Positions 1 to 64,000 of a stretch of DNA of 64,000 bases are shown one piece after another. Below the pieces are notes generated by a model that ran no database searches, had not been told where the DNA came from, and saw only the letters and a list, made by a program, of their open reading frames with translations. The number at the start of each line of letters is the position of its first letter. The first letter of the stretch is position 1. The position numbers and the translations under genes are program-made. Source of the stretch: Polynucleobacter sp. IMCC 30228 (GTDB taxonomy: Bacteria; Pseudomonadota; Gammaproteobacteria; Burkholderiales; Burkholderiaceae); NCBI RefSeq assembly GCF_021395205.1, contig NZ_JAJVCS010000004.1, positions 186,001 to 250,000 on the forward strand, in the 5' to 3' direction.

Positions 1-167
1 TCGGAATTTCTGGGGCCATTCAGCATTTGGCTGGCATGAAAGATTCGAAGGTTATTGTGGCTATTAATAAAGATCCTGAAGCACCAATTTTTGGTGTTGC
101 TGATTATGGCTTGGTAGCCGATTTATTTACTGCAATTCCTGAGCTCACTGCATTGTTAAAGAGCTGA
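1..167 (+). CDS. etfA: Electron transfer flavoprotein alpha subunit, C-terminal fragment
   Basis: Only the last 54 codons are present; the gene enters from the left edge in the frame that begins at base 3 and stops with TGA. The fragment carries the FAD-domain signature of ETF alpha: a GISGAIQH segment, then [11 protein letters not shown], then YGLVADLF near the end. ETF alpha with ETF beta takes electrons from acyl-CoA dehydrogenases and passes them to ETF-ubiquinone oxidoreductase. The next gene, 12 bases downstream on the same strand, is an acyl-CoA dehydrogenase, so donor and acceptor are probably co-transcribed. Identification from the C-terminus is strong because these motifs are highly conserved. 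Confidence 0.93.
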
Positions 168-179
168 TCTGCCATTGTC

Positions 180-1967
180 ATGACATACCATGCGCCAGTG
201 AAGGACATGTTGTTTGTGATGCAAGAATTGGCTGATTTGGCTAAGGTAGTGCAATATCCGCGGTACGCTGAAGCGGGTGCTGATGAAGAACTGGCCCCCG
301 CTGTTTTAGAAGAGTCTGCGAAATTCAATGAGACTGTTATTGCACCGCTGAACTGGGCTGGCGACCAGAATCCCAGCACTTGGAATAACGGTGTGGTGAG
401 CATGACTGCTGGCTTTAAAGAAGCCTTGCAGCAATATGCAGATGCTGGCTGGCAGGGTGTGATTCATCCCGCGCAGTATGGCGGCCAAGGCCTACCCAAA
501 TTAATTGCTACACCCTGCTTAGAGATGGTCAATGCAGCTAACCTCTCTTTTGCTTTATGTCCGCTCTTAACTGATGGTGCGATTGAAGCTCTGTTAATTG
601 CCGCTAATGATGATTTAAAGGCGCAATATTTACCCGCGATGATTTCTGGTGCTTGGGCTGGCACAATGAACTTAACTGAGCCGCAAGCTGGCTCCGATCT
701 TTCCTTGGTGCGCACCCGCGCTGAACCAGAAGCCGATGGTAGTTATCGGCTCTTCGGCACCAAAATTTATATCACCTATGGTGAACACGATATGACTGAC
801 AATATCGTGCATTTGGTATTGGCTCGAACTCCGCACGCGCCAGCGGGAATCAAAGGCATTTCTTTATTTGTGGTGCCAAAATTCCTGTTAGCAGCAGATG
901 GTAGTTTAGGTGCGCGAAATGAAGTTGAGTGCATTTCAATAGAACATAAATTGGGGATTAAAGCGAGCCCCACTGCAGTTTTACAGTTTGGCGATCAGAG
1001 TGGTGCAATCGGCTATCTGGTGGGCGAAGAAAATCGTGGGCTGGAGTATATGTTTGTGATGATGAATGCCTCTCGCTTTGCAGTAGGCATTCAGGGCATA
1101 GCGGTGGCTGATCGAGCTTATCAAAAGGCCGTTGCTTATGCTAAAGATCGGGTGCAAGGGCGTGATTTAGATGGTTCAGAAAATTCTGTCAGCATTATTC
1201 ATCAACCTGATGTGAAACGCATGTTGTTAACGATGCGGGCTTACACCGAAGCAGCGCGCGCATTAGCCTACATGGCTGCTGCTCAATACGATGCTGCACA
1301 TGCTGCTGTAGATCTTAAGCAGCGAACCCATGGCCAAGGGCTGTATGAATTTTTAGTGCCTATTGTTAAAGGCTTCTCTACTGAAATGGCGATAGAGGTT
1401 GCGAGTCTTGGCGTGCAAGTGCACGGCGGAATGGGTTTTATTGAGGAGACTGGCGCCGCGCAGTTTTATCGTGATGCGCGTATTTTGACGATTTATGAAG
1501 GTACCACAGCTATTCAGGCCAATGATTTGATCGGTCGTAAAACGGTCCGCGATGGGGGCAAAGTAGCCTATGAACTCATTGCCAGTATTGTGGCTACAGA
1601 AGCGAACTTGAGGACCAGTAATAGCGTTGCTGCACTAGCAGTGTTAGCACAATTACAAATAGGTCGCTTGGCTTTTGAGCAAGTACTGAGCTATATCTTA
1701 TTGCACGCCAAAACAGAAGTTAAAAATGTGTATGCTGGCAGTTACGCCTATTTAAAGCTATGCGGTCTAGTATTAGGCGCCTGGCAAATGGCGCGCGCAC
1801 TACTAGCTGCAGAGCGTTTACGTGATCAAGATCCAACATTTTATGAGGCGAAAATAATCACCGCCCAATTTTTTGCTGAAAATTTACTGCCTCAGGCGAG
1901 TGCTTTAGCCACTAGTATTATTACTGGGGGCGCTATTACCAATGCTCTCGCTAGCGAACAATTTTAA
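180..1967 (+). CDS. Acyl-CoA dehydrogenase, long 595-residue type
   Basis: Flavoenzyme of the acyl-CoA dehydrogenase family that introduces a trans-2 double bond into an acyl-CoA and hands electrons to ETF, whose alpha subunit lies just upstream. Visible are the flavin-binding NLTEPQAGSDL segment (about residues 164-174), VHGGMGFIEE near 420, and IYEGTTAIQAND with the probable catalytic glutamate at 440. At 595 residues it is longer than the roughly 380-residue short-chain enzymes: an N-terminal helical extension and a C-terminal helical domain place it with the DmdC-like or fatty-acid FadE-like subgroup. Chain-length preference cannot be read from sequence. The ATG at 180 follows etfA by 12 bases. 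Confidence 0.93.
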   Translation: MTYHAPVKDMLFVMQELADLAKVVQYPRYAEAGADEELAPAVLEESAKFNETVIAPLNWAGDQNPSTWNNGVVSMTAGFKEALQQYADAGWQGVIHPAQYGGQGLPKLIATPCLEMVNAANLSFALCPLLTDGAIEALLIAANDDLKAQYLPAMISGAWAGTMNLTEPQAGSDLSLVRTRAEPEADGSYRLFGTKIYITYGEHDMTDNIVHLVLARTPHAPAGIKGISLFVVPKFLLAADGSLGARNEVECISIEHKLGIKASPTAVLQFGDQSGAIGYLVGEENRGLEYMFVMMNASRFAVGIQGIAVADRAYQKAVAYAKDRVQGRDLDGSENSVSIIHQPDVKRMLLTMRAYTEAARALAYMAAAQYDAAHAAVDLKQRTHGQGLYEFLVPIVKGFSTEMAIEVASLGVQVHGGMGFIEETGAAQFYRDARILTIYEGTTAIQANDLIGRKTVRDGGKVAYELIASIVATEANLRTSNSVAALAVLAQLQIGRLAFEQVLSYILLHAKTEVKNVYAGSYAYLKLCGLVLGAWQMARALLAAERLRDQDPTFYEAKIITAQFFAENLLPQASALATSIITGGAITNALASEQF

Positions 1968-1988
1968 ATTGGGCGTGCACACTATTTT

Positions 1989-2453
1989 TTATTGCGAGAG
2001 TTTACGCGCTTCTGCCAATTGGGCAATAAAAAATTGCTCAAATGCAATCGCTAGAAAAGTCATCATTACTCCAGCCCCGAAGACCAACGAAAAAATCACG
2101 GTTAACACGGTTAGCCAGCCTGATTGAGTAGCTTGCTGCGGGTCAATTAAGGGATTGAATTGGGCATCCCAGCGTTGATCGGTACGTAAACCAAAGGCAA
2201 TTGTCGTTAGCCAACTGGCCTCTAAAGAAATAAAGCCTAGCGTTAATAATATCCAGCCGAGTACGGAATTTAATTCGGCACCCTGCAAGATGGTCCAGCC
2301 GATGCAACCTAAAAGCAGGGCGAGTAACTGAGACCAAGCCCAAAATGAGGAAAGGCCGCGCAAATAAAAACAATTCATGCCTGTGCCAGGCAAAAGTAGG
2401 CCAAGGGCGCAAAAGAGCAGTTTTGATTTCCGTTTAATTTGGATAGTGGGCAA
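1989..2453 (-). CDS. Hypothetical multi-pass membrane protein
   Basis: A 154-residue protein I do not recognise. It starts with a basic stretch (IKRKSK), followed by hydrophobic segments around residues 11-30, 36-55, 61-85 and 112-140, so three or four transmembrane helices are likely, with a polar loop near residues 88-110. The first segments resemble the glycine-rich turn of small TM2-like proteins (LLPGTGMNCFYLRG), but this is weak. It converges on the acyl-CoA dehydrogenase, leaving a 21-base gap, and lies 14 bases downstream of the META-domain lipoprotein gene on the same strand, with which it may be co-transcribed. Confidence 0.7.
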   Translation of the reverse strand: MPTIQIKRKSKLLFCALGLLLPGTGMNCFYLRGLSSFWAWSQLLALLLGCIGWTILQGAELNSVLGWILLTLGFISLEASWLTTIAFGLRTDQRWDAQFNPLIDPQQATQSGWLTVLTVIFSLVFGAGVMMTFLAIAFEQFFIAQLAEARKLSQ

Positions 2454-2467
2454 GTAGCGTTACTCTC

Positions 2468-3028
2468 TTAATTCTTTTTTGGGTTTATGGAGGCGGGTCG
2501 TTGTATAAAGCTGAGCACTTCACGGTCACGACCAATGAGGAGCAGTCGATCACCATCACGCACTAGATTACGATAATCATTGAGTTCATAAAGAAAATCA
2601 TTTTCTAATTCATTTCTTGGGCCCGAACAAGACATACGGGTACTAGCCACGCGTTCAATGCTAATACCTCGTGCTTCCTCAACAATCTCACCAGTAAAGC
2701 GGTTGCAGCCAGTAAAACCACTGATGATGAGGCCTTGAGGAGCGAATTCAAATTGAATCGGCTGGCCCAGATCCCCTTGAGGAATTGGTCGCTGACGCAC
2801 CTCTCCGGCAGTATTGGGGGGTAAATTCCAACGTATCAGTTCCCACTTAGTGCCGCGCAATTCCGCATAAGGCGGGCTTACTCTAGCGGCGCAAGGTGGG
2901 GTAAGGCTGCTGCAGGCGGTAAGAAGGCCTAGTAAGCAGCTGATGACGATGCCTTTAATAGGCGATAAGCAGATCGCCGATAGGGGCCTAGATGGCGTAT
3001 AAGATGTTGTTTTTAAGGGGTTTTTCAT
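2468..3028 (-). CDS. META domain-containing lipoprotein (HslJ-like)
   Basis: A 186-residue secreted protein. A hydrophobic segment ends in a lipobox, LLTACSS, with the lipidated cysteine at about residue 39, so it is probably anchored in the outer membrane. The mature part starts with LRGTKWELIRWN and contains ISGFTGCNRFTGE, both hallmarks of the META domain found in the heat-inducible E. coli protein HslJ. The molecular function of META domains is unknown. The region before the lipobox is unusually long for a signal peptide, and no ribosome binding site is visible before this ATG, so the true start may be internal. It appears to head a two-gene minus-strand unit. Confidence 0.78.
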   Translation of the reverse strand: MKNPLKTTSYTPSRPLSAICLSPIKGIVISCLLGLLTACSSLTPPCAARVSPPYAELRGTKWELIRWNLPPNTAGEVRQRPIPQGDLGQPIQFEFAPQGLIISGFTGCNRFTGEIVEEARGISIERVASTRMSCSGPRNELENDFLYELNDYRNLVRDGDRLLLIGRDREVLSFIQRPASINPKKN

Positions 3029-3154
3029 ATCTAGCTAATGATAGGTTAGGGAATTTGATGGCTCAAAGCACGGTTTTCATCTAGAATATGGGGTTCTCTG
3101 CTTTGGCATGAGTCATCAATAACCCGTTTTCATTTTAGATTTTAAGGAATAAGT

Positions 3155-3406
3155 ATGGTCGTCATTCGACTGGCACGTGGAGGTTCTAAGAACCGCCCCT
3201 TTTATAGCATTGTTGCAACCGATAAACGCAATCGTCGTGACTCGAACTTCATTGAGCGTCTGGGTTATTTCAACCCGAATGCTGTTGAATCCGAGCAGGC
3301 CATGCGTATTGCGCAAGAACGCATGACTTACTGGACTACCGTCGGTGCTCAAATTTCGCCGACTGTAAAACGCTTGATCAAAGATCATCCTGCTGCTGTA
3401 GTTTAA
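3155..3406 (+). CDS. rpsP: 30S ribosomal protein S16
   Basis: Small-subunit protein of 83 residues, the usual length, beginning [17 protein letters not shown] as in S16 across bacteria, with the IERLGYFNP segment following. S16 binds 16S rRNA and is needed for 30S assembly. A clear AAGGA ribosome binding site lies about 8 bases before the ATG. It is the first gene of rpsP-rimM-trmD-rplS, an order conserved in proteobacteria. A TAGAAT hexamer at 3082-3087 may be the operon -10 element, although no convincing -35 is at the right distance. Confidence 0.98.
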
Positions 3407-3412
3407 GCTGAG

Positions 3413-3970
3413 GTGGCTGATTCACTGCCAGACGATTTAGTTGAGCTAGGCCAAATTCAAGATGCACAAGCCTTGCAGGGCGGAATTAAAGTTCGCCCTT
3501 TTTCCCCAGATCCCGTTGCCCTATTAGCAATTAAGTCGGTTTGGTTGTCGTTGCGCCCCCATTTGGCGGAAGATGCCGCTGGTGAAAAGTCTCCTAGTTC
3601 AGTTTTCTCCCCCCAAAAATATGCTGTTAAGCAGGCGAAGAGCCATAGTGGCTTAGTCGTGCTCCACCTAGAGGGGGTAACTGATCGTGATGCAGCCTTA
3701 GCTTTAAAGGGCGGTCGTATTTTAGCGAGACGAAGCGATTTTCCAAAGCCTGAGAATGACGCGTATTACTGGGTTGATTTGATCGCCTGTAAAGTAATTA
3801 ATCTCCAGGGGGAAGATTTGGGCGAGGTAATCGAGATTACGGATAACGCAGCCCACCCGATCTTGTCAGTCGGACCAAAACCTATCCTGATTCCCTTTGT
3901 ACCCGAAATCATTAAAAAAGTGGATTTATCTTCCCGTACCATTGAGCTTGATTGGCAAGCCGACTGGTAA
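3413..3970 (+). CDS. rimM: Ribosome maturation factor RimM
   Basis: RimM binds S19 in the 30S head and helps 16S rRNA processing. The 185-residue product has the RimM N-terminal domain (LVELGQIQDAQALQGGIKVRPF) and the PRC-barrel-like half (YYWVDLIACKVINLQGEDLGEV, then HPILSV and IPFVPEII). The start is a GTG. The reading frame is the same as that of rpsP, whose TAA lies only six bases upstream, and GAGG overlaps the start codon rather than sitting at normal distance, so translation may depend on ribosomes finishing rpsP. No other start codon lies between the two genes in this frame. Confidence 0.93.
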   Translation: MADSLPDDLVELGQIQDAQALQGGIKVRPFSPDPVALLAIKSVWLSLRPHLAEDAAGEKSPSSVFSPQKYAVKQAKSHSGLVVLHLEGVTDRDAALALKGGRILARRSDFPKPENDAYYWVDLIACKVINLQGEDLGEVIEITDNAAHPILSVGPKPILIPFVPEIIKKVDLSSRTIELDWQADW

Positions 3971-3983
3971 GAAAGGGGCTTCA

Positions 3984-4733
3984 ATGCGCTTTGATGTCGT
4001 TACCATCTTTCCCGAAATGTTCTCCGCTTTGACCAAGTGGGGTGTAACAGGGCGTGCATGTGAGCACCAGCTAACTAGCGTAAGTCTTTGGAATCCAAGG
4101 GATTTTTCTACTGATGCCCGTAAAACAGTCGATGATAGGGCTTATGGCGGTGGTCCTGGCATGGTGATGATGGCCAAGCCGCTTGAAGATGCGGTCGAGG
4201 CAATTCAGGCGCAACATCAACAGCTAGGCATTCGTTCAGGCCCAGTCTGCCTTTTAGCCCCGCAAGGAAAAGCATTTTCGCAACAGATAGCAGCAGATAT
4301 CCTCAATTACGGTAATTTAACCCTAATTTGCGGTAGGTACGAGGCAGTTGACCAGCGTTTTATTGAGCGCAAGGTCGATTTACAGCTTTCTTTGGGGGAT
4401 TTTGTGCTTTCTGGGGGTGAATTACCTGCCATGGCGATGATGGATGCGGTGATTCGCTTAATTCCTGGGGCCCTTGGGGATCAAGAGTCAGCAGCCCAAG
4501 ATAGCTTTATAAATGGCCTTTTGGACTATCCGCACTACACCCGACCAGAAATAGTTGGTAATTTATCTGTGCCGGACGTGCTTTTAGGCGGACATCACGC
4601 TAAAATAATGGGTTGGCGTCGGCAGCAGTCTTTGGCGCTGACAAAAAGGTTACGACCAGATCTCATTGAGTCTGCTCGTGCAAAAGGGTTATTAAGTCAA
4701 GAGGATGAGCAGTTTCTTCATTCTCTAGCTTAA
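3984..4733 (+). CDS. trmD: tRNA (guanine-N1-)-methyltransferase TrmD
   Basis: Methylates G37 of tRNAs that have G at position 36, preventing +1 frameshifting. The 249-residue product starts MRFDVVTIFPEMF and carries the SPOUT trefoil-knot motifs: YGGGPGMVM, LICGRYEAVDQRF, LSLGDFVLSGGELPAM, and the C-terminal GHHAKIMGWRR. I place the start at the ATG at 3984 because GAAAGGGG sits just before it and the family begins there; an open frame runs further upstream inside rimM but is not conserved protein. It is the third gene of the rpsP operon, 13 bases after rimM. Confidence 0.97.
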   Translation: MRFDVVTIFPEMFSALTKWGVTGRACEHQLTSVSLWNPRDFSTDARKTVDDRAYGGGPGMVMMAKPLEDAVEAIQAQHQQLGIRSGPVCLLAPQGKAFSQQIAADILNYGNLTLICGRYEAVDQRFIERKVDLQLSLGDFVLSGGELPAMAMMDAVIRLIPGALGDQESAAQDSFINGLLDYPHYTRPEIVGNLSVPDVLLGGHHAKIMGWRRQQSLALTKRLRPDLIESARAKGLLSQEDEQFLHSLA

Positions 4734-4834
4734 TAAAAATGGTTTAATTGCATCCTCTATCTGGTCCGCTCTCAGGTATTTATTACTAAGAGGTAAACGG
4801 GATTAAACGCAGACATGATGTTTAAGGAGTTGTA

Positions 4835-5245
4835 ATGAATTTGATTGAAAAAATTGAGCAAGAAGAAATTGCTCGTCTCAGTGCTAATAAAAAAATGCCG
4901 AGCTTTGCGCCTGGCGATACCATTGTGGTTAGTGTCAATGTGGTTGAGGGCACGCGTAAGCGAACACAGGCTTTTGAAGGCGTCGTGATTGCAAAACGCA
5001 ACCGTGGCCTGAATTCCAGCTTTATTGTGCGAAAAATTTCCTCTGGAGAAGGGGTCGAGCGAACCTTTCAGTTATATTCACCCCTAATTGCTAATATTGA
5101 GGTGAAGCGTCGCGGCGATGTTCGTCGTGCCAAGCTCTATTACTTGCGCGATCGCTCAGGCAAATCTGCGCGTATTAAAGAAAAGTTGCAAGCCCGCGTT
5201 AAAGCGGTGGTTGCTGAAGTTGTTGAAGCGCCTGCCACTGAATAA
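4835..5245 (+). CDS. rplS: 50S ribosomal protein L19
   Basis: Large-subunit protein at the subunit interface, needed for 30S-50S bridges. It shows the L19 core: [33 protein letters not shown] in outline, then [12 protein letters not shown] and the basic [19 protein letters not shown] end. At 136 residues it is somewhat longer than the 115 of E. coli because of a C-terminal Ala/Val/Glu-rich tail, common in Burkholderiales. AAGGAG lies 8 bases before the ATG. It closes the rpsP operon and is followed by a strong terminator hairpin. The 101-base gap after trmD shows no clear element. Confidence 0.97.
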
Positions 5246-5269
5246 GGGCATTTTTCAGCGGCAAAACTA

Positions 5270-5292
5270 AGGCGACTACAGTCGCCTTTTTT
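5270..5292 (+). terminator. Rho-independent terminator after rplS
   Basis: AGGCGAC and GTCGCCT form a perfect 7-base-pair stem around a short TACA-centred loop, followed directly by a run of T. It ends the rpsP-rimM-trmD-rplS operon, 25 bases after the rplS stop and before the Nudix gene. Confidence 0.9.
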
Positions 5293-5311
5293 ATTACCCT
5301 AAAATAGTCCA

Positions 5312-6043
5312 ATGATGTCTAAACTTTCGCCGTCCGCTACCTCGATTGCCGTACCACTTGGGTTTAATCCGCAGGCGGTTCCGATTCAGTCTAATTGTGC
5401 TGGCGAGCCATCAATTGCAAGTAGTAGGCTACTACCCGATCAATTGCGCCAGCGTTTTATTGCGCCACCAATATGGACGCCGGAAATTACCGATGAAAAT
5501 CGCCATGTGATGGCCAGCGATATTATTGCGCAGCGCCAAGCACAAGGCCTTTCGACTCAAGCTGCAGTGCTGATTCCGCTGGTCTTACGAGCAGCTGGTA
5601 TAGCTGTTTTATTGACGCAAAGAACCGATCATCTTCACGACCATGCGGGGCAAATTAGCTTTCCTGGGGGGCGCATGGAGTCAAGCGATAGTAGCGCTGC
5701 GGTGACCGCCTTACGTGAGAGTTATGAGGAGGTTGGGCTAGCAGCTGATCAGGTTGAGTTACTAGGTCAATTGCCTGAATATTTAACGGTCTCGGGGTAT
5801 CGCGTTACTCCCATCGTAGGTTTAGTGCATCCACAGACCAATTATGTTTTAGATGAATTCGAAGTGGCTGACGCGTTTGAGGTGCCTTTAACATTCTTAA
5901 TGAATCCGGCCCATCACCAAGTGCGCGTGGCAACTAGCGAGCAGGGCAGTCGTCGGTTTTACGCGATGCCCTTCGAAAATCGTTTTATTTGGGGTGCTAC
6001 AGCAGGTATGCTGCGCAACCTTTATCATTTACTTAAAGTATGA
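5312..6043 (+). CDS. Nudix hydrolase, probable CoA pyrophosphatase (NudL-like)
   Basis: Predicted to hydrolyse CoA and its derivatives to phosphopantetheine and 3',5'-ADP. The 243-residue protein has the Nudix box spread over GRMESSDSSAAVTALRES and the following YEEVGL, preceded by the CoA-type signature DHAGQISFPGG, seen in the E. coli YeaB/NudL group. The first 90 residues, before AAVLIPLVLRAAG, look variable. The gene follows the rplS terminator by about 20 bases, so it needs its own promoter, which I cannot locate. Its TGA overlaps the next gene's ATG by four bases. Substrate is inferred from the motif only. Confidence 0.88.
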   Translation: MMSKLSPSATSIAVPLGFNPQAVPIQSNCAGEPSIASSRLLPDQLRQRFIAPPIWTPEITDENRHVMASDIIAQRQAQGLSTQAAVLIPLVLRAAGIAVLLTQRTDHLHDHAGQISFPGGRMESSDSSAAVTALRESYEEVGLAADQVELLGQLPEYLTVSGYRVTPIVGLVHPQTNYVLDEFEVADAFEVPLTFLMNPAHHQVRVATSEQGSRRFYAMPFENRFIWGATAGMLRNLYHLLKV

Positions 6044-7002
6044 TTTTCTTCTCCATTCTCTTTGCCCTCATTGCTGAACAATATCGGCAAGTCAATGCAC
6101 AGCATTGGGTTCGTCGTTGGAGTGTTGCTTGGCTAGATTGGGTTGCCAAAGAATTTAGCGGCAAAGCTGGGCAGGGTGCCACTCCAGTTGGGGCTCGCCT
6201 CGCCTGTTTGATTGCTTTTATTTTGCCAACCTTTTTAGTTTTTATTATTCACATTGCTTGCATGATGACGTATCCAATTTTGGCTTTCTTCTGGAATGTC
6301 TTAATTGTGTATTGGTTCTTTGGTTTTCGTCAATTTAGTCATTCTTTTACAGCGGTGCATCAGGCCATTCAAAACCATGATCTGCCAGCAGCGCGCCTTG
6401 CATTGGGTGAGTGGTATGGACCCGATTTAGAGCTTGCACATTTAAATGAAATTGAGATTATTTCTTTGGCTTTAGAAAAAGCCATTATTGGCTCGCATCG
6501 TCATGTATTTGGCGTATTTTTTTGGTTTCTGATGCCCCTAGGGCCTGGCGGCGTTGTTTTATACCGTTTGGCCGATATGGCCGCCGAGCGTTGGGGTAAG
6601 CATGTGCCCAATTCACATAATTTAGAAGCGGCTGCCCGTCATTTCTTTTATGTGCTCGATTGGGTGCCGGCACGTTTAACGGCGATGAGTTTTGCTTTGG
6701 CTGGAAATTTTGAAGACACCATCTATGCTTGGCGCTATCTCACGCATAAGTGGACTGATGAATTATCAGCAGTGATTTTAGCGGCCGGTAGTGGCGCTCT
6801 GGGTGTTCGCTTAGGTGAGCCTTTACGTGAGCCTGATAGTGAAGAAGCTTTACGCATGGCTGAGGCGGGTGACGCGCCAATTTATGATGTAGGGCTTGAG
6901 CCTAGTGAAAGAACATTGCGTTCGGCAATTGGTTTAGTCTGGCGCGTGATTATTGCTCTAATGATTTTGTTGGCAATGTTGACTATCGCTGTTTGGCTGT
7001 AG
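6040..7002 (+). CDS. CobD/CbiB family membrane protein
   Basis: An integral membrane protein of 320 residues with hydrophobic helices near residues 1-15, 55-100, 160-175 and 300-320. It starts MIFFSILFALIAEQYR and contains VLDWVPARLTAMSFALAGNFEDTIYAWR, the characteristic CobD/CbiB signature (adenosylcobinamide-phosphate synthase family). Betaproteobacteria carry this relative outside any cobalamin pathway, and no cobalamin gene is nearby, so the enzymatic role is doubtful; the AmpE branch of the same fold is another comparison. It is translationally coupled to the Nudix gene (ATGA) and its last 20 bases overlap the convergent rsgA. Confidence 0.82.
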   Translation: MIFFSILFALIAEQYRQVNAQHWVRRWSVAWLDWVAKEFSGKAGQGATPVGARLACLIAFILPTFLVFIIHIACMMTYPILAFFWNVLIVYWFFGFRQFSHSFTAVHQAIQNHDLPAARLALGEWYGPDLELAHLNEIEIISLALEKAIIGSHRHVFGVFFWFLMPLGPGGVVLYRLADMAAERWGKHVPNSHNLEAAARHFFYVLDWVPARLTAMSFALAGNFEDTIYAWRYLTHKWTDELSAVILAAGSGALGVRLGEPLREPDSEEALRMAEAGDAPIYDVGLEPSERTLRSAIGLVWRVIIALMILLAMLTIAVWL

Positions 7003-7960
7003 TAATACCCATCATTTGGATATCAGCGGTTTGCGAGTCTGAGCGTAGTTGACGAAATAAAGCCAAACGCTCTGGTGCAATTATGTGCTTAGCAACCGCT
7101 TCACGAATCACACAGCCAGGCTCTGTTTCATGGGCGCAATTATGAAAACGACAGTGCCCCAGATAGTCTTTGAACTCGCGAAATGCATGTTGTAACTCAC
7201 TCACTGAGAGATGAGCAAGACCAAATTCTTGAAAACCGGGTGAGTCGATAAGGGCGCCTAATTTACCATCTGCTATGCCCCATTCACTGGGTAAATTAAA
7301 ATAGCGACAGGCAGTAGTTGTATGTTTGCCGGTATCAAGGCGCACAGAATACTCTTGGGTGACGGCCGCGGCATTGGGTACCCAAGCATTCAGTAAACTT
7401 GATTTACCCATACCCGATTGGCCAACCAGTACAGAAACTTTACCCTGCAGCGCGCCATGAAGACGCTCGAGTGAGGCGGTATCAAATTTTGCGGAGACTT
7501 CACTCACTGGATAGCCCATGCGTGCATAGGGCTCAATCAATTTTCGCGCAGTTTCAATTGAGTCGCTTAAGTCACATTTATTAAGCAAGATATGTAAACC
7601 AATTTGATTGGCCTCTGCTGCCACAACTGCACGCCCTAGCAGGTCTGGAGAAAAAGCGGGTTGAGTTGCCAAGACCACGAGGATTTGATCCACATTAGCA
7701 GCGATTAATTTACTTTTAAATGCATCGGAGCGATAAAGCAAATTACGGCGGGGCTCAATTTCAACTAAGCGCGCTTGTCTATCAGAACTTCTTTCTAATT
7801 GCAAAATATCACCCACTGCACCCAAATGGCGTTTGCCTGGCGTGGTCACTTCGATCAGTGGCCCGCCATGGGATTGATGCTTAGATACATCGGTACGCAG
7901 AGTTTGGGCTAAATAATGCCTGCCATACGAAGCTATTAGTAGGGCGCGACTAAGCGACAT
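6983..7960 (-). CDS. rsgA: Small ribosomal subunit biogenesis GTPase RsgA
   Basis: Circularly permuted GTPase that checks late 30S assembly. In the 325-residue product the GTPase motifs come in permuted order: NKCD (about 127-130), then GQSGMGKSSLLN (about 180), then DSPG (about 240). An N-terminal OB-fold precedes them, and a C-terminal zinc-binding element (CRFHNCAHETEPGC) follows. All key residues are present. The 3' end overlaps the convergent CobD-like gene by 20 bases. Upstream, 30 bases separate it from the M48 protease gene on the same strand, so the two may be co-transcribed. Confidence 0.96.
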   Translation of the reverse strand: MSLSRALLIASYGRHYLAQTLRTDVSKHQSHGGPLIEVTTPGKRHLGAVGDILQLERSSDRQARLVEIEPRRNLLYRSDAFKSKLIAANVDQILVVLATQPAFSPDLLGRAVVAAEANQIGLHILLNKCDLSDSIETARKLIEPYARMGYPVSEVSAKFDTASLERLHGALQGKVSVLVGQSGMGKSSLLNAWVPNAAAVTQEYSVRLDTGKHTTTACRYFNLPSEWGIADGKLGALIDSPGFQEFGLAHLSVSELQHAFREFKDYLGHCRFHNCAHETEPGCVIREAVAKHIIAPERLALFRQLRSDSQTADIQMMGITTAKQR

Positions 7961-7990
7961 GGAACGCGAGCCATTGGGGTTAAGAGTGCA

Positions 7991-9241
7991 TCAGCGGCTT
8001 TGCTTTAAATTCGCAATGCGCAGCGGTGCAGGGGGATGTGAGCTATAGAATGCGGTGTAGAGCGGATCGGGAGTTAAGGTTGACGCATTGTCTTGATAGA
8101 GCTTCACTAATGCTGAAATTAAATCGCTCGCAGACGATTTTTCAGCCGCAAAGTTATCGGCCTCATATTCATGTTTACGAGAAGCAAGGCTATTAAGGGG
8201 GGTAAGGAAAAAACCAAATACGGGTGACACCAACATAAATAAGGCCAATGCTAAACCGCCGTTATAGCCAGACAGACTCGGTGTGACACCCAGATCAAAA
8301 TAGAACCAAGGTTGCCCACTAAGCCAGCCTAAGAGTGCTAATACCACTAAGCTGAGGGCAAATGACACCAATAAACGTTTGCGGATATGTTTACGTTTGA
8401 AGTGGCCTAACTCATGCGCTAAAACTGCCTCGACTTCGCCCGGGTTTAGTTTTTCAATCAGCGTATCGAAAAAAACAATTCGCTTCGCCTTGCCAATTCC
8501 CGTGAAATAAGCATTACCGTGGGCACTGCGGGTACTGCCATCCATCACAAAGAGGCCTTGACTAGCAAAGTCACAGCGCTTTAAAAGTTGTTCAATTTGA
8601 ATTTTGAGGGGACCATCTTCAAGGGCTTTAAATTTGTTAAACAGTGGTGCAATAAAGGTTGGAAATAGCCACAGTAATAGGCCATTGAATGCAGTCCAGA
8701 CAAACCAAGTCCACAGCCACCAGAGCGGCCCTGCCTCAGCCATTAAGCTTAGGATTACCCACAGCAGTGGTAGGCCCAAAGCAGCACCTAAGACCACGCC
8801 CTTTAATAAATCGAGGCAAAACAGTTTTAGGGTCATGCGATTAAAGCCAAAGGCCTCTTCAAGCTTGAATTGCTTGTACCAACTAAAGGGTAAATCGAGC
8901 ACCCCAGTAATGATGAAGATGCTGCACAGTAAAGCGATTTGTTGCGAAATGCCATTCCCAAGCCATTGCGTGAGTTGTTGATTTAAGTATTCAAGACCCC
9001 CCAAGAGCGTGAAGGAGATTAAGACGATGGCACTCAGAATGTTTTCAATAGTGCCTAAGCGTAATTTGGCGATGGTGTAGTCGGCAGCTTTTTGATGTTC
9101 TACCAAAGAGATCCTTGTCGCAAATTCGGCCGGGACGACATCACGATGTTGGGCGACATACCTTATTTGCCGCTGGGCAAGCCAGTAGCGTATGCCAAAG
9201 CTAAGAAAAAAGGCGCTCAAGAAGATAATTGTGAAGGTCAT
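7991..9241 (-). CDS. M48 family zinc metallopeptidase (Ste24/HtpX-like)
   Basis: Membrane-embedded protease of 416 residues. The zinc site HELGH is at residues 276-280 inside [14 protein letters not shown], with a further glutamate ligand in the HEYEAD segment near 360. Hydrophobic helices lie near residues 1-20, 65-80, 100-115, 145-170, 180-205, 290-310 and 325-350, the multi-spanning layout of eukaryotic Ste24p rather than the shorter HtpX. Likely role is turnover of membrane or exported proteins; the natural substrate is unknown. It is divergent from orn, with only a few bases between the two starts. No ribosome binding site is evident before its ATG. Confidence 0.92.
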
Positions 9242-9244
9242 GAG

Positions 9245-9826
9245 ATGATTATAGTTATGAGTGAAAAAACTGCCCTAAGTACTGCTAGTGAGTCATTAAT
9301 TTGGATTGATATGGAAATGTCAGGACTTAAACCTGATAGTGATCGAATTCTGGAAATTGCCTTGGTCATTACCGATGCAAACTTGAACTTACTGGCTACC
9401 GCACCCGTTTTCGTAGTGCATCAAAGCGATGCAGTTTTAGACGGCATGGACTCTTGGAACACTGGCACCCACAGTAAATCTGGGCTAATCGATAAAGTCA
9501 AGGCCTCAGTGCTTGACGAAGCCATGGTTGAGCAGGCCGCCATCGATTTTCTTAAGCAATATCTGAAAGCGGGCGTTTCTCCTATGTGCGGCAATTCAAT
9601 TTGTCAAGACCGCCGTTTTATGGCGCGTTATATGCCAAAGCTCGAAGCGTTTTTTCATTATCGCAATGTGGATGTATCAACCATTAAAGAATTGGCGAAA
9701 CGCTGGCAACCCAATTTAATGAAAGGCTTTGCGAAGCAGCAAGCCCATACTGCTTTAGCGGATATTTTAGAATCGATTGAAGAGTTGAAGTATTACCGCG
9801 AAAAATTCTTTATTACCCCCAATTAG
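9245..9826 (+). CDS. orn: Oligoribonuclease
   Basis: DEDDh 3'-5' exoribonuclease that degrades 2-5 nt RNAs, including the dinucleotide pGpG. Motifs are complete: IWIDMEMSG (first D and E), [10 protein letters not shown] (second D) and AHTALADI (H and last D). An upstream open frame exists, but the family begins just before [11 protein letters not shown] chose the ATG at 9245 because GAAGG lies 7 bases before it, giving 193 residues; the ATG at 9257 (189 residues, MSEKTA) is the alternative. The gene is divergent from the M48 protease, whose start codon ends at 9241, so both promoters must lie inside the neighbouring coding regions. Confidence 0.95.
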
Positions 9827-9864
9827 CGAATTAGCGCAAAAGCAGGGTCGCTTGACGGCAATCG

Positions 9865-10488
9865 CTATTTTTTCAATGCACTTTTTGGTCGAAAAGCTTT
9901 CACTACTGCTTCATTCGTTTCCATATAAGGCCCGCCAATGAGGTCTATGCAATAAGGTACTGCGGCAAAAATACCTGGAACCAGTACTTTGCCATCAGCA
10001 TCTTTAAGGCCTTCTAGCGTTTCTTGAATGGACTTCGGTTGCCCAGGTAAATTAATAATTAAAGCAGCATGGTCAACAATTTCACGCAAGACTGCAAGCT
10101 GCCGTGAAAGAATAGCGGTGGGTACAAAATGCAAGCTAATTTGCCGCATTTGTTCACCAAATCCAGGCATGATTTTTGTCCCCGCCTCTAAAGTCGCCTC
10201 GGGGGTAATATCGCGCCGAGAGGGGCCAGTGCCGCCAGTGGTGAGAACTAAATCGCAGGCATACTCATCGACCAGCTCAATTAAGGTGACGGTAATGAGT
10301 TCTTGGGTATCAGGGATGAGGCGCTCAACAAAAACATGGGGAGAGACTAGGGCCTGATCAAGCCAAGCGCGCAAGGCAGGAATGCCTTGATCGGTATATA
10401 CCCCTTGACTGGCTCGGTCGGAAACCGAGACCAAACCAATCTTCAGTTCATTGGGGGTACTGCGGTGCCAAGCTTCGGTATGCTTCAT
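9865..10488 (-). CDS. mog: Molybdopterin adenylyltransferase
   Basis: MogA/MoaB-fold protein of 207 residues that adenylylates molybdopterin before metal insertion by MoeA. It shows KIGLVSVSDRASQG at the start of the fold, the TTGGTGPSRRDITPEAT signature, MPGFGEQMR, LSRQL and the INLPGQPKSIQETLE loop. The extended C-terminal part (PYCIDLIGGPYMETN) favours Mog over MoaB. It converges with orn (38 bases) and is divergent from pmbA (26 bases). Other cofactor genes, moeA-mobA-moaA, lie about 6 kb further on the same strand, so the pathway is only partly clustered. Confidence 0.92.
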   Translation of the reverse strand: MKHTEAWHRSTPNELKIGLVSVSDRASQGVYTDQGIPALRAWLDQALVSPHVFVERLIPDTQELITVTLIELVDEYACDLVLTTGGTGPSRRDITPEATLEAGTKIMPGFGEQMRQISLHFVPTAILSRQLAVLREIVDHAALIINLPGQPKSIQETLEGLKDADGKVLVPGIFAAVPYCIDLIGGPYMETNEAVVKAFRPKSALKK

Positions 10489-10514
10489 ATCGCTATTCTA
10501 GCTATTATTAGGGT

Positions 10515-11861
10515 ATGTTTACCTATACTACTGAGCAATTTCAATTAATTGTGCAATTTATGCTGGCAGAAGCCAGTCGTTTAGGGGCGAGCGATGCCGC
10601 TGCAGAGATTTCTGAGGGCCATGGGCTAGCTGTAACCACCCGCAAGGGAGAAATTGAGACCATAGAGCAAAGCCTCGATAAACAAGTGGGGGTAAGTCTT
10701 TATTTGGGACAGCGACGCGGTAATGCAAGTACTAGCGACTTTTCACCGACCTCGCTACGGGCTACCGTCGAAGCCGCCTTTCATATAGCTCAACATACTG
10801 CCGAGGATGATTGTGCAGGTCTCCCAGAGTATGATTTGCTTGAAAAAAATCCCCTGAATCTCGATTTATTTCATCCTTGGGATATTGAAGCCATAGACGC
10901 TATTGAAATAGCACGCTCTGCCGAGGCGGCTGCATTTGCAGTGAGCCCCCAAATTCAAAATAGTGATGGCGCTTCTGTCTCAACGCATCAAGGTCATTTT
11001 ATTTTGGCTAGTAGCCAAGGGTTTTTAGGCGGCTATGCCTATTCACGCCACTTTATTTCATGTGCACCCATCGCGAGTACAACGGGCAAAAGACCGTCTA
11101 TGCAGCGTGACGATTGGTATTCCAGCTCACGTATTCCAACTCAATTAGCTCCGCCCGCCGAAATTGGGCGCTATGCAGCTCAGCGTGCCTTGGCTCGCCT
11201 CAAAGCACGGTCAATTCGCACGCAGCGTTGCCCCGTTATTTTTGAGGCGCCAGTGGCCGCTGGTTTATTAGGCTCTTTTGTGCAGGCTGTTTCTGGGGGC
11301 GCTTTATATCGGCGCTCGAGTTTTTTATTAGATAGTTTGGGTAAAGCTGTTTTGGCAAGTCACCTTAGCTTATATGAAGATCCACATATTCCTGGTATTA
11401 GCGGTAGTGCACCATTCGATGAAGAGGGTGTTAAAACACAGGCTCGCACGGTAGTTGCAAACGGTGTTCTGCAAGCTTATTTTTTATCGACTTACACCGC
11501 ACGAAAATTAGGCCTTCAAAGTACTGGCAATGCAGGTGGCTCACATCATCTTCGCTTGGCGAGTAACAATACCGTATCGGGCGGTTTACCCGCACTACTG
11601 AAGGCGATGGGTACCGGCCTACTCGTGACCGAATTAATGGGTCAAGGGGTCAATTATGTCACTGGCGATTACTCGCGCGGAGCCTTTGGTTACTGGGTCG
11701 AGCAGGGAGAAATTCAATATCCAGTTGAAGAAATTACGATTGCGGGTAATTTACGCGAAATGTTGCTTGATATTCAAATGGTGGGCAGTGATGTTTTAGT
11801 GCGAGGCTCGAAGGAGTCGGGCTCACTCCTCATTGGCTCAATGACTATTGGTGGTAAATAA
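10515..11861 (+). CDS. pmbA: Metalloprotease-associated protein PmbA (TldE)
   Basis: A 448-residue member of the TldD/PmbA family; in E. coli PmbA (TldE) and TldD form a heterodimeric protease that matures microcin B17 and degrades CcdA. Recognisable family segments are an N-terminal region with KGEIETIEQS and VGVSLYLGQRRGNAST, then SGSAPFDEEGV, STYTARKLGLQSTGNAGG and the C-terminal FGYWVEQGEIQYPVEEITIAGNL. The HExxxH zinc motif of TldD is absent, as expected for PmbA. The TldD partner is not in this window. It converges with folA, 22 bases apart. Confidence 0.94.
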   Translation: MFTYTTEQFQLIVQFMLAEASRLGASDAAAEISEGHGLAVTTRKGEIETIEQSLDKQVGVSLYLGQRRGNASTSDFSPTSLRATVEAAFHIAQHTAEDDCAGLPEYDLLEKNPLNLDLFHPWDIEAIDAIEIARSAEAAAFAVSPQIQNSDGASVSTHQGHFILASSQGFLGGYAYSRHFISCAPIASTTGKRPSMQRDDWYSSSRIPTQLAPPAEIGRYAAQRALARLKARSIRTQRCPVIFEAPVAAGLLGSFVQAVSGGALYRRSSFLLDSLGKAVLASHLSLYEDPHIPGISGSAPFDEEGVKTQARTVVANGVLQAYFLSTYTARKLGLQSTGNAGGSHHLRLASNNTVSGGLPALLKAMGTGLLVTELMGQGVNYVTGDYSRGAFGYWVEQGEIQYPVEEITIAGNLREMLLDIQMVGSDVLVRGSKESGSLLIGSMTIGGK

Positions 11862-11883
11862 GCCAGTGCGTTTATTTGCGCAA

Positions 11884-12372
11884 CTATTTTTTGCGCTCTA
11901 GCGTTAAAAAACGGAAATGAATTTCCCCTTCTTGACCTTCGACACATTCGATTTCCTGCCAATTTTGTGGGTCAGGAACTGCAAAAAAAGTATCTCCAGT
12001 AATATCTAGATCAATTTCGGTAAGATAAAGTTGGTCGGCTTTTGCAAAAGCCTGGGTAAATAATTGTTGGCCACCAATAATGAATACCCGCGGAACGTCA
12101 GCAAGCTGCTTCAGGGCATCGTCTAGCGAATGCATCACTTCCGCCCCAGCTAATTGCAAGTCGGTATTACGACTGATAACCAAGTTCCGCCGTCCTGGTA
12201 ATGGCCGGCCAATAGAATCCCAAGTCTTTCGCCCCATAATAATGGGATGCCCCATAGTGACGCGTTTAAAGAATTGCAAGTCAGCAGAAATCTTCCAGGG
12301 TATTTGATTGTCTTTGCCAATGACGTGGTTACGGGTGCGAGCAACGATAAAAGCAATGGCTGGATTAGTCAT
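11884..12372 (-). CDS. folA: Dihydrofolate reductase
   Basis: Reduces dihydrofolate to tetrahydrofolate with NADPH. The 162-residue product is typical for the family: IGKDNQIPWKISADLQFFK (substrate loop), GHPIIMGRKTWDSIGRPLPGR (cofactor site), then RVFIIGGQQLF and YLTEID. It lies 11 bases downstream of thyA on the same strand. That pairing is functional, because thymidylate synthase consumes methylene-tetrahydrofolate and releases dihydrofolate, which FolA recycles. Confidence 0.97.
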   Translation of the reverse strand: MTNPAIAFIVARTRNHVIGKDNQIPWKISADLQFFKRVTMGHPIIMGRKTWDSIGRPLPGRRNLVISRNTDLQLAGAEVMHSLDDALKQLADVPRVFIIGGQQLFTQAFAKADQLYLTEIDLDITGDTFFAVPDPQNWQEIECVEGQEGEIHFRFLTLERKK

Positions 12373-12383
12373 ATTCGATTGGT

Positions 12384-13178
12384 TTAGATGGCGACAGGAG
12401 CCTTGATATGGGAATGAGACTGATAGTTCAGTACTTCAAAATCGTCAAACTCATAGTCAAATAAGGAAGCGGGCTTACGGCGAAATTGCAATGTAGGCAG
12501 AGGAAAGGGTTCACGCGCTAATTGCATTTCTACTTGGGCTAAATGATTGTTATACAGATGGCAATCGCCACCGGTCCAAATAAAGTCTCCCACTTCTAAA
12601 TTAGCTTGCTGAGCAACCATATGGGTAAGGACTGCATAACTGGCTATATTAAAAGGTACGCCAAGGAAAATATCAGCGCTACGCTGATAGAGTTGACACG
12701 ATAGCTTATTGTTCGCGACATAAAATTGAAAGAAGGCATGACAGGGGGCGAGTGCCATGCGAGGAATGTCTGCTACATTCCACGCCGACACAATCATTCG
12801 GCGTGAGTCGGGGTTCGATTGTAGGGTTGCCATGAGCTCTTGAATTTGATCAATATGTTGGCCATTTGGCGCTGGCCATGAGCGCCACTGATAGCCATAA
12901 ATAGGGCCGAGTTCGCCATCGGGTGCAGCCCACTCATCCCAAATAGAAACGCCACGGTCTTTCAGCCACTGATTATTTGTACTTCCATTCAGAAACCACA
13001 GTAATTCATACACAATCGATTTGAGGTGGAGTTTTTTGGTAGTGACCATGGGAAAACCCGCAGCCAAATCGAAACGCATTTGATAGCCAAAAATCGATTT
13101 GGTCCCAGTACCAGTGCGATCAGCCTTATCAACGCCTTGTACCAATACTGCTTTCATTAAGTCATGGTATTGGTGCAT
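12384..13178 (-). CDS. thyA: Thymidylate synthase
   Basis: Converts dUMP to dTMP using methylene-tetrahydrofolate. At 264 residues it has exactly the E. coli length. The nucleophilic cysteine is C146 in [12 protein letters not shown]; also visible are GTGTKSIFG near the start, YGYQWRSW, the dUMP-binding [17 protein letters not shown], and the C-terminal SHIKAPVAI, which ends with the conserved hydrophobic tail that closes the active site. It is transcribed into folA with an 11-base gap and lies 20 bases after the ferredoxin reductase gene. Confidence 0.98.
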
Positions 13179-13198
13179 TAGCAGCTGTCTTTAAGCAA

Positions 13199-14245
13199 TT
13201 AATCAAAAATAGGCGATTCAACACCAAGGACTTTATGTAACTTAGTTGAGGTGGTGGTGTATTGCAGGTGCACCTTTTTATCAGGATAAATATATTGCAC
13301 ACACCCGAATGCCGCCAAGGCGGCTTCATGAAAACCTGACAAGATCAGTTTTTTCTTGCCTGGATAGATATTGATGTCACCCACCGCAAAGATGCCGGGA
13401 ACGGTTGTTTCAAAGCGCTCGGTATCGACGGTAAGTTGCTTGCGATCAATACCTAAGCCCCAATTAGCAATGGGGCCCAATTTGGGTGAAAGGCCAAAGA
13501 AAACTAGTAAAACATCGAGTGGCATCCGCCGCGTAACCCCATCACTACCAGTGACTTTAATTTCCCTTAGGTGGCCATCGCGTTCTTCGAAGCCGGTAAT
13601 TTGTCCAACCTCAAATTGCATTTCATAGTTGGCACATAACTCCTTCATTTTTGCTACTGAGCTAGGCGCAGCTTTAAAACCATCGCGGCGATGAATTAAG
13701 ATGACACTTTCCGCTTTACCAACAAAATTGAGTGCCCAATCGAGAGCGGAATCGCCGCCACCACAAATGACGATATTTTTGCCAGCAAATTGGGTTGGAT
13801 CTTTGACGCGATAAAACAGTTGTTTATTTTCGAACGCTTCAATGCCATCAATTTTAATGGTGCGCGCTTGAAATGAGCCCACACCAGCGGCAATAAAAAT
13901 TGTTTTCGTGATGAGATGAGTGCCTAAAGTAGTGCGCAGATCGAAGCGGCCATCGCTGCGTTTTTCTACCTCAGTCACTTCTTGCCCCAAATGAAATTGG
14001 GCGCCAAAAGGCTCAATTTGTTTCATTAAATTATCGGTGAGCTCTTGCCCGGTACACATGGGTACAGCGGGGATATCGTAAATAGGCTTATCAGGATATA
14101 ACTCCACGCATTGGCCACCGACGACCGGCAAAGAGTCGATTACATGGGCTTTAATTTCTAAAAGGCCAAGCTCAAAGACTTGAAAAAGTCCAACGGGTCC
14201 GGCGCCAATAATGACGGCATCGGCTTCAATAGGGGGGAGTGACAC
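13199..14245 (-). CDS. Ferredoxin--NADP+ reductase, thioredoxin reductase-like type
   Basis: FAD- and NADPH-binding flavoprotein of 348 residues in the FNR class that resembles thioredoxin reductase but lacks its CxxC redox disulphide. It has the FAD motif [17 protein letters not shown], a [17 protein letters not shown] segment, the NADPH motif [14 protein letters not shown], and the [15 protein letters not shown] segment near the C-terminus. It probably reduces the 7Fe ferredoxin encoded 29 bases upstream on the same strand. In Burkholderiales this pair is thought to supply low-potential electrons for iron-sulphur or oxygenase chemistry; the partner reaction here is inferred. Confidence 0.93.
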
Positions 14246-14274
14246 AAATAGTCCTAAAAAGTGCAGCTCACAGT

Positions 14275-14598
14275 TTACTTAACTAATTCGTTAAGTTTAT
14301 CTTTAACGTCTTGCCATTCATCGGCATCAGCTAACGGCGCCTTTGATTTGGTAATTGAAGGCCAGAGGCGAGACAGTTCAACGTTGAGTTGAATAAACGC
14401 TTGTTGATCTCCAGGTACGTCATCCTCTGCATAAATGGCATTCACAGGGCATTCGGGAACGCAGACCGCGCAATCGATGCACTCATCAGGATCGATTGAG
14501 AGAAAATTAGGGCCTTCGCGGAAACAGTCTACGGGGCAAACATCAACGCAATCGGTATATTTGCAACGGATACAGGATTCAGTAACAACGTAAGTCAT
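14275..14598 (-). CDS. fdxA: 7Fe ferredoxin
   Basis: A 107-residue ferredoxin starting [17 protein letters not shown]. The cysteine pattern fits one 3Fe-4S and one 4Fe-4S cluster as in Azotobacter FdI: C9, C17 and C50 for the 3Fe site, and C21, C40, C43 and C46 for the 4Fe site, with the C-terminal extension ([20 protein letters not shown]) found in the FdxA group. The open frame extends upstream of this ATG, but the family begins here. It is followed by its probable reductase gene. The 110 bases upstream, shared with the divergent dehydrogenase gene, must hold both promoters; I could not place them. Confidence 0.96.
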
Positions 14599-14708
14599 GA
14601 TTTTAGGTCGATAAATAAAAGCCCATAAAAGGCGGATACTTGATTTTAGCCGAAATGAAGCTAAAAGCGCCAAGCACCCCAATTTCCAGCTTGTTGTAAA
14701 GTTTAGGG

Positions 14709-15698
14709 ATGAATACAAGCCACAAACCCAAAATCTTAGTTGCTAGGTCAATTTTCCCCGATGCTTTGGCTGCTTTGCATGAGTCTTTTGAAGTCATCGA
14801 TAATCAGGCCGATCGTGTGTTCACGCCAGCCGAACTGCAAAAATACTTAAGCGAAGTCGATGCGGCCCTGGTAGCCGGCAGCGAACGGATCGATGCGAAC
14901 GCATTGGCCCAGGCAAAAAAACTAAAAATTGTTGCCAATATTTCGGTTGGCTATAACAATTTTGATGTACCCGCCATTACTGCCGCAGGTGTGATGGCGA
15001 CAAATACACCTGATGTTTTGACGAATACCACCGCTGATTTTGGGTTTGCGCTATTGATGGCTACGGCGCGGCGCGTTACTGAATCTGAACATTGGATTCG
15101 TAATGGTCAATGGGACCAATGGTCGATTACCAACAACCCTTTAGGTATGGATATTCATGGCAGTACTTTGGGCATTATTGGTATGGGCCGGATCGGTCAA
15201 GGGATTGCAAAACGGGCTTTAGGTTTCGGCATGAAAGTGATTTATAACAATCGTCGGCGCTTACCCGAGGCCGATGAAATGGCCTGTGGAGCCACGTATG
15301 TTGATAAAGAGAGCTTGCTCCGTCAAGCTGATCATGTCATTTTAGTTTTGCCTTATTCCGCTGACAATCATCACACCATAGGCGCAAAAGAAATTGCGCT
15401 GATGAAGCCTACCGCGACATTAGTAAATATTGCGCGGGGCGGGATCGTAGATGATGTAGCTCTGGCACAAGCCTTACGAGAAAAGAAAATTTTTGCCGCT
15501 GGCCTCGATGTGTTTGAAGGTGAGCCCGTTGTGCACCCTGATTTATTAAAACTCAGTAATGTGGTGTTGGCGCCGCATATTGCTAGTGGTACAGAAAAAA
15601 CGCGGCGCGCAATGGTTGATTTAGCGATTCAAAATGTGCGCGCTGCTTTGGCAGGTGATAGGCCGCCCAGCTTGATTAATCCTGAAGTACTGAAGTAA
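14709..15698 (+). CDS. D-2-hydroxyacid dehydrogenase, glyoxylate/hydroxypyruvate reductase type
   Basis: NAD(P)-dependent dehydrogenase of 329 residues. The Rossmann motif is [13 protein letters not shown] (about residues 156-168). The catalytic Arg, Glu and His of the D-isomer-specific family are in [19 protein letters not shown] and LAPHIASGT. The motif set resembles GhrB, which reduces glyoxylate and hydroxypyruvate, but related enzymes act on gluconate or other 2-keto acids and the sequence cannot separate them. It stands alone, divergent from fdxA and convergent with a small membrane protein gene. Confidence 0.9.
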
Positions 15699-15755
15699 TT
15701 ATTTTTATTGATTGGCCAAAAGAATTCACAGCGAGCGTATTTTCTGCATTAATAA

Positions 15756-16049
15756 TCAGTCATTGGTTTCTTCGGGCACCTCTTTCAAGGCTAACTCGAT
15801 ACCGCCGAAATTATTGGCAACCCAGTTATAAACCTTGCAGGCTACCCAAAGCAAGCCAAAGCCAAGAACAGCATTAAGAATAAGAGCAGACAGCACTGTA
15901 AATCCCGGTATTGCGCCATCACGAATAAAGGCAACAAAGAGGGCTAAAAGCACGATTGGAACTGAAAAGCATAAGTAAACCAAAACTAAGGTTTTGGCGG
16001 TATGCATAGGATCAAGGAAGGTTATTTCTTTTTTAGTTAATTTCATCAT
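15756..16049 (-). CDS. Small two-helix membrane protein
   Basis: A 97-residue protein with a short charged N-terminus (MMKLTKKEITFLDP), two hydrophobic segments at about residues 20-45 and 52-75, and a soluble tail NWVANNFGGIELALKEVPEE. The tail loosely recalls the DUF3566 membrane family, but I would not assign it. Start could be the first or second Met. It lies 9 bases downstream of moeA on the same strand and is probably the last gene of the moaA-mobA-moeA unit, which is positional evidence only. No function can be proposed. Confidence 0.65.
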   Translation of the reverse strand: MMKLTKKEITFLDPMHTAKTLVLVYLCFSVPIVLLALFVAFIRDGAIPGFTVLSALILNAVLGFGLLWVACKVYNWVANNFGGIELALKEVPEETND

Positions 16050-16058
16050 GCCGTAATC

Positions 16059-17390
16059 TTAAAGCAGTCCTTCAAAAATCTCTACATTAACTAAATCACC
16101 AACCTGAATATTGCCTTGTTCCGCCGGCAAAACAATAAAGCAGTTGGCTTCACTCATCGAGCGTAAGATGCCTGCTCCTTGGCTGCCAGTAGTCCGAACT
16201 GTGGCTTGCCCAGCATCATCAAGCGTAACAATACCCCGTTGAAATTCGGTGCGCCCGGGTTTTTTTCGAATTGCTTCGCCAGAGCGCACTTGAATGGTGG
16301 GGACAGCGGTCTGGGTTGCGCCATTCAATTGCAGTAGCGCCGCGCGGACGAACTGATAAAACGTCACCATCACCGCTACTGGATTGCCTGGTAAGCCGAA
16401 AAATAAGGTACTATTTTTAGCTTCTGGAGAGTTGGCAGCGTCCGCCAGCGGTTTTAGTACTCCAAAAGCCATCGGCCTACCTGGGCGCATCGCAATCTGC
16501 CAAAAGCCAATATCACCCAACTCTTGCAGGACTTGCTTGGTAAAGTCTGCCTCACCAACGGAGACGCCACCCGATGAAATGAGCACATCAGCCTTTAAGG
16601 TTGCGGCACAAAAGGCTTTTTTTAAGGCCACTGGATCGTCTTGCACAATTCCGCAATCGATTATCTCTAAATTGAGGCGAGTGAGCAGGCCAATAAGGCT
16701 ATACCGGTTGCTATCGTAGACGCTACCGGTATCAAGTGCTTGGCCAAGGCTCCGTAATTCATTGCCAGAGGAGATAATGGCAACCCGTATTTTGTTACGC
16801 ACGGATAGGGTTTTAATCCCCAAAGAGGCAGCTAAACCCAAATCAGATGGCCGCAAAATACGTCCCGCAGGAATGGCAACTTGGCCTAAACGCAAATCTT
16901 CGCCCCGTAGCCGACGATTTTCTCCCACCCTTACGGCGTTAGCCGGAAATAGCAATTCATTTTCGTGAGCGGCGTTAGAGATGATTTCTGTAATGCGCTC
17001 TTGAGGAATAACGGTATCGCAGCCGGCAGGCATGAGTGCGCCAGTCATTATTTTGATGCATTCATGAGCGCCCAATTGACCCAAGAACGGTTTTCCAGCG
17101 AACGCCGTACCAACGATTTTTAATTTTTTTTGCCCTGCATGAGCAGCTTCATTGACGTGACCTTGAAAAGCATAACCATCCATCGCGGAATTATCTGCGT
17201 TGGGAACATGCATTGGCGATAAAAGATCTTCAGCCAGAATACGATTAACCGCATTTTCAAGTGCAATCGTTTCGCTCTGAAGCCCCCCATTTTTTGTGCG
17301 TACCTCTTCGTTTATTTGGGTAATTAATGCACTGATAATACGGCGGGTCTCGATAACGGATAAGGAGCTAGTGGGGGTATTGAGGGTCAT
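16059..17390 (-). CDS. moeA: Molybdopterin molybdenumtransferase MoeA
   Basis: Inserts molybdate into adenylylated molybdopterin made by Mog, giving active molybdenum cofactor. The 443-residue product has the family motifs in order: ADNSAMDGYAF, KIMTGALMPAGCDTVIPQE, SSGNEL, SSGGVSVGEADF and GLPGNPVAV, followed by the C-terminal beta-barrel domain (RKKPGRTEFQRG). The MoeA GTG/ATG order is clear: its start overlaps the mobA stop by four bases. The three genes moaA-mobA-moeA form a compact minus-strand operon. Confidence 0.95.
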   Translation of the reverse strand: MTLNTPTSSLSVIETRRIISALITQINEEVRTKNGGLQSETIALENAVNRILAEDLLSPMHVPNADNSAMDGYAFQGHVNEAAHAGQKKLKIVGTAFAGKPFLGQLGAHECIKIMTGALMPAGCDTVIPQERITEIISNAAHENELLFPANAVRVGENRRLRGEDLRLGQVAIPAGRILRPSDLGLAASLGIKTLSVRNKIRVAIISSGNELRSLGQALDTGSVYDSNRYSLIGLLTRLNLEIIDCGIVQDDPVALKKAFCAATLKADVLISSGGVSVGEADFTKQVLQELGDIGFWQIAMRPGRPMAFGVLKPLADAANSPEAKNSTLFFGLPGNPVAVMVTFYQFVRAALLQLNGATQTAVPTIQVRSGEAIRKKPGRTEFQRGIVTLDDAGQATVRTTGSQGAGILRSMSEANCFIVLPAEQGNIQVGDLVNVEIFEGLL

Positions 17391-18070
17391 GTTTTTATTT
17401 GGGACTGCACCGCAATTTTGTTTTGCTTCTCGAGGTGCGCCAATGTTTCTAGCGAGGCTAGCTCTGCGGGTGTATTGGCATTTGCAAAGGCCTGTTCATT
17501 TTCAAAAAGTACGGCACTACTATTGACATTTTCAAACCAGCGGTCAATTTTCCGCGCACCACTTGCTAAAAATTCTGCAAGCGATAATTGAACCGTTTTT
17601 TTCATGAGGCAGAAAACGGCTTGATTCCATTGATGCCCGGTGTTATCAATACTGCATGCGTATACTAAATCAAATGGACCGCGCAGTAATTCAGCGCTTA
17701 AGCGTGCGCCTAAATCAAGCGGAAAGAGCGGTGAATCACATGGCACGGTAAGGAGATATTCAGTTTGACAATGGCGCAGACCAGCCATAAAACCTGCGAG
17801 CGGACCAAAATAAGATGGTGCAGATTCAACCGCACTGTCATCGGCAATAACAGGGTAGCCATAGCTTGCATAACGCATGTGATTGCGATTGGCATTAATT
17901 AGGATCGTGCTTACCTGATCTTGAAGGCGGGTTAACGCAGTCTCGATCAGGGGTTTTTCTAGGTAGGGTATTAAGCCTTTATCACTTCCGCCCATCCGCT
18001 CTGCTCGACCCCCTGCCAGGACTAAGCCCGTGATTACTAAGGGCGGTAATGAAGCTATGATTGCTGCCAT
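17387..18070 (-). CDS. mobA: Molybdenum cofactor guanylyltransferase MobA
   Basis: Attaches GMP to molybdenum cofactor, forming the bis-MGD used by DMSO-reductase-family enzymes. The 227-residue protein shows the nucleotidyltransferase P-loop-like motif VLAGGRAERMGGSDKGLIPY near residue 18, INANRN, PVIADD, GPLAGFMAGL and VPCDSP. Its presence predicts that the organism has at least one bis-MGD enzyme, such as a formate dehydrogenase or nitrate reductase, none of which is in this window. It sits between moaA (12-base gap) and moeA (4-base overlap). Confidence 0.92.
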   Translation of the reverse strand: MAAIIASLPPLVITGLVLAGGRAERMGGSDKGLIPYLEKPLIETALTRLQDQVSTILINANRNHMRYASYGYPVIADDSAVESAPSYFGPLAGFMAGLRHCQTEYLLTVPCDSPLFPLDLGARLSAELLRGPFDLVYACSIDNTGHQWNQAVFCLMKKTVQLSLAEFLASGARKIDRWFENVNSSAVLFENEQAFANANTPAELASLETLAHLEKQNKIAVQSQIKT

Positions 18071-18082
18071 TCGGGATTGAGC

Positions 18083-19204
18083 CTAGCCACCGATATAAGA
18101 CATTTCAACCTTACGACCAGTTGAATTTCCGATGGGAGTGTGTGAACCTCGGATTTCAGAATAGTGATCATCACGTTTAGCCCAAGTATTCATGATGGCA
18201 TTCGCAATTTCTAAATCACTCTTGCCGGAGCGAAGCAGAGCTTTGAAATCGACGCCTTGATGCGCAAATAGACATAAAAAAAGATGTCCATCGGTTGAGA
18301 GCCTAGCACGGGTACAGGTATGGCAAAAGGTTTGCGTCACACTAGAAATCACCCCAATTTCACCAGCGCCGTCGGCATAGCGCCAGCGTTGCGCAACTTC
18401 ACCGACATAGTTTGGTTCTAGTGATTGCAAGGGAAACTCAGCATGAATTTGGTTGATGACTTCTCGCGAAGGCAATACCTCAGCCATATTCCAACCATTC
18501 GAACTTCCCACATCCATAAACTCAATGAAGCGTAGGGTAATACCAGAGTTACGAAAATGCCGCACCATTGGCAAAATCTCCTGCTCATTAACCCCTTTCT
18601 TAACGACCATATTAACCTTGATGGATTTAAAGCCAGCCTCTTTTGCTGCCTCAATACCATCCAGTACCTCGTCAACTGCAAAATCAACATCATTCATCGC
18701 TTTAAAAACAGGATCACTTAATGCATCGAGACTAACTGTAATGCGTTGTAAGCCCGCATTTTTTAAGAGCTGCGCTTTTTTTCTTAAGAGGCTACCATTC
18801 GTTGTGAGAGTGAGATCTAATTTTTGCCCTGCTGGCGTGTTAACTTGGGCGAGCATCGCCACTAAAGCCTCTAAATTTTTTCGTAAAAGCGGCTCGCCTC
18901 CTGTAAGGCGAATTTTTTCTACACCCAGACTGGCAAAGATTTGCGTCATGCGGGTGATTTCCTCAAAACGCAGTAAGGCATCTTGCGCTAAATACGGATA
19001 GTTTTGATCGAAGACCGATTTCGGCATGCAATAAGTGCAACGAAAATTACAGCGATCCGTTACTGAAATGCGTAAGTCACGTAATTGCCGCTGACGTAAG
19101 TCAGTTGTTTCAGAATGGACCCCTTGCAATACTGTTGGAATTGCCGCTGAGGCACCAACAGTATTGCTGATGGGAATAATGCGCGAATAGGCTCGATCAA
19201 CCAT
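18083..19204 (-). CDS. moaA: GTP 3',8-cyclase MoaA
   Basis: Radical SAM enzyme that, with MoaC, turns GTP into cyclic pyranopterin monophosphate. The 373-residue product has the radical SAM cluster C52-x3-C56-x2-C59 in [13 protein letters not shown], the [11 protein letters not shown] motif, and the second-cluster cysteines in [21 protein letters not shown]. The chain ends in Gly-Gly (SYIGG), the C-terminal tail that reaches into the active site in MoaA. About 40 residues precede the core, longer than E. coli, so the start may be further in. It is first in the moaA-mobA-moeA unit, 41 bases downstream of rne. Confidence 0.96.
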
Positions 19205-19245
19205 AGCTAAATAAGTTTATACCTAGTCTATTGAGTATTACCAGA

Positions 19246-21792
19246 CTAGTTTTTATCAATCATTTTTTCTTGGCCACCTGTTTCTACTAAGACCATGGGA
19301 CCACTAGGTAATATTTTTGGCGCCTTAGGGGCGCGTTCGGCCCGCGGTTGAATGGGTTCAGCATTCATTTGCGTTTGTGCTTCGGCAAATTTAGTCGCAT
19401 CGGTAGCAACCCAAACCATTCCCGCTGATTGCACCACTTGCTCCAAAGGCGCCTCTTCTAAACGCGAGAAGGAGACTTTAGGTAAAGCAGCAGGCACGGG
19501 AACGAAATTTGCTACAGGCGCGGTTTGGGGTGCACCGCTTAAATTACTTTGTAGATCGTGCAGCGGCAAAGTAGCTGCATCACCTGCCATATGTGCCATG
19601 CCTACTGGCGGCCAGGTGGCAGAAACCTCGGTAATGGCTGGGTGAGTTACTGTTGAGTTTGAATCAGCTTCTTGAGCAGGGATATCTGTGCGATTATCAC
19701 CACGTTCACGTTGACCACGACCACGTCCACGGCGATTACGTCCCCGCGGACGCTCTTCGCCTTCAGCGTTAACTAAATCAGTGGCCCCAGTATTCGCATT
19801 GTTGGTGATGCCTTCAGGCGTGTCGTTGCCGTTTTGATTCGCTGGACGTTCAGGACGGGAATTACGGTTACGACCGCGACCCTCTTGACGAGGCTTTGCT
19901 TCACGCCCATTTGTCTCAGTAGGAGCAATTGTTTCGTTGGTAGATGCTGTTGCTGGACGTTCATTACGGCCACGGCGATTACGACCACCACGTTCATTAC
20001 CATTGCGGCCTTCGCGTGCTCCGCTAGGACGAGGACGTGCTTCGGGTGTTGCTACGGTTATTTCTGGAGTTGAAGTAAATAGTTTCTTAATGAAACCCAT
20101 AAATCCACCGGTTGACTCAGCCACCGCTTTTTCGTTCGTGGCAGATACACGTGCCGCACGGGGTTGGTTCATTGGCGCAGGTTGACTTGGCGTAATACCT
20201 TTGACTGCAGCCTCAGGTTTTACTTTGGTCTCTTCCTTGCGACTCACAATCGTATCGGCTTCTAACTCGGTAGCAGCCTCTTGCGCCATGACATAGCTGG
20301 CTTTTTGATCATCTAAACGGGGATCATCATGACGTAAGCGCTCTAATTTGTAATGCGGTGTTTCAAGATGCTTATTCGGCACCATCAAGACATTAACCTT
20401 AAAGCGACTTTCAATTTTGATGACTTCAGCCCGTTTCTCATTGAGAAGGAAAGCTGCGACCTCAACAGGTACTTGTGTATGAATAGCTGCCGTATTGTCT
20501 TTCATCGCCTCTTCTTGGATGATGCGTAGTACTTGCAAAGCAGATGATTCGGTATCGCGAATATGGCCAGTACCATTACAGCGCGGGCAAGTCACATGAC
20601 TGCCTTCTGAGAGCGCGGGTCGTAAGCGTTGCCGCGACATTTCCATTAAGCCAAATTTAGAAATTTTGCCCATTTGCACGCGGGCTCGATCATGGCGTAA
20701 GGCATCGCGTAAGCGGTTTTCAACATCTTTTTGACTTTTCGCTGATTCCATGTCAATAAAGTCGATGACGATCAAACCCCCTAAATCGCGCAAACGCATT
20801 TGGCGGCCGATTTCTTCTGCAGCTTCTAAGTTGGTGCGGGTGGCGGTTTCTTCAATATCAGATCCCCGTGTAGCGCGCGCTGAATTCACGTCAACCGAAA
20901 CCAAGGCTTCGGTATGGTCAATCACAATGGCGCCGCCTGAGGGTAGCGGTACCGTCCGCGAGTACGCAGTTTCAATTTGATGCTCAATTTGAAAGCGGGA
21001 AAAGAGCGGGACATCATCTTGATAGCGCTTGACGCGGGGTAAGTTATCAGGCATCACCACCGACATAAAGGCTTGAGCCTGTTCGAAAATATCGTCAGTA
21101 TCAATCAAAATTTCGCCAATATCGGGTTGGAAATAATCGCGAATGGCGCGAATAACCAAGCTCGATTCAAGATAAATTAAGAGCGGCGCCGAGTTGCTTT
21201 TGGCAGCCTCATCAATGGCTTTCCATAGCTGCATGAGGTAATTCAGGTCCCACTGTAATTCAACGGCATCGCGCCCAATTCCGGCGGTGCGAGCGATAAT
21301 GCTCATCCCTTCAGGAACCTCGAGCTGACCCATGGCCTCACGGAGTTCTTGACGATCTTCGCCCTCAATACGGCGAGATACACCACCCCCCCTTGGGTTA
21401 TTAGGCATTAAGACAAGATAACGGCCAGCCAAAGAAATAAAAGAAGTGAGCGCGGCGCCTTTTTGGCCGCGTTCTTCTTTTTCAATCTGAATAATAATTT
21501 CTTGGCCTTCGCGTAAGGCATCTTTAATTGATGCGGTACGAACGTCAACGCCTTCTTTAAAGTAAGCGCGGGCTACTTCTTTAAATGGCAAAAAGCCATG
21601 ACGCTCTTCACCGTAATTAACAAAGCAGGCCTCTAAGGATGGCTCAATGCGGGTAATAACCCCTTTGTAAATATTGCCTTTGCGTTGTTCACGCCCAGCT
21701 GATTCGATATCAATATCGATTAATTTTTGACCGTCGACAATCGCGACGCGCAACTCTTCTTGCTGAGTTGCGTTAAATAGCATGCGTTTCAT
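19246..21792 (-). CDS. rne: Ribonuclease E
   Basis: Endoribonuclease central to mRNA decay and rRNA/tRNA processing, and scaffold of the degradosome. The catalytic half has the S1 domain (GVITRIEPSLEACFVNYGEERHG in outline, about 35-100), the DNase I-like subdomain with metal-binding aspartates in VSVDVNSA and LIVIDFIDM, and the zinc-link CPRCNGTG. Downstream is a long disordered tail, about residues 540-848, with three Arg/Gly-rich clusters resembling GRNRRGRGRG, likely RNA-binding arms. I use the ATG at 21792, preceded by GGAGAG; a TTG four codons earlier is less likely. It has a structured leader of about 350 bases. Confidence 0.96.
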   Translation of the reverse strand: MKRMLFNATQQEELRVAIVDGQKLIDIDIESAGREQRKGNIYKGVITRIEPSLEACFVNYGEERHGFLPFKEVARAYFKEGVDVRTASIKDALREGQEIIIQIEKEERGQKGAALTSFISLAGRYLVLMPNNPRGGGVSRRIEGEDRQELREAMGQLEVPEGMSIIARTAGIGRDAVELQWDLNYLMQLWKAIDEAAKSNSAPLLIYLESSLVIRAIRDYFQPDIGEILIDTDDIFEQAQAFMSVVMPDNLPRVKRYQDDVPLFSRFQIEHQIETAYSRTVPLPSGGAIVIDHTEALVSVDVNSARATRGSDIEETATRTNLEAAEEIGRQMRLRDLGGLIVIDFIDMESAKSQKDVENRLRDALRHDRARVQMGKISKFGLMEMSRQRLRPALSEGSHVTCPRCNGTGHIRDTESSALQVLRIIQEEAMKDNTAAIHTQVPVEVAAFLLNEKRAEVIKIESRFKVNVLMVPNKHLETPHYKLERLRHDDPRLDDQKASYVMAQEAATELEADTIVSRKEETKVKPEAAVKGITPSQPAPMNQPRAARVSATNEKAVAESTGGFMGFIKKLFTSTPEITVATPEARPRPSGAREGRNGNERGGRNRRGRNERPATASTNETIAPTETNGREAKPRQEGRGRNRNSRPERPANQNGNDTPEGITNNANTGATDLVNAEGEERPRGRNRRGRGRGQRERGDNRTDIPAQEADSNSTVTHPAITEVSATWPPVGMAHMAGDAATLPLHDLQSNLSGAPQTAPVANFVPVPAALPKVSFSRLEEAPLEQVVQSAGMVWVATDATKFAEAQTQMNAEPIQPRAERAPKAPKILPSGPMVLVETGGQEKMIDKN

Positions 21793-22148
21793 AATTCTCT
21801 CCAAATGGGGTTGGAGGACGATGCGCGACGCGATGTAGATGAGATTAAGGCTACCAAAGAACTAGGTTCTATTGGCCCCTACAGGGCGTGGTTTAAAAGA
21901 GAACTAAGCTGCTAATCAGTTAGCTCGAATCGAGTCCATTACTGGACATCGTTGCCACCCCGAACGCTCGCCACAGCTACCCTCCTTTAGGGTTATCAAT
22001 GTAGGCGCGCGCCTGAAAACTGTCATCTACTCGCGGGTCGCGGCATACAGCACGCCAACCCTGCGCCTCGTTAAACAGGGGAGGGGCAACCCTGGGAATC
22101 TATTTCTGATGGTTGATTCCAGCACCACGATTGGGGTTTCAAGTAGAT
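21793..22148 (-). promoter_or_regulatory. Structured 5' leader of rne, candidate autoregulatory UTR
   Basis: This stretch has no convincing gene on either strand and is transcribed ahead of rne if the promoter at 22149-22176 is right. On the minus strand it can form several short hairpins in a row: CAGGG/CCCTG, ACCCT/AGGGT, GTCCA-GTAA-TGGAC (21934-21947, with a GNRA-type loop), GCTAA-CTGA-TTAGC, and CCC-TGTA-GGG. In E. coli the rne leader is of similar length (361 nt) and its hairpins let RNase E destabilise its own mRNA. Primary sequence here is not alignable to that by eye, so the function is inferred from position, length and folding. Confidence 0.55.
21939..21974 (-). CDS. Possible 11-codon upstream ORF in the rne leader
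   Basis: On the minus strand AAGGAGG is followed six bases later by GTG, then ten sense codons and TAA, encoding MASVRGGNDVQ. The stop codon lies inside the GTCCA-TGGAC hairpin. A consensus Shine-Dalgarno at correct spacing in an otherwise non-coding leader is suggestive, but the same AGGAGG also sits in a hairpin stem, and a peptide this short could be chance. No homologue is known to me. Confidence 0.25.
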   Translation of the reverse strand: MASVRGGNDVQ

Positions 22149-22176
22149 ATTATCAGTTGAACCCAATCTGAGCCAA
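22149..22176 (-). promoter_or_regulatory. Probable sigma-70 promoter of rne
   Basis: Reading the minus strand, TTGGCT (-35, at 22171-22176) and GATAAT (-10, at 22149-22154) are separated by 16 bases. Transcription would start near 22142, giving a leader of about 350 bases. The element overlaps the region upstream of the divergent rluC. Confidence 0.5.
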
Positions 22177-22225
22177 TATGGCTAGTGCCTTGATTATAAG
22201 GCAGAAGTTCATAATAAGCATTCTC

Positions 22226-23242
22226 ATGACTTCTCATTCCCTCGGTAAAGCGCCTAAACCACCAGCAGTGGTATTGCAAACCATTGGTCCTGATGACGCT
22301 GGTCAGCGTCTGGATAACTATTTACTGCGCTGGGCTAAAGGCGTACCCAAAAGCCATGTTTATCGGCTCATTCGTGCTGGGGAAGTACGGGTCAATAAAA
22401 AGCGCGCTGAGCCCACCACCCGCCTCGTTGAGGGTGACATCGTCCGTTTGCCACCCGTGCGCATTGCCACACCCGAGCGCGTGCAGGCTGGTCAAAATTT
22501 CGCGCGGGCTCAGCAATATGCCGCACAAATCCCGATTTTGTATGAAGATGACGTGCTCCTGATCATCGATAAGCCCGCGGGACTGGCCGTGCATGGTGGC
22601 TCGGGTATTGCCTTGGGGGTCATCGAGACTTTACGGTTGACCCGCCCAGAACTCCATTTTCTTGAATTAGTGCATCGCCTCGATCGCGATACCTCCGGGG
22701 TGCTGTTATTGGCTAAGCGCAGAAGTGCCTTGGTTGAAATGCATCGCCAAATACGTGAAGGCTTAACTGATAAGCGCTATTGGTTATTGGCGCACGGCAA
22801 AATTGAAACAGGCGCACGGGTAATGCAGTTAAAGTTTCCCTTGCATAAATTTCTCTTAGCAAATGGCGAACGTCGAGTTCGGGTTGATGCTGAGGGGTTG
22901 CCCAGCCATACTGCGGTGCGGGTTACGCAACTGTTCGCGGGGGAGGCGGGAGCGCTGAGCTTGGCAGAGGCGCAATTAAAAACCGGGCGCACCCATCAAA
23001 TTCGGGTGCATTTACAGCGTCTTGGCCACCCGATTTTAGGTGATGATAAGTACGGCCTAGAGGAAGAGGATCGCCGCTTAAAATCCAAACGCTTATATTT
23101 ACATGCCCATTTGGTGGGTTTTGTTCATCCGCGCAGCGGTGCCAAAATGCGCATCGAGTCACCGCTACCTGCCGAGTTCAACGCCTTATTAAAGAGGCTG
23201 AAGGTGGAGCCCAGCAGCAGCAACCCAGCGGCGACGCCGTAA
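22226..23242 (+). CDS. rluC: Ribosomal large subunit pseudouridine synthase C
   Basis: Makes pseudouridines at 23S rRNA positions corresponding to 955, 2504 and 2580 in E. coli. The 338-residue product has an N-terminal S4 RNA-binding domain (AGQRLDNYLLRW, then SHVYRLIRAGEVRVNKKR) and the catalytic RluA-type motif HRLDRDTSGVLLLAK with the nucleophilic aspartate, followed by LKTGRTHQIRVH and GHPILGDDKYG. I prefer the ATG at 22226 (MTSHSL); a 16-codon extension to 22178 would run into the rne promoter region. The next gene on the strand is a HAD phosphatase, about 60 bases away. RluC and RNase E are often divergent neighbours. Confidence 0.93.
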   Translation: MTSHSLGKAPKPPAVVLQTIGPDDAGQRLDNYLLRWAKGVPKSHVYRLIRAGEVRVNKKRAEPTTRLVEGDIVRLPPVRIATPERVQAGQNFARAQQYAAQIPILYEDDVLLIIDKPAGLAVHGGSGIALGVIETLRLTRPELHFLELVHRLDRDTSGVLLLAKRRSALVEMHRQIREGLTDKRYWLLAHGKIETGARVMQLKFPLHKFLLANGERRVRVDAEGLPSHTAVRVTQLFAGEAGALSLAEAQLKTGRTHQIRVHLQRLGHPILGDDKYGLEEEDRRLKSKRLYLHAHLVGFVHPRSGAKMRIESPLPAEFNALLKRLKVEPSSSNPAATP

Positions 23243-23300
23243 GCCACAAATCAGTATAGTGGGATGTTATTTAATTGAAGGTTGCTGAGGAAATGTCCGT

Positions 23301-24020
23301 TTGAACCACACGCATCAACAGAATCTAGAGCGACGCTACGATTTAATTGTCTGGGATTGGGATGGTACCGTAATGGATTCAACCCCAACCATCGTGCATT
23401 GCATTCAACAGGCTTGCCGCGATTTAGACTTACCAGTGCCCAACGATGCATTAGCTAGCTCGGTGATTGGTTTAGGTATCGATGATTCCTTGCGGCGCGC
23501 CGTTCCCAGTATTGCGCCTGCACGATACCCTGCTTTAGTTGCGCGTTTTCGTTTTCATTATTTAGCCCGCGATCATGAGTTGCATTTATTTATCGGCATT
23601 CGTGAATTGCTCGAGCACTTACGTCAAGCGGGATTTTTGCTAGCCGTGGCTACTGGTAAATCGCGGCAGGGCCTAGATCGCTCCTTGGGATTTCATCAGC
23701 TAGAAGCACTTTTTCACGCTAGTCGTACTGCCGACGAAACGGCGTCAAAACCAAATCCGACAATGCTGTTAGAGTTATCGGATGTTTTGCAAGTACCATT
23801 GCGGCGAATGCTGATGATTGGCGATACCACGCACGATCTACTGATGGCGCAAAATGCCGGAGTGGATAGTGTCGGCGTTACCTATGGCGCCCATCCGCTA
23901 GAGGAGCTGCGCACTGCCAATGCCTTAATTTGCGTTGATAATGTGCAAGAATTAGCGCAGTGGTTCAATCAACATTTGTACGAGCAAACCTTGAACATAA
24001 ATAAGAAAGTAAAGCATTGA
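23301..24020 (+). CDS. HAD-IA phosphatase, phosphoglycolate phosphatase-like
   Basis: Haloacid dehalogenase-superfamily hydrolase of 239 residues. Motif I is VWDWDGTVMDST (nucleophile and acid aspartates), motif II ATGKSRQGLD, motif III the lysine of TASKPNPTML, motif IV MIGDTTHDLLMAQNAG. The pattern matches the Gph/YjjG-like group, so phosphoglycolate or another small phosphate ester is a likely substrate. The start is a TTG at 23301: no ATG or GTG lies in frame before motif I, and an in-frame stop lies at 23286. GAGG is 10 bases before the TTG. Its TGA overlaps the ATG of the downstream peptidase gene. Confidence 0.88.
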   Translation: MNHTHQQNLERRYDLIVWDWDGTVMDSTPTIVHCIQQACRDLDLPVPNDALASSVIGLGIDDSLRRAVPSIAPARYPALVARFRFHYLARDHELHLFIGIRELLEHLRQAGFLLAVATGKSRQGLDRSLGFHQLEALFHASRTADETASKPNPTMLLELSDVLQVPLRRMLMIGDTTHDLLMAQNAGVDSVGVTYGAHPLEELRTANALICVDNVQELAQWFNQHLYEQTLNINKKVKH

Positions 24021-24961
24021 TGGAGCCGAAAGAAAACTGGGAGCGACAGGCTCTTGAGCATTTACTGCTTGAAAATTTAAAAGAAACTCGTAAGGCTAGG
24101 CGCTGGAAAACAATTTTCCGCTTAGTTTTACTAGTGTTAGTTGTCGGTATCATTGCCCAGGTATTTGATTTGCATATACCAGGCCGTGGTATGCATATTG
24201 AAAAGCATACCGCTTTAATTAGTTTAGATGGCATGATTTCACCGACTACGACAGCGAATGCAGTCGACGTGAATGCAGCGCTAGATGCGGCTTTTGAAAA
24301 TACCAATAGCGTCGGCGTGATCTTACGAATTAATAGCCCGGGTGGCTCACCAGTTCAGGCGGGCATGATTAATGACGAGATTCGCCGCTTGCGTACTTTG
24401 TATCCACAAAAACCATTCTATGTGGTGGTAGAAGATATTTGTGCATCGGGTGGATATTACGTAGCGGTAGCGGGTGACAAAATTTTAGTTGATAAAGCTA
24501 GCTTAATCGGCTCAATTGGCGTGGTCATGGAGGGCTTTGGTTTTACTGGCCTAATGGATAAATTAGGAATTTCTCGCCGCTTGATCACGGCTGGTTCGAA
24601 TAAAGGCATGCTCGATCCTTTTAGCAAGGAAAATCCGAAACAGGTTGAAATGGTGCAATCGATGTTGGATCAAATTCATCAACAATTTATTGCAGTAGTT
24701 AAAGCGGGACGTGGCACGCGCTTAAAAGAAAATGCTGAATTATTTTCGGGGCGGGTATGGAATGGCGAGCAAGCAGTTCAATTGGGTCTGGCTGATGGGT
24801 TTGGTACCGTTGATTCGGTAGCCCGCGATATTTTGAAGGCACCAGATGTTTTGGACTACACCTTAAAGGAAAATTTTGCTGAAAGGGTAGCTAAAAAGTT
24901 TGGCGCAGAAATGGGCACCTCAATGGGTCAAGCGTTAATGAAAGATGCCAATCTGAAATAA
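24020..24961 (+). CDS. sppA: S49 family signal peptide peptidase, SppA-like
   Basis: Inner-membrane serine protease of 313 residues that cleaves leftover signal peptides. One transmembrane helix (about 30-52, TIFRLVLLVLVVGIIAQVF) precedes the periplasmic domain. The Ser-Lys dyad is probably the serine in ICASGGYYVAVA and the lysine in ITAGSNKGMLDPF; LIGSIGVV lies between them. At this length it is the half-size form, as in Bacillus and many betaproteobacteria, not the tandem E. coli protein. I chose the ATG overlapping the HAD gene's TGA; a TTG one codon earlier is not needed. Confidence 0.9.
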   Translation: MEPKENWERQALEHLLLENLKETRKARRWKTIFRLVLLVLVVGIIAQVFDLHIPGRGMHIEKHTALISLDGMISPTTTANAVDVNAALDAAFENTNSVGVILRINSPGGSPVQAGMINDEIRRLRTLYPQKPFYVVVEDICASGGYYVAVAGDKILVDKASLIGSIGVVMEGFGFTGLMDKLGISRRLITAGSNKGMLDPFSKENPKQVEMVQSMLDQIHQQFIAVVKAGRGTRLKENAELFSGRVWNGEQAVQLGLADGFGTVDSVARDILKAPDVLDYTLKENFAERVAKKFGAEMGTSMGQALMKDANLK

Positions 24962-24982
24962 GTAGTACGTTTTACTACGTAC

Positions 24983-25750
24983 TTAAGCTAGTAGCAAAAA
25001 AATCGCCGGACGGTTTTGTAATTCACCGGCCATTTTTTCACCAGGGTAGCGTTTCCGCCACTCGGTGAGCGTGTAGGTATGAATCGATTCGCTCGCTAAA
25101 CTCAGGTCGATGCCAATACATAAGCGGGTTTCTGCTGTTAATGCTTGCAGGCAAGCGTCGAACATCGCAGCATTGCGATAAGGGGTCTCAATCCAAATTT
25201 GTGTTTGTTGTAAGCGTCGCGATTCCGCTTCTAGTTGCTTGAGGCGATTAATCCGTTCTGGGTTTTGATTGGGTAAGTAGCCTTGAAATGCAAACTGTTG
25301 GCCGTTTAGACCGCTTGCCATGAGGCCTAACAAAATAGAGCTAGGGCCTACTAAGGGTTTGACGGGGGCACCTAAACCATGCGCAGCCAAAATTAATTCG
25401 GCTCCAGGGTCGGCCACTCCAGGCACTCCTGCTTCTGACATTAATCCCATATTGTGCCCATCTACTAAGGCTTGCAACAAACTCTCAGGACGTGTTTTTG
25501 AATTGTATTTTGCATTTTGCGCAGCGCCACGCCATTCCAGTAGCACTAATTCCTGCAAAGGCGTACTCAGCGGCGTAACGGTATCAATTGCCTTTAAAAA
25601 TGCCCGTGCGGTTTTAGCATTCTCCACAATCCAGTATTTCAGCGTGGCTGCTTGAGTGATGGTTGCGGCCGGCAAAACCCACGGCAATTGGTCTGCGCGA
25701 CCTTCCGCACCCAAGGTATTCGGGATAAGAAAAAGTGTGCCGATAGTCAT
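24983..25750 (-). CDS. SAM-dependent methyltransferase of the tetrapyrrole methylase fold (RsmI-like)
   Basis: A 255-residue protein related to RsmI, the 2'-O-methylase of C1402 in 16S rRNA. It has GTLFLIPNTLG at the start, MSEAGVPGVADPGAELILAAHG and PLVGPSSILLGLMASG, the SAM-pocket motifs of the family, and ETPYRNAAMFD. Sequence before the MSEAG motif differs from canonical RsmI, whose N-terminus reads more like VATPIGN. Betaproteobacteria often carry this paralogue next to maf in addition to true RsmI. Target is unknown. Its ATG overlaps the maf stop codon by four bases. Confidence 0.85.
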   Translation of the reverse strand: MTIGTLFLIPNTLGAEGRADQLPWVLPAATITQAATLKYWIVENAKTARAFLKAIDTVTPLSTPLQELVLLEWRGAAQNAKYNSKTRPESLLQALVDGHNMGLMSEAGVPGVADPGAELILAAHGLGAPVKPLVGPSSILLGLMASGLNGQQFAFQGYLPNQNPERINRLKQLEAESRRLQQTQIWIETPYRNAAMFDACLQALTAETRLCIGIDLSLASESIHTYTLTEWRKRYPGEKMAGELQNRPAIFLLLA

Positions 25751-26373
25751 TTACTGGTTGCGAACCAATTTTTTGCAGGTAGCGCAAAACCGGCATCTCG
25801 CAATAATCCGCTTAATGCAATCAGCGGTAAACCAACAAGAGCAGTGGGATCATCGCTTTGAACCGACTCAAGGAGACTGATGCCAAGCCCCTCTACTTTG
25901 GCACTACCAGCACAATCATAGGGTTGCTCAGCATGTAAATAAGCTTCTAATATCGCGTCAGATAGATCGCGAAACTGTACCGTGGTTGGCACGCTCAGGG
26001 TGGTGTACTGCTCGTCGCGCATGAAACATAGTGCCGTATGAAAGTGGACAGCATTGCCGCGCATCAACTGTAATTGGGCTAAGGCCCGCTCAAAATTACC
26101 CGGTTTGCCTAATACAGCGCCAAATAAATCAGCTACCTGATCTGAGCCGATAACCCATGCCCCCGGGTTCTGTTTCGCTATCACTCTGGCTTTCAGTTCA
26201 GCCAAACGCAAGGCTAGAGCAAGGGTAGTTTCATGGGGCAAAGGAGTTTCATCAATTGCAGGCGTGCTGCAAGTAAAGGGCAGCCCTAAGCGGGCAAGCA
26301 ATTCGCGGCGATACGGCGAGCTTGAGGCCAAAATAATTGGCGCTGGATGCCTTGCTACGTCGGAATTCGTCAT
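25747..26373 (-). CDS. Maf-type nucleoside triphosphate pyrophosphatase
   Basis: Hydrolyses modified or non-canonical NTPs to monophosphates. The 208-residue protein opens with IILASSSPYRRELLARLG, the Maf signature, followed by VIGSDQVADL and the YDCAGSAKVEGLGISL segment that is typical of the YceF subgroup, which prefers 7-methyl-GTP. In the common betaproteobacterial arrangement maf lies divergently next to yceD and rpmF, exactly as here (31 bases to the yceD start). It is translationally coupled to the RsmI-like gene downstream. Confidence 0.93.
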   Translation of the reverse strand: MTNSDVARHPAPIILASSSPYRRELLARLGLPFTCSTPAIDETPLPHETTLALALRLAELKARVIAKQNPGAWVIGSDQVADLFGAVLGKPGNFERALAQLQLMRGNAVHFHTALCFMRDEQYTTLSVPTTVQFRDLSDAILEAYLHAEQPYDCAGSAKVEGLGISLLESVQSDDPTALVGLPLIALSGLLRDAGFALPAKNWFATSK

Positions 26374-26404
26374 GAAAAATAGCGCCTTGAATTAGACTGA
26401 TGAG

Positions 26405-26956
26405 ATGAATCGTAAACAAGTTTTACCTGAAGTTGAAATTTCTGCAACTCCGCAAGCATTACAAGCGGTTGATTTGTGTGCCCCGCAAACCTACCATGGT
26501 GAGGGTAGGTTGTCGCTGGGCGCCTTACCCCGAGTGGCTTTAGAGCTGGCTATCAGCAGCCCAGATAATGGTTTTGCTTGGCAAATCCAAACCCAGTTTA
26601 CGGCTAATCAAGCCGGGGACCAAGCGCAAACCTTGCGTTTGAGGCTTAATGGACAAGCACCCTTAACTTGTCAGCGGTGTTTACAGACTTTCCAGTATTC
26701 CTTAAACGTGGAGCGTTTATTTATTGTTGTGGCCGATGAAGCGGCTGCGGATGCCTATCCAATTGAAGATGACCTTCTCGACCCCTTAGTCTGCAGCCCC
26801 CATTTTGATATATTGGCGCTAATCGAAGATGAAATTCTTTTATCCTTGCCATTAGTGCCAAAACACCCTGAAGCGCTATGTGCCCCAAGCCCATTATTGG
26901 GTGTAATTGAAGAACCTGAAAACCCCTTTAAGGTATTGAAAAATATCAAGAAATAG
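26405..26956 (+). CDS. yceD: YceD family protein (DUF177)
   Basis: A 183-residue DUF177 protein with the family's central CQRCLQTFQYSL (CxxC) motif, the LFIVVADEA strand, and the acidic DLLDPLVCSP segment, followed by a LIEDEILLSLPLVPKH helix. YceD is linked to 23S rRNA accumulation in plants and E. coli, and is nearly always encoded directly upstream of rpmF, as here. Biochemical role remains unsettled. A 109-base gap with an extended -10 promoter separates it from rpmF. Confidence 0.93.
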   Translation: MNRKQVLPEVEISATPQALQAVDLCAPQTYHGEGRLSLGALPRVALELAISSPDNGFAWQIQTQFTANQAGDQAQTLRLRLNGQAPLTCQRCLQTFQYSLNVERLFIVVADEAAADAYPIEDDLLDPLVCSPHFDILALIEDEILLSLPLVPKHPEALCAPSPLLGVIEEPENPFKVLKNIKK

Positions 26957-27033
26957 CTCTGGCGGCTGGGTTAATTGAGGCCTTTAATACCTACCCATCA
27001 ATGCCTAGAATCCCGTATTTAGAGGCATTTTTA

Positions 27034-27042
27034 TGCTAGAAT
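27034..27042 (+). promoter_or_regulatory. Extended -10 promoter of rpmF
   Basis: TGCTAGAAT matches the extended -10 consensus TGnTATAAT at five of six -10 positions. No good -35 hexamer is present 17 bases upstream. It is 24 bases before the rpmF ATG, with AGGAG in between. The same nine bases occur before rpsF. Confidence 0.5.
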
Positions 27043-27065
27043 GCCCCCTTGTTTAGGAGTCCAAT

Positions 27066-27245
27066 ATGGCCGTTCAGCAGAATAAAAAATCCCCCTCTAA
27101 GCGTGGCATGCACCGCGCCCATGATTCTTTGACCGTGGGTGCATTGGCAGTTGAAGCAACCACCGGCGAAACGCATTTACGTCATCACATTTCCCCCAAC
27201 GGTTTTTACCGTGGTCGGAAAGTCGTGAAAACAAAGAACGATTAA
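27066..27245 (+). CDS. rpmF: 50S ribosomal protein L32
   Basis: A 59-residue ribosomal protein starting [20 protein letters not shown], the invariant L32 N-terminus, and ending [15 protein letters not shown]. The zinc-binding cysteines of some L32 proteins are absent; the positions hold other residues, so this is the zinc-free form. AGGAG lies 7 bases before the ATG. A strong terminator follows, so most transcripts probably stop before plsX. Confidence 0.98.
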
Positions 27246-27265
27246 TTTTTTCATTTAATCAATCG

Positions 27266-27292
27266 AAGCGGCTTTAAATTGGCCGCTTTTTT
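27266..27292 (+). terminator. Rho-independent terminator after rpmF
   Basis: AAGCGGC and GCCGCTT pair around a TTTAAATT-type loop, followed by an uninterrupted T run. It lies 20 bases after the rpmF stop and before plsX, splitting the ribosomal gene from the fatty-acid genes. Confidence 0.88.
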
Positions 27293-27325
27293 CTTGGCTC
27301 AGCAAATTTGGCAACCCCAGCGCCC

Positions 27326-28351
27326 ATGAATTCTCTGATGAACGTCAGGCTTGCAGTAGATGCAATGGGCGGAGATCAGGGTTTAGCAGTCACGGTACCT
27401 GCGTCCCTTGATTTTCTCCAAGTTCACGCCGACGCTCATATTCAGTTAGTGGGTGACTCACAGTTACTGACGCAATTGTTAGCTAAGGCAGCGCCTGAAT
27501 TGCTGAAGCGCATTGAGATTATTGCTGCCAACGAAGTCGTGCTCATGGATGATTCAATTGAGGTTGCGTTGCGACGCAAGAAAAATTCTTCGATGCGTCT
27601 AGCCATTGATCAAGTCAAAACAGGAAAGGCCGAAGCAATTATTTCTTCTGGTAACACTGGCGCTTTGATGGCGATTTCGCGTTATCTATTGAAAACGCTC
27701 GATGGCATTGATCGCCCAGCAATTGCCACCGCAATTCCGAATGAATTGGGTACGAGTACTACCGTGCTCGATTTGGGCGCTAATGCCGATTGTCTGCCGG
27801 TGAATTTGTTACAGTTTGCGCAAATGGCGGATGTGATGTTGCGGGTTGTTGATGGCAAGCCTTCACCATCGATTGGCCTGCTGAACATCGGCGAAGAAGT
27901 CATTAAGGGTAATGAAGTCGTGAAGGAAGCCGGTGAATTATTACGTAATAGCCAATTAAATTTTTTTGGTAATGTCGAAGGAAACGATATTTTTAAGGGC
28001 ACCGTCGATATTGTGGTCTGCGATGGCTTTGTGGGTAATGTTGTTTTAAAGGCGAGCGAAGGTCTGGCAAAAATGATGACTGGGATGATTCGTACGGAAT
28101 TTAATCGCTCTTGGCTAACTAAGCTCATGGCCTTATGTGCCATGTTGCCTTTAGTTCGTGTCAAAAATCGGGTTGATCATCGGCGCTATAACGGCGCTGT
28201 GCTGCTTGGTTTGCGCGGTTGTGTGATTAAGAGTCATGGCTCTGCCGATCGCCTAGCTTTTACCGCCGCTCTGGAGCGTGCTTATGAAGCTGGCAAGAAT
28301 CGCATGGTTGAACGCATCGCTGAAGCTTTTAGTGCAGAGGTGAGGCCATGA
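27326..28351 (+). CDS. plsX: Phosphate acyltransferase PlsX
   Basis: Converts acyl-ACP and phosphate to acyl-phosphate, the donor for PlsY in phospholipid synthesis. The product, 341 residues from this start, begins [12 protein letters not shown], the PlsX signature, and contains [43 protein letters not shown] and [12 protein letters not shown]. The start is uncertain between the ATGs at 27326 and 27338; neither has a clear Shine-Dalgarno. It overlaps fabH by four bases and leads the fabH-fabD-fabG-acpP-fabF series. Confidence 0.95.
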
Positions 28352-29343
28352 CTTCAAGGTCTCTTTATTCACGCATTGCTGGAACAGGCAGTTATTTGCC
28401 TGCACAACGATTAAGTAACGATGATTTAGCAGCGCGTTTAGCGCAAGTGGGCATAGAGACAAGTGATGAGTGGATTCAAACGCGTAGCGGTATTTCAGCG
28501 CGTCATTTTGCCGCTGACAATGAATTAACCAGTGACTTAGGTATGTTGGCCGCACAGGCTGCATTGCACGACGCCAATCTTCGTGCCGATCAAATTGAGT
28601 TAATTATTTTGGCCAGCTCAACTCCAGATCATTTGGGTGGCTTTCCCAGTACCGCTTGCGTGATTCAAGACAAGCTAGGTATTCACAATGGCGGTGCGGC
28701 GTTTGATGTGCAGGCAGTGTGTGCTGGCTTTACCTACGCACTCGCCATTGCCGATGCATTTATTCGCGCAGGCACATACCGCAAAGTTTTAGTTATTGGG
28801 GCTGAAATTTTTTCCCGTATCTTAGATTTTAATGATCGCACAACCTGCGTTTTATTTGGTGATGGTGCAGGTGCAGTGGTGCTTGAGGCCGCAGATGAAC
28901 CCGGTATTTTGGCTGCAGCGTTACATGCTGACGGCAGGCAACGCGCCATTTTGTGTGTACCAGGTCGTGCAATTGCCGGTGGCATTGAGGGCACCCCATT
29001 CTTAACGATGGACGGCCCAGCTGTTTTCAAATTTGCTGTGAAGGCCTTAGAGCAGGTTGCGCTTGAAGCTTTAGAGCGCGCACAATTACAGCCAACACAA
29101 ATTGATTGGCTGGTTCCTCATCAGGCTAATATTCGTATTATGGAAGGTACGGCGCGCAAATTGGGACTCTCAATGGATAAGGTAATTGTGACCGTGGCCG
29201 AGCATGGCAATACGTCTGCTGCTTCAATTCCATTGGCTTTAGACTTTGGTATCCGCAATGGTCAAATTCAGCGTGGTCAACATCTCTTGTTAGAGGGCGT
29301 TGGCGGCGGATTTGCTTGGGGCGCAGTCGCTCTAAAATATTAA
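28348..29343 (+). CDS. fabH: Beta-ketoacyl-ACP synthase III
   Basis: Starts fatty acid synthesis by condensing acetyl-CoA with malonyl-ACP. The 331-residue product carries the Cys-His-Asn triad: C125 in [13 protein letters not shown], His in [10 protein letters not shown], and Asn in [24 protein letters not shown] and the [10 protein letters not shown] end are also conserved. Its ATG overlaps the plsX TGA, so the two are probably translated in a coupled way. Confidence 0.97.
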
Positions 29344-29357
29344 ACAGGTTTTTTCTC

Positions 29358-30302
29358 ATGACATTTGCATTCGTTTTTCCAGGACAGGGTTCGCAATCTG
29401 TGGGTATGCTGAACTCGCTTGCCGCTCGTCCCGAAGTGCAGGCTACCTTGGCCGAAGCATCACTCGCCCTAGGCGAAGATCTCACGCAATTAATTGCTGC
29501 TGGACCAGCAGAAGCCCTCGCACTCACAACCAATACGCAACCAGTGATGTTGGTAGCAGGTATTGCTTGTTATCGTGCTTGGTTGGCAAGTGGTGGTGCA
29601 AAACCGACTTTTGTTGCTGGCCATAGCTTGGGCGAATATTCAGCTTTAGTTGCCGCAGATGTCATTTCGTTTCAAGATGCCGTGCCACTCGTTAGATTTC
29701 GTGCAGAGGCGATGCAAACCGCAGTGCCCTTAGGCACAGGAACCATGGCAGCGATTTTGGGTTTAGACGGCGCCCAAGTGCAAGCAGTATGTGCTGAGGC
29801 GAGCACCTTGACGAATGAAGTAGTTGAGGCGGTCAATTTCAATGCCCCTGGTCAGGTGGTCATAGCAGGCGCCAATGCAGCAGTCAGCAAAGCCTGCGAG
29901 TTATTAAAAGCAGCTGGCGCTAAACGGGCTTTACCCTTATCGGTATCAGCCCCGTTTCATTCCTCTTTATTGCAAGCAGCCTCTGAAAAACTGGCGATTT
30001 ATTTAGAAAATGTCACCTTTCATCCGCCTTCGATTCCCTTGATTAATAATGTTGATGTCAGTGTCTTGAGTGATCCGCAGGCTATTAAAGATGCCCTAGT
30101 AAGGCAGGCTGCTAAACCCGTACGTTGGCAAGAAATTATTCAAGCGATGGCCGCACAAGGCATTACTCAGGTGATTGAATGTGGACCAGGCAAAGTGTTG
30201 GCAGGTTTAACCAAGCGCATCGATGCGCAATTACAAGGCTTCGCATTATTTGATGATGCGAGCTTCAATGAAGTGAAGTCAGCTTTAGGACAAGTCACAT
30301 GA
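29358..30302 (+). CDS. fabD: Malonyl-CoA:ACP transacylase
   Basis: Loads malonate from CoA onto acyl carrier protein. The 314-residue protein begins MTFAFVFPGQGSQSVGML and has the serine nucleophile S90 in the GHSLGEYSAL elbow, with the catalytic histidine in SAPFHSSLL and IECGPGKVLAGLTKRI near the end. The frame is open 14 codons upstream into fabH, but the family starts at this ATG. It overlaps fabG by four bases. Confidence 0.97.
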   Translation: MTFAFVFPGQGSQSVGMLNSLAARPEVQATLAEASLALGEDLTQLIAAGPAEALALTTNTQPVMLVAGIACYRAWLASGGAKPTFVAGHSLGEYSALVAADVISFQDAVPLVRFRAEAMQTAVPLGTGTMAAILGLDGAQVQAVCAEASTLTNEVVEAVNFNAPGQVVIAGANAAVSKACELLKAAGAKRALPLSVSAPFHSSLLQAASEKLAIYLENVTFHPPSIPLINNVDVSVLSDPQAIKDALVRQAAKPVRWQEIIQAMAAQGITQVIECGPGKVLAGLTKRIDAQLQGFALFDDASFNEVKSALGQVT

Positions 30303-31042
30303 AAATTGATCTAAGCAAACAAATTGCCTTAGTTACTGGTGCTTCCCGTGGCATTGGTGCGGCGATTGCCGAAGCGCTTGCACAGTCGGGCGCGACAGTT
30401 ATTGGCACTGCCACCTCAGCTGCTGGTGCATTGGCTATTACAGAACGCTTACAGGCTTTTGGTGGGCGGGGCGAAATTCTGAATGTGAATGAGGCTGCGG
30501 CAAGTGAGCAAATAATTGAGGCCATGTGCAAAGAATTTGGCGGCATTCATATTTTGGTCAATAACGCTGGCATTACCCGCGATCAACTGTCGATGCGGAT
30601 GAAAACCACGGAGTGGGCAGATGTGATTGATACCAACTTAAGCGCAGTCTTTCGACTTTCGCAAGCAGTTTTGCGGCCGATGATGAAAGCCCGCTTTGGG
30701 CGCATTATTAATATCACCTCGATCGTCGGCCACATGGGCAACCCCGGACAGGTGAATTATGCTGCTGCAAAAGCGGGGGTTGCGGGAATGACTCGGGCTT
30801 TGGCGCGGGAAATTGGCAGTCGCAACATTACCGTGAATTGCGTCGCTCCAGGGTTTATCGATACCGATATGACCCGCGCCTTAAGTGAAGAGCAACAAAA
30901 TGCCCTCAAAGCGAACATTCCCTTGGCCCGTTTAGGGAGCCCAGAAGATGTGGCGCAGGCAGTGGTCTTTTTGGCTTCAGGAGCAGCGGGCTATATTACG
31001 GGAAATACCCTCCACGTCAATGGGGGCCTGTATTTAGCCTGA
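30299..31042 (+). CDS. fabG: 3-oxoacyl-ACP reductase
   Basis: NADPH-dependent reductase of the short-chain dehydrogenase family, reducing the 3-keto group in each elongation cycle. The 247-residue protein has the cofactor motif VTGASRGIGAAIAEAL, NNAGITRD, the catalytic serine in INITSIVGHMG, and YAAAKAG with Tyr154 and Lys158, and ends with the conserved ITGNTLHVNGGLYL. It sits between fabD (4-base overlap) and acpP (about 100 bases). Confidence 0.97.
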   Translation: MKIDLSKQIALVTGASRGIGAAIAEALAQSGATVIGTATSAAGALAITERLQAFGGRGEILNVNEAAASEQIIEAMCKEFGGIHILVNNAGITRDQLSMRMKTTEWADVIDTNLSAVFRLSQAVLRPMMKARFGRIINITSIVGHMGNPGQVNYAAAKAGVAGMTRALAREIGSRNITVNCVAPGFIDTDMTRALSEEQQNALKANIPLARLGSPEDVAQAVVFLASGAAGYITGNTLHVNGGLYLA

Positions 31043-31144
31043 TTTATGGAATGGGGTTTTAGGAGTCTGGCGCAGTAATCTGAGGGTGACTTTGCCAAAC
31101 TGATAAAATCCCTAAATCGTTTTTTACTACCCTAGGGGGACTTG

Positions 31145-31387
31145 ATGGACAACATCGAACAACGTGTTAAGAAAATTGTTGCTGAGCAGTTAGGCGTACC
31201 AGAAGCAGATATTAAGAATGAATCTTCTTTTGTGAATGACCTCGGCGCTGATTCGCTTGATACGGTAGAGTTGGTAATGGCTTTAGAAGATGAGTTTGGA
31301 ATTGAAATTCCAGATGAAGAGGCTGAAAAAATTACCACTGTTCAGCTTGCGATTGATTTCGCAAAATCTAAAGCATCACAGGGCTAA
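31145..31387 (+). CDS. acpP: Acyl carrier protein
   Basis: An 80-residue acidic carrier with the phosphopantetheine attachment serine at residue 37 in [20 protein letters not shown], the canonical motif. It starts [17 protein letters not shown]; a TTG one codon earlier is not needed. GGGGG lies 5-9 bases upstream. AcpS, which adds the prosthetic arm, is encoded about 9 kb downstream. The 100-base gap after fabG suggests its own promoter, consistent with the high demand for ACP; a TAAAAT hexamer at 31104-31109 is a weak -10 candidate. Confidence 0.98.
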
Positions 31388-31401
31388 TATTTGGACTCGC
31401 T

Positions 31402-32649
31402 GTGTCTGCTTTAAAACACCAACGCCGGGTCGTAGTTACCGGCTTAGGTCTTATTTCTCCAGTTGGAAATTCTGTCGCGACGGCTTGGTCAAATGTACTT
31501 GCTGGTAAATCTGGTATTGCGACGATTACCAAGTTTGATCATACCCCGCTAAGCGTTCACTTTGCTGGCGAGGTTCAAGACTTTAATATTGAAGAGTATG
31601 TCTCAGCTAAAGAGGCGCGCCATATGGATCATTTCATCCACTATGGTATTGCCGCGGGAACCCAAGCACTGCGTGATAGTGGTATTGAAGTAAATGAGGC
31701 GAATGCGGAGCGCATTGGCGTCATGGTTGGGTCAGGAATCGGCGGCCTACCGATGATTGAAAATACCGGTGTCGAGCTTTTAGAACGAGGTCCGCGGCGG
31801 ATTTCCCCCTTCTTTGTGCCGGGCTCAATCATTAATATGATTTCAGGGCATTTAAGTATTTTATTTAATTTAAAAGGACCCAATATTGCAGCGGCAACGG
31901 CCTGTACTACCGGCCTACACAGCATTGGTTTGGCGGCCCGTTTAATTCAATCGGGCGATGCCGATGTCATGCTTGCTGGGGGTGCCGAGTCGACTATTTC
32001 TGCTTTAGGCGTTGGTGGTTTTGCTGCGGCCCGCGCGCTTTCAACTCGTAATGATGACCCCACTACCGCTTCCCGCCCCTGGGATAAGGATCGCGATGGC
32101 TTTGTGCTGGGCGAAGGCGCGGGCGTCATGGTCTTAGAGGAATATGAGCAGGCCCGTGCGCGCGGCGCCAAGATTTATTGTGAGTTAGTGGGTTTTGGAA
32201 TGAGCGGCGATGCTTATCATATGACGGCCCCTAATATGGATGGTCCCCGCCGCTGCATGTTGAATGCTTTGCGCGATGCAGGTTTAAATCCTGAGCAAAT
32301 TAATTACATTAATGCGCACGGAACTTCTACCCCTTTAGGGGATAAAAATGAAACTGAAGCCATTAAAGCAGCCTTAGGTGATCATGCCAAAAAGGTCGTC
32401 ATTAACTCTACCAAGTCGATGACGGGTCATTTACTAGGCGGGGCAGGCGGTTTAGAGGCAGTTTTTACTGTTTTAGCCTTACACCATCAAAAATCACCGC
32501 CGACGATTAATATTTTCAACCAAGACCCTGAGTGTGACTTGGACTTCTGCGCCAATACCGCACGCGATCTGCCCATTGACTATGCTGTGAAAAACAATTT
32601 TGGCTTTGGGGGTACTAACGGCACCTTGATTTTTGGTAAGTTGCCCTGA
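31402..32649 (+). CDS. fabF: Beta-ketoacyl-ACP synthase II
   Basis: Elongating condensing enzyme of 415 residues. The Cys-His-His triad is visible: C168 in [12 protein letters not shown], His in [14 protein letters not shown], and His in [16 protein letters not shown], with the terminal [10 protein letters not shown]. The start is GTG at 31402, 14 bases after acpP, preceded by TTGGA. In Burkholderia and Ralstonia this gene is followed by rpoE-rseA-rseB before mucD; here mucD follows after only 59 bases. Confidence 0.97.
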
Positions 32650-32708
32650 TATACAGTTATCTTTGTTTTACGGGGTTCTCACCGAAACTCGCTTTCAAGT
32701 TGATCCAA

Positions 32709-34208
32709 ATGAAAAAAATATTGCTTCATACCCTTAGTGTTATTGCTTTTGTTGGCATTGTGCAATTGCCTGTTGCGCCGCTTGTTATGGCGCAACCCCC
32801 CCGTGTAGCAATTCCCGATTTTGCCGATTTAGTCGAAAAAGCCAGCCCTGCGGTCGTAAATATTCGTACGACAGAAAAAGTGGCTGTGCAACAAGCTGGT
32901 GCCAATGGCCAGGGCGGCACAGATGAGCAGCAGGAGTTCTTTCGGCGTTTTTTTGGGATTCCTTTCCCCAATATTCCGGGCATACCTGGTTCGCCTAAGG
33001 CGCCTAACCAAGCTCCTAATCCAGGCCCTAATCGTCCAGGACCGCCACAGGAGAATGACCGTGGCGTAGGCTCGGGTTTTATTATTGATGCTAATGGTTA
33101 TATTTTGACTAATGCTCACGTCATTGAAGGTGCAGAAACTATTTATGTCACCTTAACTGATAAGCGAGAATTAAAAGCAAAATTATTGGGCGCTGATAAG
33201 CGTACCGATGTCGCGCTTATTAAAATTGAGGCTAGCGGCTTACCTAAGTTACCTCTGGGCGATTCTTCTAAGGTACGGGTTGGCGAGTGGGTTTTAGCAA
33301 TTGGCTCACCTTTTGGCCTAGAAAATACTGTTACGGCTGGAATTGTTTCAGCAAAAAGCCGTGATACTGGCGATTACTTACCTTTTATTCAAACTGATGT
33401 GGCAGTGAACCCTGGTAATTCTGGAGGGCCTTTGCTCAATACCGCTGGACAAGTGATTGGCATTAACTCGCAAATTTTTAGTCGCTCTGGTGGTTATATG
33501 GGAATTTCTTTTGCCATACCCATTGATGAGGCAATGCGAGTAGCTGATCAGTTAAGGGCGAACGGCAAATTGGTCCGCGGGCGAATTGGGGTCTCGATTG
33601 GTGATATTACCAAAGAGACTGCTGAAAGTTTGGGTCTTGGCAAGCCACGTGGTGCCTATGTACGTAATGTTGAGCCGGGTGCGCCTGCAGCGCTTGGTGG
33701 TATTGAGGCAGGCGATGTGATCTTGAATTTCAATGGTCTGGAGATTCAGAAATCAACAGATTTACCGCGCCAAGTAGGTCAGACTAAACCTGGTACGCGC
33801 GCAACAGTGCAAGTTTGGCGTAAGGGTGCTATCAAAGATTTATCTGTCGTAGTAGCCGATGCCGAGCCGAGTGAAAAGGTAGCAAGCAAAAAAGCCGAGA
33901 GTTCAACCCCGCAAAGCGGTGCCTTGAATTCCGCATTTGGGGTTGCAGTCGCAGAGCTGACTGATGCCAAAAAACAAAGCTTAGGCATCAAGAATGGTGT
34001 TGAGGTTACTGCTATTAATGATGGCCCGATGGCACGTTCCGGCGTGCGCGTGGGCGATGTCATTGTGCGCATTGGCGATGTAGATATAACTGGAGTTAGG
34101 CAATTTGAAACCGTTGCCAAGGGCTTAGATCTCAATCGTCCGGCGGCTGTTTTTGTGCGTCGCGCAGATAGCACTTTAGTTTTACCAATACGCCCAAACA
34201 AGCCCTAA
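32709..34208 (+). CDS. mucD: Do-family periplasmic serine protease (MucD/DegP-like)
   Basis: Periplasmic quality-control protease and chaperone of 499 residues. A signal peptide ends near VMAQPP (about residue 30). The catalytic triad is H137 in NAHVIEGAE, D167 in RTDVALIKI and S238 in NPGNSGGPLLN. Two PDZ domains follow, about residues 285-375 and 405-490, with a linker rich in Ser, Lys and Pro-Gln. A Pro/Asn-rich loop sits before the protease core. The ATG at 32709 is preferred to a TTG three codons before. It normally belongs to the envelope-stress regulon, yet the adjacent sigma-E genes expected in relatives are missing. Confidence 0.95.
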   Translation: MKKILLHTLSVIAFVGIVQLPVAPLVMAQPPRVAIPDFADLVEKASPAVVNIRTTEKVAVQQAGANGQGGTDEQQEFFRRFFGIPFPNIPGIPGSPKAPNQAPNPGPNRPGPPQENDRGVGSGFIIDANGYILTNAHVIEGAETIYVTLTDKRELKAKLLGADKRTDVALIKIEASGLPKLPLGDSSKVRVGEWVLAIGSPFGLENTVTAGIVSAKSRDTGDYLPFIQTDVAVNPGNSGGPLLNTAGQVIGINSQIFSRSGGYMGISFAIPIDEAMRVADQLRANGKLVRGRIGVSIGDITKETAESLGLGKPRGAYVRNVEPGAPAALGGIEAGDVILNFNGLEIQKSTDLPRQVGQTKPGTRATVQVWRKGAIKDLSVVVADAEPSEKVASKKAESSTPQSGALNSAFGVAVAELTDAKKQSLGIKNGVEVTAINDGPMARSGVRVGDVIVRIGDVDITGVRQFETVAKGLDLNRPAAVFVRRADSTLVLPIRPNKP

Positions 34209-34210
34209 AT

Positions 34211-34244
34211 CACCCTAAAAGCCGGTTTTTCTGCTTTTGGGGTG
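34211..34244 (+). terminator. Hairpin after mucD, possible terminator
   Basis: CACCCTAAAAG and CTTTTGGGGTG form an 11-pair stem with one mismatch three bases after the mucD stop region. The T run lies in the loop rather than after the stem, so it is not a textbook intrinsic terminator; a second smaller stem (AGCCCT/AGGGTT) follows at about 34254-34272. No gene is seen in the 161 bases before lepA. Confidence 0.4.
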
Positions 34245-34369
34245 ATCCACTAAGCCCTGCAAAGTAGGGTTTCTGTGCAACCATTACAATGCGGGTAAGA
34301 CGGCTTTTTGCAGCGCATCATTTTGCTGTGTTGCAGCAAGGCGTTTTCTGATGGACTTCATAAAGCGCA

Positions 34370-36172
34370 ATGGATTTAATCCGTAATTTCTCAATCATCG
34401 CCCATATCGATCATGGCAAGTCGACTTTGGCCGATCGAATCATTCAATTGTGCGGCGGCCTTTCCGATCGTGAAATGGAATCACAAGTGCTTGATTCAAT
34501 GGATATTGAGCGCGAACGTGGGATAACGATTAAAGCGCAAACGGCCGCTCTAAGTTATCAAGCCAAAGACGGCAAGATTTATAACCTCAATTTAATTGAT
34601 ACCCCTGGACACGTTGATTTTTCATATGAAGTAAGTCGTTCGCTATCCGCTTGCGAGGGTGCATTACTAGTGGTTGATGCTAGCCAAGGCGTAGAAGCGC
34701 AAACAGTGGCAAATTGCTATACCGCAATCGAGCTTGGGGTCGAGGTTGTGCCGGTATTAAATAAAATTGATTTACCGCAAGCAGATCCAGAGCGCGCCAA
34801 ACAAGAAATCGAAGATGTCATTGGTATCGATGCTACAGAGGCTTTAACTTGCTCAGCTAAAACAGGTCTAGGTGTACCCGAAATATTGGAAGAAATGATT
34901 CGGCGGGTACCGCCGCCAAAGGGCGATGCTAGCGCGCCATTGCAGGCGCTGATTATTGACTCATGGTTCGACAACTATGTGGGTGTGGTTATTTTAGTAA
35001 GGGTGGTGAATGGCACGCTAAAACCCAAAGATAAAATTCTGCTGATGGCCAACGGCTCAACGCATTTAGTCGAGCATGTTGGAGTATTTAGCCCTAAATC
35101 AGTCGATCGACCCTCACTAAGCGCTGGCCAGGTAGGCTTCATAATTGCGGGCATTAAAGAATTAAAAGCGGCCAAAGTAGGCGATACAGCAACCCACGCA
35201 CCAGGACAACAAGGCCGCATCTCAGCTACTTCAGCGCTACCTGGTTTTAAGGAGGTGAAGTCGCAAGTCTTCGCTGGGCTATACCCAGTTGAAGCTAACG
35301 AGTACGATGTGCTGCGCGAGTCATTAGAGAAGCTTAAGCTCAATGATGCGTCCCTACTTTATGAGCCCGAAGTTTCGCAAGCCTTGGGTTTCGGTTTCCG
35401 TTGTGGCTTTTTGGGTTTACTGCACATGGAAATTGTGCAGGAGCGCTTAGAACGGCAGTACGGCATGAACCTGATTACCACGGCACCCACTGTGGTATAT
35501 CAAGTGCAGCAAAGAGACGGCAGCATGCTCACCGTTGATAACCCATCGAAAATGCCGGACCCAAGTAAGATCGAGGCGATTCTAGAGCCAATTGTGACAG
35601 TCAATTTATATATGCCACAAGAATATGTAGGCTCGGTTATTACTCTATGCACGGGTAAGCGTGGCGTGCAAACCAATATGAATTATTTGGGTCGCCAAGT
35701 GCAGTTAACTTATGAAATACCCATGGCAGAAATTGTGCTCGATTTTTTCGATCGTTTGAAGTCTGTCTCACGTGGTTACGCATCGATGGATTATGAATTT
35801 AAGGAATACCGCGCTGCCGATGTGGTGAAAGTCGATATTTTAATTAATGGGGATAAGGTTGATGCGCTATCCGTTATTGTGCATCGGAGTAATAGCCAAT
35901 TACGTGGGCGTGACGTAGTGGCAAAAATGCGCGGCATTATTCCGCGGCAGATGTTTGATGTAGCGATTCAAGCGGCAATTGGTAGCAATATTGTGGCGCG
36001 TGAAAACGTCAAAGCGTTGCGTAAGAATGTATTAGCAAAATGCTACGGCGGCGATATTTCGCGTAAACGTAAACTGTTGGAAAAACAAAAAGAAGGTAAA
36101 AAACGGATGAAACAAGTTGGCAATGTAGAAATTCCGCAAGAAGCCTTTTTAGCTATTTTGCAGGTGGAATAA
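34370..36172 (+). CDS. lepA: Elongation factor 4 (LepA)
   Basis: Ribosomal GTPase of 600 residues, the usual length, implicated in translation initiation and 30S assembly. G1 is [14 protein letters not shown]2 sits in [14 protein letters not shown]3 is [13 protein letters not shown]4 is NKIDLP. The LepA-specific C-terminal domain ends with [20 protein letters not shown], conserved in the family. It begins a long plus-strand operon to nagZ; lepB starts at the base after its stop. Confidence 0.97.
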
Positions 36173-36979
36173 ATGAATTTTGCTTTAATTCTTTTTATTT
36201 TAGTTATCGCCACAGGTATTGCATGGGTCGCTAATCGCTTTTATTTTGCCCCACGCCGTATTGCTGCAGGCGACCAGCGTGTGCCACTATGGGTAGAGTA
36301 TTCAGCGAGTTTTTTCCCGGTTATTTGTGCAGTATTTTTTCTGCGTTCTTTTTTATTTGAACCTTTCAAAATTCCATCGGGATCAATGATTCCAACCTTA
36401 CAAATTGGCGACTTTATTTTGGTCAATAAGTTTACCTATGGCATTCGTTTGCCGGTGATTAATCGCAAAGTAGTCGAGCTTGGTACTCCCAAACGAGGTG
36501 ATGTGGTGGTATTTCGTTATCCCCGTGATGAATCGGTTGATTACATTAAACGGGTGGTAGCGATTCCAGGTGATGTCATCGAATACCAAAATAAGCGTTT
36601 AATTATTAACGGCGAACCTTTGCTCTATAGCGGCGGAGCACCCTATTTAGATCCAGAAAACATGCGCTATGAAAAAGAGTTTACCGAAACCTACCCAGCA
36701 AATTTAGGCGGAGTAGTGCATAAAATTTTAAATGATCCCGAACGCACTACGGGTGTTTTTCAGCCTGAAAAATTTCCAGGAATTGAGCATTGCCAATATC
36801 AAAGCTCTGGTATGACTTGTAAAGTACCGGCTGGACATTATTTTGCCATGGGTGATAATCGTGATAACAGTGCTGATTCGCGCTTCTGGGGTTTTGTCCC
36901 CGATCAAAATATTGTTGGGCGAGCTTTTTTTGTGTGGCTTAACTTAGGTTCCTTAAGCCGTATCGGCAGATTTGAGTAA
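36173..36979 (+). CDS. lepB: Signal peptidase I
   Basis: Inner-membrane protease that cleaves signal peptides of exported proteins. The 268-residue protein has two N-terminal hydrophobic segments (about 1-20 and 42-62), the catalytic serine in IPSGSMIPTLQIGD and the general-base lysine in DYIKRVVAIPGDVI, plus MGDNRDNSADSRFWGFV. It directly abuts lepA, as in most proteobacteria, and rnc follows after three bases. Confidence 0.96.
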   Translation: MNFALILFILVIATGIAWVANRFYFAPRRIAAGDQRVPLWVEYSASFFPVICAVFFLRSFLFEPFKIPSGSMIPTLQIGDFILVNKFTYGIRLPVINRKVVELGTPKRGDVVVFRYPRDESVDYIKRVVAIPGDVIEYQNKRLIINGEPLLYSGGAPYLDPENMRYEKEFTETYPANLGGVVHKILNDPERTTGVFQPEKFPGIEHCQYQSSGMTCKVPAGHYFAMGDNRDNSADSRFWGFVPDQNIVGRAFFVWLNLGSLSRIGRFE

Positions 36980-36982
36980 GCT

Positions 36983-37774
36983 ATGAACGCTCGCGCTGTG
37001 ATCGACCACGGACCCCTGCAAGAGCGTTTGGGCTATAGCTTTAAAAAACCTGAGCTGCTAAACCAAGCGCTTACTCATCGCAGCCATAGTAAAAAAAATA
37101 ATGAACGCTTAGAGTTCTTAGGCGACTCAGTCTTGAATTGTGTCGTTGCCGAAATGTTATATGAACGTTATTCTGATTTAGATGAAGGCGACTTGTCGCG
37201 GGTGCGGGCAAATTTGGTAAAGCAGCAGGCGTTGTATGAAATTGCACAATCGTTATCGCTCTCCGATTATTTGCGCCTAGGAGAGGGCGAGTTAAAAAGT
37301 GGTGGTTTTCATCGACCTTCTATTTTGGCTGACACCTTAGAGGCGGTAACTGGCGCTATTTTTATTGATGGCGGATTTGATGCGGCACGCGCAAGCTTAA
37401 ATAAATTGTATTCCACGATCTTGGCGCATGTTGATCCAAAAACTCTGGGTAAAGACGACAAAACGCTTTTACAAGAATATTTGCAGGGTTTTCAAATGCC
37501 TTTGCCAGCCTATAACGTTACCGGTACAACTGGGGCTGCGCATAGCCAGCAATTTGAAGTCGAGTGCGTGATTGCGAGCTTAAAAATTCAAGTAAAGGGT
37601 GGTGGGGCATCGCGCCGTGCCGCTGAACAAGCGGCAGCTAAGTTAGCCTTAAGTGCTTTACAAAAAGCGCTGCCCCAAGAAACTCGCAAACCCAAGAAAA
37701 CCCGCTCGGCAAAGAAAAAAGCGGCCAAATCGGCCTCCACCGATGAACAGTTGAAGCTGAAGCTAAAAGGCTAA
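36983..37774 (+). CDS. rnc: Ribonuclease III
   Basis: Double-strand-specific endoribonuclease that processes rRNA precursors. The 263-residue protein has the signature [13 protein letters not shown] with the metal-binding acidic residues and [17 protein letters not shown], then a double-stranded RNA-binding domain ending [15 protein letters not shown]. Beyond this is a Lys-rich tail of about 35 residues ([15 protein letters not shown]) not found in the 226-residue E. coli enzyme. Situated between lepB and era. Confidence 0.96.
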
Positions 37775-37775
37775 T

Positions 37776-38762
37776 ATGACAATTGAAGGTGGAGAAGATG
37801 TATCCCTAGAGACGCTTGCTGATGGTGTGTTTCGCTGCGGCACCATTGCAATTGTGGGTAGACCCAATATGGGTAAGTCGACGCTGTTAAATGCTTTAGT
37901 GGGGCAGAAAATTAGCATTACCTCGCGTAAAGCGCAAACCACACGCCATCGTATTTTAGGGATTCAAACTCGCCCCCAAGCACAATTTATTTTTATCGAC
38001 ACTCCAGGCTTCCAAACCCGATTAATGAACACCCTCAATAAGGCGCTGAATCGTACGGTTACCAGCGCTTTGCAGGGAGTTAATGTGGCTTGTTTTGTAG
38101 TTGAGGCCGGATACTTTGGGGCCGATGATGTCAAAGTATTGCAGCTTTTGCCACCTGACTTACCGATTATTTTAGTACTTAATAAGCTGGATTTATTTTC
38201 TCGGCGCTTTCAAACTCCTGGCGAGCGCGATTTAGTCTTACTCGATTTTATGAAACAAATGGGTTTGCCATGGAATGAGCTGGGCGGTCGACCTGACCAA
38301 ACGCAGCAGTTTGCTGAGATTGTACCCATGAGCGGTAAAAATCCCGATGATGTTAAGCGACTGCTTGATCTTTTGGAAAATTATTTACCTCTTGGTGAGG
38401 CTCAGTATGATCCAGAAACATTAACCGATCGCAGCGAACGATTTTTAGCGGCCGAGATTTTGCGTGAGAAGGTTTTTCGTTACACTGGTGAAGAGTTGCC
38501 TTATGCCAGTTCGGTGATCATCGATCAATTTAAAATGGATGGTCGGATGCGCCGTATTGCGGCGACTATTTTGGTTAATCGGGACAGCCATAAGCCAATG
38601 ATTATTGGCGAGAAGGGTGAGCGCTTAAAGAAAATTTCAACTGAAGCCCGTATCGATATGGAAAAACTCTTTGACGGTAAAGTGTTTTTAGAAACCTGGG
38701 TTAAGGTGAAGCGGGGTTGGGCCGAGGATCATGCTGAATTGCGAGCACAGGGCTTGGAATAA
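37776..38762 (+). CDS. era: GTPase Era
   Basis: GTPase with a KH domain that binds the 3' end of 16S rRNA and couples 30S maturation to growth. G1 is [20 protein letters not shown]3 is DTPGFQ, G4 is NKLD. The KH domain spans the last third ([15 protein letters not shown]). At 328 residues it exceeds the 301 of E. coli by an N-terminal stretch of about 18 and an insert in the G domain ([14 protein letters not shown]). It starts immediately after rnc and recO follows with no gap. Confidence 0.96.
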
Positions 38763-39497
38763 ATGGCTTCAATTCGAATCATCGATGAGCCCGCTTTTGT
38801 ACTGCATAGTATTCCCTATAAAGAAACCAGCTTAATTCTTGATGTTTTTACTCGTCAACATGGGCGGATGGCCTTAATTGCGAAGGGAGCGAAACGTCCT
38901 CATTCGGTATTACGCCCGGTATTACAGCGCTTTCAACCCCTATTAGTCTCTTGGAGCGGTCGTTCTGAATTACGCACCCTCACTAAATCTGAGTGGGTGG
39001 GGGGTACGCCCTCATTAGTAGGCGATGCCTTGCTATGTGGTTTTTATCTCAACGAACTGTTGGTGAAGTTTTTAGCCCGCGAAGATGCTTACGAAAAGCT
39101 TTACGATCGTTATGCCCAAACCATTCTTGCCCTGGCAGAGTTAGAGCAGGCGCGTTTAGGTATTGAGCAAATCTTGCGACCATTTGAGTTAAGTCTCTTG
39201 CAAGAAACTGGCTATGCTGCTGCTTTAGACCGTTGCGTTGAAACGAATACCGTTCCCGAAACTGGTAAACAATATGTTTATCAACCTGAGCGTGGTATTC
39301 GCCCTTGGCAAGCCGATGATCCTGGACACTGGCCGGTATTAAGTGGCGATACTTTGGCGCAGATTGCGGTGGGTGATTATGCAGGAGCGGAGACGCTCAC
39401 CGAAAGTAAGCAGCTCATGCGGTTTTTGCTGGGCTTGCATTTACAAGACCAAGTCTTAACAACTCGACAAATTTTGATTGATCTCAAAAAAATCTAA
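38763..39497 (+). CDS. recO: DNA repair protein RecO
   Basis: Recombination mediator that helps load RecA on SSB-coated DNA with RecR. The 244-residue product has the RecO N-terminal OB fold (PAFVLHSIPYKETSLILDVFTRQHGRMALIAKGAKRP in outline) and a helical C-terminal part with FYLNELLVKFLARED and FELSLLQETGY. There is no CxxC zinc site, as in E. coli RecO. The ATG follows the era stop directly. Confidence 0.94.
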   Translation: MASIRIIDEPAFVLHSIPYKETSLILDVFTRQHGRMALIAKGAKRPHSVLRPVLQRFQPLLVSWSGRSELRTLTKSEWVGGTPSLVGDALLCGFYLNELLVKFLAREDAYEKLYDRYAQTILALAELEQARLGIEQILRPFELSLLQETGYAAALDRCVETNTVPETGKQYVYQPERGIRPWQADDPGHWPVLSGDTLAQIAVGDYAGAETLTESKQLMRFLLGLHLQDQVLTTRQILIDLKKI

Positions 39498-39527
39498 ATC
39501 ATTTTATAAATCAGTTAACCTTGCCCT

Positions 39528-40295
39528 ATGAGCCTCTCTGCACAGACTAATCACTCGACACTTGAGTTAGGTGTCAATATTGATCACGTAGCGACTTTAC
39601 GTAATGCTCGCGGTACCCTGTATCCCGATCCTCTTCGTGCCGCGCTCGAAGCTGAAGCAGCAGGAGCTGATTTAATTACTTTGCATTTACGTGAAGATCG
39701 ACGCCATATTAAAGATGCTGATTTGTTTGCTCTGCGACCCTTAATCACTACCCGTATGAATTTAGAGTGTGCGGTCACCCCAGAAATGCTCGCCATTGCT
39801 TGCCGAGTCAAGCCCCATGATGTTTGCTTAGTGCCCGAACGACGTAGCGAAGTGACAACTGAGGGCGGGCTTGATGTGCTCAAACAGAAGGCAGAAGTGC
39901 AAGCAGCGGTACAGCTATTACAAGCTGCAGGCATACGGGTATCCTTATTTATTGATCCGACTTTGTCCCAGATAGAAGCAGCACAACAGCTTGGCGCTAC
40001 CGTCGTCGAGTTACATACGGGTCGCTATGCCGATACAGAAGGTGCAGCGCAAGCAGCAGAGTTACAGCGCTTAGTTGTGGGAGCCCGCTTAGCTAAAAGC
40101 TTAGGCTTGCGGGTAAATGCAGGACATGGCTTACATGAAGGTAATGTGGCGCCAATTGCTCAAATTAGTGAACTTTCTGAACTCAACATTGGTCATGCCA
40201 TTGTGGCAGAGGCTATATTTAAGGGTTGGCAACCAGCCATTACGGCAATGAAAAAAATCATGCTCAATGCGCGCAGTGGAGCTGATAAAAGATGA
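39528..40295 (+). CDS. pdxJ: Pyridoxine 5'-phosphate synthase
   Basis: Last enzyme of the deoxyxylulose-dependent vitamin B6 route, condensing aminoacetone phosphate with deoxyxylulose 5-phosphate. The 255-residue protein has the characteristic [15 protein letters not shown] near the N-terminus, [36 protein letters not shown] and [11 protein letters not shown]. Its TGA overlaps the acpS start by four bases; this pdxJ-acpS pairing is conserved in proteobacteria. Confidence 0.97.
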
Positions 40296-40687
40296 TTATC
40301 GGCATTGGCACTGATATTTTGCAATTACCCCGTTTGGTTGCGGCATATGAGCGTACACAGGGTCGTCTAGCGAAGCGTATTTTAGGTGAACAAGAGCTGA
40401 TGGTGTTTAGTCAACGCTTGGCTCGCAATCATCGCCGTGGCATGGCCTATTTGGCAACCCGTTTTGCCGCAAAAGAGGCATTTTCAAAAGCCATTGGCCT
40501 TGGTATGCATACACCCATGAGCTGGCGTTCGGTTGAAACATTGAATGAAGCGAGCGGTCAGCCCATACTCCATTACACCGGTGTGCTAGCGCATTGGATG
40601 GCAGAGCGTGATTGGCATGCTCAAGTGACTGTTAGCGATGAGCAAGATATGGTCATTGCTTTTGTCATTGTGAGTACTCAAGCATGA
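40292..40687 (+). CDS. acpS: Holo-[acyl-carrier-protein] synthase
   Basis: Transfers phosphopantetheine from CoA to the serine of apo-ACP; its target is encoded by acpP in this window. The 131-residue protein begins [13 protein letters not shown] with the magnesium-binding aspartate and has [14 protein letters not shown], the second signature. Overlaps pdxJ upstream and nagZ downstream by four bases each. Confidence 0.95.
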
Positions 40688-41775
40688 AAAAAATAGCTCC
40701 ACAAATTGCGCCAGGACCGATTACCTTAGATGTTCTTGGCCTTAGTTTGACTGCGACAGATCGCCAGCGTATTTTGCATCCCTTAACAGGAGGCGTGATT
40801 TTATTTGGTAGAAACTTTACCAATCGGGCTCAACTAACTAAGTTGACTGCGAGTATTAAGGCTTTGCGCCCCGATGTGCTGATCTCGATTGATCATGAGG
40901 GTGGTCGAGTGCAGCGTTGTAAAAAAGATGGCTTTACGCATTTACCTGCAATGGGTCGTTTGGGTGAAATGTGGTTCGCTGATGGGAAAGCTGTGAAAGC
41001 TACAAACTATCCTGCAACTGCAGCAATCCGGGCCATGCAAACTGCTACTGCCTGTGGATATGTTTTAGCTGCAGAGTTACGTGCGTGTGGAGTTGATTTT
41101 AGTTTTACACCAGTGTTAGATTTAGATTTTCAACGTAGTGGAGTGATTGGCGATCGTTCTTTTTCGCGAGATCCACAAATTGTGTTTGCTTTAGCTAAAA
41201 GCTTAAATGCGGGATTGCAAATGGCTGGCATGGCCAATTGCGGAAAGCACTTTCCTGGGCATGGTTGGGCAAAAGCGGATTCCCATGTCGCTATACCCGT
41301 AGATGAGCGACCCTTAAAAAAAATCCTGAATGATGATGTCAAACCTTATGAATGGTTGCATTTGAGTTTAGCGGCTGTCATGCCTGCACACGTAATTTAT
41401 CCCAAAGTCGATCAGCATCCGGCGGGGTTTTCCGCAATTTGGTTACAAACCATTTTGCGCCAGAAATTGGCTTTTCAGGGGGTCATTTTTAGTGATGATT
41501 TAGCCATGGAAGGCGCTAGTGTGGCAGGTGATGTGGTCAAGGCAGCGCAATTAGCATTAACAGCAGGTTGTGATGCAGTATTAATTTGTAATCGCCCCGA
41601 TTTAGCAGATCGTTTACTCACAGAGTTAAAGGTATCTAGCGCAAAATTGCAGTCTTCAAGACAGCGATTAAGTCATCTAATGCCGCGCGTTGCGGGCTTC
41701 AGTTGGGATGAATTGCAGCAGCAGGCAGAATATGTCCAGGCGAAAAAGTTACTGAGCCAGCTGCAGCTAATTTAA
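40684..41775 (+). CDS. nagZ: Beta-N-acetylhexosaminidase NagZ
   Basis: Cytoplasmic glycoside hydrolase family 3 enzyme that removes GlcNAc from anhydro-muropeptides during cell wall recycling. The 363-residue protein shows ISIDHEGGRVQRC, CGKHFPGHGWAKADSH with the histidine acid/base loop, and VIFSDDLAMEGAS with the nucleophilic aspartate. It is the last gene of the lepA to nagZ operon, overlapping acpS, and converges on efp with a 40-base gap. Confidence 0.95.
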   Translation: MKKIAPQIAPGPITLDVLGLSLTATDRQRILHPLTGGVILFGRNFTNRAQLTKLTASIKALRPDVLISIDHEGGRVQRCKKDGFTHLPAMGRLGEMWFADGKAVKATNYPATAAIRAMQTATACGYVLAAELRACGVDFSFTPVLDLDFQRSGVIGDRSFSRDPQIVFALAKSLNAGLQMAGMANCGKHFPGHGWAKADSHVAIPVDERPLKKILNDDVKPYEWLHLSLAAVMPAHVIYPKVDQHPAGFSAIWLQTILRQKLAFQGVIFSDDLAMEGASVAGDVVKAAQLALTAGCDAVLICNRPDLADRLLTELKVSSAKLQSSRQRLSHLMPRVAGFSWDELQQQAEYVQAKKLLSQLQLI

Positions 41776-41815
41776 GCGCACTCAGTTTTTAAACTAATCC
41801 TGATTGATCTGGCGT

Positions 41816-42376
41816 TTAATTAGCGCGACTACGATATTCGCCTGTACGGGTATCAATTTCTATTTTGTCGCCAGTGTTACAGAACAGCGGCACTTGTAAT
41901 TCATGGCCAGTAGCTAATTTGGCGTTTTTCAATACTTTGCCCGAACTGGTATCACCCTTAACTGCCGGTTCGGTATAAATAATCTCGCGAACCAATGAAT
42001 TTGGCATTGCTACCGAGAGTGCTTTGCCTTCGTAGAACACAACTTCACAGGGCATGCCTTCTTCGAGGTAATGCAATGCATCGCCCATGAATTCAGATTC
42101 AACCTCATACTGGTTATATTCGGCATCCATAAATACATACATGGGATCGGCAAAATAGGAATAGGTGCAGTCTTTTTTATCTAAGATCACCACATCGAAT
42201 TTGTCATCAGCTTTATAAACGCCCTCATTCGGCGTGCCTGTTAACAAATTTTTTAATTTCATTTTCACCACTGAAGAGTTGCGCCCTGAGCGACTGTATT
42301 CGGCTTTCACCACTACCATGGCATCGGTGCCGACCATCACTACGTTACCAACGCGGAGTTCTTGAGCTGTTTTCAT
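41816..42376 (-). CDS. efp: Elongation factor P
   Basis: Relieves ribosome stalling at polyproline stretches. The 186-residue protein begins [16 protein letters not shown], and the tip of domain I reads [11 protein letters not shown] with arginine at position 32. Arg32 EF-P is modified by rhamnosylation through EarP, in contrast to the lysine type of E. coli, and earP is the next gene upstream on the same strand. The open frame extends ten codons upstream, but this ATG is the family start. About 80 bases separate it from earP. Confidence 0.97.
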
Positions 42377-42456
42377 CTTGGGTGTTCCTAATGATCCTAA
42401 TGACAAATTGAGATTGGGTGACGCAAAAGCCCACCATTTTACCTATTTGGCGGCGA

Positions 42457-43512
42457 TTACTCGATAAAACGTAATAAACGGGCTGCCAAGCCGCCATCAG
42501 CTTGTTCGGCCAGCAACTTGGTACGCCATAATTTGGCATGGGTTTCCCATTCGGGTAATAGGGCCCACCAGACTGTAGGAGAGGCCCATTTAGAGGCTTG
42601 CCAGCAAGCTGAAATGAGTGCGGGCGAGGCATTTTCTAAATAGAGGTCGAGAAATGCCTTAAGTTTGACCTCATGCGCTAAGTCGTCTTGCGGATAGATG
42701 TTCCAGAAAAACGGTTTAGCAGCGAGTTGTGCGCGAACAAATGAATCCTCACCGCGCACGATATTGAAATCGCATTGGTGCAGGAGCCAGTCATAGTCAT
42801 CTTGCGGAATAAAAGGTAAAAAATGCAGGCGCATCGACTCAGGCAATATTAGCGCTTGATTTAAGTAGGAGGCGTGGTCAAAGGTGAGCAAAACATCGTA
42901 TTCAGCATCTAGCGTGGCAAGGTTCTTAAGCCATTCCTGCAAGGGCGCTGTGGGGTAGCAAAAAATACTAATGCGTTGCGCTGTCGGGCGCATTTGCTGC
43001 CAAAGGCTTGCAAGGCTGGCAGGCGGTGCAGCTATAGTGGGTATTGGCAAAACCGGATCAATGAGTAGGCCCCCGGTATTGGCTTGAAAGCCTGGAAAGA
43101 AGAAATGTTTTGCTAAACCATGTGCTTGGGGAGAGGCTTTGGCATGATATTCACCAACCCATGCTTCGGCGCTGAGGTATTCCAAATTAATTAAGACTGC
43201 TTGGTAGTTGGCAATAACGAGGTTCGTGAGATAGGCTTGGGGCAGCTCGCAGCCAAAGGCTTCAATCACCACATCCGGAGCCATCTGGGCAGAGGTGTTA
43301 TTAAGGAGAGGGTTAGAGCTTGCCTCCCACGCATGGATTGTGAGCCCCATCATCGGCAGTTGACCGGAAACGAGTAAATTAAGGGTAGTTAGATCATCAC
43401 AAAAAAGACGAACAACTTGCTTGTGGCGAATTGCTAAACTGCGGGCAAGACGCCAGCAAACCCCTGCATCTCCAAAGTTATCAACGATTTGACAGAAAAT
43501 ATCCCAACGCAT
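42457..43512 (-). CDS. earP: EF-P arginine rhamnosyltransferase EarP
   Basis: Inverting glycosyltransferase that moves rhamnose from dTDP-rhamnose to Arg32 of EF-P. The 351-residue protein starts [24 protein letters not shown]11 and D15 match the essential aspartates of Pseudomonas EarP, and the C-terminal half contains [26 protein letters not shown] in outline, the dTDP-sugar binding region. Encoded directly upstream of efp. Its start ATG is the reverse complement of the uvrC ATG: the two start codons share a CATG at 43510-43513. A TTG further upstream would run into uvrC and is unlikely. Confidence 0.95.
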
Positions 43513-45400
43513 GAGTAATTCGCTTTTCAAAACCTTACAAAAAGATGTTAAACGGCTCCCTGGTTTACCAGGGGTCTATCGCTTTTTTGACGCGGCAGGC
43601 CATATTTTGTATGTCGGGAAAGCCCGCGATCTAAAGAAGCGAGTCGCCAGTTATTTTCAGCGCACTCAATTATCACCGCGGATTGAACGCATGGTGGGAA
43701 AAATTGCGCGCTATGAAACCACTGTAACTCGGACCGAGTCTGAAGCCTTAATTTTAGAAAATAATTTAATCAAGGAATTGGCGCCGCCGTTCAATATTTT
43801 GTTTCGCGATGATAAGTCTTATCCCTATCTCATGTTGAGTGGCAGTTCCTTTCCACGTTTAGCTTCTTATCGCGGCAAGGTCGACCGGCGTAATCGGTAT
43901 TTTGGCCCTTTTCCTAATGCCTGGGCGGTGCGCAATAGCATCCAAATTTTGCAAAAGGTATTTCGTTTGAGAACGTGTGAAGATTCTGTTTTTAAGAATC
44001 GTAGTCGGCCTTGTTTACTCCATCAAATTCATCGTTGTAGTGCGCCCTGTGTTGGCCGCTTAAGTGAAGAGCAATACGGTCAAGATGTAACTCAAGCGAT
44101 GCGATTTTTAGAGGGCGACCATAGTCAGGTTTTGGTAGAGCTCGAAAAGGAAATGGAGGCGCATAGTGCTGCTATGGAGTTTGAAATGGCCGCAGTATTA
44201 CGTGATCGAATTGCCGATTTATCGAGCGTCTTGCAACAACAATCGATGGACGCGGTTGCCGATGGTGAAGGCGATGTGGACATTTTGGCAGTAGCCGAAT
44301 TAGAGGGAATGATCTGCGTTAATTTGGCAATGGTTCGTGGCGGACGTCACTTAGGCGACCGTGCGTATTTTCCGAAGGCCTTGCGCTCGGTGGCTGGTGA
44401 ATTGCCTGCCCCAGCAGAAATTTTAGAAGCTTTTATGCAACAACATTACTTAGATGGAGACGTAGCTTCAGATAGTCATTTTATTCCACCGACGATTATT
44501 TTGAGTCACTTGACTCAAGTTGAAGGCGACGTTGAATTAGCGTTTGATTTACCAGAGGTATTACAAGCTAGAGCGGGTCGTAAAATCCATTTTCTGCATC
44601 AACCCCATGGCCAACGACGCCATTGGTTAGCGATGGCTGAAGGCAATGCAAAAATTGCCATCGCCAAGCGTTTAGTTGAAGCGGGTGGACAACTCGCTAA
44701 AGCGCGCGCCTTAGCCGATATTTTGGCTTTGGAGGTCGACAATTTAGAGCAGTTACGTATTGAGTGCTTTGATATTAGTCATACCGCAGGTGAGGCAACT
44801 CAAGCAGCTTGTGTGGTGTATGCAAAAAATGCCATGCAAGCCAGCGAATATCGGCGTTTTAATATTAAGGATATTACCCCCGGTGATGATTACGCAGCGA
44901 TGCGCCAAGTGTTGCAACGTCGTTACGCTAATTTTCAAGAAATTCCACCCGAACGATTACCGCAAGTTATTTTGATTGATGGGGGTAAAGGTCAGGTGGA
45001 AATGGCTCGCCAAGTACTAGTCGACTTTGGTATGGATATTAGTTTGATTGTTGGCATCGCTAAGGGCGAGAATCGCCAAGTCGGTTTAGAGACCTTAATT
45101 TTTGCTGACGATCGCGCCGCGATTGCTTTAGGAGTCGATAGTGCAGCATTAATGTTGTTAGCGCAAATTCGTGATGAGGCTCACCGCTTTGCCATTACAG
45201 GAATGCGAGCGAAGCGAGCCAAAACCCGCACCGTATCGCGGCTTGAGGAAATTGAAGGCATTGGTGCCAAGCGGCGGCAAAAATTATTAGCCCGTTTTGG
45301 GGGTTTGCGCGGCGTTGCGAATGCCAGTATTGAAGAGTTACTTGGAGTAGAGGGTATCTCACAGGTTTTAGCCGAACAAATTTACCGGCAGCTTCATTAA
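43511..45400 (+). CDS. uvrC: Excinuclease ABC subunit C
   Basis: Makes both incisions in nucleotide excision repair. In the 629-residue product the GIY-YIG domain comes first ([24 protein letters not shown] in outline, about 17-45), then a CxxxxxxC region [15 protein letters not shown], the UVR motif near 205-235, the RNase H-like C-terminal nuclease ([21 protein letters not shown]) and a helix-hairpin-helix pair at the end ([20 protein letters not shown]). It is divergent from earP and shares start-codon bases with it; pgsA follows by about 50 bases. Confidence 0.97.
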
Positions 45401-45448
45401 CCTTAAGGGTTTTTTAAATTCTGGCAAGGTTTAGTTTATGCTTGCAGG

Positions 45449-46021
45449 ATGCCTTTTAATTTACCGATTGCATTAACTTGGTTGCGGGTAGGTGCAATTC
45501 CAATCATTGTTGGTATTTTCTATTTACCTAATAGTTGGCTTACTCCTTTTGAAAAAAATCTACTCGGCACCATTCTTTTTGTCTTAGCCGCATTAACCGA
45601 TTGGTTAGATGGTTTTTTAGCCCGCCGCTGGGGTCAAGAATCAGCTTTTGGCGGCTTTCTCGATCCGGTAGCCGACAAATTAATTGTGGCGGCAGCACTG
45701 TTGGTTTTATTAAATCTCGATCGGGTGCAGGTATGGGTTGCGCTGGTGATTATTGGGCGTGAAATTACGATCTCGGCCTTACGCGAATGGATGGCTCAAG
45801 TCGGAGCTTCACGGAGCGTGGCGGTGCATTTCATCGGTAAGCTAAAAACCGGGGCGCAGCTTGTGGCTATTCCCTTTTTGCTACTTAACGATATCCTGTT
45901 TGGCTGGCTTGATTGTGCGCGGGTAGGGAGTTGGTTAATTTGGGTCGCTGCCCTATTAACGCTGTGGTCGATGTTTTATTATTTGCAAAAAGCCTTCCCT
46001 CAATTGGTTGATAAGCAGTAA
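45449..46021 (+). CDS. pgsA: CDP-diacylglycerol--glycerol-3-phosphate 3-phosphatidyltransferase
   Basis: Makes phosphatidylglycerol phosphate. The 190-residue membrane protein carries the CDP-alcohol phosphotransferase motif in DWLDGFLARRWGQESAFGGF and the following LDPVADKL, with all conserved Asp, Gly and Arg residues. About five hydrophobic helices are visible. In many proteobacteria pgsA follows uvrC and precedes a tRNA-Gly gene, the arrangement found here. Confidence 0.95.
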   Translation: MPFNLPIALTWLRVGAIPIIVGIFYLPNSWLTPFEKNLLGTILFVLAALTDWLDGFLARRWGQESAFGGFLDPVADKLIVAAALLVLLNLDRVQVWVALVIIGREITISALREWMAQVGASRSVAVHFIGKLKTGAQLVAIPFLLLNDILFGWLDCARVGSWLIWVAALLTLWSMFYYLQKAFPQLVDKQ

Positions 46022-46043
46022 AGAGGCAGGTTAAGGGATTATT

Positions 46044-46052
46044 TGCTAAACT
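46044..46052 (+). promoter_or_regulatory. Possible extended -10 promoter of tRNA-Gly
   Basis: TGCTAAACT fits an extended -10 and is followed by a GC-rich discriminator (AGCGCCC), as in stringently controlled stable-RNA promoters. It lies about 13 bases before the tRNA. No clear -35 element is seen. Confidence 0.35.
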
Positions 46053-46065
46053 AGCGCCCTATTAC

Positions 46066-46141
46066 GCGGGAATAGCTCAGTTGGTAGAGCGCAACCTTGC
46101 CAAGGTTGAGGTCGCGAGTTCGAGCCTCGTTTCCCGCTCCA
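46066..46141 (+). tRNA. tRNA-Gly (anticodon GCC)
   Basis: A 76-base cloverleaf: acceptor stem GCGGGAA with TTCCCGC, D arm containing AGCTCAGTTGGTAGAGC, anticodon stem-loop with CTTGCCAAG giving anticodon GCC, T arm with GTTCGAG, discriminator T and encoded CCA end. It follows pgsA by 44 bases. Confidence 0.97.
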
Positions 46142-46147
46142 AGTTCG

Positions 46148-46176
46148 ATGGGAAGCCCTAAAAAGCTTCCCATTTT
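46148..46176 (+). terminator. Terminator-like hairpin between tRNA-Gly and tRNA-Cys
   Basis: ATGGGAAGC and GCTTCCCAT pair perfectly over nine bases around a CCTAAAAA loop and are followed by TTTT. This would separate the two tRNA transcripts or act as a processing site; only 14 bases remain before tRNA-Cys. Confidence 0.7.
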
Positions 46177-46190
46177 CGCTTCGAGAATTT

Positions 46191-46264
46191 GGTGCGTTGG
46201 CCGAGTGGTTAGGCCGGAGCCTGCAAAGCTTCTTACGGGGGTTCGATTCCCTCACGCACCTCCA
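46191..46264 (+). tRNA. tRNA-Cys (anticodon GCA)
   Basis: A 74-base cloverleaf: acceptor stem GGTGCGT with ACGCACC, D arm containing GCCGAGTGGTTAGGC, anticodon loop CTGCAAA giving anticodon GCA, short variable region, T arm with GTTCGATTCC, discriminator T (U73, the main cysteine identity base) and encoded CCA. Confidence 0.96.
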
Positions 46265-46384
46265 CTTATCTTCATTTAGCCCCCTTTATCCTGTAGTTGA
46301 GGCCTCAATGCCACTGCTTGACGAAATTCGAATGCACCCTAAAATGGGAATAGTTCTTTTTCTATATCGCTGAAAGACACGGTG

Positions 46385-46834
46385 ATGCGCAAAATCTTAT
46401 TTAGTTGTTTGTTCCCCTGCTTCCTCATTGCCTGCGCAAGCTCGGGTTCGGGTGATATCGCCACTGGTACGCCCGATGAAATTAACCAAACTCAAGCTGA
46501 ATTATTGGGCGGTTTACCCTTACCCACTGGCGCGCGCATCATTGGTGCCGAGTCTTTAATTATTGGCAGAGGCGATGCCTGGGTGGGGCGCGTGGTATTG
46601 AGCGGTTTGCAAACCCCAACTGATATTTATGCATTTTTTCAGTCTGAGTTTCCTAAAGCAGGATGGACTACGATTAGCGCCGTTAAGGCGAAATGGAGTA
46701 TTTTGGTTTTTACCAAGGGTGACCGCACTGTGCTGGTTGAAGTTGCTGATGGTTCGATGGTGGGACCAAAATCACAGATCATCCTCACTTCATCGCCAAA
46801 AAACGCCAATGTGGTTGCACCGACAAAAAAGTAA
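46385..46834 (+). CDS. Hypothetical lipoprotein
   Basis: A 149-residue secreted protein with a basic start (MRKILFS), a short hydrophobic core and the lipobox FLIACASS, so the lipidated cysteine is near residue 18. The mature part has a VVLSGLQTPTDIYAFFQSEFPKAGW region in outline, recalling small proteins that pair a substrate with a beta-sheet core, but I cannot name the family. The end is Lys/Pro rich. GTG one codon earlier is an alternative start. It lies downstream of the tRNA genes and converges with lexA (13 bases). Confidence 0.75.
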   Translation: MRKILFSCLFPCFLIACASSGSGDIATGTPDEINQTQAELLGGLPLPTGARIIGAESLIIGRGDAWVGRVVLSGLQTPTDIYAFFQSEFPKAGWTTISAVKAKWSILVFTKGDRTVLVEVADGSMVGPKSQIILTSSPKNANVVAPTKK

Positions 46835-46847
46835 GACTAACTTCGGC

Positions 46848-47552
46848 TTATAAACCCTGCGAGCGAATTAAGCCAACCGCCTGACCTTCAACGGCAAAGT
46901 TAGGCTGGCGCGCATCGACTAAGATGTTTTTAAAGTCGGGATTCTCTGCCTGTAATTCAATTACCAAGCCCTGCGCCGTCCTTTTTTGGTGCCAACGTTT
47001 TACGGTAACTTCATCATCTAGCCGAGCTACCACGATATCCCCGTTGCGCACTTCACTGGTTTTTTTCACGGCTAAATAATCGCCATCGAAAATGCCTGCA
47101 TCGCGCATGCTCATCCCTTTTACTTTTAATAAATAATCAGCACCTTTACTAAATAAGCTGGGGTCAATTGGCACTTGTTTTTCAATATGTTCAATTGCCA
47201 TAATGGGCGAGCCAGCAGCTACTCGACCAATGAGGGGTAGGGTTAATTGCTGTAAGGCCACTGAGGGCAGTGCCATTTGGTAAGCATGTTGCGCGCGCCT
47301 TTGCGTATGTTGGGGGGGAATCCGAATTCCACGAGAGGTACCAGGACTTAACTCAACATACCCTTTGCGGGCGAGGGCACGCAGGTGCTCCTCAGCGGCA
47401 TTGGCCGAAGCAAAGCCCAGTCGAGTAGCGATTTCAGCGCGGGTAGGCGGCAAACCACTTTCTTCAATAGATTGAGAGATAAGGGCCAAAATCTCTCCCT
47501 GGCGGGGGGTTAATTTGGGTAAATTGAGAAATTCGACTGTATTTATGTCCAT
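46848..47552 (-). CDS. lexA: SOS repressor LexA
   Basis: Repressor of the SOS DNA-damage regulon, inactivated by RecA-stimulated self-cleavage. The 234-residue protein has the N-terminal winged helix ([12 protein letters not shown], then [27 protein letters not shown] in outline), the A113-G114 cleavage site in GRVAAGSPI, catalytic S148 in KGMSMRD and K185 in EVTVKRW. About ten extra residues ([10 protein letters not shown]) precede the usual start, and no other start codon lies between them. Its operator touches the start codon and the predicted transcription start coincides with the ATG. Confidence 0.97.
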
Positions 47553-47553
47553 A

Positions 47554-47569
47554 CTGATATTGTATACAG
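47554..47569. promoter_or_regulatory. LexA operator (SOS box) at lexA
   Basis: CTGATATTGTATACAG is a near-palindrome of the form CTG-N10-CAG, matching the proteobacterial LexA consensus. It begins one base upstream of the lexA start codon and covers the -10 hexamer, as expected for autorepression. Confidence 0.88.
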
Positions 47570-47586
47570 TAGTTTTGATACTTCAA
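47559..47586 (-). promoter_or_regulatory. Promoter of lexA, predicted leaderless
   Basis: On the minus strand TTGAAG (-35, 47581-47586) and TACAAT (-10, 47559-47564) are 16 bases apart. The A of the lexA ATG is the seventh base after the -10, the usual transcription start distance, and no ribosome binding site fits between. The mRNA is therefore probably leaderless or nearly so. Confidence 0.6.
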
Positions 47587-47719
47587 GAACTTTTATCGAC
47601 TGAATGCCCTTAAAACCACGAAAATTTATCATTAAACCCCCAAAAAAATGCTCCCATGCCTGCCCAAGCGGCTTTTTAAGCCTCGAGGGCGCTGAATTTG
47701 AGTCTTGAGCAGTCTTTTT

Positions 47720-47728
47720 TGCTAGAAT
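47720..47728 (+). promoter_or_regulatory. Extended -10 promoter of the rpsF operon
   Basis: TGCTAGAAT, the same nine bases as at rpmF, lies 142 bases before rpsF. A TTGAGT hexamer sits 19 bases upstream, too far for an optimal -35, so recognition probably relies on the extended -10. The resulting leader is about 135 bases and contains the S6:S18-type hairpin. Confidence 0.55.
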
Positions 47729-47801
47729 AGCCCTCTTATCTGAATTTAGATAAATCGGAGTTGCAGTTTTTCTACAATTTGTTTCCACCCTTGTCATACT
47801 G

Positions 47802-47832
47802 GCTGCCGACTTCAAAACCATCAGAAGTTAGC
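47802..47832 (+). promoter_or_regulatory. Candidate S6:S18 ribosomal-protein leader element
   Basis: The leader of rpsF can fold as GCTG, bulged CCG, ACTTC, a ten-base A-rich loop, GAAGT, TAGC. The two stems (4 pairs including one G-T, and 5 pairs) flank a CCG bulge, which is the hallmark of the RNA bound by the S6:S18 complex in autoregulation of rpsF-rpsR operons. It mimics the S18-S6 binding site in 16S rRNA. It lies about 40 bases before the rpsF start. Assignment is by motif and location; covariation was not tested. Confidence 0.7.
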
Positions 47833-47869
47833 AAGACGCCCAGATGACTTTATCCAGAAGGAGTGTTAG

Positions 47870-48253
47870 ATGCGTCATTATGAAATAGTCTTTATCGTCC
47901 ACCCGGACCAAAGCGAGCAAGTGCCCGCGATGATTGAGCGCTACAAAGCGGTGTTAGCTGCTGCAGGCGGAAAAGTTCATCGCATTGAAGATTGGGGTCG
48001 TCGGCAGATGGCTTACATGATCGATAAGCTTGCTAAAGCCCATTATGTTTGCATGAATATTGAGTGTGACCAGAAAACGCTGGAAGAGCTCGAACATGCC
48101 TTCAAATTTAACGATGCGGTTTTGCGTCACCTAATCATCAAGGCAAGCAAGGCTGAAGTTGAGCCTTCCGTCATGATGAAGGAAGTGCAACGTGAAGACG
48201 CACGCAAGCAAGCGCAAGCCGACGCACCAGTTGCGACGGAATCAGCTAGTTAA
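47870..48253 (+). CDS. rpsF: 30S ribosomal protein S6
   Basis: Small-subunit protein of 127 residues beginning [21 protein letters not shown], with [22 protein letters not shown] in outline and [12 protein letters not shown]6 pairs with S18 in the 30S platform. An AAGGAG ribosome binding site lies 9 bases upstream. First gene of rpsF-priB-rpsR-rplI, with a leader that probably binds the S6:S18 dimer for feedback control. It is divergent from lexA. Confidence 0.98.
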
Positions 48254-48303
48254 TTTAAGAGAAATACGGAGGCGATAGAGCGTAAGCAAGTGGCGGAACG
48301 GCG

Positions 48304-48597
48304 TTGAATCATTTCACCCTAACTGCTTCCCTGGTATCCAAAGACGCGATTCGATTTACCCCAGCAGGTCTACCCGTGATGCATTGCCAACTTGAGTATG
48401 TTGGCGAGGTTAGCGAAGTAGCCATGCCAAGGAAAATTCAGATGCGTGTTGAGGCAATTGCGATTGGCCCTGTACAGCGGGGTTTAGAGCAAATGAACCT
48501 AGGAAGTATGGCAGAGTTTGCAGGATTTTTAGCCCCCAAAACCTTACGTAATCAGCGTCTTGTATTTCATATTACCCATATTCAATTGAAAGATTAA
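48304..48597 (+). CDS. priB: Primosomal replication protein N
   Basis: Single-stranded DNA-binding protein of the OB-fold class that helps PriA restart stalled forks. The 97-residue protein has the SSB-like pattern [28 protein letters not shown] in outline, and the location between rpsF and rpsR is diagnostic. The start is a TTG at 48304: an in-frame TAA lies at 48283-48285 and no ATG or GTG follows before the conserved strand. Weak initiation would suit its low abundance between two ribosomal genes. Confidence 0.92.
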
Positions 48598-48610
48598 AGA
48601 GGAATTCATC

Positions 48611-48883
48611 ATGGCGTTTGGAAAGAAACCCGATTTCAAAAAGAAACCCGCGCAAAACCCATTGTTTAAGCGGAAGCGTTATTGTCGCTTTACGGTCGGC
48701 GGTGTTGAGCAAATCGATTACAAAGATATCGATACCCTCAAAGATTTTATTGGTGAGAATGCAAAAATTACGCCCGCTCGTTTAACTGGTACAAAAGCAA
48801 AATTTCAGCGTCAGTTAGATACGGCGATTAAGCGCGCCCGTTTCCTGGCTTTGTTGCCATATTCAGATCAACACAAGAAATAA
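48611..48883 (+). CDS. rpsR: 30S ribosomal protein S18
   Basis: A 90-residue ribosomal protein with the S18 core [21 protein letters not shown] in outline, then the [17 protein letters not shown] segment and [13 protein letters not shown]. Partner of S6 in the platform and in the autoregulatory complex. AAAGAGGAA before the ATG is a good ribosome binding site. It lies 13 bases after priB. Confidence 0.98.
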
Positions 48884-48896
48884 TTGGGAGCCCTTA

Positions 48897-49349
48897 ATGC
48901 AAATCATTCTCTTAGAAAAAGTCACTAATTTAGGCAACCTCGGTGATGTCGTGCGCGTCAAAGATGGCTATGCACGTAATTTCTTGATACCCCAACGTAA
49001 AGCGCGTCGTGCTACTGAATCAGCGATTGCAGATTTTGCTACGCGTCGTGCCGAACTTGAAAAACTGGCCGCAGAAAAACTGGCTGCAGCGCAAACAGTT
49101 GGCCAAAAACTCGATGGCTTAGTGCTGGAAATCAGTCAAAAGGCAGGAGTCGATGGCCGTTTGTTTGGTTCAGTCACCAACCATGATATTGCCGATGGCT
49201 TAAAAGCCAAGGGTTTTGAGATTGAAAAATCATTTGTGCGTATGCCCACTGGCCCTTTAAAAATTGTGGGCGATCATCCTGTTGCGGTGGCGGTTCATAC
49301 CGATGTGATATCTAACATCGTGATTCGCGTGGTTGGCGAACAGGCTTAA
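48897..49349 (+). CDS. rplI: 50S ribosomal protein L9
   Basis: A 150-residue protein with the two-domain L9 layout: the N-terminal [32 protein letters not shown] in outline, a long connecting helix rich in Ala and Glu (about 45-80), and the C-terminal domain with [17 protein letters not shown]9 restrains ribosome frameshifting. GGGAG lies 6 bases before the ATG. dnaB follows 9 bases after. Confidence 0.98.
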
Positions 49350-49358
49350 TATAGCCTT

Positions 49359-50840
49359 ATGGCTGAATCCCGTTCCCGTTCTATTACGCTTAATCCTAGC
49401 ATGGCGGGGTCAGGGGATGCGGTACTACAGGCCTTAAAAGTACCCCCCCATTCGGTAGAGGCTGAACAGTCTCTGCTGGGGGGCTTACTTCTAGATAATT
49501 CTGCTTGGGATAGGCTGGGTGGCATTCTCACCGAGGTCGATTTTTATCGCCCTGAACACACCTTAATTTTTCGCGTAGTGCAAAACTTAATTGGCGATAA
49601 CCACCCTGCTGACGTGATTACCGTGCACGAGGCCATGAAGACAGAGCAGGGGGGTGAATTAGTGGGTATCGACTACCTGAACTCCTTAGCGCAAAATACG
49701 CCCAGTGCAGCCAATATCAAAGGCTATGCTGAAATTGTGCGTGACCGCAGTATTTTGCGCCGACTGATTGCGGTTTCAGACAGCATCGTGAATTCTGCAT
49801 TTGTACCTGAAGGTCGTTCCGTTCGCACTTTATTAGATGAAGCTGAATCACGCATCTTGCAAATTGGGGAAGAGGGTAGCCGCAAAGGCGATTACCTAGA
49901 AATTGAGCCGCTCTTGCAAGAGGTAGTGTCACGCATTGACGAGCTATATAACCGTCAGGGCGGCAGCGATATTACGGGTATTGCCACTGGGTTTATTGAT
50001 TTAGATAAACAAACAAGTGGCTTGCAAAAAGGGGATTTAGTCATTGTGGCTGGCAGACCTTCGATGGGTAAAACCGCGTTAGCACTAAATATCGCTGAAA
50101 ATGTCGCTTTAGTTGAGGGCTTACCGGTAGTAGTGTTTTCGATGGAAATGTCAGGAACACAATTAGCTTCACGCCTTTTGGGCTCAGTAGGGCGCGTTGA
50201 TCAATCACGCATGCGTACCGGGAAGTTACAAGATGATGAATGGCCGCGAGTTACGGATGCGATTGCCCGCTTAAGTAATACCCAAATTTTAATTGATGAG
50301 TCTGGTGCTTTATCAAGTCTCGAGTTACGCGCGCGAGCACGCCGTATTGCGCGAAAATTTGGCGGCACACTAGGATTGGTGATTGTTGATTATTTACAAT
50401 TAATGAGCGGTAGTGGCGGGTCTAGTTCTGAAAATCGCGCCACTGAGATTTCAGAAATTTCTCGTTCTTTAAAGTCACTTGCTAAGGAATTGCAATGCCC
50501 CGTGCTGGCATTGTCACAATTAAATCGTGGTTTAGAGCAGCGCCCCAATAAGCGCCCCATCATGTCTGATTTACGTGAGTCGGGTGCAATTGAACAAGAT
50601 GCCGATTTAATTATGTTTATCTATCGTGATGAGGTTTATCACCCCGATACCACTACCGATAAAGGCGTGGCGGAAATTATTATTGGCAAGCAGCGTAATG
50701 GACCGATTGGAACGATTCGCCTCAGCTGGCAAGGCCCATACACTAAATTTGATAATTTGGCGCTCGGGGCTGCCGGCTTTTCATCGAGTAATGGCTCCAA
50801 TGGTTCTGGTAGTAGCTTTAGTGGGTACGAACCCTTTTAA
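49359..50840 (+). CDS. dnaB: Replicative DNA helicase DnaB
   Basis: Hexameric 5'-3' helicase of the replication fork. The 493-residue protein has the N-terminal DnaB domain (PPHSVEAEQSLLGGLLLD), the RecA-like ATPase with Walker A AGRPSMGKTALALN, Walker B LVIVDYLQLMSG, and the SDLRESGAIEQDADLI arginine-finger region. A Ser/Gly/Asn-rich tail (SSSNGSNGSGSSFSGYEPF) ends it. No intein is present. The rplI-dnaB adjacency is widespread in proteobacteria. Confidence 0.97.
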   Translation: MAESRSRSITLNPSMAGSGDAVLQALKVPPHSVEAEQSLLGGLLLDNSAWDRLGGILTEVDFYRPEHTLIFRVVQNLIGDNHPADVITVHEAMKTEQGGELVGIDYLNSLAQNTPSAANIKGYAEIVRDRSILRRLIAVSDSIVNSAFVPEGRSVRTLLDEAESRILQIGEEGSRKGDYLEIEPLLQEVVSRIDELYNRQGGSDITGIATGFIDLDKQTSGLQKGDLVIVAGRPSMGKTALALNIAENVALVEGLPVVVFSMEMSGTQLASRLLGSVGRVDQSRMRTGKLQDDEWPRVTDAIARLSNTQILIDESGALSSLELRARARRIARKFGGTLGLVIVDYLQLMSGSGGSSSENRATEISEISRSLKSLAKELQCPVLALSQLNRGLEQRPNKRPIMSDLRESGAIEQDADLIMFIYRDEVYHPDTTTDKGVAEIIIGKQRNGPIGTIRLSWQGPYTKFDNLALGAAGFSSSNGSNGSGSSFSGYEPF

Positions 50841-50849
50841 TTGCGCCAC

Positions 50850-51383
50850 TTAGTTGTTAGGTACGATGCGCCTTGCTTCAGTAAAGCGTGCGGCCCAATA
50901 GGGCGTGTCAATGCGGTCTAAACGAACCGTGCCACCGGCGCTAGGCGCATGCACAAAGCGACCTTGACCCACATAAATTCCTGCATGCGAATACTTTTCT
51001 CCAGTGGTATTAAAAAAGATCAAATCGCCTGGCGCTGGCGCTTGTTGACCAATGCCACTTCCTTTTCTACTCATTTCTTCAATCGTTCGCGGCAGTCTTA
51101 TTGAAACCGCTTTGTTATAAACATAAACAATTAAGCCGCTACAGTCGAAACCGCCATTTGGAGTGTTGCCTCCAAAACGATATGGCACATCAACTAAACC
51201 AACAGCAGCAATGGATATATCTTCAGCGCCAACGCTGGTATCTTCCTTAAACTGGCTTACTCGTGGCGAAGAAAATGGCGAGACTTGAGTTGAACGCCCG
51301 CCAAACATGCCGCACGCCGTGAGACCAAAAACAGCAAGACCAATAAGCAGACTAAAGCGATAGTTATAAGGCTTCTGCAGCAT
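50850..51383 (-). CDS. NlpC/P60 family lipoprotein, probable peptidoglycan hydrolase
   Basis: C40-family peptidase of 177 residues. The signal peptide ends in a lipobox, GLTACGMF, so it is probably an outer-membrane lipoprotein. The catalytic cysteine is in FDCSGLIVYVYNKA, with histidines in YSHAGIYVG and FVHAPSAGG. It likely cleaves gamma-D-glutamyl-diaminopimelate bonds in the stem peptide, as related E. coli Spr/NlpC proteins do. I use the ATG at 51383 (MLQKPYNYRF), which has a normal signal peptide; an earlier ATG at 51410 adds nine residues. The gene overlaps the end of phoH by 20 bases. Confidence 0.88.
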   Translation of the reverse strand: MLQKPYNYRFSLLIGLAVFGLTACGMFGGRSTQVSPFSSPRVSQFKEDTSVGAEDISIAAVGLVDVPYRFGGNTPNGGFDCSGLIVYVYNKAVSIRLPRTIEEMSRKGSGIGQQAPAPGDLIFFNTTGEKYSHAGIYVGQGRFVHAPSAGGTVRLDRIDTPYWAARFTEARRIVPNN

Positions 51384-53037
51384 GATCGGCAAGGCGTGAG
51401 CGCTCGCCACGGGCGAGAGTCACGTGACCGCTATGACGCCAACCTTTGAAGCGGTCAACGACATAGGTTAGACCAGATGAGCCTTCAGTTAAATAGGGGG
51501 TATCGATTTGGGCGATATTGCCTAAGCAAATAATTTTCGTACCAGGACCAGCTCTGGTAACCAAGGTTTTCATTTGCTTTGGCGTTAAGTTTTGCGCCTC
51601 ATCAATAATCACAAACTTACTGACAAAGGTGCGGCCGCGCATAAAGTTCATACTCTTGACCTTAATACGCGAACGAATGAGTTCTTGGGTTGCAGCGCGA
51701 CCCCATTCACCAGAGTTATCTTCATTGCGATGCAAGACTTCAAGATTATCATCAAAGGCACCCATCCAAGGCTGCATTTTTTCTTCTTCGGTGCCAGGCA
51801 GGAAGCCAATATCTTCGCCGACTGGTACGGTCGCGCGAGTAATGATAATTTCGTTATAGCGTTTGCTATCTAGCACTTGCTCAAGGCCAGCCGCTAAAGC
51901 AAGAAGGGTTTTGCCGGTGCCCGCTTGGCCGAGTAGGGTAACAAAATCAACATCGGGATTCATCAGCAAGTTCATCGCAAAATTTTGCTCGCGATTGCGT
52001 GCGGTTACGCTCCAAACATTATTTTTTTGATGGGAGAAATCGCGCAGCGTTTGTAGGAGCGCAGTCCTGCCATTAATTTCTCTTACTTGCGCATAAAACG
52101 GCGTCGAGCCATCGGGATTTTCTTGATAGACAAATTGGTTAACTAGCATACTAGATACTAATGGACCTGTGACTCGGTAAAACATCGAGCCTGATTTGAC
52201 ATCTGACCAACTTTCCATCGCTTTGCCATGCTTAGGCCAAAAATCGGTTGGTAAATGCATTACCCCCGTATACATTAAGTCACGGTCTTCTAAGACTTGA
52301 TCATTAAAGTAGTCTTCTGCAGGCAAGCCTAGTGCCCGTGCCTTAATCCGCATATTGATATCTTTCGATACCAAGACCACCTCTTGTTCGGGTTTCGTTT
52401 GCTTGAGCTCACGTACTACCCCGAGAATTAAATTATCTCCCTTACCTTCGGGCAGCCCCTCAGGCAGTACATGGGTAAATAATTGGGTTTGAAAAAACAG
52501 CCGGCCTGAAACATCCGAGTGTCCCAACTTGTTCAGCGGGATGCCCTCCTCAAGAGTGCCAGTAGTCCCCGCGATGAGTTGATCGAGCGAACGACTGACC
52601 ATGCGGGCATTACGCGCAACTTCGCTCATCCCCTTTTTATGGTTATCGAGCTCTTCTAAAGTCGTCATTGGTAAATATAAGTCGTGCTCATCAAAACGGA
52701 AGAGCGATGCAGGGTCATGCATTAAAACATTGGTATCCAGCACAAATAAAGTTGGTGGCCCGCTACGGATAATGCGTTTTGAATTTTTATTTTCAGTTTG
52801 CTTCAGCCGATGATCACCTTTAATTTTTTCAAGGGCTAATTCTGCGGCGGATAAATCAACTTGAGCACTATTTGCCCAATCTGCTGAGCTTAGGGCTTCA
52901 AGATCAACTTGGGTATCTAAGAGGGTATCCACCGCATTGCTGACAAGGGGCACTAGCCTTTGTTTTAAATCCGGAGCTTCTTTACGGTTCAATTTCACTT
53001 GATCGGCAATTTGCTTCGGCAGTGGGGGCAAAGGCAT
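51364..53037 (-). CDS. phoH: PhoH family protein with PIN domain (PhoH2 type)
   Basis: A 557-residue two-domain protein: a PIN-like nuclease domain beginning FVLDTNVLMHDPASL (acidic residue D101) and a PhoH ATPase domain with Walker A GQAGTGKTLLAL and Walker B FVIIDEAQNLTPKQMKTL. PhoH2 proteins of mycobacteria unwind and cleave RNA, and this fusion has the same order. AGGAG lies 7 bases before the ATG, but a strong terminator-like hairpin ends just upstream of it. It is followed by the NlpC/P60 gene, overlapping by 20 bases. Confidence 0.93.
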   Translation of the reverse strand: MPLPPLPKQIADQVKLNRKEAPDLKQRLVPLVSNAVDTLLDTQVDLEALSSADWANSAQVDLSAAELALEKIKGDHRLKQTENKNSKRIIRSGPPTLFVLDTNVLMHDPASLFRFDEHDLYLPMTTLEELDNHKKGMSEVARNARMVSRSLDQLIAGTTGTLEEGIPLNKLGHSDVSGRLFFQTQLFTHVLPEGLPEGKGDNLILGVVRELKQTKPEQEVVLVSKDINMRIKARALGLPAEDYFNDQVLEDRDLMYTGVMHLPTDFWPKHGKAMESWSDVKSGSMFYRVTGPLVSSMLVNQFVYQENPDGSTPFYAQVREINGRTALLQTLRDFSHQKNNVWSVTARNREQNFAMNLLMNPDVDFVTLLGQAGTGKTLLALAAGLEQVLDSKRYNEIIITRATVPVGEDIGFLPGTEEEKMQPWMGAFDDNLEVLHRNEDNSGEWGRAATQELIRSRIKVKSMNFMRGRTFVSKFVIIDEAQNLTPKQMKTLVTRAGPGTKIICLGNIAQIDTPYLTEGSSGLTYVVDRFKGWRHSGHVTLARGERSRLADHAAEAL

Positions 53038-53049
53038 GCAGGGCTCCTA

Positions 53050-53085
53050 AAAGAAAAAACCGCCAGGCAAAGCGCGGTGGCGGTT
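53050..53085 (-). terminator. Intrinsic terminator directly upstream of phoH
   Basis: On the minus strand AACCGCC and GGCGGTT form a 7-pair stem, extended inward by partly paired CGCG/TGC sequence, then TTTTCTTTT. It lies 13 bases before the phoH ATG, close to the Shine-Dalgarno. It would end bcp transcription or act as an attenuator of phoH. Confidence 0.7.
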
Positions 53086-53226
53086 GACAAAAAAATGATA
53101 AAAATTAGCCAAACTGTGGGGGAGGTTGCGCTTACTTGGCTTTGTATTGCCAAGGCTGATGATCAAACCATACCATCGTTTTTGGTGCATATGCCTTTAC
53201 TTTACCTCAAATTAAATGCAATGCAA
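53086..53226 (-). promoter_or_regulatory. phoH leader region with possible promoter and competing hairpins
   Basis: Between bcp and phoH the minus strand has TTGCAT, a 16-base spacer and TAAAGT (53199-53226), a plausible promoter. The RNA then passes a hairpin CTTGGC-AATACAAA-GCCAAG (about 53135-53154) and reaches the terminator stem. A 14-codon ORF, MVWFDHQPWQYKAK (53132-53176), overlaps the first hairpin, but it has no good ribosome binding site. Confidence 0.4.
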
Positions 53227-53244
53227 GGGTTAATTGTTGCTTTT

Positions 53245-53712
53245 TTATTGAAGGGCTTCTGCCGCTTGTAAAACCTCGGCTGCGTGCCCAGGTACTTTGA
53301 GGCCGCGCCATTCTTTACAGAGCTTACCAGTCGAGTCAAATAAAAAGGTACTTCGCTCAACTCCGCGGACTTGCTTGCCGTACATATTTTTCATTTTGAT
53401 TACCCCAAAAAGGGCGCAGAGTTTTTCTTCGGTATCGGCCACCAATTCAAATGGCAAATCCAGTTTTTGCCGAAAATGATCATGTGATTTCAGGTTATCG
53501 CGTGAGACCCCGACAACTAAGGTGTTGGCTTTAGAAAAGGCATCAATGGCGTCACGAAACTCGCCAGCCTCAACTGTGCATCCTGGGGTTGAATCTTTAG
53601 GATAAAAATATAAAACCAGTTTACGACCCGCATATGCTGCGGGAGAAAATATGCGTTGCGAGGTTGCAGGAATAGTGCAATTCGGTAAACGTTGGCCAAT
53701 AGCAATGCTCAT
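53245..53712 (-). CDS. bcp: Bacterioferritin comigratory peroxiredoxin (thiol peroxidase)
   Basis: Peroxiredoxin of 155 residues that reduces hydroperoxides. The peroxidatic cysteine C45 is in YPKDSTPGCTVEAGEF. Position 50, which is the resolving cysteine in E. coli Bcp, is glycine here, so it is either a 1-Cys enzyme or uses another cysteine, such as the one in EEKLCALFG. It lies 37 bases downstream of arnD on the same strand, but its role is oxidative defence rather than lipid A modification. Confidence 0.93.
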   Translation of the reverse strand: MSIAIGQRLPNCTIPATSQRIFSPAAYAGRKLVLYFYPKDSTPGCTVEAGEFRDAIDAFSKANTLVVGVSRDNLKSHDHFRQKLDLPFELVADTEEKLCALFGVIKMKNMYGKQVRGVERSTFLFDSTGKLCKEWRGLKVPGHAAEVLQAAEALQ

Positions 53713-53749
53713 ATCAATCCTTTAGGGTTAAAAAGTATTTCAAAATAAC

Positions 53750-54685
53750 TTACGGTAAGACCATTAATTCACCACTGCGATTGGGGACGGTACCCCAACT
53801 TAAGGGACAAGCCATAATTTTATCGAGTTGCTGCGTAGCCACCCAAGATTGGTGTAATTCGCCCAAGGTGACTAAATGGTGACCTTGTAACAACCATCCC
53901 TCGATTAATTCTACAAAAGCCGGCAAGAGCTTCTGCCCCTCTAGTTCTGCATGAAGGGTAAAGACTTGATCATTGGGGTTGCTTTGGGTCAGACTTAGTA
54001 GATGTCGAACGGCAGCAAAAGCATCCATACCTGCAACACCAATCAGTTCATCTAGGGTTGGCAAGGTAGTGGGGTATTGAATGCATTGACTTTTGCTGGG
54101 TGGGGCACCTTTTTTTTCTGCGGGGAAGAGCAGGCGATAAGGCGCTAAATTTAGGGGTGCACGACCGTCTGAGGCATATTTTAAACCCCAGCTATCTAGT
54201 TGCTGAAGCGCTACCTCATTCATTTGCCAACCAGCCGCGCCAGCAGTACTTGGCGGACGACGAAAAATTTCTTGAAAGCGATCGTAGGCGAGCTGCATGT
54301 GTTTGAGGGTCCATTTAGCATTGCGGTTACGAACCCCATCGTGCCAAGCGACATGATCCCAAGCATGAATCCCGGTTTCATGACCCGCACGATGAATCGC
54401 TTGCATCTCCTCGCGAGCCAATTGACCAATATCGGGACCTGGCAATAAGACCCCATAAAGTAAGGTGCGAATACCGTAATGCTCAACGACAGAAGTTCGC
54501 CCTACTTTTTTTAAAAAACCAGGTCGAAAAACGCGCTTGAGTGCCCAACCAGTATGGTCGGGCCCCAGACTAAACAGAAATGTAGCGTGCAGGTGTAAAT
54601 GCTCCAGAACGCGGGCTAAATTAGGCACCCCTTCGCGCGTGCCGCGTAGTGTATCCACGTCCACCTTGAGGGCGATTTTTGCCAT
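53750..54685 (-). CDS. arnD: 4-deoxy-4-formamido-L-arabinose-phosphoundecaprenol deformylase
   Basis: Polysaccharide deacetylase-fold enzyme of 311 residues that removes the formyl group from undecaprenyl-phosphate-Ara4FN. The family motifs are KVDVDTLRGTREGVPNL (metal-binding aspartates), FLFSLGPDHTGWA, and HETGIHAWDHVAWHD with its paired histidines. It is the last arn gene, 16 bases after the decarboxylase gene. Acts at the inner membrane periplasm-facing or cytoplasmic side before the flip. Confidence 0.95.
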   Translation of the reverse strand: MAKIALKVDVDTLRGTREGVPNLARVLEHLHLHATFLFSLGPDHTGWALKRVFRPGFLKKVGRTSVVEHYGIRTLLYGVLLPGPDIGQLAREEMQAIHRAGHETGIHAWDHVAWHDGVRNRNAKWTLKHMQLAYDRFQEIFRRPPSTAGAAGWQMNEVALQQLDSWGLKYASDGRAPLNLAPYRLLFPAEKKGAPPSKSQCIQYPTTLPTLDELIGVAGMDAFAAVRHLLSLTQSNPNDQVFTLHAELEGQKLLPAFVELIEGWLLQGHHLVTLGELHQSWVATQQLDKIMACPLSWGTVPNRSGELMVLP

Positions 54686-54701
54686 GGGCTAAGTGGTCAA
54701 C

Positions 54702-55751
54702 TTAATTGTCTTGATCGACTAAGTTCCGCGCCTTAGGAACATCATGCCGATAGGCTTCAAAAATATGTTTCAAGGCATCATGCATGGTCGTACTTGGCTG
54801 CCAATGTAACTCGGTCCTGGTGTTATCAATCGCCGGAACGCGATTTTGCACATCTTGATAACCTTCACCATAATAGGCGGCAGAGGTCGTTTCAATAATC
54901 TGGACTTGTTGCGCAGTTTTTGCATACTCGGGAATACTGCAAGCAATTTCGAGCATCATGGTGGCTAACTCGCGTACAGAATGATTATTTTTAGGATTGC
55001 CAATATTAAATATCTTGCCATTCGCAATGTCATTAGTATTGGCGAGGATTTTCATCAACGCATCGATGCCATCATCTATATAAGTAAACGCCCGTTTTTG
55101 CTCGCCACCGTCGACTAAATTAATTGGCTCACCCCGCACAATGTGCCCTAAAAACTGGGTGACAACGCGTGACGAACCTTCTTTAGGCGTATAAATACTA
55201 TCCAGGCCTGGACCAATCCAGTTGAATGGACGGAATAAGGTAAAGCGCAACCCTTCCATGCCGTAACCCCAAATCACCCGATCCATTAATTGTTTAGAGC
55301 AGGCGTAAATCCAGCGTTGTTTATGAATGGGTCCGTAAACTAGATTTGAAGTAGCTGAGTCAAACTCGGCATCACTGCACATGCCATAAACTTCAGAGGT
55401 TGAGGGGAAGACCAAATGTTTTTTGTACTTAAGCGCTGAACGCACAATGGGTAAGTTTGCTTCGAAGTCGAGTTCAAATACACGAAGCGGCTGCTGCACA
55501 TAAGTGGCTGGCGTAGCAATGGCGACTAAGGGCAAGATGACATCACATTTACGAATGTGATACTCAACCCATTCACGATTAATTGTGATATCACCTTCAA
55601 AAAAATGCATGCGCGGATTACTCAGCAAATCGCTTAGACGATCATTTTGCATGTCCATGCCATACACTTCCCAATCGGTGGTCGCAAGGATACGCTTGGA
55701 AAGATGGTGGCCAATAAAACCATTAACCCCAAGAATGAGGATTTTTTTCAT
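54702..55751 (-). CDS. arnA: UDP-glucuronate decarboxylase, ArnA C-terminal domain as a separate protein
   Basis: Short-chain dehydrogenase-fold enzyme of 349 residues that oxidises UDP-glucuronate and decarboxylates it to UDP-4-keto-pentose, the first committed step of Ara4N synthesis. It shows the NAD motif GVNGFIGHHLSKRIL, STSEVYGMC with the catalytic Ser-Glu, YACSKQLMDRV with Tyr and Lys, and FRPFNWIGPGLD. In E. coli this domain is fused behind the formyltransferase in ArnA; here the two are separate genes in the same order, 46 bases apart. Followed by arnD. Confidence 0.93.
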   Translation of the reverse strand: MKKILILGVNGFIGHHLSKRILATTDWEVYGMDMQNDRLSDLLSNPRMHFFEGDITINREWVEYHIRKCDVILPLVAIATPATYVQQPLRVFELDFEANLPIVRSALKYKKHLVFPSTSEVYGMCSDAEFDSATSNLVYGPIHKQRWIYACSKQLMDRVIWGYGMEGLRFTLFRPFNWIGPGLDSIYTPKEGSSRVVTQFLGHIVRGEPINLVDGGEQKRAFTYIDDGIDALMKILANTNDIANGKIFNIGNPKNNHSVRELATMMLEIACSIPEYAKTAQQVQIIETTSAAYYGEGYQDVQNRVPAIDNTRTELHWQPSTTMHDALKHIFEAYRHDVPKARNLVDQDN

Positions 55752-55797
55752 CGGTGCTGCCTCGTCTAAAAAATTGAATACAAATGCACGCTAAGCA

Positions 55798-56661
55798 CTA
55801 AGCGGGATACCAGTGCAGGATCTGAATGACCTGTCGATCACCGCAAATGCCAAACACCTGATTATCAACCATCTGCACACCCAGCTCACTAAGCTCAATT
55901 TGTGGGGGTGGTAAGGCCAATAAAATCGAGCTTGCTATGACCATTTGCCGTCCTTGCCAAGTGGTAAACGCCCCTGGATAGGGGGGCGCAACCGCACGAA
56001 TCAAATTATGAATCGATTGCGCAGTTTGCGACCAATCAACTTTGCCGTCAGCAGGTTTGCGACCACCAAAGTAACTACCTTGTTTGAGGTTATTGGGTAA
56101 GCGTTTGATTTGCCCGAGCAACAGCTGCGGCAGAGCAATTTGGAGTACGTGAACCGCGGCCGCGCTAACTTTTGCGAAGACAGTTGTGGCGGTGTCATTT
56201 GGGCCAATGGCAACCGCTTCTTGACCAACAATATCGCCAGCATCTGGTTTTGCTTCCATGACATGCAAGGTGGCGCCCGTTTCAGTTTCACCGTGCAAAA
56301 TAGCCCAATTAACTGGGGCACGCCCCCGATATTTGGGCAGTAGAGAGCCATGCATATTGAGGGCAGTAATGCGGGCACAGGCTAAAAGGGTGGCAGGAAT
56401 TAAGTAGCGGTAATAAAACGAAAAAATATAGTCTGGTTGAAGGGTTTGTAAGTGGGGTAAAAGAGCATTTAATTCATTAGCCAGAGGCTGTACATAAGGA
56501 ATATTTTTTTGCTTACAGAGCTCTACTACACTCGCAAACCAAATATTTTCATTGGGGTCATCGGTATGGGTGATGACTAAATCAACTTTTATACCTGCGT
56601 CGAGAAGCGCTTGCAAGCAATTCACGCCAACATCATGATAGGCAAAAACAACTGCGCGCAT
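55798..56661 (-). CDS. arnA: UDP-Ara4N formyltransferase, ArnA N-terminal domain as a separate protein
   Basis: Uses 10-formyl-tetrahydrofolate to formylate the amine of UDP-Ara4N. The 287-residue protein matches residues 1-300 of E. coli ArnA: RAVVFAYHDVGVNCLQALLDAG, the catalytic Asn and His in NMHGSLLPKYRGRAPVNW, and the aspartate in KPDAGDIVGQE. It stands upstream of the decarboxylase gene with 46 bases between, keeping the order of the fused enzyme. Burkholderia also has split forms. arnC lies 9 bases upstream. Confidence 0.93.
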   Translation of the reverse strand: MRAVVFAYHDVGVNCLQALLDAGIKVDLVITHTDDPNENIWFASVVELCKQKNIPYVQPLANELNALLPHLQTLQPDYIFSFYYRYLIPATLLACARITALNMHGSLLPKYRGRAPVNWAILHGETETGATLHVMEAKPDAGDIVGQEAVAIGPNDTATTVFAKVSAAAVHVLQIALPQLLLGQIKRLPNNLKQGSYFGGRKPADGKVDWSQTAQSIHNLIRAVAPPYPGAFTTWQGRQMVIASSILLALPPPQIELSELGVQMVDNQVFGICGDRQVIQILHWYPA

Positions 56662-56670
56662 AAAAATAAC

Positions 56671-57648
56671 TTAAGGTTTTTCGAGTACGGCCTGCACTAC
56701 GTAGCGAGGCCGTTGGCGAATTTGTTGATAGATGCGCCCAATGTATTCGCCCAATAAACCCAGCCCAAATAACATGACTCCAATGAGGAAAAAGGTTAGT
56801 GCAAAAAGGGTAAACACACCCTCGACCTCAGCGCCAATAATAAAGCGCCGAATTAAGAGGGTGGCAAATAAACTGCCTGCTGCCAAGGCCAATAACATGC
56901 CAAGAATGGAAAAAATTTGCAAGGGCACCACCGAAAATCCAGTGACTAAATCAAAATTAAGACGAATCAACTGGTAAACGCTATATTTCGACTCTCCCGC
57001 AAACCGTTCTTCATGTTGCACAGTAATTTCGGTTGGATTGGTAGCAAAGGTATAAGCCAGTGCTGGAATGAAAGTATTGCTTTCATTGCATTTTCCTACT
57101 AAATCAATAATGCGCCGCCGGTAGCCGCGTAACATACAGCCTTGATCGGTCATGGTGATATGGGTAATTTTTTCGCGTAAGTGATTCATCAGCCGCGAGG
57201 CACTTTTACGAAATAGGGTATCTTTACGATTAGTGCGAATCGTCCCCACGTAATCGTGCCCTGCAACTAATTCTTGGACTAGCGCATCGATTTCTTCGGG
57301 GGGATTTTGTAAATCCGCATCTAAAGTGATAATGTATTCACCGCGAGCGTATTCAAAGCCAGCCATGATCGCCATATGCTGGCCAAAATTATTTTGAAAT
57401 AACACGACGCGTGTGGTATCTGGGCGTGCTTCAAATTGCTGACCCAACATGGCTGCAGAACGATCGCGACTACCATCATTAATAAAAATAATTTCGTACT
57501 GTAGCTGACGTTTTTGAGCCAGCATATCCAGTGCAGGATAGAGGCGACTAAAGAGCGCGGGTAAGCCAGCTTCTTCGTTGTATACCGGCACAATAATGCT
57601 TAATTGCGGTGCATTGATGAGCGAATTGAGTTGCGTTGAGGCCGTCAT
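56671..57648 (-). CDS. arnC: Undecaprenyl-phosphate Ara4FN transferase
   Basis: Family 2 glycosyltransferase of 325 residues that moves Ara4FN from UDP to undecaprenyl phosphate at the inner membrane. Motifs: IVPVYNEEAGLPALFSRL, INDGSRDRSAAML and the metal-binding ITLDADLQNPPEE. Two hydrophobic helices near the C-terminus (about 232-262 and 270-300) anchor it. It is separated from arnB by 7 bases and from the formyltransferase by 9, a tight operon. Confidence 0.95.
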   Translation of the reverse strand: MTASTQLNSLINAPQLSIIVPVYNEEAGLPALFSRLYPALDMLAQKRQLQYEIIFINDGSRDRSAAMLGQQFEARPDTTRVVLFQNNFGQHMAIMAGFEYARGEYIITLDADLQNPPEEIDALVQELVAGHDYVGTIRTNRKDTLFRKSASRLMNHLREKITHITMTDQGCMLRGYRRRIIDLVGKCNESNTFIPALAYTFATNPTEITVQHEERFAGESKYSVYQLIRLNFDLVTGFSVVPLQIFSILGMLLALAAGSLFATLLIRRFIIGAEVEGVFTLFALTFFLIGVMLFGLGLLGEYIGRIYQQIRQRPRYVVQAVLEKP

Positions 57649-57655
57649 AGCGTAA

Positions 57656-58849
57656 TTATGCGCTGGCTTGATAATGGTGCTGAAAAACCCCGATTAAAGA
57701 GCTGCAAACGCGTTTGACATCAGCATCGCTCATGGCAGGAAATAAGGGCAAGGTCAAAATTGAGCGGCCAATGACTTCGGCTACTGGCGTCGTTTCTGCA
57801 AGGTAACCTAATTTTCGATAGAGCGAGAAATTGGTAATGATGGGATAGTGCACGCCTGTGCCAATACCCAGTGCTTTTAATTCGGTCATGATTTGCGACC
57901 GCTCTACTTTTAATTGCTGCAAAGGTAACAGCACTTGATACAAATGCCAATTACTATCACTAAAGTTTTCGGGAGGCAGTTGTAGGGCAAAGCCCTTAAG
58001 CGCACTTGTATTTAATCCGGCCTTTAATAACTCAAAATACTGTTTTGCAATGGCGACACGTCGCGCTTGAAAAGTGGGCAGATTTTTAAGCTGGTGTAAA
58101 CCAATAACGGCATTGATATCGGTAAGGTTATCTTTACCCCCTAAGACATCGACATCCATCCCATCTGGCCCATGCCGAGTAAGGCCTTGCAAACGCAGTT
58201 TTTCAGCTAGGGCAGTTTCATTGGAGTTATTGAGAACGAGGCAGCCTCCTTCAACGGTAGTCAGATTTTTATTTGCTTGAAAACTAAAGCTGACTAAGTC
58301 ACCTATGCTGCCAATGCGTTTGTCGCGCCAATGTGAGCCAAATGCTTGTGCAGCATCTTCAATCACTCGCAGGTGATGGGATTTGGCAATGGCGTATAAC
58401 TCGTCCATATCAACGGGTAAGCCCGCTAAATACACTGGCATGATGGCGCGGGTTTGCGGGGTAATGGCCGCAACAATTTGTGAGAGATCGAGGTTGCGAG
58501 TGCGCGGGTCGACATCGACAAAAATAGGCTTAGCGCCAACCGATAAAATCACATTGGCAGTGGCAACCCAAGATAGCGGTGTGGTGATCACTTCATCGCC
58601 TACGCCAATACCTGCTATTTGCAAGGCAATTTTCATTGTTGCTGTGCCATTGGCAAAGCAACGCACTGGTCGGTCACCAAAATAACGGCTTAACTCTGCC
58701 TCAAATTCGGCGACTTTCGGGCCCGAAGTAACCCAGCCCGATTGCATTACTGCTGCCACCGCAGCAATCGTGGCCTCATCAAAGCTTGGCCGAGTAAAAG
58801 GAATAAAGTCTGGCGGCGAAATCTGGCTTGCAGCGGTTTTTTCGTTCAT
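57656..58849 (-). CDS. arnB: UDP-4-amino-4-deoxy-L-arabinose aminotransferase
   Basis: PLP enzyme of the DegT/DnrJ/EryC1 family, 397 residues, that aminates UDP-4-keto-arabinose with glutamate. It opens with IPFTRPSFDEATIAAV, has VIEDAAQAFGSHW and VSFSFQANKNLTTVEGG with the PLP lysine, and GVHYPIITNFSLYR near the C-terminus. It lies between arnT (4 bases) and arnC (7 bases). Confidence 0.95.
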   Translation of the reverse strand: MNEKTAASQISPPDFIPFTRPSFDEATIAAVAAVMQSGWVTSGPKVAEFEAELSRYFGDRPVRCFANGTATMKIALQIAGIGVGDEVITTPLSWVATANVILSVGAKPIFVDVDPRTRNLDLSQIVAAITPQTRAIMPVYLAGLPVDMDELYAIAKSHHLRVIEDAAQAFGSHWRDKRIGSIGDLVSFSFQANKNLTTVEGGCLVLNNSNETALAEKLRLQGLTRHGPDGMDVDVLGGKDNLTDINAVIGLHQLKNLPTFQARRVAIAKQYFELLKAGLNTSALKGFALQLPPENFSDSNWHLYQVLLPLQQLKVERSQIMTELKALGIGTGVHYPIITNFSLYRKLGYLAETTPVAEVIGRSILTLPLFPAMSDADVKRVCSSLIGVFQHHYQASA

Positions 58850-58853
58850 GGTG

Positions 58854-60530
58854 CTATTTTCGCAAACTTGGGTGAGCCACTACCACTCGCCGAGAATCGC
58901 GACCTATTTCCTGCATCGGTAAGCCTAATTTTTGTAAGGCCAGATATTGCTCTGGCACCATCAGCGCATAGGCAGTGGGCTCATTTTGCCAGCGCTCGAT
59001 AAACTCATCGAGGGTAGGCACCCAGCGCTTTGGTTCCTGTTTAACGCCAAATTCAAGTTCGTCTGGAAACTCGACCATCACCATGGTTCTACCAAGATAA
59101 AAAGGGAAGGTGTGATCTAAAATCCGCACGGAATAAATGGTGGCATCACGAGGAATTTTGGCTTTTACTTGGGCGGCTAAATCAACTCCAGAAACGGCAC
59201 GTCCCAGAGCTTCATGACCGGTGCCGGCAATGGTGCAGGTGAAAAAGAATCCGAGCGCGTAACAATAAATACTGACTAACGCATTGCGTTTAGCCAATAG
59301 TGCTGCAGCAAGGCTAAATAGAATAAGCATAAGCAATGCAGTGATAACCCACTGTGTATAACTGGCATAGGCCAATAATTCATCCGGCTTGGCTTCAAAG
59401 CCAATTAGCGGTAAAAAAGCAAAGCCAACACAACCTAGCACGACAAAAAATAGCGCTTGTACCTTCCAGTAAGTCGATAAGTGAGTACGCTCGCCCAAAC
59501 TGCGATCAATGGCATAGCCAGCCAGCAAGGCTAGGGCCGGAAAGGTGGGCATGATGTAGCCCGGTAATTTGGATTGTGAAACGCTAAAGAAACCGAGAAT
59601 GACGAGAACCCAGCAGCTTAATAAGCCAAGACTAGAAAACTGGATCCGGCGCTGAGTGCGGAACTGTTGCCATGCTTGCCACATTGCACTGCCGACTTGC
59701 GGTAGCCACGGCAGAAATCCCAATAACAGAAAGGGCAGAAAAAAATAGATTGGACCTGGACGACTATGTTCTTCTTGGGTAAAGCGCTGAAAGTGTTCAT
59801 TGATAAAAAAGAATTGGGCAAACTCAGGATTGCGTAGTGACACTAAAATAAACCACGGGGCCGTGATGGCAAGCAATAGTAATAAGCCTTTGAGTAAAGA
59901 TAATGATTTCCAAATTTGCCAATTCCAAGTCGCCGTTGAATACACCACAAAAACCATGGCAGGCAACGCAATGCCAATTAAGCCTTTGCTGAGGGTTGCG
60001 CAGGCCATGGCTGCCCAGCACCCGAGCATCCAGCGGCTGCGGGTACGCGTTTCAGGGCTCGCTTGCGCTAGCAAAAAAGTGCATAGCGCGGCTGCTAAGC
60101 AGGCCGATAAACCGGTATCGAGTGAATTAAAGTGTCCACCCACCACCCACATCGGGGCAGAACCCAAGGCCACTGCTGCCAATAGTCCTGCACGCGGGCT
60201 ATACAAGCGCCAAGCTGTAAAGCCGACCAGCAGAATCGTGAGATAACCCAACAAGCCAGACCATAAGCGGGCTTGCCATTCCCCAATACCAAAAACCTGA
60301 AAGATGACAGCGGTTGCCCAAATATGTAAAGGGGGTTTTTCAAAATAGAGATAGTCGTGATAGCGCGGCGTAATCCAATCGCCACTAGCAAGCATCTCGC
60401 GCGCCATTTCAGCATAGCGACCTTCGTCAGAAGGAATTAGGTGACGATAGTTCAAAGTGCCGAACCAAATGATCGTATAGACCACTAGCACAGCAAACGC
60501 TAGGCCAAGTTTGACAGGGGGCTTATTCAT
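58854..60530 (-). CDS. arnT: Lipid A aminoarabinose transferase ArnT
   Basis: Integral membrane glycosyltransferase of family 83, 558 residues, that transfers Ara4N from undecaprenyl phosphate to the phosphates of lipid A on the periplasmic face. The first periplasmic loop carries DEGRYAEMAREML with its catalytic acidic residue, followed by YLYFEKPPLHIW. About twelve transmembrane helices run from residue 8 to about 420, then a soluble domain with PFYLGRTMVMVEF. It is the last step of the pathway, here first among the arn genes in transcription order. Its ATG overlaps the stop of the Mth938-like gene. Confidence 0.95.
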   Translation of the reverse strand: MNKPPVKLGLAFAVLVVYTIIWFGTLNYRHLIPSDEGRYAEMAREMLASGDWITPRYHDYLYFEKPPLHIWATAVIFQVFGIGEWQARLWSGLLGYLTILLVGFTAWRLYSPRAGLLAAVALGSAPMWVVGGHFNSLDTGLSACLAAALCTFLLAQASPETRTRSRWMLGCWAAMACATLSKGLIGIALPAMVFVVYSTATWNWQIWKSLSLLKGLLLLLAITAPWFILVSLRNPEFAQFFFINEHFQRFTQEEHSRPGPIYFFLPFLLLGFLPWLPQVGSAMWQAWQQFRTQRRIQFSSLGLLSCWVLVILGFFSVSQSKLPGYIMPTFPALALLAGYAIDRSLGERTHLSTYWKVQALFFVVLGCVGFAFLPLIGFEAKPDELLAYASYTQWVITALLMLILFSLAAALLAKRNALVSIYCYALGFFFTCTIAGTGHEALGRAVSGVDLAAQVKAKIPRDATIYSVRILDHTFPFYLGRTMVMVEFPDELEFGVKQEPKRWVPTLDEFIERWQNEPTAYALMVPEQYLALQKLGLPMQEIGRDSRRVVVAHPSLRK

Positions 60531-60904
60531 ACGGTATCAAGCAGAATAGCAGCCAATACTTGCCGACCTTCGCCCATCAAAATATTGTAAGTGCGGCAGG
60601 CTGCCTGTGAATTCATGATTTCAAAACCCATGCGTGCTTGAATAAGGGGTTTTAGTAGTTCTGGCCGAGGAAAATGCTGACGAGCCCCTGTGCCCAAAAT
60701 AAATAATTCGGGCTGGCGCGCACAAATTTGCAAAAAATCGGCTTCGGTCAGCGCTGCAAAGTTTGCTACCGGCCAAGCCACTATTGCGCCCGAGGGGCTG
60801 ACTAAGACGGCATGCTGATAGGTTTTCTGGTTGATCTGAATATAGTCAGTACCATAGCCCGAAATCGTATTTAGGCCGGAATGGTCGTCAGAATGAAGCT
60901 TCAC
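60527..60904 (-). CDS. Mth938-like domain protein (DUF498)
   Basis: A 125-residue soluble protein with the Mth938 fold signature: an AWPVANFAALTEADF segment, LFILGTGARQHFPRPELL and the following MNSQAACRTYNILMGEGRQVLAAIL. The family includes human NDUFAF3, a complex I assembly factor; the bacterial role is unknown. It is the first gene of the minus-strand transcript and overlaps arnT by four bases, so translation of the two is probably coupled. Confidence 0.85.
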   Translation of the reverse strand: MKLHSDDHSGLNTISGYGTDYIQINQKTYQHAVLVSPSGAIVAWPVANFAALTEADFLQICARQPELFILGTGARQHFPRPELLKPLIQARMGFEIMNSQAACRTYNILMGEGRQVLAAILLDTV

Positions 60905-60930
60905 GTGCGCGCTCTGTCATAATTGAGTGA

Positions 60931-60936
60931 ATTATA
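60931..60936 (-). promoter_or_regulatory. Possible -10 element of the Mth938-arn transcript
   Basis: On the minus strand this is a perfect TATAAT, 26 bases before the Mth938-like start. The matching -35 position holds a poor hexamer. The 85-base gap is shared with the divergent aminotransferase gene, where TTGAGT at 60923-60928 could be a -35 with TCTATA 17 bases on. Confidence 0.4.
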
Positions 60937-60989
60937 GCCAGCCTCTCTATATACCTATTCCTTAAGAATGGGCATTAGATGGCCAATAG

Positions 60990-62264
60990 ATGACCAGTAG
61001 ACCGATTGTGAAAACCGTCCTCAAATCCGCAAAACTCAATAACGTGTGCTACGACATTCGTGGCCCTGTGCTCGACCTTGCCCAGCAAATGGAAGAAGAG
61101 GGCCAGAAAATTATCAAACTGAATATCGGGAATGTGGGGGTATTTGGCTTTGATCCTCCCGAAGAAATTCAACTCGACATGATTCGTAATTTGGGTAACG
61201 CATCCGCTTACTCCGATTCAAAGGGCATTTTTTCTGCGCGTAAAGCGATCATGCATTACTGTCAACAAAAAAATATCCAAGGTGTCACTTTAGATGATAT
61301 TTATACCGGTAACGGCGTATCTGAATTGATTGTTTTGGCTATGAATGCCTTGTTAAATGATGGTGACGAAGTGTTGGTGCCTGCCCCAGACTATCCCCTT
61401 TGGACAGCGGCAGTAAGTTTATCGGGTGGTAACCCAATTCATTATTTATGTGATGAAGCCAATGGCTGGGCGCCCGATCTAAACGACTTACGCAGCAAAA
61501 TTACACCACACACTAAAGCAATTGTAGTAATCAATCCCAACAATCCGACTGGTGCTATTTATTCCTCAGAAGTGCTCTTGAGTTTAATAGCCATTGCCCG
61601 TGAACACGGCCTCATTTTATTTGCCGATGAAATTTACGACAAGATGGTTTATGACCAGGCTGAACATATTTCCTTAGGGGCTTTATCGACCGATGTCGTT
61701 ACCATTACTTTTAATGGCTTATCGAAAAACTATCGCTCTTGTGGGTATCGGGCTGGCTGGATGGTGGTTTCCGGCGATAAAAGCCACGTTTTAGATTACA
61801 TTGAAGGTTTAAATATGTTGTCTTCGATGCGTTTATGTGCAAACGTACCAGGTCAATATGCAATTCAAACCGCATTGGGTGGCTATCAAAGCATTAATGA
61901 CTTGGTAGCAAGTGGCGGACGTTTAGCTCGCCAGCGTGAACTAGCCTGGAACTTAATTACCGCTATTCCCGGCGTGACTTGTGTCAAGCCTAAATCTGCT
62001 TTATATCTTTTTCCAAAATTAGATCCCGAGGTATACCCCATTACCGACGATCAAAAATGGATTACTGATTTTTTGCGGGAAGAAAAAGTGTTATTAGTGC
62101 AAGGTACTGGATTTAATTGGGTCAAGCCTGACCATTTCCGCGTCGTCTTTTTACCGCATGAGGATGTTTTACGTGAAGCGATTGGCCGCTTAGCCCAGTT
62201 TCTGGAGCGGTATCGACTAAAACACGGCACCAACAAAGCGTTAACGACTGCTAAATCATCATGA
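60990..62264 (+). CDS. alaA: PLP-dependent aminotransferase, AlaA-like
   Basis: Class I aminotransferase of 424 residues, closest by eye to the alanine-synthesising AlaA group (glutamate-pyruvate aminotransferase). The motifs are VLVPAPDYPLWTAAV, VINPNNPTGAIYS, LFADEIYDKMVYD, and FNGLSKNYRSCGYRAGW with the PLP lysine. The DIRGPVLDLAQQMEEEG start is also typical of AlaA. It overlaps hom by four bases; in Burkholderiales an aminotransferase normally precedes hom and thrC. An ATG 11 bases upstream is closed by a stop at once. Confidence 0.9.
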   Translation: MTSRPIVKTVLKSAKLNNVCYDIRGPVLDLAQQMEEEGQKIIKLNIGNVGVFGFDPPEEIQLDMIRNLGNASAYSDSKGIFSARKAIMHYCQQKNIQGVTLDDIYTGNGVSELIVLAMNALLNDGDEVLVPAPDYPLWTAAVSLSGGNPIHYLCDEANGWAPDLNDLRSKITPHTKAIVVINPNNPTGAIYSSEVLLSLIAIAREHGLILFADEIYDKMVYDQAEHISLGALSTDVVTITFNGLSKNYRSCGYRAGWMVVSGDKSHVLDYIEGLNMLSSMRLCANVPGQYAIQTALGGYQSINDLVASGGRLARQRELAWNLITAIPGVTCVKPKSALYLFPKLDPEVYPITDDQKWITDFLREEKVLLVQGTGFNWVKPDHFRVVFLPHEDVLREAIGRLAQFLERYRLKHGTNKALTTAKSS

Positions 62265-63586
62265 AAAAAAATGGCTTGAAACCGATTCAGGTCGGTCTTT
62301 TAGGAATTGGTACGGTCGGCGGCGGCGTGTTTGCGGTGCTTGAGCGCAACCAAGAGGAAATACAACGGCGCGCGGGGCGTGGTATTCACATTCATACCGT
62401 TGCCGATTTAAATGTATCTCGAGCTAAAGAATTGGTGCAAGGTCGGGCTCAAGTGGTTGCTGACGCGCGCACGGTAATTGCCGATCCAGAAATTGATATC
62501 GTGATCGAACTTATTGGTGGTTATGGCATCGCCAAAGATTTAGTGATGGAAGCCATTGCTGCTGGCAAGCATGTCGTTACCGCAAACAAAGCTTTAATTG
62601 CCGTGCATGGAAATGCCATTTTTGCAGCAGCGCATGAAAAAGGTGTCATGGTGGCCTTTGAAGCTGCAGTTGCTGGCGGGATCCCTATTATCAAAGCATT
62701 ACGCGAAGGCTTATCGGCTAATCGTATTGAATGGATCGCTGGAATTGTTAATGGCACGACCAATTTCATTTTGTCAGAAATGCGCGATAAGGGCTTAGAC
62801 TTTGCTACCGTCCTGAAGGAGGCGCAACGCCTTGGGTATGCTGAAGCCGACCCTACTTTTGATATCGAGGGTATCGACGCAGCGCATAAAGTGAGCATTA
62901 TGAGTGCCATTGCATTTGGTATTCCGATGCAATTTGAACAGGCCCATATTGAAGGTATTACTCAATTGTCAGCTATCGATATTCGCTATGCCGAGCAACT
63001 GGGTTATCGCATTAAATTACTTGGCATTACCAAGCGTACGCCTGCAGGCATTGAACTGCGGGTGCATCCCACCTTAATTCCTGCCAAGCGCCTGATTGCC
63101 AACGTTGAGGGGGCGATGAATGCAGTGCAAGTTTTTGGCGATGCAGTAGGCACAACTTTGTATTACGGTAAAGGGGCCGGCTCTGAGCCAACCGCTTCCG
63201 CCGTTATTGCCGATTTAGTTGATGTAACTCGCTTAATGACAGCTGATCCAGATAATCGTGTTCCCCATTTAGCTTTTCAACCCGAGGCGATGCAAAACTT
63301 ACCTATTTTGCCCATGAGCGAAATTACGAGTAGCTATTACTTGCGCCTATGTGTGGCAGATCAGGCAGGGGTCTTGGCAGAAATTACGAAAATTTTGGCT
63401 TCACATCATGTTTCAATTGACGCGCTCATCCAAAAAGAAGCACTCGAAGGTGAAAGACAAACTGATTTAGTGATGTTAACTCATGCGACTAAAGAAAAAA
63501 ATATGTTGGCAGCAATTCAAGAGATTCAATGTTTGCCGACTGTTATGGCCGACGTTGTTAAGCTGCGGCTTGAAAACTTATCGTAA
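62261..63586 (+). CDS. hom: Homoserine dehydrogenase
   Basis: Reduces aspartate semialdehyde to homoserine, on the way to threonine and methionine. The 441-residue protein has the NAD(P) motif GLLGIGTVGGGVFAVL, NKALIAVHG, GTTNFILSEM, LGYAEADPTFDIEG and GKGAGSEPTASAV. A C-terminal ACT domain (SSYYLRLCVADQAGVLAEIT, in outline from about 355) suggests allosteric feedback, probably by threonine. It overlaps the aminotransferase and precedes thrC by 25 bases. Confidence 0.97.
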   Translation: MKKNGLKPIQVGLLGIGTVGGGVFAVLERNQEEIQRRAGRGIHIHTVADLNVSRAKELVQGRAQVVADARTVIADPEIDIVIELIGGYGIAKDLVMEAIAAGKHVVTANKALIAVHGNAIFAAAHEKGVMVAFEAAVAGGIPIIKALREGLSANRIEWIAGIVNGTTNFILSEMRDKGLDFATVLKEAQRLGYAEADPTFDIEGIDAAHKVSIMSAIAFGIPMQFEQAHIEGITQLSAIDIRYAEQLGYRIKLLGITKRTPAGIELRVHPTLIPAKRLIANVEGAMNAVQVFGDAVGTTLYYGKGAGSEPTASAVIADLVDVTRLMTADPDNRVPHLAFQPEAMQNLPILPMSEITSSYYLRLCVADQAGVLAEITKILASHHVSIDALIQKEALEGERQTDLVMLTHATKEKNMLAAIQEIQCLPTVMADVVKLRLENLS

Positions 63587-63611
63587 GTGCGGCTACGTAT
63601 AGATAAGCACA

Positions 63612-64000
63612 ATGCTGTATCAATCTACCCGCGGTAATAGCCCGCTAGTCAGCTTTCAGGCCATTTTACTTGGTGGCTTAGCTCCCGATGGCGGTTTATA
63701 TTTGCCAGTGCATTATCCACAAGTCAGCTCGGCGCAACTCGATGCTTGGCGCAAATTAACGTACGCCGATTTAGCATATGAGGTGTTACATTTGTTTTGT
63801 GATGACATACCAGCAGCAGATTTACTTGACATCACTCGTAAAACCTATACCGCAGCGGTTTATTGCAATGGTCGTCGCACTGATTTAGCAAGCGATATTA
63901 CTCCTTTGCATTATTTGGGAGAAGAGCAGGGTACTAGCCTCAGCCTTTTAAGTCTTTCTAACGGGCCTACCTTAGCGTTTAAGGATATGGCGATGCAGTT
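63612..64000 (+). CDS. thrC: Threonine synthase, N-terminal fragment
   Basis: PLP enzyme that converts phosphohomoserine to threonine. Only about 129 codons are in the window; the gene runs off the right edge. The start MLYQSTRGNSPLVSFQ and the following LAPDGGLYLPVHYP are typical, and the PLP lysine is in NGPTLAFKDMAMQ near the right edge. It continues the hom unit; phosphohomoserine would come from a thrB not seen here. Confidence 0.95.
   Translation, partial: MLYQSTRGNSPLVSFQAILLGGLAPDGGLYLPVHYPQVSSAQLDAWRKLTYADLAYEVLHLFCDDIPAADLLDITRKTYTAAVYCNGRRTDLASDITPLHYLGEEQGTSLSLLSLSNGPTLAFKDMAMQ

Follow-up and report, generated by a model that had tools for sequence, protein, structure and literature searches.

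The lexA start region

Polynucleobacter are freshwater bacteria. In the window, by which we mean the whole stretch of 64,000 nucleotides of Polynucleobacter sp. IMCC 30228 DNA that was analysed, lexA occupies 46848..47552 of the minus strand. It encodes a protein of 234 amino acids, in which residues 1-12 form an extension ahead of a core that begins with KLT at residue 13. The protein scores 227 bits against TIGR00498 over residues 13-231, above the curated cut-off of 110.95, and carries both the DNA-binding domain PF01726 (89 bits) and the S24 peptidase domain PF00717 (111 bits). A113-G114, S148 and K185 are invariant across 18 aligned LexA proteins; we take the first two to be the Ala-Gly cleavage site and the others to be the Ser/Lys dyad. 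The neighbouring gene, at 47870..48253 on the plus strand, is divergent and, from its sequence, presumably rpsF-like; it is matched in 67 of the 69 Polynucleobacter loci at which lexA is complete. A minus-strand open reading frame at 47543-47821, which overlaps the lexA start, was taken as mechanical and set aside.

Read on the minus strand, the region upstream of the gene consists of a -35 hexamer TTGAAG (47581..47586), a 16-base spacer, a -10 hexamer TACAAT (47559..47564), the bases ATCAGT (47558-47553) and the ATG start codon (47552-47550); the consensus position of the -35 hexamer in relatives fits a spacer of 17. The -10 hexamer is contained within a LexA operator of the form CTG-N10-CAG, O1 (CTGTATACAATATCAG, 47554..47569, minus strand), which a single base, the T at 47553, separates from the ATG. 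The first-pass annotation of this DNA had described just such a layout, TTGAAG-16-TACAAT-6-ATG with a CTG-N10-CAG motif one base off the ATG, and it is exact on the minus strand. Its account of the operator was incomplete in that the start codon itself belongs to a second candidate LexA box, O2 (ATGGACATAAATACAG, 47537..47552, minus strand). O1 and O2 are 17 bp apart, start to start, and O2 runs from the start codon through codon 5 and takes in one further base, the first of codon 6. Since the -10 hexamer ends 6 nt before the ATG, the A of the ATG is the expected transcription start, and since O2 opens with this ATG, the first residues of LexA, MDINTV, would be translated operator DNA.

On its own the promoter match does not exceed chance: one match was found against 0.8 expected in shuffled sequences. 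It is the sole promoter-like match within 47450-47900, but its score was dropped as evidence for the lexA promoter, and the case rests on conservation. The operators were scored with a symmetric LexA matrix derived from 52 distinct boxes found upstream of lexA at 56 loci in other Burkholderiales. With this matrix O1 ranks second and O2 third of the 63,985 16-mers of the window, placing two putative LexA boxes at the lexA promoter, and O2 is the best of the 2,202 window 16-mers, on both strands, that start with ATG. The left half of O2 (ATGGAC) matches CTGTAT poorly. One other 16-mer of the window (at 57856 in the first version of the matrix) outscores both boxes, so the matrix is not perfect. 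A search of the window for a stringent E. coli-type SOS box, with 3 mismatches, found none. We also considered whether lexA begins with an RNA element and rejected the idea: between 46000 and 49000 two tRNAs located elsewhere are the only RNA families to exceed their gathering scores, and the folding is ordinary, the 5' end of the predicted lexA mRNA being nearly unstructured (-2.3 kcal/mol, z 0.15).

Start codon, reading frame and Shine-Dalgarno pairing

The first-pass annotation had also stated that no ribosome binding site precedes the ATG and that no other start codon lies before the LexA core, and both statements hold. There is no ATG, GTG or TTG between the start codon at 47552 and KLT, and the pairing energy of the upstream region with the organism's own 16S tail, +0.8 kcal/mol, means no Shine-Dalgarno (SD) sequence. 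Upstream of the ATG, the frame remains open for ten codons up to a TGA and likewise holds no ATG, GTG or TTG; within the window, 47552 is thus the sole standard start in reach of lexA. The mean SD energy is -0.5 kcal/mol in 56 leaderless-type rows, against -5.6 in 14 leadered rows of the genus (some near-duplicates among them) and -4.7 in 56 outgroup rows. Some outgroup lexA starts are SD-less as well, single rows reaching +1.9 kcal/mol, and many of the 60 window genes for which the energy was calculated have weak SDs (median -2.5 kcal/mol).

In leaderless-type genes the distance from the ATG to the core is 24, 36, 39, 45, 48 or 66 nt, in every case in frame and free of stop codons. The corresponding distance in leadered relatives, from the first triplet of O2 to the core, is 41, 46 or 47 nt, or 48 nt with an intervening stop, and it is 42 nt in the intermediate form. 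That six extension lengths all keep the frame argues that translation begins at or before the extension. In the structural model of LexA, residues 1-7 have a pLDDT below 50 (low confidence, as for disorder) while the mean is 71, and the N-terminal tail looks like a by-product that the protein tolerates.

Conservation across the genus

Comparison of the operator-ATG spacing across Polynucleobacter, proposed in the first-pass annotation, shows the exact arrangement O1-N-ATG-O2, with its one-base gap, in 147 of the 186 Polynucleobacter genomes; a reversed control pattern has zero matches in the same genomes. When up to 2 mismatches are allowed, a looser count that takes in leadered relatives, the pattern occurs in 164 of the 186 genomes and in 142 of the 144 better ones. 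As to the 39 genomes without an exact match, one (G102) differs by a single O1 base and has the layout unchanged, 12 are leadered or transitional relatives, two (G161 and G175) look leadered or transitional in the pattern listing and two (G180 and G185) are unread. The remaining 22 stay unmatched when 2 mismatches are allowed, and 20 of these miss the quality filter (at least 90% complete, at most 5% contaminated).

The 5' region was read in 70 genus genomes, the 30 best-scoring and 40 picked for diversity. The leaderless layout is present in 58. The other 12 have O1, one base, and an O2-like box starting with GTG or ATG (for example GTGTATATAAATTCAG), usually followed by an SD-like stretch and then a downstream ATG; in one of them (L141, again as L197) both ATGs are in frame. 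In several leadered relatives a short reading frame starts from the first triplet of O2 and either stops just short of the lexA ATG or overlaps it. By eye, the stop of this short frame, which starts from the GTG or ATG of O2, overlaps the lexA ATG as ATGA at L139, L140 and L142-L146, an overlap that could serve translational coupling. The suggestion that a single short stretch acts as operator, promoter and translation start is supported by comparison, the mRNA being most likely leaderless, but only within a clade. The main clade keeps the same start codon and so does not show the conserved start elsewhere in relatives that the first-pass annotation had named as counter-evidence; 12 of the 70 genomes read have a downstream ATG instead or additionally, mostly with an SD.

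Conservation was measured in Polynucleobacter loci selected for having their nearest in-frame ATG 24 nt or more ahead of the core, with no requirement for O1 or O2. This set comprises 84 of 110 loci (70 unique), the 26 excluded being leadered rows; most of the 70 unique rows come from one close clade and are therefore not independent. Their mean identity is 49% at -80..-40, 96% over O1, 94% at +4..+16 and 66% at +17..+27, so that conservation falls after base 16, that is, at the end of O2. Positions -35..-31 are 71-100% conserved, with a mean of 86% to be compared with the 49% at -80..-40, and each base of the -10 hexamer is 84-100% conserved. An O1-like box precedes the ATG in 70/70 unique rows, and ACAG occupies +13..+16, again in 70/70.

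Within the family, CTGTATANWATNNCAG-N-ATG is found in 39 of 40 Polynucleobacter genomes and in 1 of 259 genomes of other genera. That single match (G244) was rejected as a lexA, the frame downstream of it being different and presumably GST-like. In a LexA tree of 75 rows, in which 14 outgroup rows were kept, identical proteins entered once and L197 was counted as leadered, the leaderless/leadered label needs one change. A single origin of leaderless lexA would be compatible with this tree but is not shown by it, the separating branch having a support of only 53.

Codon constraint within the putative second operator

Codons were counted in 41 of the 54 unique genes, those having the commonest core length; the 13 others include the cosmopolitanus-like clade. 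Codon 3 is ATA in 41/41 genes, a codon that accounts for only 12 of the 691 isoleucine codons of the core, and codon 5 is ACA in 41/41, against 107 of 459 core threonine codons. By comparison, where the amino acids of a core column agree to 90% or more, the codon is never invariant in the 68 four-codon and 16 three-codon columns, and is so in only 2 of the 61 two-codon columns. To judge from this contrast, two codons of the candidate operator are synonymously frozen, and O2 is constrained as DNA. Its middle part differs in the cosmopolitanus-like clade (ATGGATACAAATACAG, ATGGATGCAATTACAG), whose forms score 9.5 and 5.2, as against 11.1 here. The constraint on codons 2-6 could come partly from leaderless initiation rather than from LexA binding.

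A probable leaderless lexA mRNA starting within an operator

Taken together, these data make it probable that lexA is autorepressed via two adjacent operators and that its mRNA is leaderless, with the start codon inside O2. RNA polymerase would start at, or within about 2 bases of, the A of the ATG at 47552, and the 5'-terminal AUG of the resulting mRNA would start translation without an SD. From the positions of the boxes, LexA bound to O1 would cover the -10 hexamer and block its recognition, while LexA bound to O2 would cover +1 to +16, hence the start point and the first codons. After DNA damage, O1 and O2 would clear and polymerase would make an mRNA that starts at AUG. Such an mRNA might be translated preferentially by 70S ribosomes under stress, as the first-pass annotation proposed; the sequence speaks neither for nor against this.

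Some of the same observations could be accommodated if the lexA mRNA were leaderless but +1..+16 were kept for the context of the start codon and for the early codons, O2 no longer binding LexA. The degenerate left half of O2, its drifted forms in the cosmopolitanus-like clade and the nearly unstructured 5' end of the mRNA all go in this direction. Yet we regard this explanation as unlikely, given the fixation of the rare ATA codon and of ACA, the drop in mean conservation from base 17, the third rank given to O2 in the window by the outgroup matrix, and the fact that O2 sits at the same place as the untranslated box of leadered relatives.

Less likely still is an ordinary leader, devoid of an SD and transcribed from a promoter farther upstream, with the promoter in O1 playing a minor part. 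Many genes of the window do have weak SDs (see the median above), but the match in O1 has no promoter-like competitor in 47450-47900, the neighbouring gene is divergent, and the -35, the -10 and O1 are strongly conserved, the segment -80..-40 being just 49% conserved. It is also conceivable that the ATG in O2 is accidental and that, like its short-form relatives, LexA is translated from a non-standard codon farther downstream. The six extension lengths, all in frame and stop-free, and the lack in this window of any ATG, GTG or TTG from 47552 to the core make this highly improbable, even though several outgroup LexA proteins begin with MIKLT or MLKLT and residues 1-7 of the extension are modelled with low confidence, as for disorder.

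Comparison with other lexA genes and with known leaderless mRNAs

In other Burkholderiales, at least two boxes were found upstream of lexA at 44 of 56 outgroup loci, with a spacing of 17 at 18 loci, 19 at 15, 20 at seven and 18 at three, and with three boxes at one locus. The E. coli lexA gene likewise has two adjacent boxes, the first of which contains TATACT, presumably the -10 of the E. coli promoter. It differs in that its boxes are 21 apart start-to-start, instead of 17, and in that the second box is followed by a leader with GGGGGCGGA as SD and then by an ATG outside both boxes. To judge from the leadered relatives, the outgroup and E. coli, the order box, box, SD, ATG looks ancestral and the start codon within O2 looks derived. 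In the leadered minority clade an O2-like box is retained in the leader, ahead of the downstream ATG, which makes an origin of the start codon inside O2 probable. If this polarity is right, the ancestor would have had the -10 in O1 and O2 in a short leader, followed by an SD and the ATG; the first triplet of O2 would then have turned into an ATG in the lexA reading frame, with addition of the extension and loss of the SD.

The phage lambda cI repressor, too, is made from a leaderless mRNA. The likeness to lexA lies there. Lambda cI has been used in leaderless reporter constructs (PMC8138138). The lexA gene of Mycobacterium tuberculosis was found to be leaderless by experiment, through tagging and frameshift (PMC2897130); leaderless lexA is thus not new in kind. 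M. tuberculosis belongs to a distant phylum, and an operator containing the start codon is not described in the passages of that paper that we consulted. Nearer to Polynucleobacter, 4.67% of the primary transcription starts of Cupriavidus metallidurans are leaderless, with an enrichment in regulators and repair genes (PMC7563307). In Burkholderia cenocepacia, 72 genes are exactly leaderless and 42 more are so within 10 nt; 24 of these genes are tRNAs, and regulators are enriched (PMC4603805). The word lexA is absent from the main text of both the Cupriavidus and the Burkholderia papers. A genome survey predicted leaderless genes in 9 of 71 beta-proteobacterial genomes, with a mean of 6.8% (PMC3160421). 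In the open-access literature that was searched we recognised nothing on leaderless lexA in Polynucleobacter, on an SOS operator that contains a start codon, or on SOS control of a leaderless tnpB. Within this literature, the translated second operator appears to be new.

Leaderless-like promoters elsewhere in the genome

A -10-like hexamer lies 6-8 nt before the first ATG of 25 of the 397 genes examined in the IMCC 30228 genome, one of them lexA, against 5.7 expected (P 2e-9). This excess weakens the idea that lexA is unusual in being leaderless; it need not be special in that respect. In the genus member G016, 7 of 67 genes have such a hexamer, against 0.3 expected. No significant excess was found in the samples from the genus members G032, G127, G149 and G114, nor in those from two other genera (G202 and G205); the sample from a third (G189) gave only 19 genes. 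Most of the other leaderless candidates of the IMCC 30228 genome have no good -35, so some of them may be due to chance or to wrongly assigned starts.

In five more genes of the window the first ATG follows a -10-like hexamer at a distance of exactly 6 nt, with little or no SD; the -35 is poor in each, matching at 2 or 3 of 6 positions. These leaderless candidates encode a NUDIX protein (5312-6043, plus strand), an M48 peptidase (7991-9241, minus strand), a MoCF-like protein (9865-10488, minus strand), a PmbA/TldD protein (10515-11861, plus strand) and a family-2 glycosyltransferase (56671-57648, minus strand).

SOS boxes abutting the start codon of other genes

The pattern CTGTATANANNNACAG followed by an ATG within 24 nt was searched for in 200 genomes of the order. 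Among the 93 matches listed, in which boxes with several following ATGs are counted repeatedly, 14 have a gap of 1 nt and 12 a gap of 2 nt, the mean being 3.0 over gaps 3-24. The lexA of G016 accounts for one of the gap-1 matches. Five further loci with this gap were read, and they precede imuA (L295), PA0069-type radical SAM genes (L297 and L298), UmuD (L299) and a gene of no family (L296). In the IMCC 30228 genome itself, a perfect SOS box lies 3 nt before the ATG of umuD (L001, C10:112642-112657, minus strand), which leaves no room for an SD after the box.

All in all, we lean towards the interpretation that the second SOS operator of lexA was recruited, within a single Polynucleobacter clade, as the initiation region of a leaderless mRNA, the repressor carrying a translated copy of the operator, and that across the Burkholderiales SOS boxes lying against the ATG of several damage genes (lexA, imuA, umuD, PA0069-type radical SAM genes and tnpB) go with leaderless or nearly leaderless mRNAs, among which may be those of RNA-guided TnpB nucleases. 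The lexA gene would provide a traceable case of operator DNA turned protein-coding, the more so as leadered forms, transitional forms (with both ATGs, or with a short upstream frame) and leaderless forms coexist in one genus. With its layout one can ask specifically whether leaderless initiation plays a part in SOS recovery. For gene callers and N-terminal annotation, SOS boxes that abut an ATG would be better treated as promoters than as leaders.

The tnpB genes deserve separate description. The start region of the TnpB gene of G090 (L227) reads CTGTATACAATTACAG-T-ATG and that of an IS605-type gene of G099 (L155) reads CTGTATATAATTACAG-T-ATG; the latter gene is found near seven contig ends and was read at one of them. 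These TnpB and IS605-type genes, placed one base after CTGTATANAATTACAG, are possibly SOS-controlled, leaderless genes for RNA-guided nucleases. Four plasmid-borne relatives of TnpB were read: two (L301 and L302) have no such box, one from Shewanella (L300) has an SOS-like box 2 nt before the ATG and one from Variovorax (L303) has an SOS-like box 7 nt before the annotated GTG.

Good SOS boxes also occur in the IMCC 30228 genome at a greater distance from the gene. One (L002, C8:196598) lies about 230 nt upstream of a gene that we take to be MraZ-like, and another (L003, C8:589362) about 70 nt upstream of a presumably RecA-like gene, where there is room for an ordinary leader.
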